Source: Gracilibacteraceae bacterium
GTDB lineage: Bacteria; Bacillota; Desulfitobacteriia; Desulfitobacteriales; Syntrophobotulaceae
Reading direction: 5' to 3'
Length of the DNA: 62,752 nt
NCBI GenBank assembly: GCA_031266805.1
Contig: JAISAH010000080.1
Span: forward strand, 1 to 62,752
Under the pieces are notes generated by a model that was not told the origin of the DNA, ran no database searches, and saw only the letters and a program-made list of their open reading frames with translations. A program made the translations under genes and the position numbers. Positions 1 to 62,752 of this stretch are shown here, piece after piece. Every line of letters begins with the position of its first letter. Position 1 is the stretch's first letter.

Positions 1-1344
1 GATGTTCTGGTGGCCGGAGTGCTTAGCAACGTAGATATCAATTCTACCAGCGTGGTAGAGATACCGGGCGCGACAGCGGTCATTACCCTGAACAGTTTCT
101 CCGGGTTGGCTGTAGGCGACCTGAGCCTGCAATATGACCCCGGCAACGGCAGCGGTTATCAGCCATTGCCTGTGATAGACAATGGAGACGGCAGCGGAAC
201 AGTTAACTTCGGAGAGTTTACGCTGGCCGCGGGATCGGATCATGTGGATTTGCGAGTCAAAGCGGCTTATGCCGGAACATTCAATTACCTGATAGTGGTA
301 AAAGATGGCGCCGGTAATGATTTCGCGGAGGAAAACGGAACAGCCACGATCTTCTCTCTGGCACAAAACACCACTGCACTCAAGGATGCTCTGGCCGCGT
401 CACAGAAGTATATCAAATACGAGGGTGCCGAACTTGATCTTGGTGGACTCACGGTTTCTGCCGGAACGGAGATCACTATAGCCGCAAACGTCACGCTCAA
501 GGATTCCGGTTCCGGAAAGCTTGATGGAACACTCACGGTTCTTAAAGAAGCTAAGCTCACTATAGATGTGGGGGTTAGCCCCTCGGGTGACGGAACAATC
601 AAGGTAGAATCAGGTGGAACCTTGAGCAACTTGGCGGAAGAGGATGTTTGGCAAGACGGCAATGTTATCTTTGTCTTGGAGAAGGGAGCCACCGCGGATC
701 AGGGCGGCGTACCCTGGATAGGCAATGCTGATAGTGATGTGGCTGAGATAACGTCCGGTAGCATTACAATGTCTGGGCAAACCGAAATCACAGTATCTGG
801 CAATGTGGACATCAAAGGCGACTATCTTGTGCCCGCTGGTCTGAAATTGACATTGTCGGCAGATAGCACGCTCACAGTCAAAGAGGGCGTGATGTTGACT
901 ATTGATGAAAAAGCTGTACTTCAAGGTTCCGGAACAATCACGGTAGAACAAGGCGGAGCCTTGATCAACTTGGCGGAAGAGGATGTTTGGCAAAACGGCT
1001 CTGTTACCTTTGTCGTGAAGGCGGGCGCCACCGCGAATCAAGGCGGCGTACTCTGGATAGGCGATGACAGTAATACTATGGCTGAGATAACATCCGGCAG
1101 CATAAGCCTTACAAAGGATGACGGAATCACGCTCAACGGGGTGGTGACTGTTAAACAAAACATGACCATCTCTAACCCTTTGGTGATAAACAGTGGTGCG
1201 GCTATAGTAGGCGCCGATAACTCCACAACTCTCACTTTGGGTGCAGGAGCGGCAGTGACAGGCTCAGAGGCATTAAGTTCGGGACTTGAAGCCGGCAAAA
1301 CTTATACCTGGGGCGGCACTGACTGGCAAGAAGTATCGCCCTGA
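1..1344 (+). CDS. Repetitive surface-protein fragment (5' end outside window)
   Basis: The frame is open from base 1, so the gene starts upstream and only the last 447 codons are seen. The GTG at 10 is probably not the start. The first ~120 residues are a beta-rich, Gly/Asp-rich segment resembling Ig-like modules of exported proteins. After this come two tandem units of about 113 residues, each with the block NLAEEDVWQ(D/N)G followed by GATA(D/N)QGG and a Trp-Ile-Gly. These look like beta-solenoid or adhesin-type repeats. No anchor or transmembrane segment follows and the protein ends in SP-stop. A strong hairpin terminator lies 38 bases downstream. Function unknown; an extracellular structural or adhesive role is inferred from composition only. 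Confidence 0.7.
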   Translation, partial: DVLVAGVLSNVDINSTSVVEIPGATAVITLNSFSGLAVGDLSLQYDPGNGSGYQPLPVIDNGDGSGTVNFGEFTLAAGSDHVDLRVKAAYAGTFNYLIVVKDGAGNDFAEENGTATIFSLAQNTTALKDALAASQKYIKYEGAELDLGGLTVSAGTEITIAANVTLKDSGSGKLDGTLTVLKEAKLTIDVGVSPSGDGTIKVESGGTLSNLAEEDVWQDGNVIFVLEKGATADQGGVPWIGNADSDVAEITSGSITMSGQTEITVSGNVDIKGDYLVPAGLKLTLSADSTLTVKEGVMLTIDEKAVLQGSGTITVEQGGALINLAEEDVWQNGSVTFVVKAGATANQGGVLWIGDDSNTMAEITSGSISLTKDDGITLNGVVTVKQNMTISNPLVINSGAAIVGADNSTTLTLGAGAAVTGSEALSSGLEAGKTYTWGGTDWQEVSP

Positions 1345-1381
1345 ATCGGCGGCCATCGTTGAATTAACTGACTCAAGAATC

Positions 1382-1418
1382 AAGCAAAAGACGGCTTTCA
1401 AAGCCGTCTTTTGCTTTT
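1382..1418 (+). terminator. Rho-independent terminator of the surface-protein gene
   Basis: A perfect inverted repeat has arms 1382-1396 and 1402-1416 (AAGCAAAAGACGGCT and its complement) with a very short loop and a T-rich 3' arm. It sits 38 bases after the stop codon. Confidence 0.85.
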
Positions 1419-1435
1419 GGGCAAGCGTCAACTCG

Positions 1436-1604
1436 GGTCTGGATTGCCGCGGCGCTGTGAGCGCCTCGCAATGACGGAGAGGGGGGATTGAATAACGGGT
1501 TTTTTTGGATTCCGGAACAAGTCCGGAATGACGGGAGCCACGGTGTAAAACGCAGGTCTGGATTGCCGCGGCGCTGTGAGCGCCTCGCAATGACGGAGAG
1601 GGGG
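1436..1604. repeat. Interspersed palindromic repeats (two family B copies, one family A copy)
   Basis: Bases 1436-1485 and 1555-1604 are the same 50-base unit, running from TGGATTGCCGCGG through a GAGCGCCTCGCAATGACGG arm. Between them, 1507-1533 is a copy of a second family, ATTCCGG-7 nt-CCGGAAT flanked by GG and GACG. A diverged family B copy is at 11827-11860. Other family A copies are at 2277-2303, 11775-11801, 14001-14027, 24881-24903, 24980-25007 and 50518-50544. All lie between genes. Confidence 0.85.
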
Positions 1605-1612
1605 ATCGATAA

Positions 1613-1708
1613 AGGCAACCAATAGACAATATTTTCCAATACTATTTAATAGGATTGATTTTTTCTGTGGATTGGGGTATAGTATTAATTGTACTTATAG
1701 TTCAAACG
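1613..1708 (+). repeat. Duplicated promoter segment, copy 1
   Basis: This 96-base stretch is nearly identical to 2542-2636, differing by a few substitutions and one T. It contains TTGATT (1655-1660), 17 bases, then TATAGT (1678-1683), a good sigma-A-type promoter for the HEPN/MNT genes just downstream. Confidence 0.85.
1655..1683 (+). promoter_or_regulatory. Promoter of the HEPN/MNT module
   Basis: The -35 box is TTGATT and the -10 box is TATAGT, with 17-base spacing. It ends about 40 bases before the GTG of the HEPN remnant. Confidence 0.6.
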
Positions 1709-1724
1709 GAAGGTGGTGTCGGCG

Positions 1725-1931
1725 GTGAATGAGCGCGTTGAGTATTGGCTTGAATTAGCCGATTATGATTTTGAAACGGCTAAGGCAATGCTCCAAACAA
1801 AAAGATACTTATATGTTGGGTTCATGCGCCATCAGGCGATTGAAAAGGGATAAATACTCACACCGGAGCGCTGCAAGGCAATCATTGCGGGAACGGAGAA
1901 ACTGCTGTGCTGGATAAAGGAACAGTTATAA
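1725..1931 (+). pseudogene. HEPN-domain toxin, internally deleted
   Basis: The GTG at 1725 opens 42 codons reading VNERVEYWLELADYDF and then YVGFMRHQAIEKG before TAA at 1851-1853. This is the normal N-terminus of a HEPN protein of a HEPN/MNT pair, up to the HQA-EK helix. In the same frame right after the stop, LTPERCKAII and then KLLCWIKEQL-stop (to 1931) is a typical HEPN C-terminus. The middle of a usual ~125-residue protein, including the region expected to hold the R-x4-6-H nuclease motif, is missing. The tail still overlaps the start of the MNT gene at 1907, as in intact pairs. The toxin is almost certainly inactive. Confidence 0.8.
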
Positions 1932-2242
1932 ATGCCGTGGAACGGTACGCTGATATAGTGGCAAGGGAGCTTTCCCCCGCTGCCATAGTTTTGTACGGTT
2001 CCTACGCCAAAGGGAACGCCCATGAGGACAGCGATATTGATGTGGCGGTTATCTTCAATGGCTTTAAGGGCGATTGGCTAAAAGCCTCATCTTATCTGTG
2101 GCGTTTGCGGCGCGAGATCAGCTACGATATCGAGCCGGTTTTACTTGACAGCACGCAAGACAAAAGCGGCTTTGTGGCAAACATCTTCAAAACAGGTCAA
2201 GTGATATGGGCGGTGAATTCCGGCATGACGGAACACGGGTAG
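1907..2242 (+). CDS. MNT-type nucleotidyltransferase antitoxin
   Basis: This 111-residue protein has the minimal nucleotidyltransferase signature GSYAKGNAHEDSDIDVAV (about residues 31-48), with the GS and the D-x-D metal ligands intact. In HEPN/MNT systems this protein neutralises its HEPN partner, in studied cases by AMPylating it. The GTG start overlaps the HEPN tail by 25 bases, which implies translational coupling. Since the HEPN gene is gutted, this may be an orphan antitoxin. The stop codon lies inside a 26-base palindrome (2239-2264). Confidence 0.88.
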   Translation: MLDKGTVINAVERYADIVARELSPAAIVLYGSYAKGNAHEDSDIDVAVIFNGFKGDWLKASSYLWRLRREISYDIEPVLLDSTQDKSGFVANIFKTGQVIWAVNSGMTEHG

Positions 2243-2264
2243 GGTTCAAAATTTTGAACCCTAC
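2239..2264. terminator. Perfect palindrome at the end of the MNT gene
   Basis: GTAGGGTTCAAA is followed by its exact reverse complement with an AT core. It overlaps the MNT stop codon. No T-run follows, so it may be a weak or bidirectional terminator, or a repeat-type palindrome. Confidence 0.5.
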
Positions 2265-2276
2265 GGCGGTTGGGAT

Positions 2277-2451
2277 GGATTCCGGAACAAGTCCGGAATG
2301 ACGCGGGGGGATGTGGGGCGGGTTGCAATCCGCCGATTATATTGCCCATCGTAGGGGCCGGGCTTGCCCGGCCCGATTGTCTCTCGGTACCATCGGGACG
2401 GCAGCCCGTCTAGAGCGCCTTGCGCCGCAGGCGGCCTTGCCAACAGTGACG
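2277..2451. repeat. Cluster of three repeat families in a gene-free stretch
   Basis: Bases 2243-2813 hold no intact gene. 2277-2303 is a family A palindrome. 2323-2374 matches the reverse complement of 58701-58752 inside the RAYT gene at 48 of 52 positions, including a perfect 24-base palindromic core (2351-2374). 2411-2451 is a family D copy (GAGCGCCTTGCGCCGCAGG...), present inverted and longer at 24778-24830. Confidence 0.85.
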
Positions 2452-2532
2452 CGGGAAGGGACATGGACTCAGGGGGCGGTCCCGGCATCACCCCGGGGAG
2501 GGATTATTTCATCGTTCCTTCAGATATATTTA
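2452..2532. repeat. Segmental duplication carrying the phnL 3' end, copy 1
   Basis: This segment matches 3633-3719 closely, with one small indel. On the minus strand, 2532-2504 encodes NISEGTMK-stop, matching NISAGTMK-stop of the real phnL. It is therefore a stray copy of the phnL tail and its downstream flank. Confidence 0.85.
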
Positions 2533-2541
2533 AATTGATAG

Positions 2542-2636
2542 AGACAACCAATGACCAATATTCTCCAATATTCTTTAATAGGATTGATTTTTCTGTGGAT
2601 TGGGGTATAGTATTAATTGTACTTATAGTTCAAACG
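2542..2636 (+). repeat. Duplicated promoter segment, copy 2
   Basis: This is the second copy of 1613-1708, with TTGATT at 2584-2589 and TATAGT at 2606-2611 (16-base spacing). It is followed by a three-codon dead end (ATG ACA GAT TAA), so no gene is directly attached. The PIN gene 180 bases on has its own promoter. Confidence 0.8.
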
Positions 2637-2766
2637 AATGACAGATTAAGAGACACGCCAATACCCTTTTTTATCAGAACCGACGCGCCGCTTCGTGCCG
2701 CTGCCGATATTGACCATTTTCCTTGGAATTTTTTCAAAATAATCCACGGTAAAATAATCCAGTATA

Positions 2767-2795
2767 TTGCATAATAAAATAATATGGTGTATACT
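2767..2795 (+). promoter_or_regulatory. Promoter of the PIN toxin pair
   Basis: TTGCAT (2767-2772), 17 bases, then TATACT (2790-2795). It is followed 18 bases later by the ATG at 2814. Confidence 0.65.
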
Positions 2796-2813
2796 ATACG
2801 GAAAGGGTGCTTT

Positions 2814-3248
2814 ATGAAAAACAGAATTTATTTGGATAATTGTTGTTTTAATAGGCCGTATGATGATCAGGCAAATCTCAATGTTCATCTTGAAGCCCAA
2901 GCAAAGGTATTTATTCAGAATGAGATACTGAAAAATACTTTTCAACTGGTATGGTCTTTTATGATGGATTATGAAATATCATTTAATCCATTTTCAGACA
3001 GAAAAGACGCCTTTCTAAACTGGAAAAACATATCAACAATGGATATAAATCCATCAATAAAAATACTAAACAAAGGGATTGAATTGACCGAGCGAAAGAT
3101 AAAAAGAAAAGATGCTTTGCATATTGCATGTGCAATTGAAGCCGAATGTGAATATTTCATCACAACGGATAGGAAAATATTAAACAAAGATATTCCCGAG
3201 ATAGAAATGATAAATCCATTAGATTTTATAAGGAAATTAGGAGTGTAA
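2814..3248 (+). CDS. PIN-domain ribonuclease, VapC-like toxin
   Basis: This 144-residue protein is chosen to start at ATG 2814 because GGAAAGGG lies just upstream. PIN acidic residues are all present: D8 in YLDNC, E54 in DYEIS, D100 in KDALHIA and D119 in TTDRKIL. It is therefore probably an active Mg-dependent RNase, unlike the second VapC in this window. The gene is clearly AT-richer than the phn genes next to it, which suggests recent transfer. It is followed after four bases by a 76-residue partner, giving a toxin-first order. Confidence 0.85.
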   Translation: MKNRIYLDNCCFNRPYDDQANLNVHLEAQAKVFIQNEILKNTFQLVWSFMMDYEISFNPFSDRKDAFLNWKNISTMDINPSIKILNKGIELTERKIKRKDALHIACAIEAECEYFITTDRKILNKDIPEIEMINPLDFIRKLGV

Positions 3249-3252
3249 ATTT

Positions 3253-3483
3253 ATGAAAGCAGACACACTGGTAAGACACGAGGGAATGAACACTTTAATA
3301 AAAAATTTGGGCTTAATTGAAGCGGAACGCTTTATAATGCTTGTACAAAAAGAGACATTTGATTATACTAAATGGCAAGAAAATTTGTTTGAGGATATGA
3401 CAATAGAAGAAATATATAACAATGCCGCAAAATTAAGAAATGAAAATATATCTATTTTTCTGGCGGATCAGACAAAGGAATAA
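3253..3483 (+). CDS. Small partner of the PIN toxin, putative antitoxin
   Basis: This 76-residue protein begins MKADTLVRHEGMN and has a conserved-looking centre (AERFIMLVQKETFDYTKWQ, then LFEDMTIEEIY). It contains no recognisable AbrB, RHH or Phd DNA-binding motif. It is co-transcribed with the PIN gene at 4-base spacing, so an antitoxin role is inferred from context only. It is AT-rich like its neighbour. Confidence 0.65.
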   Translation: MKADTLVRHEGMNTLIKNLGLIEAERFIMLVQKETFDYTKWQENLFEDMTIEEIYNNAAKLRNENISIFLADQTKE

Positions 3484-3485
3484 GT

Positions 3486-3521
3486 AAGAGACCCGCCCGA
3501 GCGAGGGCCTCTTGCCATTTT
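3486..3521 (+). terminator. Terminator of the PIN operon
   Basis: AAGAG-A-CCC pairs with GGG-C-CTCTT around a 10-base loop, with ATTTTG downstream. It begins three bases after the stop codon. Confidence 0.5.
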
Positions 3522-3539
3522 GCGGATTCCAGGGGCAGC

Positions 3540-3719
3540 TCCGGCATCACCCCCGGAACCCCTCCGCCGCTTCGCGGCACCTCCCCTGGAAGGGGAGGCA
3601 GGGGAATTTGAGCATTTTCAGTCCCCGGAACACGGGAAGGGACATGGACTCAGGGGGCGGTCCCGGCATCACCCCGGGGCCGGGGACGGATTATTTCATC
3701 GTTCCTGCGGATATATTTA
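3540..3719. repeat. Palindromic repeat plus segmental duplication copy 2
   Basis: 3545-3603 is a GC-rich dyad sequence with CCGCCGCTTCGCGG and CCTCCCCT-GGA-AGGGGAGG arms. 3633-3719 is the second copy of the segment at 2452-2532, and its right end is the genuine 3' end of phnL. No other gene lies between 3484 and 3690. Confidence 0.75.
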
Positions 3720-4383
3720 GTACCCGGTCGCAGACGCCTTCCATGAATTCTATGTCGTGGAAAACGCCGATCATGCTGGTGTGCATATCTTTCAGCTTTT
3801 TCAGCATGTCGCGGACGAGGATTTTCGTCTTGCCATCCAGGGAGGCCGTGGGTTCGTCCAGCATGAGGAGGCGCGGTTTTTTGGCCGTGGCGCGCGCGAG
3901 GCTGAGGCGGAGGCGCTCGCCGCCGGAAAAGGTGGCGGGGTAAATATCCCACAGGTCCTCCGGGAGGCGGAAATACGTAAGCGTTTCCCGGGCGGCCGCT
4001 TCGGCGTCCGCGGCGCCCGCGCCCATATCGGTCAGGGCGTTCATCACATGCTCTTTGGCGGACGTCCGGGGCATGACGCTGAGAAACTGCGAGACGTAGC
4101 CGATTTCATGGCGGCGGAGGTAGAGGATCTCCCGCTCGCTCGCGGCGGCCAAATTTATTTTACCGAAGGCTTCGCTGTCGTAGATGATCTCCCCTTGCGT
4201 GGTTAAATAGCTGCGGTTGATGCATTTTAATATGGTCGATTTGCCCGCGCCCGAAAGACCGACGATGCCGATAAACTCTCCTTGGCCGAGCGTAAAGCTT
4301 ATGTTTTGGCAGGAGCTGATCTCCAGGCCGGGATCGTGCAGATAAAAGTTTTTGCCCAGGTTGGTCACGCTCAGGATTTTCAT
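3691..4383 (-). CDS. phnL: PhnL, C-P lyase complex ABC-type ATPase
   Basis: This 230-residue ABC ATPase has Walker A GLSGAGKST, signature FSGGERLRLSLARA and Walker B LLMLDEPTASLD. PhnL is part of the C-P lyase machinery rather than a transporter. In the known pathway PhnGHL with PhnI forms the ribose 1-methylphosphonate 5-triphosphate from ATP and the phosphonate. It is the last gene of the operon and overlaps phnM by four bases. Its final codons lie in a segment duplicated at 2452-2532. Confidence 0.93.
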   Translation of the reverse strand: MKILSVTNLGKNFYLHDPGLEISSCQNISFTLGQGEFIGIVGLSGAGKSTILKCINRSYLTTQGEIIYDSEAFGKINLAAASEREILYLRRHEIGYVSQFLSVMPRTSAKEHVMNALTDMGAGAADAEAAARETLTYFRLPEDLWDIYPATFSGGERLRLSLARATAKKPRLLMLDEPTASLDGKTKILVRDMLKKLKDMHTSMIGVFHDIEFMEGVCDRVLNISAGTMK

Positions 4384-5582
4384 ATCATCCCCCTCTCTCT
4401 CCGGTATTCCACGCGGGACGCCAGAACGCCGTCCACGAATACATGCGTGACGACCGGACAGCCGTCCGTCAGGCCTACGATCAGCAGGTCCGCTTTTTTG
4501 CCCGTCTCTATGGAGCCGTAATCCTTGTCCGTCCGCATGGCCCTGGCCGGATTCAAAGTCGTCATGTTCACCATGCGCGGCAGGGGGACGCCGTGTTTTT
4601 CGTACATATAAAATATGCTGTGCAAAATGGCGGCCGGATAGTAGTCCGAGCAGATGATGTCGGCGCAGTCCGCCAGCACCGCTTCCGCCGCCGATAAATT
4701 GCCGGAATGAGAGCCGCCTCTTAAAATATTCGCCGAGCCCACGACCGTGTAAAATCCGAGCTTTTTCGCCGCTTTGGCCGTTTCCAGATTGACGGGGAAT
4801 TCGCTGATGTCCACGCCTATTCCCAAATTTTTCCAGAGTTTTTCCGGGGTGTCGTCGTCATGGGAGGCCACCGGGATCCCCTTCGCGTGGGCGAGGCGCG
4901 TGAGTTCTTTTAGCCGCGCCGGCGAGAGTTTGGGTTTTTTCGCGTGATATTCCCGCAGTTCCTCGGCGCTCAAGGCCCGGACCGCCTTGCCGTTATGCGT
5001 GCCGTCATATTGGGAGACCGTTTCCTGATAGGCGGCCATAGTCCGGTATTGCCCCTGCCCGGGAGTGTGGTCCATGAAGGAGATCTGCTGCGCCTTGCCT
5101 TGGTCGATCATCTCGCGGGCGATATCGTAGGCCTTTGGGTTGTCTATTTCGAGGCGCAGATGAAAACGGTGGCGGATCAAGTGATCGCGCAGATGGACAC
5201 CCGCGATCAGGTCGGCCATTTTCTGCACGCTTTCCTTGGTGCGCAGGGGCGAGACGCCGAAAAACTCGTCGCCAAAGAGGGATATGGAGTGATACATGGT
5301 GGTGATCCCCGCGCTGAGCAGATCCCGTTCGCATATTTTGAGGGCGAACTCAAAATCCACTTGGGAGGTGGGGCGCGGCTGTATGTATTGCTCGAGTTTA
5401 TCCGAATGGACGTCGATCATCCCCGGCATGACGCAGCGGCCGCGGGCGTCGACGACCTTTTCGGCGCCGGTGTCCGCGCCGGCGTCCGCGAAACCGCTGA
5501 TCCGGTCCCCGTCTATGAGCAAAGTTTTGCCTTCGATAATCTGTGCGGGCGTTATGATTTTTCCGTTCGTTATGGCGATCAA
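4380..5582 (-). CDS. phnM: PhnM, RPnTP diphosphatase
   Basis: This 400-residue amidohydrolase has GMIDVHSDKLEQY near residue 55, SHDDDTPE, and GSANILRGGSHSGN with CSDYYP towards the C-terminus. These are characteristic of PhnM. It removes pyrophosphate from the ribosyl-triphosphate intermediate before PhnJ cleaves the C-P bond. It follows phnK by 13 bases and overlaps phnL by four. The order phnM-phnL reverses the E. coli arrangement. Confidence 0.93.
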   Translation of the reverse strand: MIAITNGKIITPAQIIEGKTLLIDGDRISGFADAGADTGAEKVVDARGRCVMPGMIDVHSDKLEQYIQPRPTSQVDFEFALKICERDLLSAGITTMYHSISLFGDEFFGVSPLRTKESVQKMADLIAGVHLRDHLIRHRFHLRLEIDNPKAYDIAREMIDQGKAQQISFMDHTPGQGQYRTMAAYQETVSQYDGTHNGKAVRALSAEELREYHAKKPKLSPARLKELTRLAHAKGIPVASHDDDTPEKLWKNLGIGVDISEFPVNLETAKAAKKLGFYTVVGSANILRGGSHSGNLSAAEAVLADCADIICSDYYPAAILHSIFYMYEKHGVPLPRMVNMTTLNPARAMRTDKDYGSIETGKKADLLIVGLTDGCPVVTHVFVDGVLASRVEYRRERGMI

Positions 5583-5595
5583 AGCGTTTTCCTCC

Positions 5596-6429
5596 CTATA
5601 TAAGCGAGTGGACGAGCCGCTGGGTGTACGCGTGCCGCGGGTCTTCGAGGATCTGGTCCGTCAGCCCGCTTTCCACGATTTTTCCGTCCAGCATGACGAC
5701 GGTTCTGTCGGCGATCATACGAATGACGGCGAGATCATGGGATACCAGCAGAATAGAGATCCCGTACCGGGCCTTGATTTTGCGGATGAGGTCCAGCACT
5801 TTGGCCTGTACGGACAGGTCCAGCCCGGTCGTCACTTCGTCGAGCAGGAGCAGGCCCGGGTTGTTGGCGAGGGCCTTGGAGATCTGCACGCGTTGCTGCA
5901 TGCCGCCGGAAAAGTTTTTGGGCGGCTCGCTCATGCGGGAGGTCATGATCTCCACCGCCGCTAAAAGCTCCGCGGCGCGTCCGGTCATGCGGGCGGCGTT
6001 TCGGTCGCCCGCCGCGATGAGTTTTTCCGCGATATTGGCCGCCGCGGAGTAGTCCATCCGCAGGCCCAGAGCCGGATTTTGGTAAACTATACCTATAATG
6101 GTGTTTTTTATCATGCGCCGCTCCGCCGCGCTCGCCGCCCAGATATTGGCCTGGCCGTCCTGGTAGTCGCGCAGGGCCGCGCGGCCGGAATCCGGGAGAA
6201 AATCAAAATGGAGGGACCGCATCAGAGTGGTCTTGCCGGAACCGCTTTCGCCGACTATCCCCAGCGCCTCGCCGGGGTAAACGTCAAAGGAAATGTCGTT
6301 GGCCGCCCAAACCGTGCCGCAGGCCGGGCAGCGATTCTTTTCCAGAAAATTCTGACAGTCTGGGCAGCCGCCGCCGTAGCGGACGACCAGGTTTTTCACC
6401 GATAATACCGGCGTTTCATTCAGGGGCAT
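5596..6429 (-). CDS. phnK: PhnK, C-P lyase ABC ATPase with a four-cysteine insertion
   Basis: This 277-residue protein starts at ATG 6429, preceded by GGAGG on the minus strand. It has Walker A GESGSGKTT, signature FSGGMQQRVQISKA, Walker B LLLLDEVTTGLD and H-loop VSHDLAV. Known PhnK binds PhnJ in the C-P lyase complex. Compared with the E. coli protein as I recall it, there is an insertion between the first strand and Walker A with Cys22, 25, 34 and 37 (C-x2-C-x8-C-x2-C), a zinc-ribbon-like knuckle. It overlaps phnJ by 14 bases. Confidence 0.92.
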   Translation of the reverse strand: MPLNETPVLSVKNLVVRYGGGCPDCQNFLEKNRCPACGTVWAANDISFDVYPGEALGIVGESGSGKTTLMRSLHFDFLPDSGRAALRDYQDGQANIWAASAAERRMIKNTIIGIVYQNPALGLRMDYSAAANIAEKLIAAGDRNAARMTGRAAELLAAVEIMTSRMSEPPKNFSGGMQQRVQISKALANNPGLLLLDEVTTGLDLSVQAKVLDLIRKIKARYGISILLVSHDLAVIRMIADRTVVMLDGKIVESGLTDQILEDPRHAYTQRLVHSLI

Positions 6430-7255
6430 GACGGACCTCCTGACAGTATGAGGTGTCGGAGCATTGGTAAAACTTGCCGCCGGTTTGGGCGTCGAATATC
6501 TCGTCCAGATAGGTGTTGGCGCTGCCGCAGAGGCGGCATTTTCTCCCGGCGAAACTCTCCCGCTCGAAGGGGACGTCGTCGAAAGCAAGCGACACGACCT
6601 CGGTGTGCGGCGGGATGGCGTAGATCTTTTTTTCCCGGCCGGCGCCGAATAAATATAAACATTCCGCCTTATGCAGGCGGGGATTGTCGAATTTTGGGAT
6701 CGGGCTGGGGTTCATCATGTAGCGGCCCTCGACCATGCAGGGGTATTCGGTGGAAACGGTTATTTTCCGGTATTTCATCAGGCTTTCGTAAAGCTGGAGC
6801 CACATGGGGGCGTAATCTTTTTCGGCGTGCATCTTCTTGGTAATCTCCTCGCGGGCCTCGACGACGCGCAGCGGTTCGGGGATGGGGACCTGGAAAATCA
6901 GGATCTGCCCGTTTTTCAGGGGAAACTCCGGGATGCGGTGCCGGGTCTGGATCAGCGTCGCCGCGCGGGCGTCCGTCGTCGTTTTCACGTCTGTGCAAAG
7001 GGCGACGAATTTCTTGATATTGACGGCGTTCACGCTCTCGTCGCTGCCCTGATCGATCACTTTGAGGACGTCGCTCGGCCCGATGAGGGAAAGAGTCAGC
7101 TGGAGACCGCCCGTGCCCCAGCCCCGGCCGATGGGAAGCTCGCGGGAGCCAAAAGGCGTCTGATATCCGGGGATGGCGATCGCTTTGAGGGCGGCGCGGC
7201 GGATTTCCCGCTTGGAGCCTTCGTCCAGAAAGGCGAAGTTATAATTTTTGTTCAC
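6416..7255 (-). CDS. phnJ: PhnJ, radical SAM C-P lyase
   Basis: This 279-residue protein cleaves the carbon-phosphorus bond. The unusual cluster ligands are present near the C-terminus at Cys240, Cys243 and Cys265, with the candidate thiyl-radical cysteine at 271 (C-x2-C-x21-C-x5-C). This is the spacing of the E. coli protein shifted by one. All catalytic cysteines are kept, so the pathway should be functional. It overlaps phnI by four bases and phnK by 14. Confidence 0.95.
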   Translation of the reverse strand: MNKNYNFAFLDEGSKREIRRAALKAIAIPGYQTPFGSRELPIGRGWGTGGLQLTLSLIGPSDVLKVIDQGSDESVNAVNIKKFVALCTDVKTTTDARAATLIQTRHRIPEFPLKNGQILIFQVPIPEPLRVVEAREEITKKMHAEKDYAPMWLQLYESLMKYRKITVSTEYPCMVEGRYMMNPSPIPKFDNPRLHKAECLYLFGAGREKKIYAIPPHTEVVSLAFDDVPFERESFAGRKCRLCGSANTYLDEIFDAQTGGKFYQCSDTSYCQEVRHAPE

Positions 7256-8310
7256 GGGGCTGACCTCCTTTTGCGCACCGCATCCAGCTTGGACTGGAAG
7301 GTGACGTAATGCGGCAGTTTCAAATGGGAGATAAAACCGTTCATCTCCAAGCTGTCGCCGTGCGTCAGCACAAATTCCTCATCCTGCGCGGGATAGGGCC
7401 CGCCCGCCTCCAGCTCCCGGTCGAGCACCGCCATGGCGATCGCTTTGGTTTCGCTGCGGCCGAAGACGGCCCCGTAACCCGCGGCGAGCCCCAGCTGATT
7501 TTTGCCGTCCGCCGCGTTGAAGCATTCCACCTCCGTGATCATTATCTCGCCGATATATACGCTTTCGGTTTCGTCGAGCGGATAGGGCAGACAAAGCTCG
7601 GCATAGCCGCAGCGCAACTCGCCGACCGTCGGGTGCGCCTGCCCGAAACCGCGCAGCGCGGAATAGGCCAGCCCGGAGATGAAGCCGGTGTCCGCGCGGG
7701 AAAGGGTTTGCAGGCGCGCGCTTCTGCCGGCGGGAAACTCCAATGTATGCACGGTCACGTCATGGGGAGCCTGATCGCTCTGGGCAAAACCGTCGATAAG
7801 CCCTTCTTTTTTCAGTTCGGCGGATACGCGCGGGCAAGGGGTGATATCCTCCGGCGCCTGCGCCGCCAAGGTCTCCGCTATTCTCCGCCGCAGGGCGGCC
7901 GGGGTTTCCCTGCCTATATCAAAATCGATCAGCCGATGGGTGTAATCGTAAGTCGCGCCGAGGATCTGCCCGCCGGCGATATCCTTGAAAGCGGCGGATA
8001 TCCGGCGCGTGAGCCGCATGCCTTCCGTGTCCACGACGCGCGTGTAATAATTTCGCGTCAGCGTGGAGCGGTAAGCGCGCAGCAAAAACACCGCTTCCTC
8101 CATCGAGCCCTCGCATTGCTTGAGGGCAAGGACGGCAAGGGTTTTGGCGTATAATCCGGCCTCGCTCATCACCCGGTCCACGAGCAGCGAGAGCTTGTTT
8201 TCGATCGCCTCGGTTTCCAGGTCTTTGTCCGTGCCGCTCCTGTAAAAATCCAGCAGGCGGATGCTTTCCTCGATCGCCTCTTCGCCGCCCGATACGGCCA
8301 CATAGGCCAT
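7252..8310 (-). CDS. phnI: PhnI, C-P lyase core nucleosidase subunit
   Basis: This 352-residue protein begins AYVAVSGGEEAIEESI, the characteristic PhnI start (VAVKGGE-AI in relatives). Length fits the family. PhnI supplies the nucleosidase activity of the PhnGHIJ core. It directly abuts phnH (8311) and overlaps phnJ by four bases. Confidence 0.94.
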   Translation of the reverse strand: MAYVAVSGGEEAIEESIRLLDFYRSGTDKDLETEAIENKLSLLVDRVMSEAGLYAKTLAVLALKQCEGSMEEAVFLLRAYRSTLTRNYYTRVVDTEGMRLTRRISAAFKDIAGGQILGATYDYTHRLIDFDIGRETPAALRRRIAETLAAQAPEDITPCPRVSAELKKEGLIDGFAQSDQAPHDVTVHTLEFPAGRSARLQTLSRADTGFISGLAYSALRGFGQAHPTVGELRCGYAELCLPYPLDETESVYIGEIMITEVECFNAADGKNQLGLAAGYGAVFGRSETKAIAMAVLDRELEAGGPYPAQDEEFVLTHGDSLEMNGFISHLKLPHYVTFQSKLDAVRKRRSAP

Positions 8311-8892
8311 CTACTCCACCACCTTGACCAGCCGGGGAACGGCCAGCAGTTTCCCGCCGCGCGAGATAAAAATCAGATCGATCCCCTGCGGGTATTCGTA
8401 GTTTTGCGCGTCGCGCAGCTCGATCGCCTCCCCTACCGCCCGCGCCGCCAGCACCGTCCGCCGGTCGTCGATGCCCGGCCCGCGCAGCGTCAGCGTGCCC
8501 TCGGGGGCGCCGGTCAAGACGACGACCGTCGCGCTCTTATGCGGGTCGGCTGGCGTCCCGCATTTTACCTTTTCTATCACCGGCCTCATATCATCTTCAC
8601 CGCGCGTGAAAACAAAATCCGCCGCGCCGAGTTCTTCCCGCCGGGCAAGCGTCAGCGCCGCGATCTCGTCCGCCAAAACGCGGTCCGCGCCGGCGTTGAA
8701 GCTGACCTCGTTATCCAGCAGCGTCGCCGCCACGGCTAAAAACGCGGGCTCCTCACCGGCTAGCCGGCCCGCGTATTCGCCGATGTCCACAATATTTCCG
8801 GGGCGCGACATGGCTTCCAGCAGCAGCCGGAACACCCTTTGGCTGTCGAACACCATGTCAAAAGCGTGTTTTTTTGTCAGCGGCAAGGTCAT
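8311..8892 (-). CDS. phnH: PhnH, C-P lyase core subunit
   Basis: This 193-residue protein is taken to start at ATG 8892 (MTLPLTKKHAFDMVFDSQRVFR), with GGGGGAG just upstream. The conserved FD-QR-FR, AMSRPG and GTPADPHKSAT segments identify PhnH, a structural subunit that sits on the PhnGIJ core. The start lies inside the phnG gene, an overlap of 35 bases, so translation is likely coupled. Confidence 0.92.
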   Translation of the reverse strand: MTLPLTKKHAFDMVFDSQRVFRLLLEAMSRPGNIVDIGEYAGRLAGEEPAFLAVAATLLDNEVSFNAGADRVLADEIAALTLARREELGAADFVFTRGEDDMRPVIEKVKCGTPADPHKSATVVVLTGAPEGTLTLRGPGIDDRRTVLAARAVGEAIELRDAQNYEYPQGIDLIFISRGGKLLAVPRLVKVVE

Positions 8893-9331
8893 CACTCCCC
8901 CTGTCCATAGACTCAAAATTTACCATCGTCTTCAGGTGCATAGCGTTTTCCCGCTTTATGCGCTCGAGCTGCCCCTTTTCCAAGGCCAGCAGAGTGGCCG
9001 CGCCCGTAAAAACCCCTTTGTTGACCGCCGCGTCGATTATGGCCATGTCGAGCGTTTTTTCGGGGTCGCCGCCCATCAGGACGGCCATGCCCCGGACGCC
9101 GCCGATTTCCACCGAAGCCTCGCAGACGACGGTCTCGCCGATGTAAAACAGGCTTTCTTTGACGGGCTCGCGCATTTTGATCATGGCCAAAGTTTTGCCG
9201 GGCTCTTTCACGACGATTGGGGCGTGCGTTTTTTGGATCTCCGCCGCCAGCGCCGCGACGTCGCGCCTGTCGGCCCGCGCCAGGATCCGGGTCATCCGTT
9301 TTCTATCCATATCATCCGCCATCCCGTCCAT
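8858..9331 (-). CDS. phnG: PhnG, C-P lyase core subunit
   Basis: This protein is at most 157 residues, with several in-frame Met codons in the first 12, so the exact start is uncertain. RILARAD, VKEPGKTLAMIKMREPV and FYIGETVVCEA match PhnG. It is the first gene of the enzymatic half of the operon, nine bases after the second permease gene. Confidence 0.92.
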   Translation of the reverse strand: MDGMADDMDRKRMTRILARADRRDVAALAAEIQKTHAPIVVKEPGKTLAMIKMREPVKESLFYIGETVVCEASVEIGGVRGMAVLMGGDPEKTLDMAIIDAAVNKGVFTGAATLLALEKGQLERIKRENAMHLKTMVNFESMDRGSDDLAADKKTRF

Positions 9332-9340
9332 CCTCGTCCC

Positions 9341-10213
9341 TCAGCCAACTCTGGCCTTGATTTTCGTGGCAATTATTTCCAGTAAAATGACGGCGGCCAC
9401 CACGATGTAGGTGATATAGCCCAGTTCGCGCAGGTCAAAATAAAAGCTGCCGGCCATCCACAGGTCAAAACCGATGCCGCCCGCCCCGGCCGCCGCGCCC
9501 ACCGCCAGCGCGTTCGTGAAGTTGATCTCAAAACGGAGAAAGGTCCACGCGGTCATGTAACTGAGGGAGGACGGCAGCACGGCCTGAAAGACGATCGGCC
9601 AAAAACCCGCGCCGCAGGCCCTGAGCGCCTCGATGGCTCCCTCGTCCACTTCCTCGATGGACTCCGCGTAGGCCTTGATCAAAAAAGCCGCGCTGTGAAA
9701 AGTGAGGCCGACGACGGCGGCGACGCTTCCCAGACCGGCCGCGACGGTAAAGATCAGCACCCATAAGATCGTGGGCACGGCTCGGATGAAAGCGACGAAA
9801 CTCTTGATGATATTGGCGGCGACGGGATGGGCAAGATTTTTTGCGCACAGCAAAGAGCCAAGCAGCGCGATCACCGCGCCGAACACGGTGGCCAGCGCGC
9901 CGAGGGAAAAGGTCGTCAGCAAGGCCCCCATCGCTCCGGCAAAACTGCTGTAGGTCAGACGCGGCTGGCCGAACAGCACCCGGATATTGCTGAAAGTGTC
10001 GGCAATAGCCTTGGCCAGATCGATGTTTTTATAGTCGAAGGTCAGGAAACCGTATACGGTAAGCCCCAGCAGGACAAACAAGGTCAGTTTTACGGCTGAT
10101 CCGCCTTTGGAGCTTGCCGCCGTCTTGATCTTGCCGCTGCGGGTTTTTCGCATATATGCATGCGGGTCGAGAGAAACCGGGGGATGCCCCGCGACGACGA
10201 GTTCGCTCATCAC
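9341..10213 (-). CDS. phnE: Phosphonate ABC transporter permease (second PhnE)
   Basis: This 290-residue inner-membrane protein has a ~60-residue N-terminal cytoplasmic extension and then about six hydrophobic segments. The EAA loop reads EGAIEALRACGAGF, then VLPSSL. It pairs with the other PhnE to form the channel for phosphonates. It overlaps the upstream phnE by four bases. Confidence 0.92.
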   Translation of the reverse strand: MMSELVVAGHPPVSLDPHAYMRKTRSGKIKTAASSKGGSAVKLTLFVLLGLTVYGFLTFDYKNIDLAKAIADTFSNIRVLFGQPRLTYSSFAGAMGALLTTFSLGALATVFGAVIALLGSLLCAKNLAHPVAANIIKSFVAFIRAVPTILWVLIFTVAAGLGSVAAVVGLTFHSAAFLIKAYAESIEEVDEGAIEALRACGAGFWPIVFQAVLPSSLSYMTAWTFLRFEINFTNALAVGAAAGAGGIGFDLWMAGSFYFDLRELGYITYIVVAAVILLEIIATKIKARVG

Positions 10214-11004
10214 ATGATCACCTTTCTGATTTGATTCGAGATCATCTCTATGGCGACGACCAGCACCACGATGGAAATGACGACCAGGCTGGCCGAGCTG
10301 TAATCCATCCGTTTATAATAGAGGTCAAACATGGCGCCTATGCCTGTCGCCGTGAGAACGCCGATCAAAGTGGCGGAGCGGATATTTGTCTCGATCATGT
10401 ATAAAACCCACGAGACGATCTCCGGCAGGGACGACGGGAGGATGCCCTGAAAAACCGTCGGCAAAAAGGTCGCCCCGGTGGCGCGCAGGGCCTCGATGCA
10501 GGAAGCGCTCACCTCGTCGATAGTTTCGATGAACGTCCGGGTCAGCATGCCGAAGGTGGCGAAGAACAGAGCGAAAAACCCCGTCAGGATGTTTTGCCCG
10601 AACGAAAAGAGGAGGAGTATGGCCCAGACTATATCCGGGACGTTGCGGAAAAAAGCGGCGATGATCCGGACTGTCCGCCCGATCCACGGATTGACCTTGG
10701 TGGTTTTTGTACCGAGCAGACTGAAGAAAAAGGCGCAGCCGGCGGCGCACACGGTAACGGCGACCGACACCAGCGCGGTTTCCGTGAGTTTGGCGAGGAT
10801 ATTGGGGAGCCGTGACCAGGCCTGGGCGTTGGGGATGAAATTCTTGGCCATCCAGCCGGCGGCCTTGGGCACGGACTCAAAGCCGGCGATCACGTCATAG
10901 CCGGTCACGGCGGCGGAAACCAGGAAAAGGCCGCACGCACCGAGGAAGACTAGGGTGAAAGACCGTTTTCTTTTTACAAAGACGGAGGTTTGATTATCTG
11001 ACAT
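10210..11004 (-). CDS. phnE: Phosphonate ABC transporter permease (first PhnE)
   Basis: This 264-residue permease has about six membrane spans and an EAA loop (SCIEALRATGATF, then GILPSSLPEI). Two diverged permease genes, rather than one, suggest a heterodimeric channel. It overlaps phnC by 11 bases and the second permease by four. Confidence 0.92.
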   Translation of the reverse strand: MSDNQTSVFVKRKRSFTLVFLGACGLFLVSAAVTGYDVIAGFESVPKAAGWMAKNFIPNAQAWSRLPNILAKLTETALVSVAVTVCAAGCAFFFSLLGTKTTKVNPWIGRTVRIIAAFFRNVPDIVWAILLLFSFGQNILTGFFALFFATFGMLTRTFIETIDEVSASCIEALRATGATFLPTVFQGILPSSLPEIVSWVLYMIETNIRSATLIGVLTATGIGAMFDLYYKRMDYSSASLVVISIVVLVVAIEMISNQIRKVIM

Positions 11005-11767
11005 CTGTGATCAGCTCGCCTTCATTTGATTGGTAGATTTCGTGGATCTGCGCCTTGGTCAGCTGATCGGCCGGGCCGTCATACACAATTTTACCCAGCG
11101 TAATGCCGATAATCCTCTGAGAGTATTTCACGGCGACGTCCACTTGATGCAGATTGAAAATACAGGTGATTTTCATGTTTTTATTGATGACGCTCAGGTG
11201 ATCCATGATCACCTTGGAAGAACCGGGGTCGAGGGAGGCGATGGGTTCGTCGCATAAAATGAGGCGCGGCTCCTGCATGAGGGAACGGGCGATGCCCACG
11301 CGCTGTTTCTGCCCGCCGGAGAGTTCGTCGCAGCGTTTATAGGCCTGCTCGGTCAGGCCGAGTTTTGCCAATATTTGGAAAGCATTTTCTTTTTCCTTCT
11401 CAGTATAGTAACCCGCGGCGCCGGTGAGCGTATGCTTATGACCGAGCCGGCCGTGCAGCACGTTTTCGACGACGCTGAGTCTGTCCACGAGGTTATAATG
11501 CTGAAAAATCATGCCGGTCTTCTTCCGGATCTGCCGGATCTCTTTTTTATCGGCCCTGTTGATATCGTGCCCGTCAAAGATTATTTCCCCCCGCGTCGCG
11601 TCGACCAGCCGGTTGATACAGCGCAGGATCGTCGACTTGCCTGAGCCGGACGGGCCGATGACCGACACGAACTCGCCCTCCTCCACGGAAAAAGAAACGT
11701 CGGTCAGCGCCCTGGTCGCGCCGTTGTATATTTTGCTCACATGCCGAAATTCCAAGATAGGCGCCAT
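10994..11767 (-). CDS. phnC: PhnC, phosphonate ABC transporter ATPase
   Basis: This 257-residue ATPase has Walker A GPSGSGKST, signature LSGGQKQRVGIARS, Walker B LILCDEPIASLD and a switch His in FNLHQVD, all typical of PhnC. It energises uptake by the two PhnE permeases with PhnD. It is separated from phnD by 97 bases that contain two repeat copies, but the same strand and order imply one operon. Confidence 0.94.
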   Translation of the reverse strand: MAPILEFRHVSKIYNGATRALTDVSFSVEEGEFVSVIGPSGSGKSTILRCINRLVDATRGEIIFDGHDINRADKKEIRQIRKKTGMIFQHYNLVDRLSVVENVLHGRLGHKHTLTGAAGYYTEKEKENAFQILAKLGLTEQAYKRCDELSGGQKQRVGIARSLMQEPRLILCDEPIASLDPGSSKVIMDHLSVINKNMKITCIFNLHQVDVAVKYSQRIIGITLGKIVYDGPADQLTKAQIHEIYQSNEGELITDVR

Positions 11768-11774
11768 AATCCCC

Positions 11775-11860
11775 CGTCATTCCGGCTTTATGCCGGAATC
11801 CATTCTCTCTTCTGCGGGTAAACTCAGGTCTGGATTGCTTCGCTTTGCTCGCAATGACGG
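11775..11860. repeat. Two palindromic repeats inside the phn operon
   Basis: 11775-11801 is a family A palindrome and 11827-11860 a family B copy. Together they fill the gap between phnD and phnC. In an mRNA they would form stable hairpins, which could lower expression of the downstream genes relative to phnD. Confidence 0.85.
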
Positions 11861-11864
11861 TGGA

Positions 11865-12986
11865 TTAATTGCGATACGGGTCATACCAGGAGTCGGCGGT
11901 GAGGATATATCCGAGGCTGGAAGCTTTGTTGTACAGTCCCACGGCGCCTTCGACCGCAGCGTCATAGAAAAGCAGCTCGTTACCTGTGACTTCGGCTGAG
12001 GTAAACAGATCCTGGATCGCCTTTATTTCCGCCGCGCTCAAGTTTTGGGGGTTGTAGGCGTTCGGGCCGTTGAACACGGGAGTGCAGGCGATGACGACGA
12101 ACTCTTTGCCCGCGTGCGCGTCAAACGGGGCGTCGGCCCCGGTTTTCACGGCGTATACCGCTCCGACCGTGTTTTCCTCGCCGGATATCAGTTCGATATA
12201 AGGGGCGAGTTCGATGTCGCAAAAAGCCGCGGCGTCAGCCCCGCCGGTCACCAGGTTTATGGCCGAGCCCTGATGCGAGCCGCCGAAATACACTTCCTCA
12301 AAAAAATTCCCGTCCGGGAGCAGATCGTCTTCCGTCAGGTTATCGTCCGTGAAATGGGCGATGATCGAGGAGGTGGGGACCCGGAAGCCGGAAGTGGAGC
12401 TGTTGGAAACGAAGGAGATCTTTTGCCCTTTTATATTGTCGATGGTGTAAGCGCCGCCGCTCAAATATTCATCCGCGTCGGCCCGGTTCACGCAGATCCA
12501 AGAGAAGTATTTGGCCCCGTCGAGCTTGCCCTCGGAGTCGGCGTTGACAAAGAGAACATCGACCAGCGGATTTTTGTTTTTGGCTTCTATGTAGCCAACG
12601 GCGCCCATGGCCATAGCTATATCCGCCGAGCCGCTTGCGATCGATTCGATAGCGATCGTATAATCGGTGGTCGTTTTTTGTTCGACTGTTCTGCCGGTGG
12701 CCTGCTCGATAAGCCGGCCGACTTCCGCCCGGACTTCCGCGTGCGTGTTTGACGATTCGTTGGGATACCAGACGACGGTGACGGGTCTGGTGTTTGGCGT
12801 CTCCGCCGGAGCGGCCGGCGGCGCGGCTGGGGGAGCGGAGGCTGGAGCGCCGGAGCCTTGGGCGCCAGAGGCGGAGGGAGCGGAGGGAGCGGAGGGAGCG
12901 GATGCGCCGCAGCCCGCCATGCCGGTTATCATGACGACCGCGAGCAGAAGCGCCGCGATTACCGTGGGAGCCGTGTTTTTTCGCAT
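11865..12986 (-). CDS. phnD: PhnD, phosphonate-binding lipoprotein
   Basis: This 373-residue protein has a signal peptide ending in a lipobox (GMAGC, Cys26), an Ala/Pro/Ser-rich linker of ~40 residues, and a substrate-binding fold from about residue 70 (VTVVWYPNESSNTHAEVRAE). It is the first gene of the operon, with GAGGAG before the ATG. Upstream lie TTTACA direct repeats (13027-13058) and a homopurine tract. Confidence 0.93.
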   Translation of the reverse strand: MRKNTAPTVIAALLLAVVMITGMAGCGASAPSAPSAPSASGAQGSGAPASAPPAAPPAAPAETPNTRPVTVVWYPNESSNTHAEVRAEVGRLIEQATGRTVEQKTTTDYTIAIESIASGSADIAMAMGAVGYIEAKNKNPLVDVLFVNADSEGKLDGAKYFSWICVNRADADEYLSGGAYTIDNIKGQKISFVSNSSTSGFRVPTSSIIAHFTDDNLTEDDLLPDGNFFEEVYFGGSHQGSAINLVTGGADAAAFCDIELAPYIELISGEENTVGAVYAVKTGADAPFDAHAGKEFVVIACTPVFNGPNAYNPQNLSAAEIKAIQDLFTSAEVTGNELLFYDAAVEGAVGLYNKASSLGYILTADSWYDPYRN

Positions 12987-13026
12987 GATTTTTTCTCCTC
13001 GTTATTTTTGATTTGGCGGTCATAGC

Positions 13027-13058
13027 CGTCAATATGAATTGTAAATTTATTATGTAAA
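13027..13058 (-). promoter_or_regulatory. Possible Pho-box direct repeats upstream of phnD
   Basis: Reading the minus strand, TTTACA (13058-13053), TTTACA (13045-13040) and TTGACG (13032-13027) recur every 13 bases. Bacillus PhoP sites are TT(A/T/C)ACA repeats separated by about 3-7 bases, so this fits loosely. No strong -10 was found nearby. Phosphate-starvation control of phn is expected, but this site is a guess. Confidence 0.4.
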
Positions 13059-13088
13059 ATCCGACACCGGCGCTGGGTAAAAGTTTGG

Positions 13089-13230
13089 TAAAGGGGGAGG
13101 GGGGAGGGGGAATGGAGAGTTGAGAGAGGAGAGAGGAGAGTGGAGAGTTGGGGGGAGTGGGGAGTGGGGAGTGGGGAGTTGAGAGAGGAGAGAGGAGAGT
13201 GGAGAGTTGGAGAGAAGGGAGAGGGGAGAG
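13089..13230. repeat. Homopurine (GA-rich) tract with 59-base period
   Basis: About 140 bases are almost only G and A on the plus strand. A 35-base block starting GAGTTGAGAGAGG occurs at 13117-13151 and again at 13176-13210. It lies upstream of phnD and has no coding appearance. The rest of 12987-13337 holds only the phnD leader. Confidence 0.8.
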
Positions 13231-13337
13231 ATTATTGTATATCATCCAACGGCGCGTCGAAATCATCCGCCATCCAAATCTTGCCCTCCCAGCCGCCAAG
13301 CTGAGGCTTTTTTCGCAAAGGCTCCGTTACGGTGATA

Positions 13338-13901
13338 TCACACTGCGCAGTCAATCGCGCTTTCCTTCGCCAGCGCCGCCAGTTTAAGCGTCGTGTTCGC
13401 GTTCCGAATCGTGATCAGGTTATAAGCTGTCTTGTTCTGAACAATTTTCGACCAACGCGTCCGTGAATACGTCTTGAGCGGCGCGGACCAGAAAATCACG
13501 CTGCCGTAGTGCGAAACCTTCTCATATTCCGGTTTCGTCTCGCCAATGAGCGAACAGACTTCCTCCGCTGTCGCCGGCGGGATCACGAATATCGCGTTGT
13601 GCGTGGAATCCGCGTCACTGTTCCACCATTCCGGCGCGTTTTTGAGGGCGTCCGCCAAATCGCCGGCGGCGATGATTCCCACCGCGATTTTCAGCCCGAA
13701 GCCTGTTTCGATAAGGTTTTCGCAGGCCGTTTTCGCTTCCCGCAGGCCCAAATCGCTGTCAAACAGGATGTTGCCGCTGTTGATCCAGGTGAGGACGTTC
13801 GCAAAACCCCGTTTCTCATACGCGGTTTTGAGTTCGGGCATGGATATTTTGTTGTTGCCGCCCACGTTCACGCCCCGCAGGAGCGATATATATTTCGTCA
13901 C
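13338..13901 (-). CDS. DUF1697 family protein
   Basis: This 187-residue protein begins MTKYISLLRGVNVGGNNKI, the hallmark of DUF1697 (LLRGINVGG). The following MPELK and LTWINSGNILF segments also fit. The biochemical role of the family is not established. It stands alone with its own promoter (TTGTTA-17-TATAAT, 13979-13951). Confidence 0.9.
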   Translation of the reverse strand: MTKYISLLRGVNVGGNNKISMPELKTAYEKRGFANVLTWINSGNILFDSDLGLREAKTACENLIETGFGLKIAVGIIAAGDLADALKNAPEWWNSDADSTHNAIFVIPPATAEEVCSLIGETKPEYEKVSHYGSVIFWSAPLKTYSRTRWSKIVQNKTAYNLITIRNANTTLKLAALAKESAIDCAV

Positions 13902-13950
13902 GCCTTATGACCTCCTGTGCGCCGCGCCTTTCGCCAGCGCTAACGATGTC

Positions 13951-13979
13951 ATTATATATCATTAACGCGAAAATAACAA
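13951..13979 (-). promoter_or_regulatory. Promoter of the DUF1697 gene
   Basis: On the minus strand, TTGTTA (13979-13974), 17 bases, then a perfect TATAAT (13956-13951). Confidence 0.65.
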
Positions 13980-14000
13980 CGATTTTCCCGGCAACCTCCC

Positions 14001-14065
14001 CGTCATTCCGGGCTTCTCCCGGAATCCAAATAATGGAAGAAGGACGCGAATATTCGCGTCCTTCT
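14001..14065. terminator. Repeat and palindromic terminator below the Tp47-like gene
   Basis: 14039-14064 is a perfect 26-base palindrome (GAAGGACGCGAAT and its complement). On the minus strand it is followed by TTCCATTATTT. This fits a terminator for the 1004-residue surface protein gene. 14001-14027 is a family A palindrome. Confidence 0.7.
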
Positions 14066-14123
14066 CTGCTGGAAACCAGTTCCAGGCCCCGGGATACCTT
14101 GAAATACGGCTTAACAGCTGGAA

Positions 14124-17100
14124 CTACGAATTGACTTTGACATAGTAGACGGGATTGGTTTTGAATGTCCCGTCCAGGTAGGCGTAGTTGGTGGTGAGTA
14201 TTGTTATTTTGTAAGTCTTGCCCTTGGGAAGCTTCGTCGTGTCAATGATATAGGGGCTGGTATTGCCGCCGGAGCGTTTGATCACATCGGTTACAGCCGG
14301 CAAAGGAACGCCATTTTCCGCCGGCTCAAGCGCGATAGTGCTGACGGACCGCCCGGAAGTCACGATAGCCGCGGCAAACCCCTGTTCATCAAAGGTGATG
14401 ATGTCGCCCTGATTAACGGTGAGAGCTGTGGCGGTATCCGCCGCCACCTCATAATTCGAACCAGTAGTGCTTATTCCAGGTTTAAGTGGCGCGGCGGCGT
14501 TGACTGTGAAACTCGGCATCTGATAGATAGTTGTTCCGTCCGACGGGGTAATGGAAGCCGTGTAACTTCCCTGGAAGCTACCGGTAAAGAAGGAGGCGAG
14601 CAATTCAATTTCCACTTCACCGCCGTCACTGGTTGGATGCAAGAGATAAGCGGCAGGCGATACCTCCGCCGTTCCTTTCAGAAGTTTTCCGCCGTTCGCG
14701 CTGAAATCGGCCAGAGCTTCGCTGCTCAGACCCGCGATATGCAATAGGTCGCCTTCTTCCAGCGGCAGGGCGTTCGCGCCCAACAGATGTTTTTCAGAAG
14801 CGGCGGCATCAACATAGAACGTCGTGCCTTGTTCAATTGAAGCGTCGCTGACCGCGAAGTCCACAAGCGGAAGCTCAAAAACCACATCCGGTAAACCTAT
14901 GGCGTAAACGACAAACTTGAAGTCGCCGTTGCCGGTCAGGGCGTTCATGCGGGAGATGCCGGCCCGGTTCAGCGCCACTTCAAAATTCATGTGGCCGCGG
15001 TGAGAGAAAAGATTTTGCAGCCAGACGAGCGGCTCTTTCTGCCCGGTGGTCAGATCCTCGACATAACCACCGTAAAGCTGCTCAAAATAGTCGCTCCAAA
15101 GATCGGCGCTGGTCGGCCCGCTGTAAGTGAAGGAAACTATGCGGTCGGCCCAGGTGCTGCCATAGGAAGCGGAAACAGTCGGTTCGGACGGCCAGGCGCT
15201 AGCCACGCCCGCGTTTAAGATTTTCCGCGCTCCCCAAGAAGCGTCAGGGAAAAGGTATTTAGCCGCGTAGACGCTGGTGTCCGCTTTCAGCTTCTGTCCC
15301 ACAACCTGCGCTTTAGCCAGTACAGCCGTACTCTGCTCCGTCGCTTTTTGGGCGGCGTTCAGCAGATAAGCGTTGGCGTAGAGGTCGAAATCCACGCCCA
15401 CCTCCACGGCCTTGATATTGGTGATTTTGTTATTGGCGTCGAGCTTGGTCATGGGATCGGGGTAATTCAGTTCCAAGTTGCCCGTGGGCGGAAAATGCGG
15501 GTTGTCGCCGTAGGTGGCGCTGGAAACCGCGTCCACCGCCGGTTTTTCGTCCGCATCTTTATAGGTGTCAAGCGTGCCGGCCCCAGCCGGGCCGTTGCCC
15601 GTGCGGGTGCCGCCGTTGATGAAGTATGCCGGCTGCGCCACCGCGCCGCCCGCGGCAAACGAAGTCGCCTCCGGGCGCACATCGGTGATATCGGCGGTGA
15701 TGTCATGGTAGAACTCACTGAAAGCCATCGGAACTTCGCCGTAAAGCACACCCGGGGCCGCCGCGCCGGCGGCTAGGCCTGTCAGTTCCTGGGTCAGGCG
15801 CGCCTGCCCGTTTTGCAGCGCGGTCAGCGTCCCGGCGGTCACGCCGGACGGGATCTCGATTTTAACCATCGCAGCCTGTCCGCGGCTCGTCAAAACCGGA
15901 GTAGCCTCCACGGGCGCGCCATTGATCGCGTATTCGGCCCGGAGATAATCCCCGCTCGTGACGCTCAGCAGCGCGTAATTCACGGCGGGCGCGTTCGAAC
16001 CGAGCTGCGGCACGGCGTAAACGTCAACGTAACTGAGGTTCACCCGGCCCGGCACAGGCAGAGAGTTATTGCCCGAATTGCCGGGAATGGGGGCAGGAGG
16101 CGTCGCGGCGGGAGTTTCACCGCCGGTGGCCGGCGGCAGCGTGCCGGAGGCGGCCTGATTCACAGTGGTGAGGGCGGAGGACGAAACGGCGCCCGTGCCG
16201 CCGAAAGCGGTGATAACAGAGGTTTTCGTACCGATCACATTTTGCAGTACGGCGGCGGCAGACGAACCGGCCGACACCGAAGGCGGGGCGAGGAAGAGCG
16301 GCGCGCCGCTCAGATAAGCGGAAGCGGTGACGGCGTCCACCAGATGAGCGTCGTCGCCGCTCGTGATAAACAGGCCGCGGCTGTAGTCAAAACTGTCGGC
16401 GAAATGTTCAAGGATAGCCACGTTATTCGTGTAAGGGTCGGCGCCGCCGATCCGGGTCACGGAGGGCAGAGAGGCGACGGCAGCTTCACTGATCAGCTCG
16501 TCGCTGCCGATCACATAGGTTTGGGTCACGTTTTGACCGCTCATCCAGGAGACGACGGCCGGGGCCAGAGCGTCGCGGGCGGCGGGGAAAAGCACCCAGC
16601 CGTTCGCCGCGGCCAGCGAGGCCATGGAAAGAGCGTCGGCGTCGTTTTGGGCGGAAGTAAAGACGACCGTAGTCACCGGGCTGTGTTTGCCGATCTCGTT
16701 CGCGATGTTGACGGCGGTCTCAAAGCGGTTGGCGCCGCCGAGCGGCACGGGCGTCAGCCCGCGCCCGCCGATCACTTCATGTACGGCCGGCGTGATGACG
16801 CCCGTACCGCTGGTGATATAGACGTTCGCAGCGCCCAAGCGGTCGATTTCAGCCAAGGTGCCGGGCGTCAGCGTTCTGCCGTCCGTCAGCAAAATCGGGG
16901 CGCCGAGCGCTTTGGCCAGCGGCGCCGCGCTCAGGGTATCCGTGCGGTTGGCGTCGGCGGCGGGCGAAAGAATAACATTTTCCGCCGTCGTCCAGCCGGA
17001 GCGCGAAATAGCGATGGCGGTCTCGTAGCGGTCATTGCCCGCGATGCGGTTTTCCGTCGCCGCGATCACCGAAGCCGGCAATATAGCGGCCAGCATAAGA

Positions 17101-17138
17101 GCGACACAAAGCAAAGAAACGAGTTTACGTTTTCTCAC
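14124..17138 (-). CDS. CWB2-anchored surface protein with a Tp47-like region
   Basis: This 1004-residue protein has a signal peptide (1-26) and three CWB2 repeats (about 30-310; RIAGNDRYETAIAISRSGW, RFETAVNIAN). A Pro/Gly linker follows, then a ~550-residue region resembling Treponema pallidum Tp47 (PBP-Tp47 families). Shared features are a DAVSSATYG motif (DAVSRATHG in Tp47), KITNIKAVEVGVDF, GARKILNAGVAS, and an FSHRG-HMNFEVALNRAG stretch ending in a YAIGLPDVVFELP strand. Tp47 binds penicillin and hydrolyses it slowly. The C-terminus is beta-rich. CWB2 modules bind wall polymers, so the protein should be displayed on the cell surface. The GTG start has AGGAGG upstream. Divergent from the 2414-residue gene. 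Confidence 0.8.
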   Translation of the reverse strand: MRKRKLVSLLCVALMLAAILPASVIAATENRIAGNDRYETAIAISRSGWTTAENVILSPAADANRTDTLSAAPLAKALGAPILLTDGRTLTPGTLAEIDRLGAANVYITSGTGVITPAVHEVIGGRGLTPVPLGGANRFETAVNIANEIGKHSPVTTVVFTSAQNDADALSMASLAAANGWVLFPAARDALAPAVVSWMSGQNVTQTYVIGSDELISEAAVASLPSVTRIGGADPYTNNVAILEHFADSFDYSRGLFITSGDDAHLVDAVTASAYLSGAPLFLAPPSVSAGSSAAAVLQNVIGTKTSVITAFGGTGAVSSSALTTVNQAASGTLPPATGGETPAATPPAPIPGNSGNNSLPVPGRVNLSYVDVYAVPQLGSNAPAVNYALLSVTSGDYLRAEYAINGAPVEATPVLTSRGQAAMVKIEIPSGVTAGTLTALQNGQARLTQELTGLAAGAAAPGVLYGEVPMAFSEFYHDITADITDVRPEATSFAAGGAVAQPAYFINGGTRTGNGPAGAGTLDTYKDADEKPAVDAVSSATYGDNPHFPPTGNLELNYPDPMTKLDANNKITNIKAVEVGVDFDLYANAYLLNAAQKATEQSTAVLAKAQVVGQKLKADTSVYAAKYLFPDASWGARKILNAGVASAWPSEPTVSASYGSTWADRIVSFTYSGPTSADLWSDYFEQLYGGYVEDLTTGQKEPLVWLQNLFSHRGHMNFEVALNRAGISRMNALTGNGDFKFVVYAIGLPDVVFELPLVDFAVSDASIEQGTTFYVDAAASEKHLLGANALPLEEGDLLHIAGLSSEALADFSANGGKLLKGTAEVSPAAYLLHPTSDGGEVEIELLASFFTGSFQGSYTASITPSDGTTIYQMPSFTVNAAAPLKPGISTTGSNYEVAADTATALTVNQGDIITFDEQGFAAAIVTSGRSVSTIALEPAENGVPLPAVTDVIKRSGGNTSPYIIDTTKLPKGKTYKITILTTNYAYLDGTFKTNPVYYVKVNS

Positions 17139-17491
17139 GAAGGGTTCCTCCTTGTTTTATAGGGGTTTTCAGATCTTTGAACAGAGGATTCGGGAGCAGT
17201 TTTTTCGTCCGGTTCCGGCGCGCCAAAACCAGCGCTTAAGCATTAGCAATTGCTAAATACTAAATTAGCACAATCTAACTGATTTGGCAATAGGAAAATG
17301 CATTTTTATGAAAATTTTTATTAACTCTTCATAAAAAACTCAGAATTTTCCGATAATAAAAACGAATACCCCAAACAGACACTTTTTCTCGAACGCCGGA
17401 ACAGGTCTTGACAGGAGCAGTAAGCCAAGGGTAAACTTAACAATAGTTGGTTAATGCTAACAATATAATACTATTCGGGGAGGAATAGCAA
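17139..17491. other. Divergent intergenic region between two surface-protein genes
   Basis: This AT-rich 353-base gap has ribosome-binding sites at both ends (AGGAGG on minus, GGGGAGG on plus). It also has a 14-base palindrome TTAGCAATTGCTAA (17243-17256) on the minus-gene side. A TATAAT (17464-17469) lies 22 bases before the plus gene, but no well-spaced -35 is visible. No gene is seen. Confidence 0.55.
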
Positions 17492-20400
17492 ATGGTACCA
17501 AGAAGCAAGGGGCGGACGCTGATCTTAGTCTTGGCGATGGTGATCGGCGTGTTTGCCGGAGCGGGCGGCGCGGCCGCGGATGAGCCGGCCCTGACGTTCC
17601 AATGGGGAGCGGTGGTAAAGGCCGACATACCGGGATCGGAGCCCACCGCCTCCACCAATACCGCCAACGGCGTCAGGGTAAACGCCGACGGCGAGGTTTT
17701 CGTTTATGGCGGATTCAATTCCAACAGCACCACGGGTAAAGGTTACACGAAGATCATCACCGACCTTTACGACGCGGAGGGAACCCTCACGGCGACGACC
17801 TCGGCCGCCGGAGCGCCGTTCACGTACTCCGCCACCTCTGACAACACCAATCTTTTTATCAGCAAAATGAACCGGCAGGGAGATATTCTCTGGCAGGTGG
17901 TCAGCGACCGGGGAAACATCACCTCTACCTATTCCCAGGTCGTCCCCACCGCTGACGGCGGCGCCTTTGCCGTCCTGAACACCCGTCTCTGCAACGGCGA
18001 CGAGTTCGGCGACCTCAGCCTGCTCCGTCTGGTGGGAAGCGACGGCGTGACCAAAGAGGTCAAAATGCGGGAAGACTACGTCACCAACTCCGAGCAAGGC
18101 GTCGCCGCTAAAATCGACGCTGACGGGAAAGTCGAATGGGTGAAACATATCATCCAGGTGGACGACGGCCTGATTAACGGGAAAAACGCCACCAGCGCCG
18201 CCTATTTCCAGGCTCTGGAAGTAGATGAAGACGGAAACTACTGGCTCGGCGGCCGCTATGTCAAAGACGTCATGTTGGCCCTGCCCGGCGGCGGCAGCCG
18301 GACTCTCAGCCCGCACAACACGGCCGGGTGGGAAGGCGACTCGCAGCAGTCGCGCGGCGACGCCCTGCTGGTGAAGTTAAGTCCCCAGGGCGAACTGCTC
18401 TGGAGCCTGGAAACCGCAGGCACGGTGGCTTACCAGGCGGTGAACAGCCTGCAGTACCATGACGGAGCGCTTTACATCTACGGCAATATCGCCGCTGATT
18501 CCGACGGCGACGCCTCCGTCACTCTCGGCCAGACGCTCGCGCCCACCACCAAGATCAACGCTTGGTCGGCCCGTCTCGACACGAGCGGGGAAACACCCGC
18601 TCCCGTCTGGGTGAAGCTTTTGAAATCCCTGCCGCAAACCAACGGGGCCGGCGGGCGGATCAAAGTCACCAGGGCCTGCTATGACAACGGCGCCCTGTTT
18701 CTGGCCGGCTCTTTGACCGGGTTCATCGAAGTTGACGGCGAAAAAGTTGTGGCCAACGACAATATCAACGGCAGCAGCGCCAACTATCTGGCCGGCTTTT
18801 TCCTCCGGCAGGATCCGGACACCGGGGCGATACTCGGGCAATATGTCATCCCGGCCAGCGGTCTGGCCGCCGAGATAGAAAACGTCGCCTTCCGTCAGGA
18901 CAACTACTATATTTTTGGCTACGATCTGGGGTCAACCTGGATCCATGTTTGTGACAAAAATTACCAACTGACCGCCGCCTATACCTTGCTGGCCGCTGGC
19001 GGGGCCACGGCCTGGGACGCCCTCTTCTTCGAGGACGCGCTAATCACCGTCAACCGGGGGCGGCAGCTCAAGGTGAACAACGGCTCCATTGCCGGCGCGC
19101 CCCAGTCTTTTGTCGACGACGCGCCGATGGCTTACAGCGCCTACCTCCTGGCCCACGGTCTGGACGGGCTTAGCACGGCGCCGGTCGTCCCGGCGGTGGA
19201 CAAGGAGGCCTTGAACGCGGCGCTCACCGCCGCCGCGGCTTACGCCGGCAACAGCCACGCCTACACCGCCGAGAGCTGGGAGGCGTTTGTGGACGCTTTA
19301 GCAGCGGCCCAGTCCGCCGCCGCCGATGAGGAAGCCCTCCAGACGGAAGTGGACGGCGCCCTGGAGACTTTGCAGGCCGCCATGGCGGGCTTGCAGGCTG
19401 CCCTCGCCTCGTTTGCTTCCGGCAGCGGCGCCGAGGACGATCCCTATATCATCCAAACCAAGGAACAATTGGAAGGATTCCGGGATTCCGTGAATTTTGG
19501 CGCCGGTTATGCCGGCAAATATATAGAACTGGCCGCTGATATCAGCATCATCGGCGGCGATTGGGCGCCCATCGGCGACGCGGCCAAGTCGTTCGCCGGC
19601 GTCTTCGACGGGGCCGGGCATGAGATCAGTGGTCTGAGCATCGGCTCTGAGGGAGCGCCCGCCGCGCTGCCGGACGCCGGATTTTTCGGAAGTCTGGCGG
19701 ACAGCGCGGTCGTCAGGAATCTGGGACTGACCGATGTTTCCATTTACGCGACCGCCTATAACGCGCACGTGGGCGCGCTGGCCGGGCAGACGGCGCCGGC
19801 GGCGAACGCGGTCATCGAGAGCTGCTACGCGCAAGGCGGGATCATCAGCGGCCACGCGCCAAACGGCAGCGCCATCGGCAGTTACGTGGGCGGTCTGGTG
19901 GGATATACCAACAAAACGACCTTAATAATCAACAGCTGGACCGATCTTAACGTCGTCTCCCGGAGGGACGGCGATGCTAGCGGCAACGCCTACGCGGGCG
20001 GTCTGGCCGGGATCTCCTACGGCGCTTTGATCGTCAACAGCTACGCGCTGGGCGACGTGCGCGCGGAGACGGAGAGGAACATTAAAAGCGGCGGGGTCTA
20101 CGCCGGCGGCCTCGTCGGCGACCAAGAGGACGGCAAGGTATACAATTGCTATGCCGGCGGGGACGTGTCGGTCTCCGGTCCCAGAGGGGATATGACCCCT
20201 GTGGGCCTGGTGTCCGGCTGGTTTGACAAGAGAACTGGCGCCATGGGCAATGTGTTTTATAATAATTTGGCGGTCATTTCCGGCACTTCGCAAACCCGCG
20301 GGCCCGTCGGAGCAGGATCAACAGCAAGCACTAACGGAATAGCGCGGGATTTCGCGGGCGTAGACCCCAGCCTGCCGGCGAGTCTGGCGGATCTGGTCCT

Positions 20401-23400
20401 GGGACTGAACCGGGGCGCGGAGGCTTTGCTCGGCGGCAGCGCCGAGGTTTATGTGAATACCGCCTGGCAGGCGCTCACTTTGCCGGCGGGCGCCGCTCCT
20501 TTGTATTGGACTGTCGCCGGCAGCGGGCCGGTTTTAACGGCGGACGCCTCTTTGGCCAGCAAATACGCTCTTATCAACGCGGCGATCCCGGCCGCCGAGG
20601 GATATGAAGACAGCGGCAACGACGATGAGACCTATACCGCCGCGAGCTGGGCGGCGCTGGAAAACGCTCTGGCCGCGGCCAGACTCGTCGCCGCGGATCC
20701 GGACGCCGCGTCAGCGGAAGAGGCGGCCGGCGCTTTGGCGGCTCTGCAGGCGGCGATAAGCGGCTTGGAGATCATTGTTTTCGACTCCGGCAGCGGCACG
20801 GCGGAGGATCCCTATATGCTCCTGACCACGAAGCGGCTTTACAACTTCCGTGACGCCGTGAACGGGGGCGAGACCTACGCCGGCCGCTATGTGGCCCTTG
20901 GCGCGGACTTCGACCTCAGCGGCGGCGACTGGACGCCTCTGGCCGTTTTCGCCGGTTCCTTCGACGGGGCTGGGCATGTGATCAGCGGCCTGACCATCGG
21001 CTCTGAGGAAGCGCCCGCCACCGTGCAAAACGCCGGATTCTTCGCTACTCTCACCAACACCGCCGCTGTGAAAAACCTGGGATTCACCGGCGCCGCCATC
21101 TATACCACCCACCCGAATACGGCGCAGGCGGGCGTGCTTGCGGCAGGGGTGAACGCAGGCTCGGCGGCCCAGGGCGCGGTGATCGACAATTGTTACGCCC
21201 GAGATTCGGTCGTCAGCCTCTCCGCCGGGCAGTACAGCTATACCGGCGGTTTGGTTAGCATGTTATCAGGCTACGCGGTCGTGAGCAACAGCTGGACGGA
21301 CGTCAGCGTCAAGGGCGAGACGAGAAGCGGCAGCCAAAACCCGAGCGCGGGCGGTCTCGTCGGGTACAGCGTGGCCAACTCTTTGATCGAAAACTGCTAC
21401 GCCGCGGGTGACGTTACGGCTCTGACCGCGAGCGGCGCAGTCGCCACAGGCGTGTATGCCGGCGGGCTCGTCGGCCAGCAGAGAGGCAAGGTGTTCAACT
21501 GCTACGCCGGCGGGGACGTAACCGTAAGTGGCGGGAACGGGGCCGCTTTCACCGCCGTAGGCGCGGTGTCCGGTTACTTCCTCAATTCCAGCGGCGGCAT
21601 GAACCATGTGTTTTACAATGAACTGGCAAAAATTATCGTGAACGGCGCCGAGCGGGAGTCTGTGCCGGCGGCGGGAACGTCTACAGGGAGCGGGACGGCG
21701 GAGAACGCCGCCGCTGTGGATATTTCCGCAGCGGAGTCTTTGGCGGAGCTGATCCGGGGACTGAATCAGGGCGCGTTCGCTCTGTTTGACAATAACGATA
21801 CCGCCTATGTCGCCGTGAACGGCGCGCGGCAGACAGCGGCTTTGCCCGCGGGCGTCGCGGCGATGTACTGGGACGGCGCGGGCGGCTCGCCGGTCTTGAC
21901 GGCGACGGCGCCGGAGCGGCCGGTCGTGGATAAAGGCGGCCTGAATGCCGCTATCGCCGCGGCCGAGGAATACGACAACAGCGAGGGGACCTACACGACC
22001 GCGAGCTGGGCGGCCTTTGAGGGCGCTCTGACGGCGGCGCGGACCACCGCCGGCAACGCGCTGGCTTCTCAGGCGCAGGCCGACAGCGCGGCGGCGGCTT
22101 TGCAGGACGCGATCGACGGCCTGGAAATCGTGGTCGAGGCGGATAAGGAGGCCCTGAACGCGGCTATCGCCGCAGCCGAGGCCTATGACAACAGCGACGG
22201 GACCTATACCGCCGAGAGTTGGGCGGTCTTGGCCGAGGCTTTGGCGGCGGCGCAGGGTGTTTCCGCTGACGCGGAAGCCGCCCAGACGGAAGTGGACGAC
22301 GCGGCGGCGGCTTTGCAGGACGCCATCGACGGTCTGGAAACTGCCGTGACTGAGGCGGATAAGGACGACTTGAACGCGGCTATCGCCGCGGCCGAGGCCT
22401 ACGATAACGACGACGGGACCTACACCGCCGCGAGCTGGGCGGTCTTGGCCGAGGCTTTGGCGGCGGCGCAGAGTGTTTCCGCTGACGCGGAAGCTTCCCA
22501 GACGGAAGTGGACGATGCGGCGGCGGCTTTGCAGGACGCCATCGACGGTCTGGAAACTGCCGTGGCTGAGGCGGATAAGGACGACTTGAACGCGGCTATT
22601 GCCGCGGCTCTGGCCTATGACAACGACGACGGGATCTACACCGCCGCGAGCTGGGCGGCCTTGGCCGAGGCTTTGGCGGCGGCGCAGAGTGTTTCCGCTG
22701 ACGCGGAAGCCGCCCAGACGGAAGTGGACGACGCGGCGGCGGCTTTGCAAGCGGCCATCGACGGTCTGGAAACGGCCGTGACCGAGGCGGATAAGGACGA
22801 CCTGAACGCGGCTATCGCCGCGGCTGAGGCCTACGATAACGACGACGGGACCTATACCGCCAAGAGTTGGGCGGCCTTGGCCGAGGCTTTGGCGGCGGCG
22901 CAGGGTGTTTCCGCTGACGCGGAAGCCGCCCAGACGGAAGTGGACGACGCGGCGGCGGCTTTGCAGGACGCCATCGACGGTCTGGAAACAGTGTCTGGCG
23001 AAGAACCCGGCGATGAACCCGGCGATGAGCCCGGCGACGAACCCGGCGACGAGCCCGGCGATGAGCCCGGCGACGAACCCGGCGACGAACCCGGTGACGA
23101 GCCCGGTGATGAGCCCGGTGACGAGCCCGGCGACGAACCCGGTGACGAACCCGGTGACGACGACCCAATCATAGAAGAACCGGAAGACGACGGCGACTAT
23201 ACCACTCCGGTCGGGAATGTGGAAGTGGACTATAATGTCACGAACGGCGAGGCTGCGATAGATTTGTCGTCTGCGGATAAAGTAGACGAGTTGATAGCCG
23301 ATGCCCAGAACTCGAACTCGAAACAAACAGTAGTAAGCATCGACGTATCGGAAGCCCCTTCGGTTAAAACCGCCACTTTGCCGGCCGAGGCGCTGGCCAG

Positions 23401-24736
23401 TTTTGCCGAGGCGGAAGTGACGGTGGAGATCAAACTGCCGCAAGGCTCGCTGACCCTCACCGCCGAGCTGGCGAAGCAAGTGGCGGCGGCAGGCGGCAAT
23501 GTGTCTCTGGGTATTCAGCCGGTCGATCCGGCGGATTTAGGTTCGCGCCAGAAAGAGGTGGTGGGCGGCGCTCCTGTCTTTGATATATCCATCACAAACA
23601 ATGGGGAATATATCGCGGAATTTGACGGACTGCTCTCGATCAGACTGCCTTATACTCTGCAACCTGGTCAAAAGGCGAACGGCGTGACGGTTTATCATCT
23701 GGATGACCTCGGTAACATCCAGAAAATGACAACAATGTATGACGCGCGGTCAAAAGAGGTGCTTTTCACCACCGACCATCTCTCCACGTTTATGATCGGT
23801 TACAGCGCGGTCGCGCCAACGCCTAACGGCGGCACTGGCAGCAGCGGCGGCGAAACAGCGGTTCCGGATGCTCCCGTGCCTACAGCGCCGGTTCCGGATG
23901 CTCCCGCGCCTGCCGCGCCGGCTCCCGTCATTGTCAGCAAAGCTACTCTCTCCTATATCAGCGGCCAAAACCGGGTGGAAACCTCCCTGGCCATCTCCCG
24001 CCGCGGCTGGACGAGCGCTAATGCGGTGATCATCGCTCCCGGCGGGCCGGGTAACCTGATCGACGCTCTGGCCGTCGCGCCGCTGGCCGGCCAGGAAAAC
24101 GCACCGATCCTGCTCAGCATGGGCAGTATTGATCCCGCTGTGATCGCGGAGATCCAGCGCCTGGGCGCGAAAAAGATCTATGTCGTCGGCGCTCTGGACC
24201 CGGCGGCGGTGGACACGCTGAAAAGGGCGCTGCCGAGTGTCACGGTCGAAACGCTGACAGGGGCTGACCGCTATGAAACAACGGCTCTGGTCAACGCAAA
24301 ACTCACTGACAGACAAGGCACGTTCGTCGTCGGCTACAACGCCACCGCCGACGCGGTGAGCGCGGCCTCCTTTGCCGCCGCCAACGGTTACGCCATCCAG
24401 ATTGCCACTCCTGATGGCAGTTTGAGCAGCGCGCCAGTGGGACAGACCTATATCCTGGGCGGCCCGACCCTCGTGCGTGATATAGCCGGGGCCACAAGGC
24501 TCTACGGCGCGACGCGCTACGAGACGAACAAGGCTGTCCGCGACGCTCTGGATTTCGATTACACGAATATCTACACGGCGGACGGGGGCACTTTGGTGGA
24601 CGCCTTGACCGGCTCGGCTCTCGCCGCGCAGACCAGATCCGCCATAGTCCTCGCGCCGGGGAACGACCCCACCGGCGTTGATTTTGGTAATATTACCCAG
24701 GAAACGACGGTCTACGCTTTCGGCGGTTCCAAGTAA
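17492..24736 (+). CDS. Giant CWB2-anchored protein with propeller, GLUG and FIVAR repeats
   Basis: This 2414-residue exported protein has a signal peptide at 1-29. An N-terminal ~530 residues follow with SBBP-like beta-propeller strands (LFISKMNRQGDILWQ, DALLVKLSPQGELLWS). A FIVAR-like helical unit is at ~570-640, a GLUG-rich region (YAGGLAG, YVGGLVG) at ~642-1020, then another FIVAR and a second GLUG region (~1097-1470). Five more FIVAR units (~1480-1833), four nearly identical at DNA level, precede 13 copies of EPGD (~1836-1890). A beta domain of ~220 residues leads to three C-terminal CWB2 repeats (~2150-2414). It is probably a large adhesin or matrix protein. The last domains match the next gene closely. 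Confidence 0.88.
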   Translation: MVPRSKGRTLILVLAMVIGVFAGAGGAAADEPALTFQWGAVVKADIPGSEPTASTNTANGVRVNADGEVFVYGGFNSNSTTGKGYTKIITDLYDAEGTLTATTSAAGAPFTYSATSDNTNLFISKMNRQGDILWQVVSDRGNITSTYSQVVPTADGGAFAVLNTRLCNGDEFGDLSLLRLVGSDGVTKEVKMREDYVTNSEQGVAAKIDADGKVEWVKHIIQVDDGLINGKNATSAAYFQALEVDEDGNYWLGGRYVKDVMLALPGGGSRTLSPHNTAGWEGDSQQSRGDALLVKLSPQGELLWSLETAGTVAYQAVNSLQYHDGALYIYGNIAADSDGDASVTLGQTLAPTTKINAWSARLDTSGETPAPVWVKLLKSLPQTNGAGGRIKVTRACYDNGALFLAGSLTGFIEVDGEKVVANDNINGSSANYLAGFFLRQDPDTGAILGQYVIPASGLAAEIENVAFRQDNYYIFGYDLGSTWIHVCDKNYQLTAAYTLLAAGGATAWDALFFEDALITVNRGRQLKVNNGSIAGAPQSFVDDAPMAYSAYLLAHGLDGLSTAPVVPAVDKEALNAALTAAAAYAGNSHAYTAESWEAFVDALAAAQSAAADEEALQTEVDGALETLQAAMAGLQAALASFASGSGAEDDPYIIQTKEQLEGFRDSVNFGAGYAGKYIELAADISIIGGDWAPIGDAAKSFAGVFDGAGHEISGLSIGSEGAPAALPDAGFFGSLADSAVVRNLGLTDVSIYATAYNAHVGALAGQTAPAANAVIESCYAQGGIISGHAPNGSAIGSYVGGLVGYTNKTTLIINSWTDLNVVSRRDGDASGNAYAGGLAGISYGALIVNSYALGDVRAETERNIKSGGVYAGGLVGDQEDGKVYNCYAGGDVSVSGPRGDMTPVGLVSGWFDKRTGAMGNVFYNNLAVISGTSQTRGPVGAGSTASTNGIARDFAGVDPSLPASLADLVLGLNRGAEALLGGSAEVYVNTAWQALTLPAGAAPLYWTVAGSGPVLTADASLASKYALINAAIPAAEGYEDSGNDDETYTAASWAALENALAAARLVAADPDAASAEEAAGALAALQAAISGLEIIVFDSGSGTAEDPYMLLTTKRLYNFRDAVNGGETYAGRYVALGADFDLSGGDWTPLAVFAGSFDGAGHVISGLTIGSEEAPATVQNAGFFATLTNTAAVKNLGFTGAAIYTTHPNTAQAGVLAAGVNAGSAAQGAVIDNCYARDSVVSLSAGQYSYTGGLVSMLSGYAVVSNSWTDVSVKGETRSGSQNPSAGGLVGYSVANSLIENCYAAGDVTALTASGAVATGVYAGGLVGQQRGKVFNCYAGGDVTVSGGNGAAFTAVGAVSGYFLNSSGGMNHVFYNELAKIIVNGAERESVPAAGTSTGSGTAENAAAVDISAAESLAELIRGLNQGAFALFDNNDTAYVAVNGARQTAALPAGVAAMYWDGAGGSPVLTATAPERPVVDKGGLNAAIAAAEEYDNSEGTYTTASWAAFEGALTAARTTAGNALASQAQADSAAAALQDAIDGLEIVVEADKEALNAAIAAAEAYDNSDGTYTAESWAVLAEALAAAQGVSADAEAAQTEVDDAAAALQDAIDGLETAVTEADKDDLNAAIAAAEAYDNDDGTYTAASWAVLAEALAAAQSVSADAEASQTEVDDAAAALQDAIDGLETAVAEADKDDLNAAIAAALAYDNDDGIYTAASWAALAEALAAAQSVSADAEAAQTEVDDAAAALQAAIDGLETAVTEADKDDLNAAIAAAEAYDNDDGTYTAKSWAALAEALAAAQGVSADAEAAQTEVDDAAAALQDAIDGLETVSGEEPGDEPGDEPGDEPGDEPGDEPGDEPGDEPGDEPGDEPGDEPGDEPGDEPGDDDPIIEEPEDDGDYTTPVGNVEVDYNVTNGEAAIDLSSADKVDELIADAQNSNSKQTVVSIDVSEAPSVKTATLPAEALASFAEAEVTVEIKLPQGSLTLTAELAKQVAAAGGNVSLGIQPVDPADLGSRQKEVVGGAPVFDISITNNGEYIAEFDGLLSIRLPYTLQPGQKANGVTVYHLDDLGNIQKMTTMYDARSKEVLFTTDHLSTFMIGYSAVAPTPNGGTGSSGGETAVPDAPVPTAPVPDAPAPAAPAPVIVSKATLSYISGQNRVETSLAISRRGWTSANAVIIAPGGPGNLIDALAVAPLAGQENAPILLSMGSIDPAVIAEIQRLGAKKIYVVGALDPAAVDTLKRALPSVTVETLTGADRYETTALVNAKLTDRQGTFVVGYNATADAVSAASFAAANGYAIQIATPDGSLSSAPVGQTYILGGPTLVRDIAGATRLYGATRYETNKAVRDALDFDYTNIYTADGGTLVDALTGSALAAQTRSAIVLAPGNDPTGVDFGNITQETTVYAFGGSK
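22137..23163 (+). repeat. Tandem 216-bp FIVAR repeats followed by a 12-bp repeat array
   Basis: Four units of about 216 bp start near 22139, 22353, 22569 and 22785 and are nearly identical, each encoding ~72 residues. From about 23005 to 23160 a 12-bp unit (GAACCCGGCGAT and variants) repeats 13 times. Both arrays keep frame and could change length by recombination or slippage. Confidence 0.9.
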
Positions 24737-25068
24737 TAGCGGAAACGCAGAGCAAGGGGTAATGCCCTTGCTCCTCCCGTCACTGTTGGCAAGAGCGCCT
24801 ATTAAGCGCCTGCGGCGCAAGGCGCTCTAAGCCACAGTACGGACTCGACTAGGCCGCTGAAGCGGCAGTCTCGTACCTGCATTCTGGGCTTGTCCCAGAA
24901 TCCATGTTCCATTGTTCCATTGTTCCATTGTTCCTTGTTTCCCGGTTACCCGGCCTTGCCCCAGAAGGAACGGAGACATGGATTCCGGCATAAAGCCGGA
25001 ATGACGGCATAGAGTCTAAGTTTCACCCCTATCCACCCAAAAAAAAATATATATGAGGAGAAAAAAAG
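24737..25068. repeat. Terminator, repeats and octamer microsatellite between surface genes
   Basis: 24750-24773 is a hairpin with arms GAGCAAGGG/CCCTTGCTC, the likely terminator of the upstream gene. 24778-24830 is a family D repeat, inverted relative to 2411-2451. 24881-24903 and 24980-25007 are family A palindromes. 24906-24934 is GTTCCATT repeated 3.6 times. No gene is seen; GAGGAG precedes the next ATG. Confidence 0.8.
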
Positions 25069-28000
25069 ATGAACTTTAAGAAACCCCGCGGGGTTTTGGC
25101 GCTGCTTCTGGCGGCGCTCCTTCTGACCTGTTTCAGCAGTCCGGCTTTAGTTTTAGCGGCCGGCGGCGACTATCAGCCCGGCGTCTATGAGGGCAGCGCC
25201 CAAGGGCGCAACGGGGCGGTCACCCTTTCTGTTACTGTTGACGGCGACAATGCGATCAGCGCCATCGCCGTCACGGCGCACCAAGAAACGACTGACTACT
25301 GGAATCAGGCGACGGCGGTCATCGCCCAGATCCTGAGCGCTCAGGGCGTCAGCGGCGTTGACGCGGTCAGCGGCGCCACTTTGTCCAGCCGGGCGATCAT
25401 CAACGCCACGGCGAGCGCGCTGGCCAAAGCCGACCCGGCGGTGTACTTTTTCGCCGGCGGCAGCGGGACTTCCGCGGATCCGTACACGATTGCCGACGCC
25501 GCGCAGCTGGGCCTATTCCGGGACGCGGTCAACGCCGGGACCAGTTATGCCGGCAAACACATCGCTTTGAGTGAGGATATCGACATCAGCGGCGAGGACT
25601 GGACGCCGATCGGCTCGGCGAACGCGCCGACCGCGACGGCGCTGAAGTTTGCCGGCTCTTTTGACGGCGGCGGCCACACGGTCAGCGGCTTGACCATCGG
25701 CGCTGAGGACGATCCGGCTTCTCTGCTCAATGCCGGTTTTTTCGCCATTCTCGCCAATACGGCAACGGTGAAAAACCTCTCATTGACAGAAGTTTCCATC
25801 TATAACGCGCCGACGGCCGCTTCCTGGACCGGCGCTCTGGCGGCACTGACGGAGGCCGGTTCCGCCGATGGCGGCGGCACGGTCGTTGATCGCGTCTCCG
25901 TGACCGGCGACGCGGTCAGCGCCGTGGGCAGTACAGGCATCGCGCGCGTAGGCGGGCTGCTTGGAACCTGCGGGACTTATATCAGCGTCACCAACAGCTA
26001 TACGGATATTACGGTGACCGCTGAAGTTCTGGCGGCGAACGCTCCTTACGCCGGCGGTCTCACGAGCATGGGCGGCAACTACGGGCTCATCGCCAATTGC
26101 TACGCTCTGGGCGACGTCTACGCCGTCACGCCCCACGCCAATCAGAACTCCGGCGTCTACGCCGGCGGTCTGATCGGGATGCAGAGCGGCAAGGTTTACA
26201 ACTGCTACGCCGGCGGCGACGTAACGGTGACCGGCAACCAGACGACCAACAGCGCCACGCAGTTTACGGGGGCTGGCGCCCTCTCGGGACAGCTCATCAG
26301 AACCACCGGCGGCATGTACTATGTTTCCTATGACACGGAAGCGGTAATCACCGTGAACGGAATCGCGGCCGATCCGGCGCCGCCTTGCGGCATCGGCACC
26401 CCGTCCGCCAGCAAGGAGCCGGAGAACGCCGCGGGCTATGCCGGCTCCGACGCGGAGGACCGGGAGAAGCTGACGGCCAGACTGAACATCGGCGTGCTGA
26501 GAGCCGGCGAGGCGACGCTGGAAGTCAATCCGAATAACGCGCGTGAGGCGGTCGTCCTGCCGGCCGGCGTGAGCCTGCTGGGCTGGGAGGCGGCCGGCGA
26601 CGGTTTTGTCTGGACGGAAGCGATAGACGGCGGCGACGGGGAGCCGGGGGATATCTTCGACTCCGGCAGCGGCACTGAGGACGACCCTTATGTCGTCGCC
26701 GACGAAGACCAGCTGCGCGCTTTTGCCACGTCCTTGACTCCCTACGTGGACTATGCCGGGAGATATGTCGTGCTGGACGCTGACATCACTTTGACCGGCG
26801 GCGACTGGATGCCGATCGGCGAAGGCGAATATCCTTTTGCCGGGGTTTTTGACGGCGGCGGCCACACGATCAGCGGCCTGACCTACGAGAGCGACGGAGA
26901 AATCAAAAACGCCAGCGACACGTTTTTCATCGGATTTTTCGGCGTGCTGAGCGGCACGGCCAAGAACCTGACCCTCACTGAAGTGGACATCCACGCCGTG
27001 GGCAAAGTCAGTCTTTACACCGGCGCCCTGACCGGGTATATGGAGACCTCGTCTGTCGTGGACAGCGTCTTTGTCAGCGGCGAGATCTACAGCGAGACTC
27101 TGGAAAACGGCAACAACTTCGCCGGCGGCATAGCCGGCAGCATGTATCGGGGTCTCATCGTCAATTCGGGCAGCGACGCTTTTGTCAGTTCGGTGCAGCG
27201 CGGCGGCGCCTGGTCTGAAGTCGGCGGGATCACGGCGATGAACAACCGCGGTTCCATCATCAACTGCTATTCTTTCGGCGACGTCTATTCTTGGGCCAGC
27301 CGGGCTTTGGAAGCAGGGATTGCCGCCTCTAACCTGGCCGGGTTCCAAGCGGGGGATCTGGTGAACAGCTACGCCACAGGCAATCTCACGACCTCGGATC
27401 AGGCCTGGAACGTGGGCGCCGTCAGCGGGGACACCACCGGTATTGGCAAAGGCTATTTCCTCTACTACAATTCCGAAGCCCACCAGGATATCGCCGGGCA
27501 GATTCCGGATCCGGTGATCGGGGTCGGGCTGACGGCCAAGACTCAGGACGAGGAAAACCCAGAGATCATCGTGTCCGGTTTTAATCACGAGTTGAAAGCC
27601 TTTACCGCGGATTATCTGAAATCTCAGGAATTTGCCGACCTGCTCAACGGAAATCTGGCGGCTTTTCCTCTGGATCCGGCTTCTCTGCCCCAGGGCGTCG
27701 CCCTGAAAACCTGGGAGGCGCGTGACGGGCGGATCCTGCCGGTCGGCGCGGCCGCCGAATTGACCTATGTGCCGGTGACGATTATCGACGATACGCCGCC
27801 GGCCTTCCAAGCCGGGCGCTACCTCGGGCGCGACGGGGATAAGACCCAGCTGGTCAGCGTCACGGTCAGCAATGACGCGGTTCTGGCGGTCGCCCTCTTA
27901 GCCCCGGCGGAGGTGGAAGGAAGCGCAGAGCTGATCGCGCAGATCATCGACAATCCCAACGGCGCAGGCTCTCTGACCCCGGCGACCCCGGCGCTGGCCG

Positions 28001-30807
28001 CTCTGCGGGAGGCTATAACGACGGCCTTAGGCAAGGCGAAGATCGGCGACGCCACCGGCTATGGCGCGGCTGACCCGGCGGCGGTCTTCGCCGGCGGTTC
28101 CGGCACCGAAAGCGATCCTTATCAGATCGCCAGCGAAACCCAGCTGCGGACTTTTGCCGCGGCAATCAACGAAGATGAACACTTCACCGGCCGGTATGTC
28201 GCCCTGACCGCCGACATCACCCTGACCGGGGAGTGGGTGCCGGCGGGCGGCGGCAACGCGGATCACGCCTTTGCCGGCAATTTGGACGGCGGCGGCCATG
28301 TCGTCAGCGGGATGACCGTCGGCAGCGCGGACAGGCCCGCCAATTACCGTTTTATCGGCCTGCTGGGCTATGCCGACGAGGTCGTGATAAAAAACATCCG
28401 CCTGACTGACGTCAGCGTCAACAACGTATACACCGGGACAGAGCGCTCCTTCGCCGGCACTTTGGCCGGCGGCGTGGACTATATGTCCCATTTCGACAAT
28501 TGCGCGGCTTCCGGTGAGATCAGCCATCTCGCGGCCGGGACGAACTCGGCCTTCGTAGGCGGCCTGATCGGTTTTGCCAGCGGCTACGGCAACCTCGTGA
28601 CCATGGAGCCGGACAACTCCTACTCGGTCTTTATCACCAATTTTGCCACCGACGTGGACATTTACGGTCAGTCCTACGGCGGCTGGGTCTACGCCGGCGG
28701 TCTCCTCGGCAACGACAACCGCACCTATATCGCCAACGGGTACGCTTTGGGCGATGTGACGGTTTACAGCGGCGGGCCGGACCGAGACAACCTGAACCGG
28801 GCCGCGGCGGGCGGTATTTCCGGTTTTGGCGCCGGTTACGTGAGCAATGTGTACACGGCGGGCAATATGACTTCCCTCACCAACACGACCGACGTGGGCG
28901 GCTACGCCGGGCGGCACACAGGCATCGCCACCACGGAGTTCACTTACTACAACAGCGAGGCGGCGCATCGATCCGGCAACACGGTCCTGTCGCCTACTCC
29001 CGGCGTGGGCTTTGTGGTGCCGGCTTCCAGCGGGCGCGCCCCCGATCTCACCCCGAAGACAGCCGCCGAGCTGACGAGCGCGGAGTTTGCCGCTTTGCTC
29101 AACGCTAATCTGGAGAACATCTCAATAGGCGAAAACCTTTCAATAGGCCCGCTGGCGGATACGGTCTGGGATCTCTGGATCTTTGACGGCGGCGCGGTGG
29201 TTCTGGATATGACGGCGCCCGCGCCCGACGAAGGGGAAGCGGAAGATCCGGTCGTTGACGAAAATCAAGTAACTGTGTCCGTTAAACCCAGCGTCACCGA
29301 AGAAGGCGTGGCTGTCGCCAATATTGACGCAGCCGTGGAGAAAGCGCTGGAAAAAATTAACAGTCAACAGGGCGAGGAACTGACGAACATCATCATAAAA
29401 GTGGAAGCGCCGCCGAGCGGTGAGTATGTCGCGGTCAAAAAGGTGGAGGCGCAGCTTAGGACAGACCTTATACAATCCGTCGCGGACAGCGCCGCGCAAA
29501 GCCTGACCGTCGCTTCTCCCGTGGGTGAAATCACCCTGAACATGGGCGCGATGGAAAGTCTCCTGCAAGAAGCGGCCGTTTCGGACAGCATCGTTTTTTC
29601 CGTTGGCGAAGCGGATGTTGAGCAGGAACAGTTGAGTCCCGCCCAACAAAGCATCATGAACAACGGCGCGGCGGTCTTTGACATTTCCATCGCCATCGGC
29701 GGCGCTAAGACAGACATAAGATTATCATCGGGAAAATTCACGATCAAACTGCCTTATGTCCTGCTTGACAGCGGCAAGAGACCCCAAGTCAGATATTTCG
29801 CTCCCGACGGAACGGCCGCGCCGCTGGAAACCGCCTATCAAAGCGGCAGCGTTATTTTCGAAACAGATCATCTTTCCCTGTACGCGATTGACACCGTCCT
29901 GGCGGAACAGGATATTCCGGCACGGTCGCCAACGCCGAACGGCGGCTCCGGCAGCGAAGCGCAGGTTCCCGTAGTGCCTGAAACAGCGGCTCCCGGCGTC
30001 ATTGTCAGCAAAGCCTCTCTCTCCTATATCAGCGGCCAAAACCGGGTAGAAACCTCTCTGGCCATCTCCCGTCGCGGCTGGACGAGCGCTAATGCGGTGA
30101 TCATCGCTCCCGGCGGACCGGGTAACCTGATCGACGCTCTGGCCGTGGCGCCGCTGGCCGGCCAGGAAAACGCGCCCATTTTGCTCAGCATGGGCAGTAT
30201 CGACCCCGCGGTGATCGCGGAGATCCAGCGCTTGGGCGCGAAAAAGATCTATGTCGTCGGCGCTCTGAACTCGGCGGCGGTGGACGCGCTGAAAAGGGCG
30301 CTGCCCGACGTCACGGTCGAAACGCTGACAGGCGCTGACCGCTTTGAAACGGCAGCTCTGGTCAACGCAAAACTCACTGACAGAAAAGGCACGTTCGTCA
30401 TCGGCTACAACGCCACCGCCGACGCGGTGAGCGCGGCGTCGTTTGCCGCCGCCAACGGCTACGCTATCCAAATCGCCGGCCCTGACGGCAGTTTGAGCGG
30501 CGCGCCGGTGGGACAGACCTAGATCCTGGGCGGTCCGACCCTCGTGCGTGATATAGCCGGGGCCACGAGGCTCTATGGCGCGACGCGCTACGAGACGAAC
30601 AAGGCTGTCCGCGACGCTCTGGACTTCGATTACACGAATATCTACACGGCGGACGGGGGCACTTTGGTGGACGCCCTGACCGGCTCGGCTCTGGCCGCGC
30701 AGACCAGAGCCGCCATAGTCCTCACGCCGGGGAACGACCCCACGGGCGTGGATTTTGGTAATATCACCCAGGAAACGACGGTATACGCCTTCGGCGGTTC
30801 CAAGTAA
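25069..30807 (+). pseudogene. FMN-binding, GLUG-rich CWB2 surface protein with an in-frame amber codon
   Basis: The 1817-codon frame ends at TAG 30520-30522 but stays open in the same frame to TAA at 30807 (1912 codons). The paralogue at 17492 has TAT at the matching position, so this looks like Tyr1818 to amber inside the second of three CWB2 repeats. Domains: signal peptide 1-31; FMN-binding domain ~35-122 with DAVSGATLSS (98-107; Thr104 the expected site of covalent FMN attached by ApbE); GLUG regions ~130-480, ~540-890 and ~1007-1385; a second, degenerate FMN-binding-like domain ~915-1005 in which SGAT is replaced; a beta domain ~1400-1640; CWB2 ~1648-1912. Such proteins may take part in extracellular redox chemistry. 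If truncated, wall binding would be weakened and the product could be released. Confidence 0.85.
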
Positions 30808-30825
30808 CCCTGGACCCGGACCCCC

Positions 30826-30870
30826 GGTTCCGCTGCCTCCGGCAGCGGAACCACCCCCCTGAAAGGGGGG
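30826..30870 (+). terminator. Double hairpin after the FMN-binding surface gene
   Basis: GGTTCCGCTGCC (30826-30837) pairs perfectly with 30841-30852 around a three-base loop. It is followed by CCCCCC-TGAAA-GGGGGG (30854-30870). There is no clear T-run; it resembles the other GC-rich palindromic repeats in the window and may serve both roles. Confidence 0.55.
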
Positions 30871-30945
30871 TAAGGGAGAAGCCTCGCGTTTTTTCACAAA
30901 AATCCGCTCCTCACCGGGGCGGATACATACTTTTACTTAAATCAA

Positions 30946-31311
30946 ATGCACTTATTTCTAAGGGGATGGTGGAAATTGACCCAGGCGGACGAAGAAGAAA
31001 TTGTGAGACTTGGCGTCTATATCCGCACCCATTGCCAGACGGAGATCAAGATTGATTCTCTGGCCAAGCTCGCTCATATGAGCCCCACGAAGCTGAAAAA
31101 GTCTTTTCGGGCCTATTACGGCGCGCCTGTTTACCGCTTCATCATCGAGGAGCGCCTGGCGCGGGCCGAGCGCCTGCTCAGCGATTCAGACCTGCCGATT
31201 GGGGAGATAGCCCAGATCGTCGGCTATAAAAAAGCCAGCGCCTTTACCCTGACCTTCAAGAGACACAAAGGCTGCCTGCCCAGGGACTACCGCCACATGG
31301 CCCGCTCTTAA
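30946..31311 (+). CDS. AraC-type helix-turn-helix protein, DNA-binding domain only
   Basis: This protein of up to 121 residues is essentially one AraC/XylS DNA-binding domain with two HTH motifs: IDSLAKLAHMSPTKLKKSFRAY and IGEIAQIVGYKKASAFTLTFKRHKG. It has no sensor domain. The start is uncertain; a TTG at about 30976 is an alternative to ATG 30946. It could regulate the surface genes upstream or the genes after it, but nothing in the sequence decides this. Confidence 0.82.
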   Translation: MHLFLRGWWKLTQADEEEIVRLGVYIRTHCQTEIKIDSLAKLAHMSPTKLKKSFRAYYGAPVYRFIIEERLARAERLLSDSDLPIGEIAQIVGYKKASAFTLTFKRHKGCLPRDYRHMARS

Positions 31312-31341
31312 GGTATTTTTACAAGCTCTTAAAATCGGCTG

Positions 31342-31584
31342 TTATACTCCTGCTCGGCCTTCTCTTAATAATTTTACAATTTCCTGTGTCGTTATATCTG
31401 CCGTTATATATGGAATATCCTCAAACGGTGATTTCCCTTGCTTGTTTTCATTCCCTAAAGGGAGTAGTTTATACCTGTTCCCATCCTTATTACTGATAAT
31501 CACTTCATTTGTTAATGCCGCGTCAAAAACTTTTGTGGCGTTTTGGGTAAATTCGGAAACATCAAACATAAGCATCATCTTCAT
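31342..31584 (-). CDS. Phd-like antitoxin of a damaged VapC pair
   Basis: This 80-residue protein (FDVSEFTQNATKVFDAALTNEVIISNKDGNRYKLLPL) resembles prevent-host-death type antitoxins. Its ATG overlaps the end of the PIN gene by four bases. AT-rich relative to flanks. The toxin partner has lost its centre, so this may be an orphan antitoxin. Confidence 0.72.
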   Translation of the reverse strand: MKMMLMFDVSEFTQNATKVFDAALTNEVIISNKDGNRYKLLPLGNENKQGKSPFEDIPYITADITTQEIVKLLREGRAGV

Positions 31585-31802
31585 CCCCCCATAATATTAA
31601 TACCAATTTCTTTGCCAACTCTGGACATATTACCATCGAAAGTGGTAAATTCAATCTTATTTGTAAGACCATTTGCGATTTCATAACTTACCATGTTAGG
31701 AGAAATAATAACGGCATCTTTGGTTAATTGTATAACCAAATCCCTTTCAGGTTCCTTTACAATAACGGCCATAATTGCACTGGCGTCTACTATTATTTCC
31801 AT
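31581..31802 (-). pseudogene. VapC-type PIN toxin with internal in-frame deletion
   Basis: This gene encodes 73 residues instead of about 130. The N-terminus MEIIVDASAIMAVIVKEPERD and the SYEIANGLT segment carry the first two acidic positions. The C-terminus TFDGNMSRVGKEIGINI carries the last. The central third, where PIN proteins have a Y-D-A-Y-Y-L type motif with the third acidic residue, is missing. The frame is kept, so a short product may still be made, but nuclease activity is unlikely. Confidence 0.75.
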
Positions 31803-31912
31803 AACATCATTTTATACCATCACCTTATAAAAATCAATAAAATTTTTACCTCAAAATGTCATATCCTTGGTTTTCGGCCTGTCCCGTCATTCCAAAAAAC
31901 TGCGCCGGCATA

Positions 31913-31941
31913 TTGATTTTCCGGGGCGCGCGCGCTATCAT
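31913..31941 (+). promoter_or_regulatory. Promoter of the lipoprotein hydrolase
   Basis: TTGATT (31913-31918), 17 bases of very GC-rich spacer, then TATCAT (31936-31941), about 38 bases before the ATG. Confidence 0.45.
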
Positions 31942-31979
31942 TATTATAATATTGAATGAATGATTGGAGGTATCCGGCA

Positions 31980-33326
31980 ATGAAACGAATATTGATCATT
32001 TGCGCCGCCGCGCTGCTCGCTTTGCTTGCGGCCTGCGCCGCGCAAACCCCTGTTACCGAGGCTCCCGCCGCCGACGACGCTCCCACTGAAGCCATTCCTA
32101 GCGATGACGCCGTCGACGACGGCACGCTGGCGGCGGCTGAATCAGCGGCGCGTCAGGCCGCGGCGGATTTAGCGATGGGTAATTTCGATGTGGTGACGGC
32201 CTCTTTCGATGAGACGATGGCGCAGTCGCTGACCGCCGGTCAGTTGCAGGCGGCCTGGGAGGGCGCCGTGGCGCAAGCGGGAGAATATGCTGAAATCATT
32301 TCCACGGAGGCCTCCCTGCAGGACGGATATTACGTTTGTCTGGTCACGGCCCGGCATAGTGTCCGCGACGTCGTTTCCCGCGTGGTCTACGACAAGGATA
32401 TGAAAATAGCGGGCTTGTTTTTCAGCTACACAGATAACGAAGGCGAAGGCGAATTGCGCGCCGGGGAGACAAGCGTGACTGTCGGCGAGGAATATCCGCT
32501 GAACGGCGTGCTGGCTCTGCCGCCCGGCGGCGAAAAAGTCCCCGCGGTCGTTCTCGTCCACGGCTCGGGTCCGAGCGACATGGACGAGAGCGCTTACGGC
32601 ATAAAGGTTTTCCAGGATATTTCCGACTATCTCGCGGCCGCTGGCGTCGCCGTCCTGCGCTATGACAAACGCACCTACGCTCACGCGGACAAACTCGCCG
32701 CCGCGAACATCACCGCGCGCGAGGAGACGATCGAGGACGCCATTATGGCGGGGCGGTTACTCGCGCAAAACGAGCGGATCGACGCCACGAAGATCTTCGT
32801 CGTCGGGCACAGTTTCGGCGGTATGCTCGCCCCCCGCATCGTCGCGGAGTCGGACGGCGTGTTCGCGGGAGCGGTGATCATGGCGGGCAGTCCCCGCAGT
32901 CTCCTGGATATCGTTTACAACCAAAATATGTATTTTATTTCCCTCGCCGACCCGTCCGAACGCGAGGCGCTGACGCGGCAAGTCGAGGACGCCAAACCGT
33001 ATTACGGCCTGCCGCAGGGATATATCGACGAGATGGACGCGCGCCCCGCCGGCGAATATCTGCTGACGACCGACAAGCCGTTCCTGATCTTGCAGGGCGG
33101 CAAAGATTTTCAGGTCTCGCCGGACAAGGATTTTGAGGCGTATAAAGAACTCGTCGGCGATAAAAGCAATTTCGAGTTTCATTTATACGACAATTTGAAC
33201 CACTTTTTTATACTTTCCACCATGGAAAACCCGACTACCGACGACTACATCGCCGGGACACATGTTGACGGCGCGCCGCTTGCGGACATGGCAGCTTGGC
33301 TTAAGGCTCAAGGAAGCACCGATTGA
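31980..33326 (+). CDS. Lipoprotein with DUF3887 and alpha/beta hydrolase domains
   Basis: The start is ATG 31980, with TTGGAGG upstream. The 448-residue product has a lipobox (LLAAC, Cys19), an acidic linker, and a DUF3887-like domain (~45-150; FDETMAQSLTAGQLQAAWE). An alpha/beta hydrolase follows, with VVLVHGSGPSD (oxyanion region), the nucleophile elbow GHSFGG, an acid in LQGGKDFQV and a His in NLNHFF. It is anchored outside the cell and probably a serine esterase or peptidase; substrate unknown. The BlaI-type repressor gene follows 100 bases later on the same strand. Confidence 0.88.
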   Translation: MKRILIICAAALLALLAACAAQTPVTEAPAADDAPTEAIPSDDAVDDGTLAAAESAARQAAADLAMGNFDVVTASFDETMAQSLTAGQLQAAWEGAVAQAGEYAEIISTEASLQDGYYVCLVTARHSVRDVVSRVVYDKDMKIAGLFFSYTDNEGEGELRAGETSVTVGEEYPLNGVLALPPGGEKVPAVVLVHGSGPSDMDESAYGIKVFQDISDYLAAAGVAVLRYDKRTYAHADKLAAANITAREETIEDAIMAGRLLAQNERIDATKIFVVGHSFGGMLAPRIVAESDGVFAGAVIMAGSPRSLLDIVYNQNMYFISLADPSEREALTRQVEDAKPYYGLPQGYIDEMDARPAGEYLLTTDKPFLILQGGKDFQVSPDKDFEAYKELVGDKSNFEFHLYDNLNHFFILSTMENPTTDDYIAGTHVDGAPLADMAAWLKAQGSTD

Positions 33327-33365
33327 AAAATCAAAAAATTGGAAAAACCTGATTGAAAATTCGCC

Positions 33366-33394
33366 TTGACACGCAGGTCTACTTATGATAGACT
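33366..33394 (+). promoter_or_regulatory. Promoter and self-operator of the BlaI-type repressor
   Basis: TTGACA (33366-33371), 17 bases, TAGACT (33389-33394). An inverted repeat GTCTA-7 nt-TAGAC (33377-33393) covers the spacer and -10. Its position fits autorepression by the winged-helix protein encoded next. Confidence 0.6.
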
Positions 33395-33426
33395 AAACCC
33401 GCAATGCGTGGAAAGCAGGTGTGGCT

Positions 33427-33822
33427 GTGACTGATTACAGACTGGCGGAGCAGGAAGCCAAATTCGCCGAATTGATATGGGACAGCGAGCCCGTCAACTC
33501 GACCGAGCTGGTCAAGCTGGCGGCGCGGGTGATGAAGTGGAAAAAATCCACGACGTACACAGTTCTGCGGCGGTTGTGCGAACGGGGCCTGTTCAAAAAC
33601 GACGACGCGACGGTCACGGCGCTGGTCAGCCGCGACGAGTTCCAGGCCGGGCGGAGCCGCCGCTATGTGGAGGACGCCTTTGGCGGGTCTTTGCCGAGGT
33701 TTCTCGCCGCTTTTATCGGCGGCGGGCGCCTTTCGGACAGTCAGGCGGACGAGCTGACGCGCCTAATCAATGAGCGGAAAGATACCGGATTGACCCGCGA
33801 GGAAGCAGAGGGCTTGCGGTAA
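33427..33822 (+). CDS. BlaI/MecI-family repressor
   Basis: This ~131-residue protein has a winged helix (AEQEAKFAELIWDSEPVNSTELV, WKKSTTYTVLRRLCERGLF) and a C-terminal dimerisation part as in BlaI/MecI/CopY. GTG 33427 is preferred over GTG 33421 because AGG lies seven bases before it. No BlaR/MecR sensor protease is adjacent, so it may answer to a distant sensor. A likely operator overlaps its own promoter. Confidence 0.87.
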   Translation: MTDYRLAEQEAKFAELIWDSEPVNSTELVKLAARVMKWKKSTTYTVLRRLCERGLFKNDDATVTALVSRDEFQAGRSRRYVEDAFGGSLPRFLAAFIGGGRLSDSQADELTRLINERKDTGLTREEAEGLR

Positions 33823-33840
33823 AGCTTTTTACCGCGTAAT

Positions 33841-35400
33841 CTAACCGCGGCGGCCCACAAGTTGCAGGGCGGAGCGCAGTTCTGGCATCCGTAGCAGTTC
33901 CGCGAAAAGGAGGAAAACCAACAGGCCGATCAGAGCGCTGCTGGCCAAAATCGCGCAGGAGCCAAGCTTCCCCGCCCCCCACCACATTACGGCTATGGAA
34001 CTCCACCGCCAGACCGCCGCGCCCATCACCGCGGAAACGGCCAGAGTTTTTACGAGCGTGCCCAGAATGCGCCAACCGTCCAAGCCGCCTGTTTTCTGGC
34101 GCAGGATGAAAAACAGCAGCAGATCCTGAAAGATTATGCCCAGAGAGGTGGCAAAAGCCAGTCCGCCGTGGGCCAGCGGTCCGACGAGCAAAAACATGAG
34201 CGCGACCGTCGCCGCCATCGCGATGGTTCCGACCAGCACGGGAAGCCAGGTGTTTTGCATGGCGTAAAATCCGCGTGGTAATATTTGTAAAACAGCCTGA
34301 GCGGTGATGCCAAGCGCGAAAAAATAGAGCGGCGCCGCGGTGGCTTCCGTGTCCGCCGCGCCGAATTCCCCGTGTTCAAACAACAGGCGGATGAGCGGGA
34401 AGCGCAAAATGATGAAAAAAACAGAGATCGGGATCGTTATGAAAGCGATGGTGCGGATCGCTTCCGACAGCGTGGCGACAAAATCCGCTCGCCGCCGGAG
34501 CGCCGCCTGCTCCGACAGCGTGGGCAGGACCGCGACCCCTATGGCGAGCGCGAAGATCCCGACCGGCAGCTGGAACAGCCGGTAAGAGTACCAGATAGCC
34601 GATACGCTTCCCGCCGGCAGACTTGAGGCCAGATTGGTGTTGACGACCACTTGCAGCTGATTCATGGCGTACATAATGATGATCGGCAGCGCGAGGGCCA
34701 GGATCCGGCGCACCCCCGGATGCCGCCAGTCGATAACGGGATGATAGGTCAGCCCGACTCGGCGCAGGAACGGGGCCTGGACGAGAAAATTCACCAGCGC
34801 GCCGAGCACGACGCCGAAGGCGAACCCGGATATGCTCTCCGGCCGGCTCGAATCGGCGAACAGCCCGCCGCAGACGATGATACAGGCGTTATACAATACG
34901 GCCCCCACGGCGGAAGGCCAGAATATTTTATAGGAATTCAAAATACCCATGGCTATACCGCTGAAAGCCAGCAAAACGGGCTGGAGCAGCAGTATGCGGC
35001 AGAGCGTGACGGTCAGGGCCTGATTTTCCGGGGTAAAACCGGGCGCCTGCCAAGCCACGAAAGCCGGCACGGCAAAAATCGCGGCGATAACCAGAAGACA
35101 CAGGAGGATGAAACTCATGTTGACGATGGAACTGACGACGATCCAGCCCTCGTCCTCCCTTTTTTCGGCGATAAAAGAGGACAGCACAGGTATGAAGGCC
35201 GCGCTGAGAATGCCGCCCACCAGCAGCCAATAGACCAGATCCGGCAGGATGAACGCCGTGTTATAGGCGTCGGTGGCGGCTGTTTTGCCAAAAAGCCCGG
35301 CCATCAGGGATTCGCGCACAAACCCCAGCAGACGGGACATGAGGTTGGCTCCCATCAAAAAGCCGGCGGCCCGCATGATTTTCTGCCCGTCAGACATCAT
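33841..35400 (-). CDS. murJ: MurJ, lipid II flippase
   Basis: This 519-residue polytopic membrane protein of the MviN/MurJ type has LMSRLLGFVRESLMAGLFG at the N-terminus with the conserved Arg residues, and about 14 hydrophobic segments. It moves lipid II across the membrane for peptidoglycan synthesis. It is the last gene of the rny-ymdB-PHP-murJ run, eight bases after the PHP gene. Confidence 0.94.
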   Translation of the reverse strand: MMSDGQKIMRAAGFLMGANLMSRLLGFVRESLMAGLFGKTAATDAYNTAFILPDLVYWLLVGGILSAAFIPVLSSFIAEKREDEGWIVVSSIVNMSFILLCLLVIAAIFAVPAFVAWQAPGFTPENQALTVTLCRILLLQPVLLAFSGIAMGILNSYKIFWPSAVGAVLYNACIIVCGGLFADSSRPESISGFAFGVVLGALVNFLVQAPFLRRVGLTYHPVIDWRHPGVRRILALALPIIIMYAMNQLQVVVNTNLASSLPAGSVSAIWYSYRLFQLPVGIFALAIGVAVLPTLSEQAALRRRADFVATLSEAIRTIAFITIPISVFFIILRFPLIRLLFEHGEFGAADTEATAAPLYFFALGITAQAVLQILPRGFYAMQNTWLPVLVGTIAMAATVALMFLLVGPLAHGGLAFATSLGIIFQDLLLFFILRQKTGGLDGWRILGTLVKTLAVSAVMGAAVWRWSSIAVMWWGAGKLGSCAILASSALIGLLVFLLFAELLRMPELRSALQLVGRRG

Positions 35401-35408
35401 ATGCTCCC

Positions 35409-36257
35409 TCAGGCGCCGCCGGTGAAACCCCGGCGCAATATTTCCGCCTCGGCCAGGCTCACGCCGCGGCAGCCCGGTTCCGTCCCCGGTCTGACTCCCG
35501 GCCCATGAAAATCGGAGCCTCCCGTGCGGATCAGCCCGAGTTCATCCGCCCAGCGCGTATATTTAGCGGTCTGGGCCTCGTCGTGATGGGGATGGCGCGT
35601 TTCCAGCCCCCGCAAGCCGCCGGGCATCCAGGCGGCGATCTCCGCCGCGGTCAGATCCGCATCGCCCGGATGGGCGATCACAGGGATTCCGCCCGCCTCC
35701 CGGATCCAGGCGACGGCATCCTCCGGCGTCAAAGGGTAACGCGGCACAAAAGCCGGCGCTCCCTGCGCGAGCCAGTGCCGGAAAGCGTCGGCCACACTCG
35801 CGCCGTATCCCCCGCGGCAAAGCGCTTTGGCAATATGCGGCCGGCCGGGCGCCGCGTCGGCGGCTTCCCGCAGCACGTCTTCCGGCCGGAGCCCTATCCC
35901 CAGAGAGTTCAGTTTATCAACGATGCGCTGCATCCGCTCAAAGCGCTTAACGCGGATATCCGCCAGCCGCTGCGCCAAAAGCGGCGAAAAGGCGGACGGC
36001 AGATAGCCCAGCACATGGATCTCCCGCCCGCGCCAAGAGGTATTTATTTCCAGCCCGGGCAAAAACTCAATCCCGGCGGCCGCCGCGGCCTCCTGCGCCT
36101 CCGGCAGGCCGCTCAAAGTGTCGTGATCCGTTACGGCCAGCAGCCGCACCCCGCCGCCGGCGGCATAGCGAACCAGCTCCGCAGGGGCCAGCTCGCCGTC
36201 GGAAGCGATGGTATGCGTGTGCAGATCCGCTTCATAGCAAACGCTGTATGGTTTCAA
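35409..36257 (-). CDS. PHP-domain phosphoesterase (RNase AM/YciV type)
   Basis: This 282-residue protein has the PHP metal motifs DLHTHTIASDG, AVTDHDT, GLEINT, IAHPGD and GSDFHG, as in the TrpH/YciV/RNase AM group that degrades short nucleotides or trims RNA 5' ends. It overlaps ymdB by 26 bases, so the two are coupled. Next to two other RNA/nucleotide enzymes, a role in RNA turnover is reasonable. Confidence 0.88.
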   Translation of the reverse strand: MKPYSVCYEADLHTHTIASDGELAPAELVRYAAGGGVRLLAVTDHDTLSGLPEAQEAAAAAGIEFLPGLEINTSWRGREIHVLGYLPSAFSPLLAQRLADIRVKRFERMQRIVDKLNSLGIGLRPEDVLREAADAAPGRPHIAKALCRGGYGASVADAFRHWLAQGAPAFVPRYPLTPEDAVAWIREAGGIPVIAHPGDADLTAAEIAAWMPGGLRGLETRHPHHDEAQTAKYTRWADELGLIRTGGSDFHGPGVRPGTEPGCRGVSLAEAEILRRGFTGGA

Positions 36258-37011
36258 TCTCCGCCGCCTTTCCTGTTTGCTCGTCCAAAGTCAGCAAAAC
36301 AGCGTTGAATTGGCGTGTTTCCCCGCCGGCCACATCAAAACGCGCCGGCATTTGGCTGAGAAAACTATTGATGATGATCTCTTTTTTTACGCCGAGCACG
36401 GAGTCCGCCGGCCCCGTCATGCCGACGTCCGTGATATAAGCCGCGCCTTTAGGCAAGATCCGCGCGTCCGCCGTTTGCACATGGGTATGCGTGCCCAGCA
36501 CGGCGCTGACTTTGCCGTCCATAAACCAGCCCATCGCCTGTTTTTCCGAGGTGGCCTCCGCGTGAAAATCCATGACGACCAGCGGCGTCTCTTGCCGCAG
36601 CTTCGCCGCCAGCTGCCCCGCCAGCGCGAACGGGTTATCCAGCGGCGCCATAAAAACCCGCCCAGACAGGTTCAGGATCCCGACCTTGCGCCCCTGACGC
36701 GTGACGACGCCCGTTCCCCGCCCCGGCGCCCCGGCCGGATAATTCGCCGGCCTGATCAGGCGCGGGTCGTCGTCTATAAAATCCAATATCTGGCGGTTAT
36801 CCCAGACATGATTGCCCATCGTGATAAAATGGACGCCCGCGTCATAGAGTTCAGCGGCGTTTTCCTTCGTCAGGCCGCGGCCGCCAGAAGCGTTTTCCGC
36901 GTTGGCGACGACGAGCGGATCGTCATATTCCCGCCGCAGGGCGGGCAGAAGGTCGCGCACGGCCTGCCTCCCCGGGCGGCCGACGATATCGCCGATGAAG
37001 AGGACCTTCAT
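36232..37011 (-). CDS. ymdB: YmdB-type metallophosphoesterase
   Basis: This 259-residue protein shows [42 protein letters not shown] and [10 protein letters not shown], the full TIGR00282/YmdB set of metal ligands. In Bacillus YmdB is a 2',3'-cyclic nucleotide phosphodiesterase that affects RNase Y-dependent mRNA levels and biofilm choice. It lies directly after rny with a four-base overlap, the common arrangement in Firmicutes. Confidence 0.93.
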
Positions 37012-38549
37012 TTTGCGAAATCCACCGCGCGCGTTTCCCTGATCACCACTACTTTGATCTGGCCCGGATATTCCAGTTCCGATTCGATCTTTTTCGCTAT
37101 ATCATAAGCTATTTTCGGCGCCAGGATATCGTTGATCTTTTCCGTATTGACGATCACGCGGATCTCCCGGCCGGCCTGGATAGCGTAAGATTTTTCCACT
37201 CCTTCGAACTGATCCGCGATCTCCTCCAGTTTTTGCAGCCGCTTAATATAGGACTCGAGCGTCTCCCGTCTCGCCCCCGGCCGGGCCGCCGATATGGCGT
37301 CCGCCGCCGAGACGATCACCGCCGTCAGGGTCTTCGGTTCCACGTCGCCGTGATGGCTCTCCACCGCGTAGATGGTTTCCGCCGGCTCCTTGTATTTGCG
37401 GCAGATGTCCACGCCCAGCTCGATATGGGTGCCTTCCGAGTCGTGATCCACGGATTTGCCGATATCATGCAGCAGACCGGCCCGTTTGGCCGCCTGCACG
37501 TCCAGACCCAGTTCGGCCGCCATAAAACCCGACAACTGCGCCACTTCGATGGAATGGCGCAATACGTTCTGGCCGTAGCTGGTGCGAAAACGCAGGCGCC
37601 CGAGCAGTTTAACTATTTCCGGGTGCAGGCCGTGCACGCCGGCCTCAAACATGGCCCGCTCCCCTTCTTCCCTGATGTTCTGATCGACTTCTTTTTTGGC
37701 CTTGGTCACCATCTCCTCGATGCGGGCCGGGTGGATCCGGCCGTCAATGATGAGTTTTTCCAAAGCCAGCCGGGCAATCTCCCGGCGGATCGGATCAAAA
37801 CCGGAAAGAATCACCGCTTCCGGCGTATCGTCGATGATCAGGTCGATGCCGGTCAGCGTCTCCAGAGCGCGGATATTGCGGCCTTCCCGGCCGATGATCC
37901 GGCCTTTCATCTCGTCGTTCGGCAAAGTGACGACAGAAACCGTGGTCTCGGCCACATAATCAGCCGCGCAGCGGTGGATGGCCTGGGAAATAATGTTTTT
38001 GGCCCGCTTTTCGCTTTCTTCCTTGGCCCGCGCTTCAAAATCCTTGATCCGTATGGCCGATTCGCGCGCCAGCTCTTCCTCGAGATTGCGCAAAAGAATC
38101 TGCTTGGCTTCTTCCGGCGTCAGTCCGGCCAAACGTATGAGCTCCGCTTTTTGCTGCGCCACCACGGCGTCGATTTCCTCGCTCTTTTTTTCCAGCTCGC
38201 TCTCGCGCCGCTGGATGTTATCTTCCTTGCGTTCCAGGGTCTCCGATTTTTTATCCAGGGTTTCATCCCGCTGCAATACCCGGCGCTCCATGCGCTGCAG
38301 CTCGCTCCGCCGTTCCTTTGTCTCCTTGTCCACTTCGCCGCGTATCCGCACGACTTCTTCTTTCGCCAGGACAACCGCTTCCCGTTTTTTCGTTTCCGCC
38401 GCGCTCTCCGCGCCTTTGATCAGTCGTTCCGCCTCTTTTTCCGCTGTGCCGATAACCTTTTCCGCCGTTTGTCTGCGGATGACCCAGCCAATAAATCCGC
38501 CGATAACAGTCGCGGCGAAAATGACGATAACTGTCAATAAATCTCCCAT
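37008..38549 (-). CDS. rny: RNase Y
   Basis: This 513-residue endoribonuclease has an N-terminal membrane anchor (4-24), a long charged coiled coil (~30-200), a KH domain with [12 protein letters not shown], and an HD domain with [11 protein letters not shown] and VESHHGD. It initiates mRNA decay at the membrane. It is the first gene of the rny-ymdB-PHP-murJ operon. The 60 bases before it contain the terminator hairpin of the upstream RNA gene, so transcription may depend on readthrough or an unseen promoter. Confidence 0.95.
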
Positions 38550-38585
38550 CCTACTACGGTTCCCCCTTTGTCAAATTTTAACAAC

Positions 38586-38817
38586 AAAAAACAGCACCAT
38601 TTTAGCACTGTTTTTCACGCTACAGGCGCGGCTCGGTTGTTTGCGATATCAATAGATCTCAGTCTAATAAATTATGCGGATAAATATCTAAAGTCACGCC
38701 CCAATACTTCTTCCTTATGAATGGAACCGACAGGCGGGCGTGACATCGACACAGTCTGATTTCAATAAAATCTATCAGGCGATCTATAAATTATTGCCAC
38801 AAAAAACAGCTCTAAAC
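38586..38817 (-). ncRNA. Structured RNA with its own promoter and terminator, 6S-like candidate
   Basis: Transcription is predicted from TTGACA-17-TAAAAT (38852-38824) to a hairpin followed by T6 (38615-38587 and beyond), about 230 nt with no reading frame. A long hairpin is closed by GTCACGCCC/GGGCGTGAC (38744-38736 with 38701-38693), with an inner TTCC/GGAA stem. AUAGAUC and GAUCUAU pair lower down. The 5' CUGUUUUU can pair with AAAAACAG near the 3' end to close the whole molecule. A closed rod with an open centre, this length and own promoter resemble 6S RNA. An attenuator leader of rny is the alternative. Confidence 0.5.
38587..38615 (-). terminator. Terminator hairpin between the RNA gene and rny
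   Basis: On the minus strand AAAAACAG and CTGTTTTT flank a 13-base loop, followed by TTGTTGTT. It lies about 40 bases before the rny start. Confidence 0.65.
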
Positions 38818-38823
38818 ATAATT

Positions 38824-38852
38824 ATTTTAATGAAGCCGGCCGCCTTTGTCAA
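38824..38852 (-). promoter_or_regulatory. Strong promoter in the recX-rny gap
   Basis: On the minus strand, TTGACA (38852-38847), 17 bases, TAAAAT (38829-38824). It starts 35 bases after the recX stop and points towards rny. Confidence 0.75.
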
Positions 38853-38886
38853 TAGGGGGGCGCATACTATTTTCCAAAAAAGTATA

Positions 38887-39372
38887 TTAATTTTGACATC
38901 CTTCGCCGTGCTCGGACAGCGCCCGGCGGATATTCCTTTCGCTATACCCTTGCCGGTAAAGGGCCGCCGTGGTTTTGCCCGCCGCTGCCCGGTCTTTTTT
39001 CAGCATGGCGCGGCGGCAGTTGGCGACCTCCTGTCCCGGCGGATATTCCGCGGCCAGCGCGGCGGTGATGATCTCCTCCTCCACGCCGCGCCGCCTGATC
39101 TCGTTTTGGATGCGGCGCAGTGAGCGCCGTTCCCGCCACAGGCGGCAGTAACGGCGCGCGTAATCCTCGTCGTCGATATAACGCCATTCCAGGACCTGAG
39201 CGACGGCCGCCGCCGATTCCTCCGCGGAAAAACCGCGCTCGCGGAGTTTATCCGTCAATTCCCGCGCCGTATAGGCCCGGCGCGTCAGGCAGCGCAGGGC
39301 GGCGGCCAGCGGGTTGCCCGGCGCCTTGCCGCCCTGCGCTTTGCCGTCCGCCCTCCGGTCAGTCTTCGTCAT
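38887..39372 (-). CDS. recX: RecX, RecA regulator
   Basis: This 161-residue protein is taken to start at MTKTD (39372), overlapping the recA stop by 14 bases. It shows the RecX three-helix repeats: [54 protein letters not shown], and the C-terminal [14 protein letters not shown]. RecX inhibits RecA filament growth. Co-transcription with recA puts it under LexA control. Confidence 0.9.
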
Positions 39373-40474
39373 TGAAAACGATTTCTTCCACATCATACGC
39401 GGGTTCGTCCGTTTTCGCGCCGCCCGCCGCCTCGTCGCCTGCGGGCGCCTTTGAAGTCTTCGCGGCCGTCTTCGCTTCCGCGTTCCGGCGGAGCCGTTCC
39501 CTGATTTCCTTTTCGATCTCCTCCGCCATCGCGTTGTTTTGACGCAGCAGATCTTTAACGTTCTCGCGTCCCTGGCCGAGTTTTTCCTCGCCGTAGGAAT
39601 ACCAGGAGCCGGATTTTTGCAGGACCTTGGTCTGCACGCCCAAATCGACCAGACTGCCTTCTTTGGAGATGCCCTGCCCGTAGATTATGTCGAACTCAGC
39701 AAAATTAAACGGCGGGGCCACTTTGTTTTTGACGATTTTGACGCGGGTATGATTGCCCAGTATCTCTTGCCCTTGTTTGATCACTTCCACTTTGCGCACG
39801 TCCATGCGCACGGAGGAATAAAATTTCAGCGCCCGGCCCCCGGTGGTCGTTTCGGGGTTGCCAAACGACACGCCGATCTTCTCTCTGATCTGGTTGATAA
39901 AAATAACGCAGGTCTTGCTTTTGCTGATGGCGCCGGTCAATTTGCGCAGCGCCTGCGACATGAGACGGGCGTGCAGACCCATATGGCTGTCCCCCATGTC
40001 GCCCTCGATCTCGGCCCGCGGCACGAGAGCGGCCACGGAATCGATGACGATGACATCCAGCGCGCCGCTGCGCACCAGCGCCTCGCATATGTCCAAACCC
40101 TGCTCTCCCGTATCCGGCTGGGAAATGTACAGTTCCTCCGTGTTGACGCCCAAAGCCTTGGCATAGAGGGGGTCCAGCGCGTGCTCCGCGTCGATGAAAG
40201 CCGCCACGCCGTCCAGTTTTTGCGCTTCCGCGATGATATGCAGGGCGACGGTCGTCTTGCCTGACGATTCCGGGCCGTAGATCTCGATGACGCGCCCGCG
40301 CGGCACGCCGCCGACCCCCAGCGCCATATCCAAGGCGATCGAACCGGTGGGGATCACCGCCACGGTCAAATTAGCCGACGCTTCACCCAGCTTCATGATG
40401 GAACCTTTGCCAAACTGCTTTTCAATGCCGGCAAGCGCGGTGTCAAGCGCTTTCAGCGTATCATTGTTTAACAT
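39359..40474 (-). CDS. recA: RecA recombinase
   Basis: This 371-residue protein is of normal RecA length with a slightly longer acidic, Ala/Lys-rich C-terminal tail. It has Walker [10 protein letters not shown] and Walker [13 protein letters not shown]. Conserved stretches include [45 protein letters not shown] and the L2 loop region. It drives homologous recombination and LexA self-cleavage. A consensus promoter with a LexA box lies upstream. Confidence 0.98.
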
Positions 40475-40493
40475 AAATTCTCCTTTCCTGATG

Positions 40494-40507
40494 CGAACAC
40501 ATGTTCG
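40494..40507. promoter_or_regulatory. LexA (SOS) box of recA
   Basis: CGAAC-ACAT-GTTCG matches the Bacillus/Clostridium LexA consensus CGAAC-N4-GTTCG exactly. It sits just downstream of the -10, so a bound repressor would block initiation. Confidence 0.9.
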
Positions 40508-40515
40508 CTAATTTG

Positions 40516-40544
40516 AGTATAGCATCAATCCCAGGCGGTGTCAA
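40516..40544 (-). promoter_or_regulatory. recA-recX promoter
   Basis: On the minus strand, perfect TTGACA (40544-40539), 17 bases, TATACT (40521-40516). The LexA box follows nine bases later. Confidence 0.85.
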
Positions 40545-40577
40545 GCGTCAAATTCCTGTTTTTGGAGTTTTTTTGTG

Positions 40578-41066
40578 CTATAGGATCGCCGGGCGTAATT
40601 TTTTCGCCAAAAGAAAGATCGCTTTTTCCACCGCCTGACGCCGCACTTCCCGGCGTCCGCCGCTAAAACGGAATTCGCCGGCCCAGAGCAGCCCGGGCCC
40701 GGCCAGACCGATCCATACCAATCCGGCCGGTTTGTTCTCCGCCGCCCCCGGCCCGGCCACGCCCGTCACGGACAGGCTCCAGTCGCTGCCTGTCACCCGC
40801 CGCGCCCCCGCCGCCATTTCTTTCGCCACCACCTCGCTCACAGCGCCGTAAAGCCGGATGCTCTCGGCCCGCACGTCCAGCAGAGCGCATTTCAGTTCGT
40901 TGGCGTAACTGACGACGCCGCCCAGGTAATAGGCGCTGCTGCCGGGCATATCCGTCAGCGATCCGCCGAGCAGCCCGCCCGTACACGACTCGGCGGTGCT
41001 TAACGTCTGTCCGGCCCGGCATAATCCGGCCGCCAACTCCTCCATATATAAGACGGTGTCCGCCAT
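40578..41066 (-). CDS. CinA C-terminal domain protein (NMN amidohydrolase type)
   Basis: Starting at MADTV (41066), this is a 162-residue stand-alone CinA_C domain: STAESCTGGLLGGSLTDMPGSSAYYLGGVVSYANE, then SVTGVAGPGA and GLVWIGLA. Relatives such as PncC deamidate nicotinamide mononucleotide. The N-terminal molybdopterin-binding half of full CinA is absent. It lies directly upstream of recA, where full-length cinA often sits. A TTG at 41102 would add 12 residues. Confidence 0.88.
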   Translation of the reverse strand: MADTVLYMEELAAGLCRAGQTLSTAESCTGGLLGGSLTDMPGSSAYYLGGVVSYANELKCALLDVRAESIRLYGAVSEVVAKEMAAGARRVTGSDWSLSVTGVAGPGAAENKPAGLVWIGLAGPGLLWAGEFRFSGGRREVRRQAVEKAIFLLAKKLRPAIL

Positions 41067-41152
41067 AAAAAAATTACACTCTTTTCCAATTTTATTTTCC
41101 AAGACTATCGCTCTGAAAAAATACGCGGATTATTTTGTTCCGCCAATCGTTG

Positions 41153-42487
41153 TTATCCAATGATTTCCCAACGGCCGGTTTTGTCAGAACCGATTCTGTC
41201 TAATATTTTCGCATCTTTGAGTTTTTTGATTTCACGCATGATAGTCCGACGACTTTTGCCAAGTCTTTGAGCAAGTTCGTCTACAGTTATGCTGTCATCA
41301 TTGTTTATTAGTTCAAGTATCCGGTCAATCGGGGCTGCTTGATTTACAGTGCCATTTACAGTGCCATTTACAATGTCGTTTGGCATTGTAAATCCTCCCA
41401 CAAAAGGAAAGGTGACAATCATGAAATTTGGAGTGAACTTGAAAACAGTTTTATCATAGGCCTTGAGTATTCTCCCCAGACCTGAGCCAAGGTGCTCAAC
41501 CATTCCAACATCCTTGAAAACCCGCATCAGAACACGATTCCTAGGCATAGACACACAGTTGAAAAAATCCTCCTGTGAAAGTCCGTCGACAAGTCCTCCA
41601 TACGAGGTGACCGTTACCCGGTCAGCGAACAGTTCCACCACCGGCGGCACTTCACGAGACCAATCAGTATGCACATATGCGTTGATGACCGCTTCCCTAA
41701 GCGCCGAAGGGTCAATCATCTTCCGCTCCAATCGGGTTGTGGGCGTTATCTTTGCAAAAGTCCTGTTTTCAGCTGTTAGTTTTTCGAGAACCAAATTTGC
41801 GGCCTTTATCAAACAGCAGTACCCATATTCTTCATTTTCTATCAAATCGACTTTATCAATGCCCGCGTATTTTGCAACTTTGATGGATGTGCCGTTTTCA
41901 TCAGCCAACAGATAGCCGTTATAGTTGTACTCGCCGTCAGCGGTCAGCAGATCAATGTTTCGCTTGAACTGCTTGCCCAACACTAAACCTTTTCCTTCGT
42001 AGTATATCTTAAGCTGGTTGAATGTCAGTTCTCTACGCGGCGACACAGTATTATTCAATGAAACTTTTCTCCGCCGCGCGTACATGTAGTCAATCATTTG
42101 CGTTGTCATGGGTTGTACGCCGCTGCCAATCCGAATATAGCATCCATTAGGCGACATTCCGTATTTGCGAATATAATACGGTTTTTCAACTCCGCTTGAT
42201 ATGATGAGCTTAATAATCCGTTTGCCATCATGGTTCTCCGCAATAACATCGAACAGCCCCAATGTATTGGGCAAAACATTGTCTTTAAGCCTATTAACAA
42301 TTTTCAACTGGTCGCCGTCAATGTCGTCCAGGCCATTAATGCTTCCATCATCACCCACGCCGAAATAGATAAAACCGCCTTCCTGTGAGTTCAAAAAGCC
42401 AACAGCTTTACGCTCTAAATCGTCAGTCAGTTCCCTCTTAAATTCTATTCGATTTGTTTCATATCCTTCGGCGACAATCCAGCTCAT
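41153..42487 (-). CDS. AlbA_2/AAA_4 ATP-binding protein coupled to the type III R-M genes
   Basis: This 444-residue protein has an N-terminal AlbA_2 (Schlafen-like) domain (TNRIEFKRELTDD, GFLNSQEGGFIYFGVGDDG). A GHKL-like C-terminal half follows (SALREAVINAYVHTDWS, DRVTVTSYGGLVDGL, LGSGLGRILKAY), then a winged helix (~395-440; DELAQRLGKSRRTIMREIKKL). A short NGTVNGTVN duplication sits in the linker. It overlaps the res stop codon by four bases, so it is probably the third gene of the R-M operon. Its role there (regulator or effector) is unknown. AT-richer than the core genes. Confidence 0.82.
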   Translation of the reverse strand: MSWIVAEGYETNRIEFKRELTDDLERKAVGFLNSQEGGFIYFGVGDDGSINGLDDIDGDQLKIVNRLKDNVLPNTLGLFDVIAENHDGKRIIKLIISSGVEKPYYIRKYGMSPNGCYIRIGSGVQPMTTQMIDYMYARRRKVSLNNTVSPRRELTFNQLKIYYEGKGLVLGKQFKRNIDLLTADGEYNYNGYLLADENGTSIKVAKYAGIDKVDLIENEEYGYCCLIKAANLVLEKLTAENRTFAKITPTTRLERKMIDPSALREAVINAYVHTDWSREVPPVVELFADRVTVTSYGGLVDGLSQEDFFNCVSMPRNRVLMRVFKDVGMVEHLGSGLGRILKAYDKTVFKFTPNFMIVTFPFVGGFTMPNDIVNGTVNGTVNQAAPIDRILELINNDDSITVDELAQRLGKSRRTIMREIKKLKDAKILDRIGSDKTGRWEIIG

Positions 42488-45015
42488 ACTTGTATCTCCG
42501 TGAGTCTCACATCAAGCTCTGATCTGAAATTTACAATCGTTTCCTCTTTTAAGCTCTGGAAAAATTGATTGTAACTTTGCTCCGTCAAAAATGTAAGCTT
42601 ATATCGCATCGGATCACCGCTCGCTTTCAAGTGTTCGTTGATCCTTTCGAAATGAAGCATAGCATATTCATATTTTTTTATATTTTCATCCGACGGTTCA
42701 CGTAATTCTTCATCACCCTTTATTTCTACAACTATGATCAAATCTCCAGCCTTGATAAAAAAATCTGGGCTGAATTTGCCTCGTTTAGGATGCTCTCCTT
42801 TCTTCCATGCATAATCAATTTCATAGAATCGTGTAGCCGCAGACTTAAGCCAAGCATCGTAACGCTCGACCGTGTTGGATTCAATAAGCCTTTTGATAAA
42901 ACGTTGCTCGTTATCTGAATCTGCAATAACCAAGTTCATAGGTGTTTTGAAATCATATCTATTCCCAATCGGAATCCCCTTATACCCACTTCCCTGTTCA
43001 GTCACTTCGTCGAAAAACTCAATCTGTTCATCAACAAGGCTGTTACGGGTCTGGTCGGTGAAAAATATAGATTTGCTACTGCGGAGTTCAGCAACTGATA
43101 CGCTGTTTGCCTGACGCTGACGGGTAGAGATTGTCTGAAAGCGATCCACGATGGGAGTGTAACGTACATTCTTCGACATCTGACGACGCAAGGTGCCCAA
43201 TGATTGAAGGAATTTCTGTTTCATGCTCTCTGTGGCAACACCGGTGTTACGCCTCTCCAAAGAGCTTTTAACAATTTCTTCTAAACGAGTTATGGGGAAC
43301 TGATCCGTGTAAATTGTACGCATTATGGGATTCGGATCGTCCGCGTCTTGGGCTTCTTCCAACCGGGCGTACATAGCGTGGGCAATCTCATTGGGAGTAT
43401 AGGTTTTATGATATATTGTTGTCTGCCATTTATAGCGCTCACCCGTTGTAGCTCGCTCAAATTCAATGCTGACATCTTCCGCCGGTGAATCGGTCGCCAG
43501 ATCAACATAGCCTTTGGTAAATAACGCGTACTCACCTTCCATCTGCTTTTCAACGGAAGTTTGCTTAAGAGTATAATCAATATTTAGAAGATCAAAATGA
43601 TAAGCGGAGTCTTCGATTATCCGTGATGTAAGCCGTTTTTCAATCTCCAATATTTCGTTGACAAGATGCCGAATGCGCGGCGCCCACGCATCGTGATTGA
43701 AGACCGTTACTTCCGGTTGCTTGCCAACCCAATCATTTGGGACGCGTAGGCCTCGTCCGAGAACTTGTGCTATAAGCAATTTACTGTTAAATGCGCGTTC
43801 TTTATGTGGCACAATCTGAAAGACCCGTTTTACATCCCAGCCCTCATTGAGCATGGAAACGGCCACTATCCACTCCACCGGGCTATTAGGCCGATCAACA
43901 GAAGTCAATTTTTTCAAATCTGGAGCATTGTTGTAAATGACGAGAACTTTATCTGCTACGTCCTCTACAGAAATTCCGGCTTGCTCAATAAGGAACCCTT
44001 TTAATTCTTCAGCAACATCTTTACAATCGCTAATGGTTTGGGTGACGATAATGGTAAGCGGTATGATATCTCTGTTTCTGAGTTTGCGCTTAATTTCTTC
44101 ATGTTGATTGCGGATTAGTTGCCATTTATCGTCTGGTTCACCCGTGCGCGGCATTTCGGCTATATAATCAACTTTTTTAATATATTTCTCTTCAATCGCC
44201 TGTCGTAATGAATAGCGAAAGATCACGTCAGCGAAATACTCGTCTTTAACGTAACATGTACCGGAAACACCGACAATATAACGAAACGCATAATCAGGGT
44301 TTGTCAAGAATTCTTTCCACTTTTTTAACTTTGTTCCTGATTCATTGGCGACATGGTGCGCTTCATCGTTCAATACCGCGGCCCGTTCCCCTTTTCCTTT
44401 CAGGCTCTCGCGAATAGATGAACCGACATGTTCAAGCACTGCATGGTAGTTTTCTACGCAGATGCTTCCCTCTGTTATTGTTTGACTGGCATTGATAATT
44501 GACGGCGCGTTGATTTTGCTATCCGGCGGCAATAGCTCACGCAGATCGGCATTGGCGGCCAGTTCGCCAAATTTCTTCATCAATCCGTATTCAATAGTTG
44601 TTGATGGGCATAGGACAAGGACACGATCAACTGCCCCTTCCGCCAGAAGGATGGCGGCAAGTCCATACAGAACATAACTTTTGCCTACACCGGTCGCCAA
44701 ATCAAGAGACGCGGAAAGTTTGTCCGGCATTTGTAAATGTCGTTCCATGCCGGGCCAAGAGCCATAACGCGCTTCGAGGGCATCGTTAGTGTTAAAATTT
44801 TCTTTGGCAAGTGCGTGCAAATCGAAATATTCACCCGCCAGAAGATAGCGAAGAGTAACGCGAATAGCCTCTTTCTGGTATTCGCGGGAGCCGCACAACT
44901 CATCAATGAAAGCCTCGTATCGGCTTTCATCCCAGCGAGAACGATCTACAGCCTGATTAATTCTGAGTACCAATTCTTCATTGCGAAACTGCTGATTGTC
45001 GGCATTGCGTGGCAT
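42484..45015 (-). CDS. Type III restriction enzyme Res-like helicase-nuclease
   Basis: This 843-residue protein has an SF2 helicase with Walker A ATGVGKS (107-113), DEAH in NDEAHHVANES, a GVSGTCY motif III-like segment and ARG-type motif VI in AQVLGRGLRVP. The C-terminal PD-(D/E)xK nuclease reads SPDFFIKAGD, then VVEIKGDEE. With the adjacent Mod it forms a type III restriction system that moves along DNA between unmethylated sites before cutting. It is slightly shorter than classical Res (~950). It starts four bases after mod. Confidence 0.9.
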   Translation of the reverse strand: MPRNADNQQFRNEELVLRINQAVDRSRWDESRYEAFIDELCGSREYQKEAIRVTLRYLLAGEYFDLHALAKENFNTNDALEARYGSWPGMERHLQMPDKLSASLDLATGVGKSYVLYGLAAILLAEGAVDRVLVLCPSTTIEYGLMKKFGELAANADLRELLPPDSKINAPSIINASQTITEGSICVENYHAVLEHVGSSIRESLKGKGERAAVLNDEAHHVANESGTKLKKWKEFLTNPDYAFRYIVGVSGTCYVKDEYFADVIFRYSLRQAIEEKYIKKVDYIAEMPRTGEPDDKWQLIRNQHEEIKRKLRNRDIIPLTIIVTQTISDCKDVAEELKGFLIEQAGISVEDVADKVLVIYNNAPDLKKLTSVDRPNSPVEWIVAVSMLNEGWDVKRVFQIVPHKERAFNSKLLIAQVLGRGLRVPNDWVGKQPEVTVFNHDAWAPRIRHLVNEILEIEKRLTSRIIEDSAYHFDLLNIDYTLKQTSVEKQMEGEYALFTKGYVDLATDSPAEDVSIEFERATTGERYKWQTTIYHKTYTPNEIAHAMYARLEEAQDADDPNPIMRTIYTDQFPITRLEEIVKSSLERRNTGVATESMKQKFLQSLGTLRRQMSKNVRYTPIVDRFQTISTRQRQANSVSVAELRSSKSIFFTDQTRNSLVDEQIEFFDEVTEQGSGYKGIPIGNRYDFKTPMNLVIADSDNEQRFIKRLIESNTVERYDAWLKSAATRFYEIDYAWKKGEHPKRGKFSPDFFIKAGDLIIVVEIKGDEELREPSDENIKKYEYAMLHFERINEHLKASGDPMRYKLTFLTEQSYNQFFQSLKEETIVNFRSELDVRLTEIQV

Positions 45016-45019
45016 TAAA

Positions 45020-47125
45020 TCAACTCCTCGTCTTCTTTTTCTTAACGGGTTTGGATTGAGTCGCAGCCGGGGAAAATGTGTTTCGGGTAATCATCTCTCG
45101 CGCCTCGTTACCATATATGTCAATGAAATTTACCATAATGTTTACACCAAGACGTTCAAGGGGGAAAAAGACTTGCCAATCATTTTTTTGCATCTGATGA
45201 GCATCGGCTACGGCGTCCATATCAAAGATTTTACCGTTGTAATCGTAATCAAGCATAAGCATTGAAAAAGTTTCCCATTCGCCTTGCGTGTCCTTTCCAC
45301 GCAGTCGGGCGCGGCTCTTGAACGATTTGATTCTTAGACATGCTTCATCACAGTTCTCGCGTTTCACAATGCTGAGAGACCATTCCACTTTTGGCGGTTG
45401 AATAAAATCAAATCCGACTGCATTAACCGTTTCATTGACAGATGTTGCATCGTTTGGCTGTTGTAATGCGGAAAATTCCCTTTGGTGCAGTTCGTTGATG
45501 ATTGAATAAGGGATGCGTAGAGCATAGTAACGAATTCCCTCAAGATCAATGTAATCCTGTTGAAAGTCGAAAACACCTCTGGGCGCAACAATGAAAAATC
45601 GGTTACCGATTAGTTTGCCGACAGCGTTGTGGATGTCTTCAATGGTTTCCTCATCAATGCGTTTCCCTGGATTTTCACGATGATTGAATACCATTACGCT
45701 GGCTCTTCTGAGTTTGCCATCTAATCTCAGACCGCCGATCTCGTGTGGTTCATCCTTGCACCCAAACAATTGAAGGGCGAAGAAGCGCCAGTCGGCCCAC
45801 GGAAGTTGTTTAAGAGTGGAGAAGTCATAGAGTCCCGCATTGTAAAGGGTAAATGGTTTTGCATTAATATGCTTTCCCTTGTTGCCAATCTCAAGTTTTA
45901 AATTTAGCAATCGCTTTTGAATGGTATAAATGGACAGTTTGCCGCAATCTATGCTGATCCAACGGCGGCCAAGTTTTTCTGCGACTGCGCAAGTTGTGCC
46001 AGATCCAGCAAAAGCGTCAAGAACAATGTCCCTTGAATTAGTGATCATTCCAATAATCCTGGATAACAATGCTTCACTTTTTTCTGTGGGATATGCATTT
46101 GAAAAAGAATATGCGGAAATATCATTCCAAACATTGTTACATAGCACTGAATCAGACGCAGGAATGAAATATTCAGGCGTACCTGTAGAAGGTTTGGCTC
46201 TAATAAACTCCATACTGTCAATATCCGTTCCAATACGCTGAGAATATTCTTCAATTGTTTCATCATCAATGCGTTCTTTTTCATAGCGTACATAATTGTT
46301 CACAGCTACCCTTGCGCGGGATTCTTCCCAAGACCAATGCCTATTGGAGTTGGGTTTACGCCCAAACAGACTGTAATCCATGCCTGTTCGAAAATTTGGC
46401 GCATCAAATCCATGCCATCTTGGTCCTTTTTTAGCAACTTTCGTCGGCGGGAGCAACTGCGCCCCTTCCGACTTTGCATACAAAAGAATGGTATCAAACT
46501 CTTCGTTAAGTTTCCGGACTTTCTCTCGTTCATGGTTGCTTTTTTTGACACGGTTAACTATTATTTCATTACGGAAACTGTTTTCCCCAAAGATCTCATC
46601 CATGATGATTTTTATATAGTGTTTCTTTCTGTAATCCAGATGTACACAAATGAATCCATCTGGCGTCAAAAGCTTGCTCATGATAATTAAGCGTTGGCGT
46701 AAAAACTCTACAAATTCTGCACCTATGATTTTATCCTGATATGCTCTTTGTTCTTTACTACCAAGAAATTCTTTCTTTGTGGCAAACGGCGGATCAATGT
46801 AAATAAGCCGCACGCCAGGTGTTCCGTCAGCGTTAACGAGTTCTCCTTTTTCCTTCATTTTGAGCAGAGTTTTCATAACTTGCAAGTTGTCGCCAAAAAT
46901 GAGTTTGTTATGCCAATCGTCGCTGTTTTTACCGAAGGTGCTAACCGGTTGCAAAGGTACAGCCATAGTATCGGCAAGTATATCCTCTCCCCGCTCCTTA
47001 CCGTAGTAGACCAACTCGTATTCACGCTTCTCCGGCGGGAAGAAAATATGCGCCCACTCACTGGGTAATTCTTCGTCACGCTGTAGAATCTCAATAGCCA
47101 TCTGCCTGAATTCGTTATTCATCAT
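45020..47125 (-). CDS. Type III Mod-like adenine-N6 DNA methyltransferase
   Basis: Taken from MMNNEFRQM (47125), this is about 701 residues. It has a beta-class order: DPPF (111-114, within LIYIDPPFATK) comes before the SAM motif DAFAGSGTTCAVAEKLGRRW. The central region between them is the target-recognition part. The C-terminus is long, with an ERLGVNIMVNFIDIYGNEARE segment. It modifies one strand of an asymmetric site and gives specificity to Res. It starts a few bases after radC, forming one operon. Confidence 0.9.
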   Translation of the reverse strand: MMNNEFRQMAIEILQRDEELPSEWAHIFFPPEKREYELVYYGKERGEDILADTMAVPLQPVSTFGKNSDDWHNKLIFGDNLQVMKTLLKMKEKGELVNADGTPGVRLIYIDPPFATKKEFLGSKEQRAYQDKIIGAEFVEFLRQRLIIMSKLLTPDGFICVHLDYRKKHYIKIIMDEIFGENSFRNEIIVNRVKKSNHEREKVRKLNEEFDTILLYAKSEGAQLLPPTKVAKKGPRWHGFDAPNFRTGMDYSLFGRKPNSNRHWSWEESRARVAVNNYVRYEKERIDDETIEEYSQRIGTDIDSMEFIRAKPSTGTPEYFIPASDSVLCNNVWNDISAYSFSNAYPTEKSEALLSRIIGMITNSRDIVLDAFAGSGTTCAVAEKLGRRWISIDCGKLSIYTIQKRLLNLKLEIGNKGKHINAKPFTLYNAGLYDFSTLKQLPWADWRFFALQLFGCKDEPHEIGGLRLDGKLRRASVMVFNHRENPGKRIDEETIEDIHNAVGKLIGNRFFIVAPRGVFDFQQDYIDLEGIRYYALRIPYSIINELHQREFSALQQPNDATSVNETVNAVGFDFIQPPKVEWSLSIVKRENCDEACLRIKSFKSRARLRGKDTQGEWETFSMLMLDYDYNGKIFDMDAVADAHQMQKNDWQVFFPLERLGVNIMVNFIDIYGNEAREMITRNTFSPAATQSKPVKKKKTRS

Positions 47126-47135
47126 ATCACCATAA

Positions 47136-47864
47136 CTAAATAATCGTTGATAAAGCTTCGAGTTGCAACACGTCCAGAAGACCTGAATCAGAAAAACTGA
47201 ATATGTTGTCATCCGCGACAATTACATGGTCTAAAATTTTAATCCCAATCAATCGGCAAGCCGATATGATGTCAACCGTTAAAGACTTGTCTGCCACACT
47301 GGGGCTTGCATCGCCTGAGGGATGGTTATGCGCTACAATAAGTGCTGAAGCGTTTGTTTGCAGTGCTTTTATAACAATAGTACGCATATGCGGACGAACG
47401 CTATCTACAATCCCTTCTGCGATAAGCGCATCGTCTAGAAGTCTTCCCTGACGATTCACAAATGCCGTCCGAAAATGTTCCTCAGGCAACCCGCGCAACC
47501 GCACGGAAAAATAATCCACCGCTTGCTTCGAGCTCTTTATTATTGTTTTTTCCCGTACAGTGGGCAACGCGGCGCGTCGCCCCAGTTCCAGTGCGGCCAG
47601 CAGTTGCGCTTGTTTTGCTTTGCCAAGCCCCTTGATGCCATTCCACGCCGCAATCGGGGCAGCCATCATCTCCTGCAACGAGCCGAAACACTGCAGCAAC
47701 TCTCGGCCAAGTTCGACAGCGCTTTGCCCCTGTGTACCCACGCGGATGAGTATTGCAAGAAGTTCCGCGTCAGTAAGTGCATGTGACCCACGTGTCAATA
47801 AACGTTCTCGAGGACGTTCGTCCTCAGGCCATGATGTTATCCCGAGAGATAGCTTTTTCACCAC
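47136..47864 (-). CDS. radC: RadC-family JAB-domain protein
   Basis: This 242-residue protein starts at GTG 47864, with AGAGGA six to nine bases upstream. It has an N-terminal helix-hairpin-helix region (LLAILIRVGTQGQSAVELG, IKGLGKAKQAQLLAALELG) and a C-terminal JAMM fold with AHNHPSGDASPS. Despite the name, a repair role is doubtful. RadC genes often travel with mobile and defence loci. It is the first gene of the radC-mod-res-AAA_4 operon, with a TATACT -10 at 47915-47910. Confidence 0.9.
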   Translation of the reverse strand: MVKKLSLGITSWPEDERPRERLLTRGSHALTDAELLAILIRVGTQGQSAVELGRELLQCFGSLQEMMAAPIAAWNGIKGLGKAKQAQLLAALELGRRAALPTVREKTIIKSSKQAVDYFSVRLRGLPEEHFRTAFVNRQGRLLDDALIAEGIVDSVRPHMRTIVIKALQTNASALIVAHNHPSGDASPSVADKSLTVDIISACRLIGIKILDHVIVADDNIFSFSDSGLLDVLQLEALSTII

Positions 47865-47961
47865 ATGATTTCCTCTTTTCCGTATGGTTGTATATTTGCA
47901 CATAAACCAAGTATATCAAATTTCGAGCGAAAAACAAAAGCGAACGCACCCCCGAGTGTGA

Positions 47962-48609
47962 CTAAAATTTAAAATAGCGCACCGTTTCTTCCAGCGTTTT
48001 TCTGTCGCTGACAAACTTGTTGATCCCGTTTTCCGGGTCGGCGTACCCGATCGCTATGCCGATGGTGAGTTTGAGGTGGTCCGGGATCTCCAGCTCGCGC
48101 CTGAGCACGTCGGGAAAAAGGACCAGCGTGATCGCCGGTATGGTGGCGAGCCCCTGTTCGGCCGCCGCGAGCATGACGCTCTGCGAATATGCGCCGATGT
48201 CATAGAGCGACCATTCCGACAGGATCTTGTCCATGCAAATATAGAGGACCGCCGGCGCGTAAAACAGCGCCTGATTGAGTTCGCCGAAACGAGCGGCCGC
48301 CTCACCGCAGTCCCGCTTTATGCCGGGCTGAAGCGCGTGCATGCGCCCGAGCGCGTCCTCCGTCCACCGGGCCGGGCGGGGCGTCTCCAGATCGGCCTTG
48401 GCTTTCTGCGCGTACTTATCTTTGTAGGCGGCGCGGATCCGCTCCAGAGCGCCGCCGGCCGCGGCGAACACCTCCCAGGGCTGTGAATTCGCCCACGAGG
48501 GAGTGCGGGCCGCCGCCGTCAAAACAGCGTCGAGTTTCTCTCTTGCGACGGGAGCGGGTAAAAAGGCTCTGGTCGAACGCCGGGCGTTCAAAGCTTCGGT
48601 CACTGTCAT
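47962..48609 (-). CDS. Nitroreductase-family FMN oxidoreductase
   Basis: This 215-residue protein has ARRSTRAFLPAPVAREKLDAVLTAAARTPSWANSQPWEVF at the N-terminus, the FMN-binding Arg-Ser-x-Arg and Asn-x-Gln-Pro-Trp of nitroreductases, and AEQGLATIPA and IAIGYADPENGINKF near the end. It reduces nitro compounds, quinones or similar with NAD(P)H; substrate not predictable. Core-like GC marks the end of the island. Confidence 0.92.
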   Translation of the reverse strand: MTVTEALNARRSTRAFLPAPVAREKLDAVLTAAARTPSWANSQPWEVFAAAGGALERIRAAYKDKYAQKAKADLETPRPARWTEDALGRMHALQPGIKRDCGEAAARFGELNQALFYAPAVLYICMDKILSEWSLYDIGAYSQSVMLAAAEQGLATIPAITLVLFPDVLRRELEIPDHLKLTIGIAIGYADPENGINKFVSDRKTLEETVRYFKF

Positions 48610-48639
48610 GGAAAATTCCTCCTTTTTTTGGGCGCCCTA

Positions 48640-49722
48640 CTAAGATAACGGCAAAGTCATGGGCAAAGTCACGGTGAATACCGACCCTTTATCCAGCTCG
48701 CTTTCCGCGGAAACCAGGCCGCCGTGAAGCTCGACGGCTTTCTTGACCAAAGACAGCCCCAGACCGCTGCCGCCCAAAGAACGGTCGCGGGACTTGTCGG
48801 CCTTGTAAAACCGCTCGAAAATATGCGCTTTGTCTTCCGGGGCGATGCCGGCGCCGGTGTCTGAGATCCGGCAGACCGCGCTGTCCCCGTCGAGGGAAAG
48901 AGCGATGCCGACGCTGCCGCCGGGCGGCGTGAATTTGACGGCGTTGTGCAGCAGATTGACCCATACCTGCGAGAGCAGATCCTCATCGCCGGCGTAGGTT
49001 ATTTTCTGGAGTTCGGCCTCGACGCTGATATTTTTTTCCATCCACTGCGGCTCCAGCAGGAGCGCTATGTGTTCCAGCTGCTTATCCAAACGGTAGGCGC
49101 GCCTGCTGACGGCGGCGTCCCCCTCCAGCGCGGACAGCCGGAGCAGGTTGTCGCTGAGTTTGCTGAGGCGCTTGCTCTCGGCCTCGATGATATCGATATA
49201 ATGCGCGCGCTGGCCGGGCGTCAGGGCCCCGTCGCGCAGGAGGGCCGCAAACCCGCCGATGGAGGTGAGCGGCGACTGTATTTCGTGGGATACGTTGGAG
49301 ATAAAATCCTGCCGCAGGTTTTCCATCGAGCCCAGCTCCCGCGCCATCTTGTTGACGCTGGCCGCCAGTTCGGCGAACGGTTCGTTCTCATGGGCGGAGA
49401 CCCGCACGGTGAAATTCCCCCGGGCGATCTGGCTGAGGGCCTCCAGTGTTTCTTCCAATAATCCCCAGCGAGCGCTGTTTTGTTTTTTCCAGAAGGCGCT
49501 GTGACTGATCCAGAAGGACCCCAGCGCGGCCAGGCCTATGAACGCCGCGAAGCCGAAGAAAGAGACGGTGAGATGCGCCAGCCAGGGGATCGGACGGTCC
49601 ACCGGCGGAAAAATCAAGGCATACCCCGCCAGCCCCGCCATCTGGCAGCACAGCAAAACAGCGACCATGGCGGATATGCCGAGCGCCGCGCGCGCAGACA
49701 CAGGCGGCTGCCAGCGCTTCAT
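48640..49722 (-). CDS. Sensor histidine kinase with two membrane helices
   Basis: This 360-residue kinase has TM1 at ~14-37, an external loop of only about a dozen residues, and TM2 at ~50-74. A HAMP-like segment is at ~80-130, the H-box FISNVSHEIQSPLTSI (His146), the N-box VNLLHNAVKFTPPGG, and the G-boxes DTGAGIAPED and GGSGLGLSLVKK. The tiny loop resembles intramembrane-sensing kinases that respond to envelope stress. It overlaps its regulator by four bases. Confidence 0.93.
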   Translation of the reverse strand: MKRWQPPVSARAALGISAMVAVLLCCQMAGLAGYALIFPPVDRPIPWLAHLTVSFFGFAAFIGLAALGSFWISHSAFWKKQNSARWGLLEETLEALSQIARGNFTVRVSAHENEPFAELAASVNKMARELGSMENLRQDFISNVSHEIQSPLTSIGGFAALLRDGALTPGQRAHYIDIIEAESKRLSKLSDNLLRLSALEGDAAVSRRAYRLDKQLEHIALLLEPQWMEKNISVEAELQKITYAGDEDLLSQVWVNLLHNAVKFTPPGGSVGIALSLDGDSAVCRISDTGAGIAPEDKAHIFERFYKADKSRDRSLGGSGLGLSLVKKAVELHGGLVSAESELDKGSVFTVTLPMTLPLS

Positions 49723-50396
49723 CCCGTCACCTCCAGACGGTACCCCAACCCCCGCACGGTCGTGATCTTGAAGCCAGATCTCTCCGGGGGGAAACGCTCG
49801 CGCAGCCGCCCGATATGCACGTCCAGCGTGCGCTCATTGCCTTCAAAATCAAAGCCCCACACGTCTTCGATCAGCTGGTCGCGGGCAAAAGTCCGGCCCG
49901 GAGCGCCGCCTAATTTGAACAAAAGCTCAAATTCTTTCATCGGGATATCGCTGCGCGCGCCGCCGGTCATGACGGAGTAGCTGGTTTTATCCAAAACGAG
50001 AAAACCTATCCGCACCGTTTGCGCCGCCGCTATATGGTAGCGTTTCAGCAGCGCCTTCACCCGGACGACCAGTTCCATGCCCTCGAACGGCTTGGTGAGA
50101 TAGTCGTCGGCCCCCAGCTCAAAGCCCCTGACTTTATGGCCCAGTTCGCCTTTGGCGGTCAGCATCAGTATCGGCAGGTCCGCGTAGTACCGGCGGGCGT
50201 GGCGGCAAAATTCGTAGCCGTCCATTTCCGGCATCATGAGATCGAGGACGCAGAGGTCGACTTTGGCTTCGCCGAGTTTTTGCAGCGCGTCGCGCCCGTT
50301 TTTCGCCTCGCGCACGGAAAAACCCTCTCCGGCGAGCAGCGCCCCCGCCAGTTCCCGGATATACGGATCGTCGTCGATAACGAGAATCGCCGCCAT
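49719..50396 (-). CDS. OmpR/PhoB-type response regulator
   Basis: This 225-residue protein has a receiver with acidic pocket D8/D9, phosphorylation site D52 (VLDLMMPEMDG), LMLTAKGE and the KPF lysine. It also has a winged-helix domain (MKEFELLFKLGGAPGRTFARDQLIEDVWGF, RTLDVHIGRLRERF). It is paired with the kinase downstream and divergent from the giant leucine-rich-repeat gene, the obvious candidate target. Confidence 0.95.
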   Translation of the reverse strand: MAAILVIDDDPYIRELAGALLAGEGFSVREAKNGRDALQKLGEAKVDLCVLDLMMPEMDGYEFCRHARRYYADLPILMLTAKGELGHKVRGFELGADDYLTKPFEGMELVVRVKALLKRYHIAAAQTVRIGFLVLDKTSYSVMTGGARSDIPMKEFELLFKLGGAPGRTFARDQLIEDVWGFDFEGNERTLDVHIGRLRERFPPERSGFKITTVRGLGYRLEVTG

Positions 50397-50439
50397 ATGC
50401 TCACCCCTTCGTCAGGAAGCGCGCCCCTTGCTTCTTAAC

Positions 50440-50471
50440 GGTATTATACCGCTAAAAACAGGAATTTTCAA
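50440..50471 (-). promoter_or_regulatory. Promoter of the two-component operon with overlapping palindrome
   Basis: On the minus strand, TTGAAA (50471-50466), 17 bases, perfect TATAAT (50448-50443). CGGTAT-T-ATACCG (50440-50452) is centred on the -10 and could be an operator. Confidence 0.7.
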
Positions 50472-50517
50472 TGGCGGGATCCAAACATGGCGCATCCCTT
50501 CCCGTCACCTCCCTGCC

Positions 50518-50544
50518 CGTCATTCCGGCTTTATGCCGGAATCC
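50518..50544. repeat. Family A palindromic repeat between the two-component system and the LRR gene
   Basis: CGTCATTCCGG and its complementary arm flank a seven-base centre. The 292-base gap otherwise holds the two promoters. Confidence 0.85.
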
Positions 50545-50580
50545 AAAAAAATGGATCCGGAATGACCATGGAAAAACACC

Positions 50581-50611
50581 AGACTGTACCTTTTGTGCTA
50601 AAGACTGTACC
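50581..50611 (+). promoter_or_regulatory. Direct repeats upstream of the LRR gene
   Basis: AGACTGTACC occurs at 50581-50590 and 50602-50611, 21 bases apart (two helical turns). A TACAAT -10-like box follows at about 50632 with no good -35. Tandem sites in place of a -35 fit activation by an OmpR-type regulator, and one is encoded next door. Confidence 0.5.
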
Positions 50612-50688
50612 CCGCGGAAAATCAAGTCATGCTACAATAATACTGGATAGTTGTCTGGTAAATCCTAAATTCAAGGGAGGAAGTCGCC

Positions 50689-53600
50689 GTGAGAAAAAAT
50701 ATTTCAGCTATCGGACGCTGTATCGGGCGGCATTTGGGCGCCGCTCTGCTTCTGGCGCTTATCTGCGCTTTGCTGTTTGTTTTGCCGCCGCAAAGCCCGG
50801 TGGCGGAAGGCTCCGTGGTGACAGGACACGCGAGGTTTCTGACCTATGAAGTAACTGATGATACAGCCAAAACCGTCACCATCACCGACTGCAAATACAG
50901 AGAATTTTATGACGACTATGATATGATGGATTGGTATGGGCCAGCTGTGACCGACGAATTCCTCTCCGCCGACTTCGAGGCTATAGCGAACGCGGGCTAT
51001 ACCATCACGCGCATCGGGGCGGGCGCCTTTCGGGGCACAACTTTGGAAAATACCAGTAACAATCATCCTGAATTGAAAAACATCACATTCCCCGACGGTC
51101 TGCTCGCCATTGCGGAAAGCGCTTTTTCCTGGGGGTATCTCGAAAGTATTACCCTCCCCGACAGCCTGCTGGAAATCGGGGAAGACGCCTTTTGGGGCTG
51201 CGATAAACTTGTAAGCTGCGTTATTTCGAACAATTCCAGCCTCGAAACCATTGGGAAGAGCGCTTTTTTCGAGTGCTTTGCTCTTGCGACGATCAATCTG
51301 CCCTCCGGCTTGAAAAGCATTGGAGGAGGGGCTTTTAACGGCTGTTCGAGCTTGAGCGGAGTAACACTACCGGAGGGGCTGGAGACTATTGGAAATGGAG
51401 CTTTTCTCTTTTGCGAAAGCCTTATATCCATCAATATACCGACCGGCTGGACGACCATACCCCGGGGCGCTTTTAGCGGTATGGAGGGTCTTACGAGCAT
51501 TTCCATACCATCCACTATAACCACGATTGAGCGTGACGCCTTCGCGAACTCCAGTCTGACAAGCGTTACGATTCCAGCGTCCGTAAAAACGATGGGTCTT
51601 TACGTTTTTGAAAACTGCAAGGCGCTCGCAAGCGTCACGTTTGCGAGCGATTCCGCGTTGACCGACATAGGTCAGTATACTTTCACCGGCTGCACGGCGC
51701 TTGAAAGCATTAAGATCCCCAAAAGCGTACCCACGATACGCGCATATGACTTTTCCGGCTGTACGGCGCTCGAAAGCGTCACATTTGAACCCGGTTCCGC
51801 GCTGACCGCCATTTATCAGAACGCTTTTGAAGGATGCACGTCGCTTACCGATTTTGTGATCCCTTTAACTGTGAACTCGCTTGGCACCTTTGCATTTGCG
51901 GACTGTACGTCGCTAACCGAGATTACGATCCCCAAAAACGTACCCACACTGGGCACATCCGTATTTGAAGGCTGCTCCGCGCTCAAAAGCGTCACGTTTG
52001 AAGACGGGTCCGTGCTTACAACCATCGGAGCGAGCGCATTTAAAGACTGTACGAGCCTTGCGGACATCGACCCCCCGAACGGCGTGACGTCCATCGGGGC
52101 GAGAGCCTTTGAGAACTGCACGGCGCTCACTGAAATCACGATCCCCAATACCGTAACTGCGATAGAAGACTACGCGTTTACCGGTTGCACAAGCCTCGAA
52201 AGAGTCATATTTGAATCCGGCTCTGTACTCACCACCATCGGCGAGGGCGCGTTTACCGGTTGCACAAGCCTCGAAAGAGTCATATTTGAACCCGGCTCTG
52301 TACTCACCACCATCGGCGAGGGCGAGTTTAAAGGCTGCACCAGCCTTGCGGAAATAGTGCTTCCTGACAGTCTTGCGCCTACCGAAAGCGTCTACATGCC
52401 CATCGGCGTGAGCGCTTTTGAAGGCTGCATGAGCCTTGAGAAAATCAATATCCCTGACGGCGTTGATTCTCTCCCTCCTTCCGTCTTTTCCGGCTGTTCA
52501 AATTTGTCTGAGGTTGAGATTTCTGAGAAGTCGTCTCTCCTTAAATTCGGTTCCGACGTATTTAAGAACTGCAATAAGCTTGCGAGTATATTTCTGCCGC
52601 CGCGCATTGTCTGGATAGAACCGACCACGTTTGCGACAGATGACGTCTTGCCTGACGGAACGCCGCGCGACGTACTTCCGATCACCATCGGCGCCTTCTA
52701 TGACTCCTACGCTCTCTGGTGGGCGAAGGAATATGGCTATTCGTATCTCGTCGCTCCAAGCAGCTACGAAATGAAAGCAAACCGGCCGGACGCGATGTAC
52801 AAATACATCCCTTATGAATTTATCGCCAAGACGCGTGTCCCGTATAACGCCGGTCTGTACTTTGAACTTGACGAGGCGCTGCCGGATGGCTTAAATCTCT
52901 ACGACGGCATGACGCTTCCCGCAGACGCGCCGGCGGGGATACTGCCCGGCACAATCTACGGTTCCCCGCTGAACTATGAGGATTTCGAGAGTCCGGGTGT
53001 GACATTCACCATGACAGCCAAAAACATCGGCGCGGACGGCGCCGTCGCTGAGAACGGCTTCACAGCCTCCGCCACATTTACCATCACACTGGCGGATACG
53101 CCGGATAACCAATATTTGGAAGACTATGTCAACGAGTATGATTTTATGGCTGATCCCATACACGGCGGCGACGGGCGTATCGGCGTGTATAACCCCGATA
53201 CGGGCGAATATGAAATCATCGGTTATTACAATGCAATAGGCGACCTGATAATGCATATCGACGGTCCTTTCGAATTGTTTGACAGTTTTTGGATCGACGG
53301 TATCAAGAAAATACCGGTTGTGCATTACATCGCCGAAGACGGCAGCACCCGCGTCACCATTCTGGCCCAGACCATTCGGGAGCTTAACGACGGCGAACAC
53401 ACGGCGGCGGCCGCTTTCCGCCGGGCAAGCGATGATCCGGGAAACTTGGACATCGAGGCATACACAGCCTGGAATGATGATGAAAGCGGCAAATTCAGGG
53501 ATAATTTGGATGTGGTGGCGCAAAAATTCACCGTGATGCTGGCGGATCGTCCCGGCACGCCCGGCGGTAACGACGGCGGCGGCAATGGCGGTAACGATGG

Positions 53601-54489
53601 TAACGGCGGCAATGGCGGTAACGACGGATCCGGCGGCAATGACGGGACCGGCGGTAACGACGGATCCGGTGGCAACGGCGGAACCGGTGGCAATGATGGA
53701 ACCGGCGGTAATGGCGGAACCGGCGGTAATGATGGAACTGGCGGTAACGACGGAACCGGCGGGACTGGCGGTAGCGACGGCGCCGGTGGCACTGGCGGTA
53801 CAGGTACAGGCGGCGCCGGCGGCGCCGGCGATACCACCGGCGCTGCCGGAGACGGCGGCAATGCCGGCGACGCCGCGGAAACGGGAGACGACGCGGCTGA
53901 CAGCGCCGCGGCGGCGGAACCGGCCGCGCCCCCTGAAGCTCCCGCCGCGGTCGAAGCCCCGGCGGCGGTCGCCGCGGCTGATATTCCCGACGACGCGCCT
54001 GAGCTTCCCGCCGAAGGCGGACTCGAAACTCCCCCTGCGGAGGGCGCTGAGACCCCCAGTGATGAGGATTTACTCAGCGGACTGCCCATAGGTGAAGACG
54101 GGCGTTTCTACTTCACGCTGGACGGGAGCGGCGCGCCGCTGGAAGTGCGGATCGACATCCCGCTGCCGGAATTTGACAGCCTGTATTTTGACGGCGCCCT
54201 CTGGGCGGCGGACGCCGATTACGCGGTCCGCTCCGGCAGCACCGTGCTGACGGTCACAGCCGAGCGTCTCGAACCATATGAAGCGGGGACGCATACGCTG
54301 ACGGCCCGTTTTCAGTCACGCTCCGTGGAAATACCTTTTGAGCTGATAAAGACCGCCCCGTTATCCGAGGGCGATGAAACAAGCGCCTTCCCGGCCCCGA
54401 TCCTGGCCGCCCTCATAGTTCTGGCCGCAGCCGCCGGCGGAGCGGCAATCCTGACGGCGCGCAAGAAAGCGGCAAGCCGCCCGGAATAG
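50689..54489 (+). CDS. Giant BspA-like leucine-rich-repeat surface protein
   Basis: This 1266-residue protein has a GTG start with GGGAGG before it and a signal peptide (~1-40). About 25 LRR_5/BspA repeats (~70-640) carry the pattern AF-GC-SL--I-IP--V--IG. Two beta domains follow, then a Gly/Asn/Asp tract of GGNDG(T/S) repeats (~960-1060) and an Ala/Pro-rich stalk. A further beta domain precedes one C-terminal membrane helix (~1237-1257) and an RKK tail, without LPxTG. It is probably tethered by this helix and used for adhesion or binding. A family A half-repeat and a strong terminator follow. Confidence 0.9.
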   Translation: MRKNISAIGRCIGRHLGAALLLALICALLFVLPPQSPVAEGSVVTGHARFLTYEVTDDTAKTVTITDCKYREFYDDYDMMDWYGPAVTDEFLSADFEAIANAGYTITRIGAGAFRGTTLENTSNNHPELKNITFPDGLLAIAESAFSWGYLESITLPDSLLEIGEDAFWGCDKLVSCVISNNSSLETIGKSAFFECFALATINLPSGLKSIGGGAFNGCSSLSGVTLPEGLETIGNGAFLFCESLISINIPTGWTTIPRGAFSGMEGLTSISIPSTITTIERDAFANSSLTSVTIPASVKTMGLYVFENCKALASVTFASDSALTDIGQYTFTGCTALESIKIPKSVPTIRAYDFSGCTALESVTFEPGSALTAIYQNAFEGCTSLTDFVIPLTVNSLGTFAFADCTSLTEITIPKNVPTLGTSVFEGCSALKSVTFEDGSVLTTIGASAFKDCTSLADIDPPNGVTSIGARAFENCTALTEITIPNTVTAIEDYAFTGCTSLERVIFESGSVLTTIGEGAFTGCTSLERVIFEPGSVLTTIGEGEFKGCTSLAEIVLPDSLAPTESVYMPIGVSAFEGCMSLEKINIPDGVDSLPPSVFSGCSNLSEVEISEKSSLLKFGSDVFKNCNKLASIFLPPRIVWIEPTTFATDDVLPDGTPRDVLPITIGAFYDSYALWWAKEYGYSYLVAPSSYEMKANRPDAMYKYIPYEFIAKTRVPYNAGLYFELDEALPDGLNLYDGMTLPADAPAGILPGTIYGSPLNYEDFESPGVTFTMTAKNIGADGAVAENGFTASATFTITLADTPDNQYLEDYVNEYDFMADPIHGGDGRIGVYNPDTGEYEIIGYYNAIGDLIMHIDGPFELFDSFWIDGIKKIPVVHYIAEDGSTRVTILAQTIRELNDGEHTAAAAFRRASDDPGNLDIEAYTAWNDDESGKFRDNLDVVAQKFTVMLADRPGTPGGNDGGGNGGNDGNGGNGGNDGSGGNDGTGGNDGSGGNGGTGGNDGTGGNGGTGGNDGTGGNDGTGGTGGSDGAGGTGGTGTGGAGGAGDTTGAAGDGGNAGDAAETGDDAADSAAAAEPAAPPEAPAAVEAPAAVAAADIPDDAPELPAEGGLETPPAEGAETPSDEDLLSGLPIGEDGRFYFTLDGSGAPLEVRIDIPLPEFDSLYFDGALWAADADYAVRSGSTVLTVTAERLEPYEAGTHTLTARFQSRSVEIPFELIKTAPLSEGDETSAFPAPILAALIVLAAAAGGAAILTARKKAASRPE

Positions 54490-54527
54490 GCTTTGGGCAT
54501 AAAACCGGAATGACCGAAGGATCATAA

Positions 54528-54559
54528 AAAATAAAGTGGTCAACTGACCACTTTATTTT
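54528..54559. terminator. Bidirectional terminator between the LRR and FliD-like genes
   Basis: AAAATAAAGTGGTCA and its exact complement flank a two-base centre, with A- and T-rich ends suiting both directions. The arm AAATAAAGTGGTCA also occurs at the left end of the MITE-like element (61412-61425). Confidence 0.85.
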
Positions 54560-54616
54560 CACACACCGTTCCTTATCGAGAGACACATCGAGAATGATTA
54601 TGCCCGGATGATCATA

Positions 54617-55915
54617 TTATGCCAGAATATTCAAAAAATAACCTTTGCCCGCTCCGAAATAAGAGCCAAAGTCCTGGGAGGCAAAAGTAAACGAGTTGAC
54701 GGCGCCGGCCCCCAGATAATCATACATTGAATCAGCGATGCGATTGAACCCGGCGAAAGCGATCGGATTGCGGTTCACGCCGGCGGCTGTGCCTGAAAGC
54801 TGCGTGGCCAGACGCTGCCCGGAACCGGAGACAAATTTGGCCAGATCGCCGTTTTCCGCCGCCCGGTCGAGAGCGGCGCCGTCCACTTCCATGAGCCCGT
54901 TTTCATCGGCGGTAATTCCCACGGAGGCTAAACCAGCCGCCGAGGAGGAAAATATGGAATTGAGCCGCATGGCCAGCTGGGTCGCGGCAATGCTGCCGCT
55001 GTTCTCATTAGCCGTGGCCGACAGCGTGTTAAAACCCTCGGCGAGACTCGTCAGGACCCGCTTGGCGTTGTCCGTGTCAAGCCCGCGCGCGATACGCACG
55101 TTTTCACTGCCCGCCTGCTTGAGGTGAGCCGTCACGCCGAAGCCCAGGTCAATATCGTTAGAAGCGGATGTTTGCTCCGGCCCGCCGTTCAGCCTGTAGA
55201 CGGCGTCCCGCGCCTCCTGAGTAGCGGTGGTTATGCCGGTCGCCGCCGCCAGATCGCCGCCGCCCGCGTCCCGCACCGTGAAACGGCTTTGCTCATTTTC
55301 GCCCGTGGTATTGGCGGACAGAACCAAGGAGGAAAGGCCGTTCGCTTCGTCGCGCACAGTGGCGGTAACGCCGATGTTTTGGCTGTTGATGGCCGCGGCT
55401 GTTTTTTCCTGGACAGTCCTGTTGGTGTCGTCAGCTTTGATATCGACGGATAAAGTCACAGAACGGCCGTTTTGCTCCACCTCGATCTGGCGGACGCCGG
55501 CCGCAAAATTTTTCCCCGCGGCGTTAAGCGACGCGCCCTGATTCACCTGGCCGGAAGCCAGACGGTTGACTTGGATCGCGGTGGATTTGAGCAAGGAGGC
55601 CGCCGCGGGAGAGCGGGCGCTGACGGACACGGCTTTTGAATTTGAGGAAACGGCGGTCTGAGCGCTCCGGGCCTTGCTCAACAGGCCGGCGGAGCTGCTC
55701 GTCTGGGCGGAGCCGTTTTTCAGGTCCAGCAAATTTTTCAGAGAATTTTGTACGGAATAACCGGAGGAACGGTTTTTGTCGTAAAGGGGCAGCGCGCCCG
55801 AGGAGGCGGAAGTTTTAAGCGTGCCGAGCAGACGCGCGGCGCTGCCGCTGCTTAAGGCGTTGCCGGCATACAGGAACTGGGCGCTGTTATACATATTGAT
55901 AAGGTTGACGGCCAT
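54617..55915 (-). CDS. FliD-like flagellar filament-cap family protein, orphan
   Basis: This 432-residue protein has a Flagellin_IN/FliD-like core. The segment (R)SVTLSVDIKADDTNRTVQEKTAAAINSQNIGVTATV is followed by DAVYRLNGGPEQTSASNDIDL, GVTAHL, and NAKRVLTSLAEGFNTL. Near the C-terminus, GLASVGITADENGLMEVDGAALD also matches FliD. Its N-terminus (MAVNLINMYNSAQFLYAGN) differs from ordinary FliD, and no other flagellar gene is here. It may cap a filament or be a secreted relative. No signal peptide is visible. Confidence 0.6.
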   Translation of the reverse strand: MAVNLINMYNSAQFLYAGNALSSGSAARLLGTLKTSASSGALPLYDKNRSSGYSVQNSLKNLLDLKNGSAQTSSSAGLLSKARSAQTAVSSNSKAVSVSARSPAAASLLKSTAIQVNRLASGQVNQGASLNAAGKNFAAGVRQIEVEQNGRSVTLSVDIKADDTNRTVQEKTAAAINSQNIGVTATVRDEANGLSSLVLSANTTGENEQSRFTVRDAGGGDLAAATGITTATQEARDAVYRLNGGPEQTSASNDIDLGFGVTAHLKQAGSENVRIARGLDTDNAKRVLTSLAEGFNTLSATANENSGSIAATQLAMRLNSIFSSSAAGLASVGITADENGLMEVDGAALDRAAENGDLAKFVSGSGQRLATQLSGTAAGVNRNPIAFAGFNRIADSMYDYLGAGAVNSFTFASQDFGSYFGAGKGYFLNILA

Positions 55916-55999
55916 TTTATCACCTCATTCAAGACATTATCGGAAAACTGTCATAATTGTAACAAATCAAACCGCTTCTGTCAAGAGGGGTGAGAGGGC

Positions 56000-57649
56000 T
56001 CATTCAGGGAAAATCACGGAATACAGGCGGTAGCCGCCGGCCAGATTGTAGACCTCAAACCCGTTTTGCATGAGGATGCGCGCCGACAGGTAGCCGCGGA
56101 GGCCGATTTGGCAGGTCAGGTAAACGGGGCGGCCTTGCGGCAGCTCGCGCCGGCGCTCTCGCAGGTCGTCTAAGGGAATGTTTTGAAAACCTGCGATATG
56201 CCCGCGGGCATACTCCCATTCGGTGCGGGTGTCCAGCAAAGTGACGCTTCCGTCTCTGGGCAGCGCCGCCACGTCATGCCAGTGAAACTGTTTCAACCGG
56301 CCGGCCAGCAGATTTTCCGCGACATAGCCCGCGATATTGACCGGATCTTTGGCCGAGCCGAAAGGCGGCGCGTAACAGAGATCCACCTCGGTCAGATCCT
56401 GGGCCCGGAGGCCGGCGCGGATGGCCATGGCCAAAACGTCGGTTCTTTTGTCAACGCCGTCCGAGCCGAAGACCTGAGCGCCGAGCAGCCGGCCGGTCCC
56501 GCGCTCGAAAATCAGCTTCAGCAGCGTGTCCGCGGCGCCGGGGAAGTATTCGGCGTGACTGAGGGAATGGGTGTAGGATTTTTCATAATCCAGCCCCAAA
56601 GCCTGGGCGGTCTTTTCGCTGATGCCGGTCATGGCCGCCGTGCGATGGAAAAGGCGCAGGATGGCGGAGCCCTGAGGCCCCTTGTATTCGCTCGCCAATC
56701 CGCAAATATTGTCGGCGGCTACGCGCGCTTCTTTGTTGGCGGGTCCGGCCAGCGCGTGCTGCGACAGGGCGCCGCTCACGGAGTGCCGGGTCAGCACCGC
56801 GTCGCCGACCGCGTAAACATCAGGATCCGAGGTGCGCATATGGGCGTCGACTATAACGCATCCGCGCCCGTCCGTCCGGAGCCCGGCCGCCCGCGCCAGT
56901 TTTGTGTCCGGCCGCACGCCGGTACACATGACCAAAATGCCGGTCTCAATGGTATGCCCGTCTTTTAATGTGAGCAAAAGGCCGCCGCCCTCGCCCGCGC
57001 CGACGGACGCGAGCGCGTTTTGCAGATATAGCTTTAAACCCGTTTTTTTCAAGTATTCCGCCGCGTGGCAGGCGATATCATAATCAAAAGGCGGCAAAAT
57101 CTGATCGGAGAGTTCGACTACACTGACGTCCAGGCCGCTCCGCTTCAGGTTTTCCGCGGTCTCCAGCCCTATGGGGCCGCCGCCCGCGACGACGGCGCTG
57201 CGCACGTTATGCTCGCGAATGAAATTTTTGATCGCTGCCGCGTCATTTACATAGCGCAGCGTAAAAACCCGCGGATCATCCATATTTTGCAAAGGCGGGA
57301 TGGCCGGCTCGGCTCCCGGCGCGAGAAGCAGTTTGTCATAGGGCTCCTCATAGGTCCGCCCGTCCGCCGTCCGCACCGTCACCCGGTGAGCGGCCAGGTC
57401 GATCGCCGTCGCCTCCTCCGGCAGGCGCACGTTCACGCGGTAACGGGAGTAGAATCCCTCCGGCGTCTGCAAAAGCAGGTTTTCTTCGGAGGGGATCTCG
57501 CCGCCCAGATAGTAAGGGAGGCCGCAGTTGGCAAACGAGATATGCGCGCCTTTTTCTATGATGGTGATGGAGACGCTCTCATCCAAACGCCGGATACGGG
57601 CCGCGGCGGTCGCTCCCCCGGCCACGCCGCCAATGATCAGTATACGCAT
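56000..57649 (-). CDS. CoA-disulfide reductase with C-terminal rhodanese domain
   Basis: This 549-residue protein has an FAD site GGVAGGATAAARIRR, the redox Cys42 in SFANCGLPYY, and a second dinucleotide motif VVAGGGPIGLETAENL. The dimerisation domain reads LLGAQVFGSDGVDKRTDVLAMAI. A rhodanese domain (~460-549) carries Cys in YLTCQIGLRGYL. It matches CoADR-Rhd proteins that reduce CoA disulfide or persulfide with NAD(P)H. A palindrome AGAATATTCT lies just upstream. Confidence 0.93.
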   Translation of the reverse strand: MRILIIGGVAGGATAAARIRRLDESVSITIIEKGAHISFANCGLPYYLGGEIPSEENLLLQTPEGFYSRYRVNVRLPEEATAIDLAAHRVTVRTADGRTYEEPYDKLLLAPGAEPAIPPLQNMDDPRVFTLRYVNDAAAIKNFIREHNVRSAVVAGGGPIGLETAENLKRSGLDVSVVELSDQILPPFDYDIACHAAEYLKKTGLKLYLQNALASVGAGEGGGLLLTLKDGHTIETGILVMCTGVRPDTKLARAAGLRTDGRGCVIVDAHMRTSDPDVYAVGDAVLTRHSVSGALSQHALAGPANKEARVAADNICGLASEYKGPQGSAILRLFHRTAAMTGISEKTAQALGLDYEKSYTHSLSHAEYFPGAADTLLKLIFERGTGRLLGAQVFGSDGVDKRTDVLAMAIRAGLRAQDLTEVDLCYAPPFGSAKDPVNIAGYVAENLLAGRLKQFHWHDVAALPRDGSVTLLDTRTEWEYARGHIAGFQNIPLDDLRERRRELPQGRPVYLTCQIGLRGYLSARILMQNGFEVYNLAGGYRLYSVIFPE

Positions 57650-57922
57650 GATTTATCACCTTCTTTAGAATATTCTGATAATAAATGGATTTTTGTTCGC
57701 TACAGGTACTGATTACATTATATAATACAATCACACGCCGCGGCATTATTTACTAAAATAACGAAAGATAAAATCTTCTTATAATAATGATAAAGATTTT
57801 TTATGACCGGGCGTTCCAGCGTAACCGGGCGGCAAGACCGCCTAAGAATGACGGCGGGGCTTGAATTCTCGGCTTGCGGACGATTACTTATTATGTTATA
57901 TTTCTGATAAGGAGCAGTTGAA

Positions 57923-58280
57923 ATGAGCAAAATTTCCATCAGATTTTTTGACGACAAAGAGGTCCGCGCCGTTTGGGATGACGAACACTCCAAATGGTGG
58001 TTTTCTGTGCTTGATATTGTCGGCGTGCTGCGTGACGAGAGTGATTATCAGAAAATCCGCAACTACTGGAAATCTGATTTTTAAGAAAAATCTCAAACTT
58101 TGCGTTGATTGGAGCCAAATCAACAAGAAAGATTACCTTGAGGCCATGCGTGAAAGCACGATGAGCGCCTTGCTGCAAGGGGCTTTGACCGGCAAAATCA
58201 ATGACCGGGAAGTGTTTATGAAAGGTATAGATTATTCCTGCTACTACGAGCAGGCAGACGAGATTTCGGGAGCAAGGTAG
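57923..58280 (+). pseudogene. Bro-N/Fic-type protein with its centre deleted
   Basis: ATG 57923 (GGAG upstream) opens 53 codons: SKISIRFFDDKEVRAVWDDE, then WWFSVLDIVGVL and YQKIRNYWKSDF-stop (58082-58084), a Bro-N N-terminus. In another frame, from about 58086 to 58280, KKNLKLCVDWSQINKKDYLEAMRES and MKGIDYSCYYEQADE match the C-terminus of Fic proteins that carry a Bro-N-like leader. The ~200 residues between, including HPFxxGNGR of Fic, are gone and the frame is shifted. No active enzyme can be made. Confidence 0.75.
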
Positions 58281-58317
58281 AAGCAGTATGATAATTAAGT
58301 TTTGAGGAGCGCGTGGC

Positions 58318-58911
58318 GTGATGAGGGAATTGCCGCAGAGAAAACCAAAGCGGTTAAAGGGATATGATTACAGCCAAAATGGCGCGTATTTTGTGACCGT
58401 ATGCGCCAAAAACGGCGCAGAGATTTTTTCCCGTATTATCGTAGGGGACGGGCTTGCCCGTCCCGAATGCCCTGATTTTCCCGCCCGTCCCGATTGCCCC
58501 GATTGCCCCGCATATCCCATCGTCGAATTAACGGATATCGGAGAACAAATAAGGCAGATAATCAATTACATAAATCAAAGGTATGATAACGCCTTTATTG
58601 ACAAATTCGTTATTATGCCAAATCACATTCATTTAATTCTGGTGATCAACGGTTGCAACGAGACGGGACGGACGGGGCAATCGCTGGCCCCCGGGCCGGC
58701 GGGCCGGGCAAGCCCGGCCCCTACGGTGGGCAACATAATCGGCGGGTTGAAATCGGGCGTTTCGAGAAATATCGGTTTTTCGCCGTGGCAACGATGTTTC
58801 CACGACCATATAATCCGCGACGAGTCTGATTACAGACGTGTCGCCGAATATATCGAACAAAACCCCGCAAAATGGGCGAAAGATCGGTTTTATGACCGTT
58901 TCGAGCGATAA
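58318..58911 (+). CDS. REP-associated tyrosine transposase (RAYT, Y1_Tnp family)
   Basis: This 197-residue protein opens with RKPKRLKGYDYSQNGAYFVTVCAKN, as in RAYTs. It has the metal-binding HUH pair in MPNHIHLIL (His103, His105), WQRCFHDHIIRDESDY, and the candidate catalytic Tyr178 in EYIEQNPAKW. These single-strand transposases mobilise short palindromic REP elements. Two in-frame palindromic insertions sit in the gene: codons ~41-51 (58441-58464) and ~120-137 (58701-58724). The second is identical to an intergenic core at 2351-2374. Confidence 0.9.
   Translation: MMRELPQRKPKRLKGYDYSQNGAYFVTVCAKNGAEIFSRIIVGDGLARPECPDFPARPDCPDCPAYPIVELTDIGEQIRQIINYINQRYDNAFIDKFVIMPNHIHLILVINGCNETGRTGQSLAPGPAGRASPAPTVGNIIGGLKSGVSRNIGFSPWQRCFHDHIIRDESDYRRVAEYIEQNPAKWAKDRFYDRFER
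58441..58464 (+). repeat. Family C palindrome inside the RAYT frame, copy 1
   Basis: This 24-base GTAGGGGACGGGCTTGCC... palindrome encodes VGDGLARP. It differs from the 2351-2374 core by compensating changes in both arms (A/C and T/G), which keeps the stem paired. Confidence 0.85.
58701..58724 (-). repeat. Family C palindrome inside the RAYT frame, copy 2
   Basis: On the minus strand it is identical to 2351-2374. It encodes GRASPAPT in the sense frame. Similarity with the intergenic copy continues to 58752. Confidence 0.9.
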
Positions 58912-58940
58912 CTACTCCGCCGCAGTCGAAAATTATGACA

Positions 58941-58969
58941 TTGCCAAATAAATGGAATGGCCTTATAAT
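58941..58969 (+). promoter_or_regulatory. Promoter of the OpuC-type operon
   Basis: TTGCCA (58941-58946), 17 bases, perfect TATAAT (58964-58969), 65 bases before the first ATG. Confidence 0.75.
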
Positions 58970-59033
58970 TGAAGGCGGACAATAAGACCAAGCGCCGCAA
59001 CATGTTATCCAAGAGTTAAAAACAGGAGGGTTC

Positions 59034-59681
59034 ATGCTGGATCTGGCCCGGGAAGTCTGGCGATTGTACACGGTGCGGACGGATTTTTTCCTGTCGCTGC
59101 TCGGCCAGCACCTCTACCTTTCCGCGGTCTCCATCGCGATCGCCTTTTTCTTGGGCGGGGCCGTCGGCGTCGCCTGTGCGCGAAACCAGGCCGTGAAAGC
59201 CGTGAGCATGGCCGTGGTGAATTTTCTGTACACGATCCCTTCCATCGCTTTTTTCGGCGTCCTCATCGCCTTCACCGGCATCGGCGACACTACGGCCATC
59301 ATCGTGCTGAGCGCCTACGCCCTCCTGCCCATGGTGCGCAACACCTGCACCGGCATCAGCAATATCGACCCTGACGTCATGGAGGCCGCCGCCGGCATGG
59401 GCACGCCCCCTTTGGCCCTGCTCTGGCGGATCCAGCTGCCTCTGGCCCTGCCGATGATCCTGACCGGATTGCGCAACATGTCCGTGATGGTCGTCGCCAC
59501 CGCCGGCATCGCGGCCTTCGTGGGGGCGGGCGGTCTGGGCGTGGCCATCTGGCGGGGCATCACCACCTACAATTTGGCTATGGCCGTGGCGGGCAGCCTG
59601 CTCATCGCGTTCTTAGCCCTTAGTATAGATTTTTTGCTCGGTATCTGGGAAAAAAAGTTTACGCAAAGGTGGTCATCATGA
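59034..59681 (+). CDS. Glycine betaine/choline-type ABC permease (OpuCB-like)
   Basis: This 215-residue membrane protein has about five to six helices and the loop MEAAAGMGTPPLALLWRIQLPLALP typical of the OpuCB/YehW group. It starts with GGAGGG upstream and overlaps the binding-protein gene by four bases (ATGA). OpuC systems usually have a second permease; here one permease must form a homodimer, as in ProU/OpuA. Confidence 0.9.
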   Translation: MLDLAREVWRLYTVRTDFFLSLLGQHLYLSAVSIAIAFFLGGAVGVACARNQAVKAVSMAVVNFLYTIPSIAFFGVLIAFTGIGDTTAIIVLSAYALLPMVRNTCTGISNIDPDVMEAAAGMGTPPLALLWRIQLPLALPMILTGLRNMSVMVVATAGIAAFVGAGGLGVAIWRGITTYNLAMAVAGSLLIAFLALSIDFLLGIWEKKFTQRWSS

Positions 59682-60619
59682 AAAAAATCGTCACAGCTCT
59701 GCTCCTGATCCTCGTCCTGGCCCTGCCGGCCTGCGCCCCCGCCGCCGCGCCGCCGGCTTCCCCGCCCGCCGCGGAACCCGCCGCGGAACCTGCCGCCGGC
59801 GACCAGCCGGACCGGAAGATCGTCGTCTCCTCCAAGGCCCACACGGAACAGTACCTCCTGGGGGAGATCCTGGCGCTCGTCATCGAAAACAACACCGTCT
59901 ATCAGGTCGAGCGCAAGATCGGCCTCAACCCGGCCTCGGACATCATCCACACCGCCCTTTTGAACGGGGAGATCGACCTCTACCCGGAGTACACCGGCAC
60001 CGGCTGGCTGAACATCCTGGGGCAGGAACCGCTGGCGGACAGCGCGGTGATGAACGAGCGGCTCCAAGAAGAATATGGAAAACTAGGCCTCTGGTGGTCT
60101 GATCTCTACGGTTTCAACAACACTTACGCCTTGACGATGCGGCGGGAACAGGCGGAAGCCGAGGGATTCACGCAGGTTTCCGATCTGGTGGGCCACCCGG
60201 AACTGATCTTCGGCGCCAACCCCGACTACATGGAGCGGGCGGACGGCTACCCCGGTCTGGCGGCGGCCTACGGCCTGAATTTTGCTAAAACGTTCGAGGT
60301 GGACATCGCGCTCAAATATGCCGCCCTCGACCAAGAGGAGTGCGACGTCATCAACGGTTTTTCCACGGATGCCCAGCTCCATCTGCCCCAATACGCCATT
60401 TTGGCGGACGACCTGGAATATTTCACCGCCTATTACGCGGCCACGGTCTGCCGGCTGGCGGCTCTGGAGGAGTTCCCTGAGCTGGCCGGGGCGCTGGCGC
60501 TTCTGGACGGCGCGATCAGCGAGGACGAGATGATCGGCATGAACTACGCCGTCGAGGTGGATCAGCGCGACTACGAGGACGTGGCCAGAGAGTTCCTCGC
60601 CGGCAAGGGCCTGATTTGA
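59678..60619 (+). CDS. OpuAC/ProX-family substrate-binding lipoprotein
   Basis: From ATG 59678 (AAGGTGG upstream) this is 313 residues. It has a lipobox (ALPAC, Cys19), an Ala/Pro linker and a ProX-like domain: KIVVSSKAHTEQYLLGEI, GEIDLYPEYTGTGW, then DQEECDVINGFSTD. It should bind a quaternary ammonium osmolyte such as betaine or choline; the exact ligand is unknown. It overlaps the ATPase gene, whose TTG start lies across its stop codon. Confidence 0.9.
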   Translation: MKKIVTALLLILVLALPACAPAAAPPASPPAAEPAAEPAAGDQPDRKIVVSSKAHTEQYLLGEILALVIENNTVYQVERKIGLNPASDIIHTALLNGEIDLYPEYTGTGWLNILGQEPLADSAVMNERLQEEYGKLGLWWSDLYGFNNTYALTMRREQAEAEGFTQVSDLVGHPELIFGANPDYMERADGYPGLAAAYGLNFAKTFEVDIALKYAALDQEECDVINGFSTDAQLHLPQYAILADDLEYFTAYYAATVCRLAALEEFPELAGALALLDGAISEDEMIGMNYAVEVDQRDYEDVAREFLAGKGLI

Positions 60620-61389
60620 AAAATTTGGCAGGGGCGGCCGGCGAGCCGCCCCCCATCATATTCCGGGAGGTGACCGCCGCCTACGGCGCGGAGCCGGTAC
60701 TCGATAGTTTCAGCCTGGAGGTGCTGCCCGGCGAGATCCTCACGGTGATCGGCCACTCCGGCTGCGGCAAGACCACAAGCCTAAAATTGATCAACGGCCT
60801 GGCCCGGGCCCAAAGCGGCTCGGTGACTGTTTTCGGGCAGGAGGTGGGGGCGCTCGGCCCCAAGCAACTCATCGCCCTGCGGCGCCGCATCGGCTACGTC
60901 ATTCAGGGCGTGGGCCTCTTTCCCCATCTGACTGTTTGGAAAAACATCACCTATGTTCTGGATCTTCTGCGGGAGGAGCGGGAGCAGAGCCGGCAAAAAG
61001 CCTTGTCGCTGCTGGGCCTGGTGGGTCTGGAGCCTGAGCTTTTGCGCCGCTTCCCTCGGGAACTCTCCGGCGGCCAGCGCCAACGGGTGGGTCTGGCGCG
61101 GGCTTTGGCCTTTTCCCCGCGGCTGCTGCTCATGGACGAGCCTTTCGGCGCCGTGGACGGGATCACCCGAGCTCAGCTGCAGCGGCTGCTCCTCGGCCTC
61201 CACCGGGATCTGCGCCCCACGATCTATTTCATCACCCACGACATCGGCGAGGCCCTTGCCTTGGGGGACCGCGTCTTGGTCATGCGCCGGGGGCGGATCG
61301 AACAGCTCGGCCCGCCCGCCGAGATCAGAGAGCGTCCGGCCTCCGACTATGTGCGGCAACTCACAGACACCATTATTTATAAAAAATGA
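60616..61389 (+). CDS. OpuCA-like ABC transporter ATPase
   Basis: This protein of up to 257 residues has a likely TTG start overlapping the previous stop. It has Walker A GHSGCGKTTS, signature LSGGQRQRVGLARA, Walker B LLLMDEPFGAVDG and H-loop ITHDIGEA. The C-terminus stops soon after the nucleotide-binding domain, so the regulatory CBS domains of OpuCA/OpuAA are absent. This suggests no ionic-strength gating of the classical kind. Confidence 0.91.
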   Translation: MKNLAGAAGEPPPIIFREVTAAYGAEPVLDSFSLEVLPGEILTVIGHSGCGKTTSLKLINGLARAQSGSVTVFGQEVGALGPKQLIALRRRIGYVIQGVGLFPHLTVWKNITYVLDLLREEREQSRQKALSLLGLVGLEPELLRRFPRELSGGQRQRVGLARALAFSPRLLLMDEPFGAVDGITRAQLQRLLLGLHRDLRPTIYFITHDIGEALALGDRVLVMRRGRIEQLGPPAEIRERPASDYVRQLTDTIIYKK

Positions 61390-61399
61390 TCAAAGATAA

Positions 61400-61556
61400 G
61401 GGACTGTTTGGAAATAAAGTGGTCAGTTGACGACGGAATTTCGCGTCCTGGTCAGGCGGTAGGTTCCGCTAATACTGGTGGTATTTGCGGGTTCTGCCAA
61501 CGCAGCCAGGGCGCGAAAGATCAAGTCAAATGGCTGGTTTATTTCCAAACAGCCCC
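61400..61556. mobile_element. MITE-like element with 19-base terminal inverted repeats
   Basis: GGGACTGTTTGGAAATAAA at 61400-61418 and its complement at 61538-61556 (one mismatch) bound 157 bases without a gene. The ends resemble those of some IS transposons. It lies 11 bases after the ATPase gene and its right end falls on the stop codon of the decayed AAA_4 gene. No target duplication is evident. Confidence 0.65.
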
Positions 61557-62399
61557 TAACTTGTGTAGCGATTGTCGCCGGCTTTCACGATCACGCCGTC
61601 TGATACAAGCTCTTGCAGGATCGTGCGGATACGTCCCTGTGTGAGTCCGGTGTATTTCGCCAATTGCGATGATGTGATTTTATCTTCATTTGAAAAAATC
61701 GCAAGGATTTGCTTCTTTCTGTCGCTCTTTTCAAGCGACTGCCAATCGACTGTGGCAATCGCTTGGCAATCGCTTGATTTGCCATTAAGGCTCTCTGTCA
61801 AAAAACTCATAGCCCCGTTTGCAAATTCAAATCCTGTTTCTGTTCTCTTTACTATCTCTAACTCAATAAGATGCTCAAATTTTTCCGGTTTAATACCGTC
61901 CAAGTCTTTACCCTGAAACACATTCATTAACAGGATATAATCATCCGTCGTAATCTCATTCAAATGTTCGTCTTCTATGCTTTTTATAAGGGAAAGCATA
62001 CGCTTATCAAGTATCTTTCCGTTTATCGCCAGTTTTACAAAATATGCATCCGTGCCGCTGAAATCCGGGAGTGGCTTTGCCTCGCGGACAGCCATTTCAT
62101 ATATCAGATTCATCCCCTGTCCTGAACGCTCCACAAGGCCGCACAACTGAAAAATATCCGCTATCAAGACGTTGCGCGGCGACTGCCTGTCGAGGATGTT
62201 GTCTACAGTTATCCCATTCGGTAATCGCGTCACAATCACGGAGCAACTGCTCAGTGGACAAGGTTAGAATTCTTTTATTACCACTGTTAGTCGCCCATGT
62301 TTCCCGGAATGCTCTTATTGCGTTTTTATCAAGGTCATCAAGCGTAACTCCTTTGCAAATCTCTGCTGAGAAATCGAAGCCGCTCTCGCGATGTGCCAT
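61556..62399 (-). pseudogene. Decayed AlbA_2/AAA_4 ATP-binding protein
   Basis: On the minus strand, 62399 to ~62235 encodes SGFDFSAEICKGVTLDDLDKNAIRAFRETW, then SGNKRILTLSTEQLLRDCDAIT, the middle of a COG2865-type protein. Reading then shifts frame to GITVDNILDRQSPRN, then CGLVERSGQGMNLIYE and a C-terminal winged helix (SSQLAKYTGLTQGRIRTIL) ending at 61556. The AlbA_2 N-terminus is missing and a large central part is deleted with a frameshift. The last 228 codons (62239-61556) form an open frame but probably not a working protein. Confidence 0.75.
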
Positions 62400-62422
62400 C
62401 CCGCTGTCCCTCCGTTAAAATT

Positions 62423-62623
62423 TCATCTAATGCGATAAACCGCGTGAGACCGTAAGGCCATCATACCATAAAAACTCCGGAAATAAAAGCGTTCCGTCAT
62501 TCCGCCCGCCCGGCATCTAAACAAGATGCGACTGCCCACAGAAAACACCTTGAGCAAGTAAAGTTCATTCTGCGCATACATGTCGCCTTGGGCGGCGGCT
62601 TTCTCAAAGCACTCTCTTGCCAT
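62423..62623 (-). pseudogene. Sel1-repeat remnant
   Basis: The 66-codon frame starts MARECFEKAAAQGDMYAQNELYLL, about two thirds of a Sel1-like repeat (usually AQ-LG at the end). The rest shows no similarity to the repeat and runs over a GGAATGACGG repeat remnant. Probably a fragment of a Sel1 protein. Confidence 0.4.
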
Positions 62624-62636
62624 GCCATGGCGTAAT

Positions 62637-62750
62637 TTATAATCCTAAATCTTTATTAAATTTTATGTATTCTATTATTGTATTCCAAAATTCTTTTTCT
62701 TCAATTATTTCCCTTAGTCTATTTTCTAATTCATCAAGTTCATTTTCCAT
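62637..62750 (-). CDS. Small helical reading frame at the window edge
   Basis: The minus strand from ATG 62750 reads MENELDELENRLREIIEEKE, then FWNTIIEYIKFNKDLGL-stop: 37 AT-rich codons with a charged heptad-like helix. It could equally be the 3' end of a longer gene entering from outside. Function unknown. Confidence 0.35.
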   Translation of the reverse strand: MENELDELENRLREIIEEKEFWNTIIEYIKFNKDLGL

Positions 62751-62752
62751 TT

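Follow-up and report, generated by a model that had tools for sequence, protein, structure and literature searches.

A giant surface protein combining an FMN_bind domain, GLUG-type beta-helix blocks and CWB2 repeats in a Gracilibacteraceae bacterium

Layout of the gene and its interrupted 3′ end

The window analyzed here, a stretch of 62,752 nucleotides from a Gracilibacteraceae bacterium, carries a gene for a giant surface protein (Table 1) composed, from N- to C-terminus, of a signal-peptide-like segment, an FMN_bind domain with a flavinylation motif, two GLUG-type beta-helix blocks, a second FMN_bind-like domain that lacks the motif, a third beta-helix block and CWB2 repeats. The product had been predicted to be exported and anchored by CWB2 domains, and in agreement the N-terminus was signal-peptide-like on reading the sequence and PF04122 matches were detected at the C-terminus. 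The 3′ boundary, however, was found to differ from the original prediction, which ran the gene to position 30807 and left unmentioned an in-frame TAG at which the open reading frame (ORF) stops. The frame reopens after this TAG and stays open for 94 codons, with position 30807 being the end of the TAA that closes it, and this downstream frame holds the third CWB2 repeat. Thus, the three CWB2 repeats do not lie in one standard-code reading frame, as the TAG is inside repeat 2. Elsewhere in the window (50689-54489), a BspA-type leucine-rich-repeat protein of 1266 residues is encoded. No 16S gene was detected in the draft genome.

Table 1. Coordinates of the gene for the giant surface protein, its product features, its neighbor and related loci of the genome
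Feature	Coordinates	Strand	Basis
ORF, giant surface protein, 1817 codons + TAG	25069..30522	+	ORF listing
Signal-peptide-like N-terminus MNFKKPRGVLALLLAALLLTCFSSPALVLAA	25069..25161	+	Judged by reading sequence
FMN_bind domain 1 (PF04205), residues 46-118	25204..25422	+	Pfam profile; nearest structure 8p2b
Flavinylation motif DAVSGATLSS, residues 98-107	25360..25389	+	Read from codons
Putative acceptor Thr104, codon ACT	25378-25380	+	Motif position
GLUG-type beta-helix block 1 + linker, from FFAGGSGT (residue 127)	25447..26652	+	Alignment to neighbor
GLUG-type block 2 + linker, from IFDSGSGT (residue 529)	26653..27801	+	Alignment to neighbor
Degenerate FMN_bind-like domain 2, residues 912-994, motif-less	27802..28050	+	hhalign, AlphaFold, Foldseek
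GLUG-type block 3 + linker, from VFAGGSGT (residue 1006)	28084..29250	+	AlphaFold, Foldseek
CWB2 repeat 1 (PF04122)	30028..30264	+	PF04122 scan
CWB2 repeat 2, broken by one TAG	30325..30546	+	PF04122 scan
In-frame TAG; TAT (Tyr) in ten paralogs	30520..30522	+	Comparison of CWB2 tails
CWB2 repeat 3, in frame beyond TAG	30568..30804	+	PF04122 scan; TAA at 30805-30807
Neighboring paralog: GLUG, FIVAR, three CWB2 repeats, no FMN domain	17492..24736	+	Pfam
Two-FMN_bind + FAD_binding_2 protein by second apbE	L013 6670-8799, G000:C151		
Reductive dehalogenase + membrane FMN_bind/Fer4_5 protein	L017 1284-4414, G000:C81		
ApbE with NusG_II	L020 5757-7097, G000:C97		
Pyl gene set with tRNA-Pyl + TAG-containing MtmB gene	L058, G000:C126:4000-20000		
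In-frame CWB2 inserts	L016 375-548, L070 1254-1418, L068 963-1133		

Judged from the sequence, the TAG may be a stop, an error or a sense codon. Since TAG is otherwise a common stop, an error or nonsense mutation was ranked first and a pyrrolysine reading second. We consider it likely that the 3′ end is damaged in this way, by nonsense mutation or assembly error, and that, if the TAG is real, the product is truncated and poorly anchored. Consistent with this, (i) TAG terminates 12 of the 45 ORFs of the window, about a quarter, as well as several CWB2 genes at their natural ends; (ii) a single base separates the TAG from the TAT found in 10 of 10 paralogous CWB2 tails compared, such that an in-frame TAG is not conserved among the homologs; and (iii) the window comes from a 152-contig draft genome. 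An ortholog sharing this CWB2 tail was not found. Counter to damage, the sequence after the TAG displays no sign of decay, with 11 synonymous and 2 nonsynonymous changes relative to the neighboring paralog and no nonsynonymous change assigned to the branch of this gene, although a change that arose very recently would leave the same picture. The FMN domain, moreover, lies upstream of the TAG and is untouched.

The other argument against damage is that the organism encodes a system for pyrrolysine, the 22nd amino acid. Genes for tRNA-Pyl, PylSc, PylSn, PylB and PylD were identified, together with a PylC-like ATP-grasp protein, assigned as PylC from its place in the gene order and a weak match to PylC-like_N, and the adjoining MtmB gene is split after residue 202 by an in-frame TAG. 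A search for MttB (PF06253) gave no match, and PylSc was above its cut-off in only 2 of 25 family genomes. With this system and the TAG-containing MtmB gene present, the TAG of the surface protein is possibly sense. In Acetohalobium, trimethylamine is needed for pyl expression (PMC11467909). It is improbable, but conceivable, that pyrrolysine is inserted at the TAG when a methylamine-linked Pyl system is active, such that the flavoprotein would be truncated and weakly anchored in one state and fully wall-anchored in the other; if true, this would constitute a genetic-code switch that governs how a flavin carrier is displayed at the surface. Whether pyrrolysine is used outside methylamine methyltransferases could be tested simply at this TAG.

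Two FMN_bind-type domains and three beta-helix blocks

The predicted flavinylation motif was located intact at residues 98-107, where DAVSGATLSS conforms to Dxx[S/T]GA[S/T] with Thr104 as the acceptor. The PF04205 profile matched residues 46-118 (E 6.3e-13; 49.6 bits against a curated cut-off of 22 bits), and in a genome scan this domain was the top-scoring of ten FMN_bind domains (E 8.6e-15). Two apbE genes were also detected in the genome (PF02424, E 1.8e-81 and 5.7e-74). The two outcomes named beforehand as counting against the original prediction, no PF04205 match and no apbE, were thus not what was found. When domain 1 alone was compared with solved structures, the nearest was 8p2b (CbFMN4 domain 1, E 2.2e-7), in which FMN is covalently attached via the motif threonine (PMC10339131); an FMN_bind domain profile retrieved CbFMN4 domain 1 (8p2b), SaFMN3 domain 2, RnfG and NqrC. 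The giant surface protein scored 17.9 bits against the NCBIfam RnfG model and did not reach its cut-off of 102, and no redox partner was recognized among the neighboring genes tested. The proposal of a flavinylation-type domain outside Nqr/Rnf-type membrane complexes is upheld in so far as the domain is carried by a predicted secreted, wall-binding giant protein in a genome with apbE and membrane FMN_bind proteins.

A second, motif-less FMN-binding-like domain had likewise been proposed and was found to be real at residues 912-994. Profile-profile comparison (hhalign) of these residues with an FMN_bind set gave an E-value of 1.9e-7 and a probability of 93.7%; the Pfam FMN_bind profile did not match them. 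The AlphaFold model of the domain displayed the beta-beta-beta-alpha-alpha order of FMN_bind followed by a beta-helix, and Foldseek matched it to both crystallized FMN domains, 8p2b and 8p2a, at TM-scores of 0.52-0.61 on the target. The mean pLDDT of domain 2 with GLUG block 3 was 88.6 when folded with a 32-row alignment that contained FMN_bind rows, possibly biasing the model toward the FMN_bind fold; folded from the single sequence, the same region reached a pLDDT of only 30 and the model was unusable. The flavinylation motif is absent from domain 2, with SLTPATPALAAL / LINGLSQELKEL standing in its place.

An FMN-GLUG unit that was duplicated and then decayed, as originally stated, does not agree with the ortholog of a Peptococcaceae MAG (G041), which has the second domain but not the first. 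This ortholog is colinear over residues 127-1394 (52% identity), retains domain 2 in likewise motif-less form, has no N-terminal FMN domain and ends LPKTG-like, not in CWB2. It was the single clear ortholog returned when the named genomes were queried with domain 2-GLUG3; the FMN1-GLUG1 junction, queried over the named genomes, gave no match. Because the ortholog keeps a motif-less domain 2 without domain 1, domain 2 is not the fresh decay of a duplicate but an old, conserved module lacking the motif. We are doubtful, for the same reason, that the FMN-GLUG unit was duplicated within the protein and that the second copy then lost its flavin site, even though FMN1-GLUG1 and FMN2-GLUG3 are colinear (residues 34-260 versus from 908, 39% over 227, E 9e-32), their linkers are alike (ADPAVYFFAGGSGT and ADPAAVFAGGSGT) and an FMN domain stands ahead of GLUG in no other sampled GLUG protein. 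In the domain tree, an FMN1+FMN2 clade was not recovered, yet neither was it rejected (p-AU 0.37), and domain 1 grouped with the FMN domains of other giant surface proteins of the genus (support 87/86, unstarred).

The assignment of GLUG repeats stood in part. Pfam Glug (PF07581) gave nothing up to E 1 for the giant surface protein, whereas the homologous neighbor matches; the repeats are GLUG-type by homology to this neighbor (44% identity between block 1 and its GLUG region) and by fold. Instead of one GLUG region per FMN domain, as had been described, three GLUG-type blocks are present. For block 3, the top Foldseek match was 3n6z (E 2.5e-9), followed by IgA1 proteases, indicating a fold shared with GLUG proteins and the N-terminal beta-helix of IgA1 proteases. 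In contrast to these proteases, the giant surface protein lacks their metalloprotease site, as no HExxH motif was found in it.

FMN_bind and CWB2 proteins of the genome and relation to known systems

Five of the ten FMN_bind domains identified by the genome profile scan are spread over four giant exported proteins, the window protein and C38, C93 and C102; the organism thus specializes in surface flavoproteins. C38 (1697 residues) and C102 (2012 residues) both have CWB2 repeats C-terminally, while C93 has two FMN_bind domains in an ORF interrupted by the contig end; intact FMN_bind domains are present in all three and CWB2 is visible in two. Similar giant FMN proteins were found in two genomes of the same genus. 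NEAT was matched in C93 (E 4.4e-11) and at a sub-threshold level in C38; the NEAT region of C93 had no match in the PDB by phmmer, and visual inspection of the C93 copy did not reveal the YxxxY haem motif that classical NEAT domains carry. The giant exported proteins L014, L015, L016, L042 and L044 were observed to carry FMN_bind with NEAT or NEAT-like domains and FIVAR, several with CWB2. Near-identical in-frame inserts of ~100 bases were noted in CWB2 genes immediately ahead of the YILGG position, which is the TAG site in the window gene, and a 3′ flank translating as TRDRAKAKQGARLSAGTHRHEN is common to several CWB2 genes (L014, L059, L061 and L016). Use of CWB2 in the genome is heavy, with 162 matches.

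Other FMN_bind domains include two that occur with FAD_binding_2 in one protein near an apbE, and one in a small lipoprotein-like protein weakly similar to PplA. The apbE that carries a NusG_II domain adjoins an Hpre_diP_synt_I protein, transporter-like ORFs and a CWB2 protein. Candidates for the membrane flavin carriers that had been suggested as worth looking for were detected as FMN_bind plus Fer4_5 membrane proteins on C81 and C113; that of C81, RdhC/NosR-like, is encoded after a reductive dehalogenase gene (match to TIGR02486 above cut-off), and in rdh clusters PceC bears covalent FMN (PMC5928378). As such membrane proteins exist, one of them beside a reductive dehalogenase, the organism probably uses extracytosolic flavin electron transfer.

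In place of multihaem cytochromes, cells are known to use flavins on exported proteins for extracellular electron movement, and to our knowledge most of the characterized exported flavoproteins are located at the membrane. Wall-associated flavoproteins have already been proposed by Meheust et al. 2021 (PMC8238504), with SLH, Rib, FIVAR and LysM proteins named in multi-flavinylated clusters. Those clusters likewise unite FMN_bind with the ApbE motif, export and wall-binding domains within one system; here, by contrast, a single polypeptide carries both the FMN domain and the wall-binding repeats, with CWB2 as the anchor and a GLUG-type beta-helix as the body. Neither GLUG nor CW_binding was found as a term in PMC8238504, and the literature searched held no paper linking GLUG with FMN-binding or NEAT with flavinylation. 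It is thus the FMN-GLUG-CWB2 layout that is new, and not wall-associated flavinylation itself.

Of the multi-FMN proteins CbFMN4 and SaFMN3 (PMC10339131; 8p2b, 8p2a), 8p2b is the nearest to domain 1 by sequence, and their fold is shared by domain 2, yet these have tandem FMN domains joined by flexible linkers, whereas the window protein has one intact and one motif-less domain with beta-helix spacers. The FMN_bind family is also shared with NqrC, RnfG and PceC (RdhC), with covalent FMN on Thr demonstrated in NqrC and PceC (PMC4348036, PMC5928378); these reside in the membrane or its complexes, whereas the window protein has no recognized membrane partner and falls below RnfG cut-offs. With the CWB2 S-layer/cell-wall proteins of Clostridia, it has C-terminal CWB2 in common, the NCBIfam S-layer SlpA match being weak and below cut-off, but it adds an FMN domain and beta-helix, and the TAG breaks its CWB2 set.

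Proposed role at the cell surface

We propose, with a probability of roughly 0.6, that the protein displays an ApbE-flavinylated redox domain at the tip of a wall-binding beta-helix surface stalk. The motif, FMN_bind domain, export signal, apbE, CWB2 and beta-helix on which this draws were identified by sequence or, for block 3, by model. The ApbE flavin transferase would attach covalent FMN to Thr104 of the N-terminal domain; the three GLUG-type blocks would form the stalk, spacing the flavin from C-terminal CWB2 repeats that would anchor the protein to the wall, although the TAG complicates this attachment; and the middle FMN-like domain would serve as a conserved structural or binding module with no flavin. 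At the cell surface, the flavin would probably carry electrons as a single redox site, and its partners in this exchange may be other surface flavoproteins, soluble mediators, or an electron acceptor or donor outside the cell. Four points weigh against this proposal: (i) a lone flavin at the tip of a long stalk is unable to span the wall alone; (ii) the TAG would remove part of CWB2 repeat 2 and all of repeat 3; (iii) none of the neighboring genes tested was recognized as encoding a redox partner; and (iv) the ortholog has no N-terminal FMN domain, from which it follows that the scaffold does not require the flavin.

It is unlikely, in our estimation, that the protein serves chiefly as an adhesin or a polymer-binding beta-helix stalk into which an FMN domain was shuffled, maybe flavinylated but with a minor redox role or none. 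Such a history would fit the ortholog, in which domain 1 is missing and an LPKTG-type end replaces CWB2, as well as the FIVAR of the neighboring paralog at the FMN position, the fold of IgA1-protease N-terminal regions without HExxH, and the grouping of domain 1, in the tree, with FMN domains that other surface proteins of the genus carry. However, every motif residue of domain 1 is intact, its FMN_bind score is the highest of the genome, and the motif is kept by several giant surface proteins of this genome, which argues for selection on flavinylation. With the flavinylated stalk as the preferred reading, a genome encoding four or more giant exported flavoproteins would point to an outer wall that can itself be furnished with flavins, in an organism that has a reductive dehalogenase as well.
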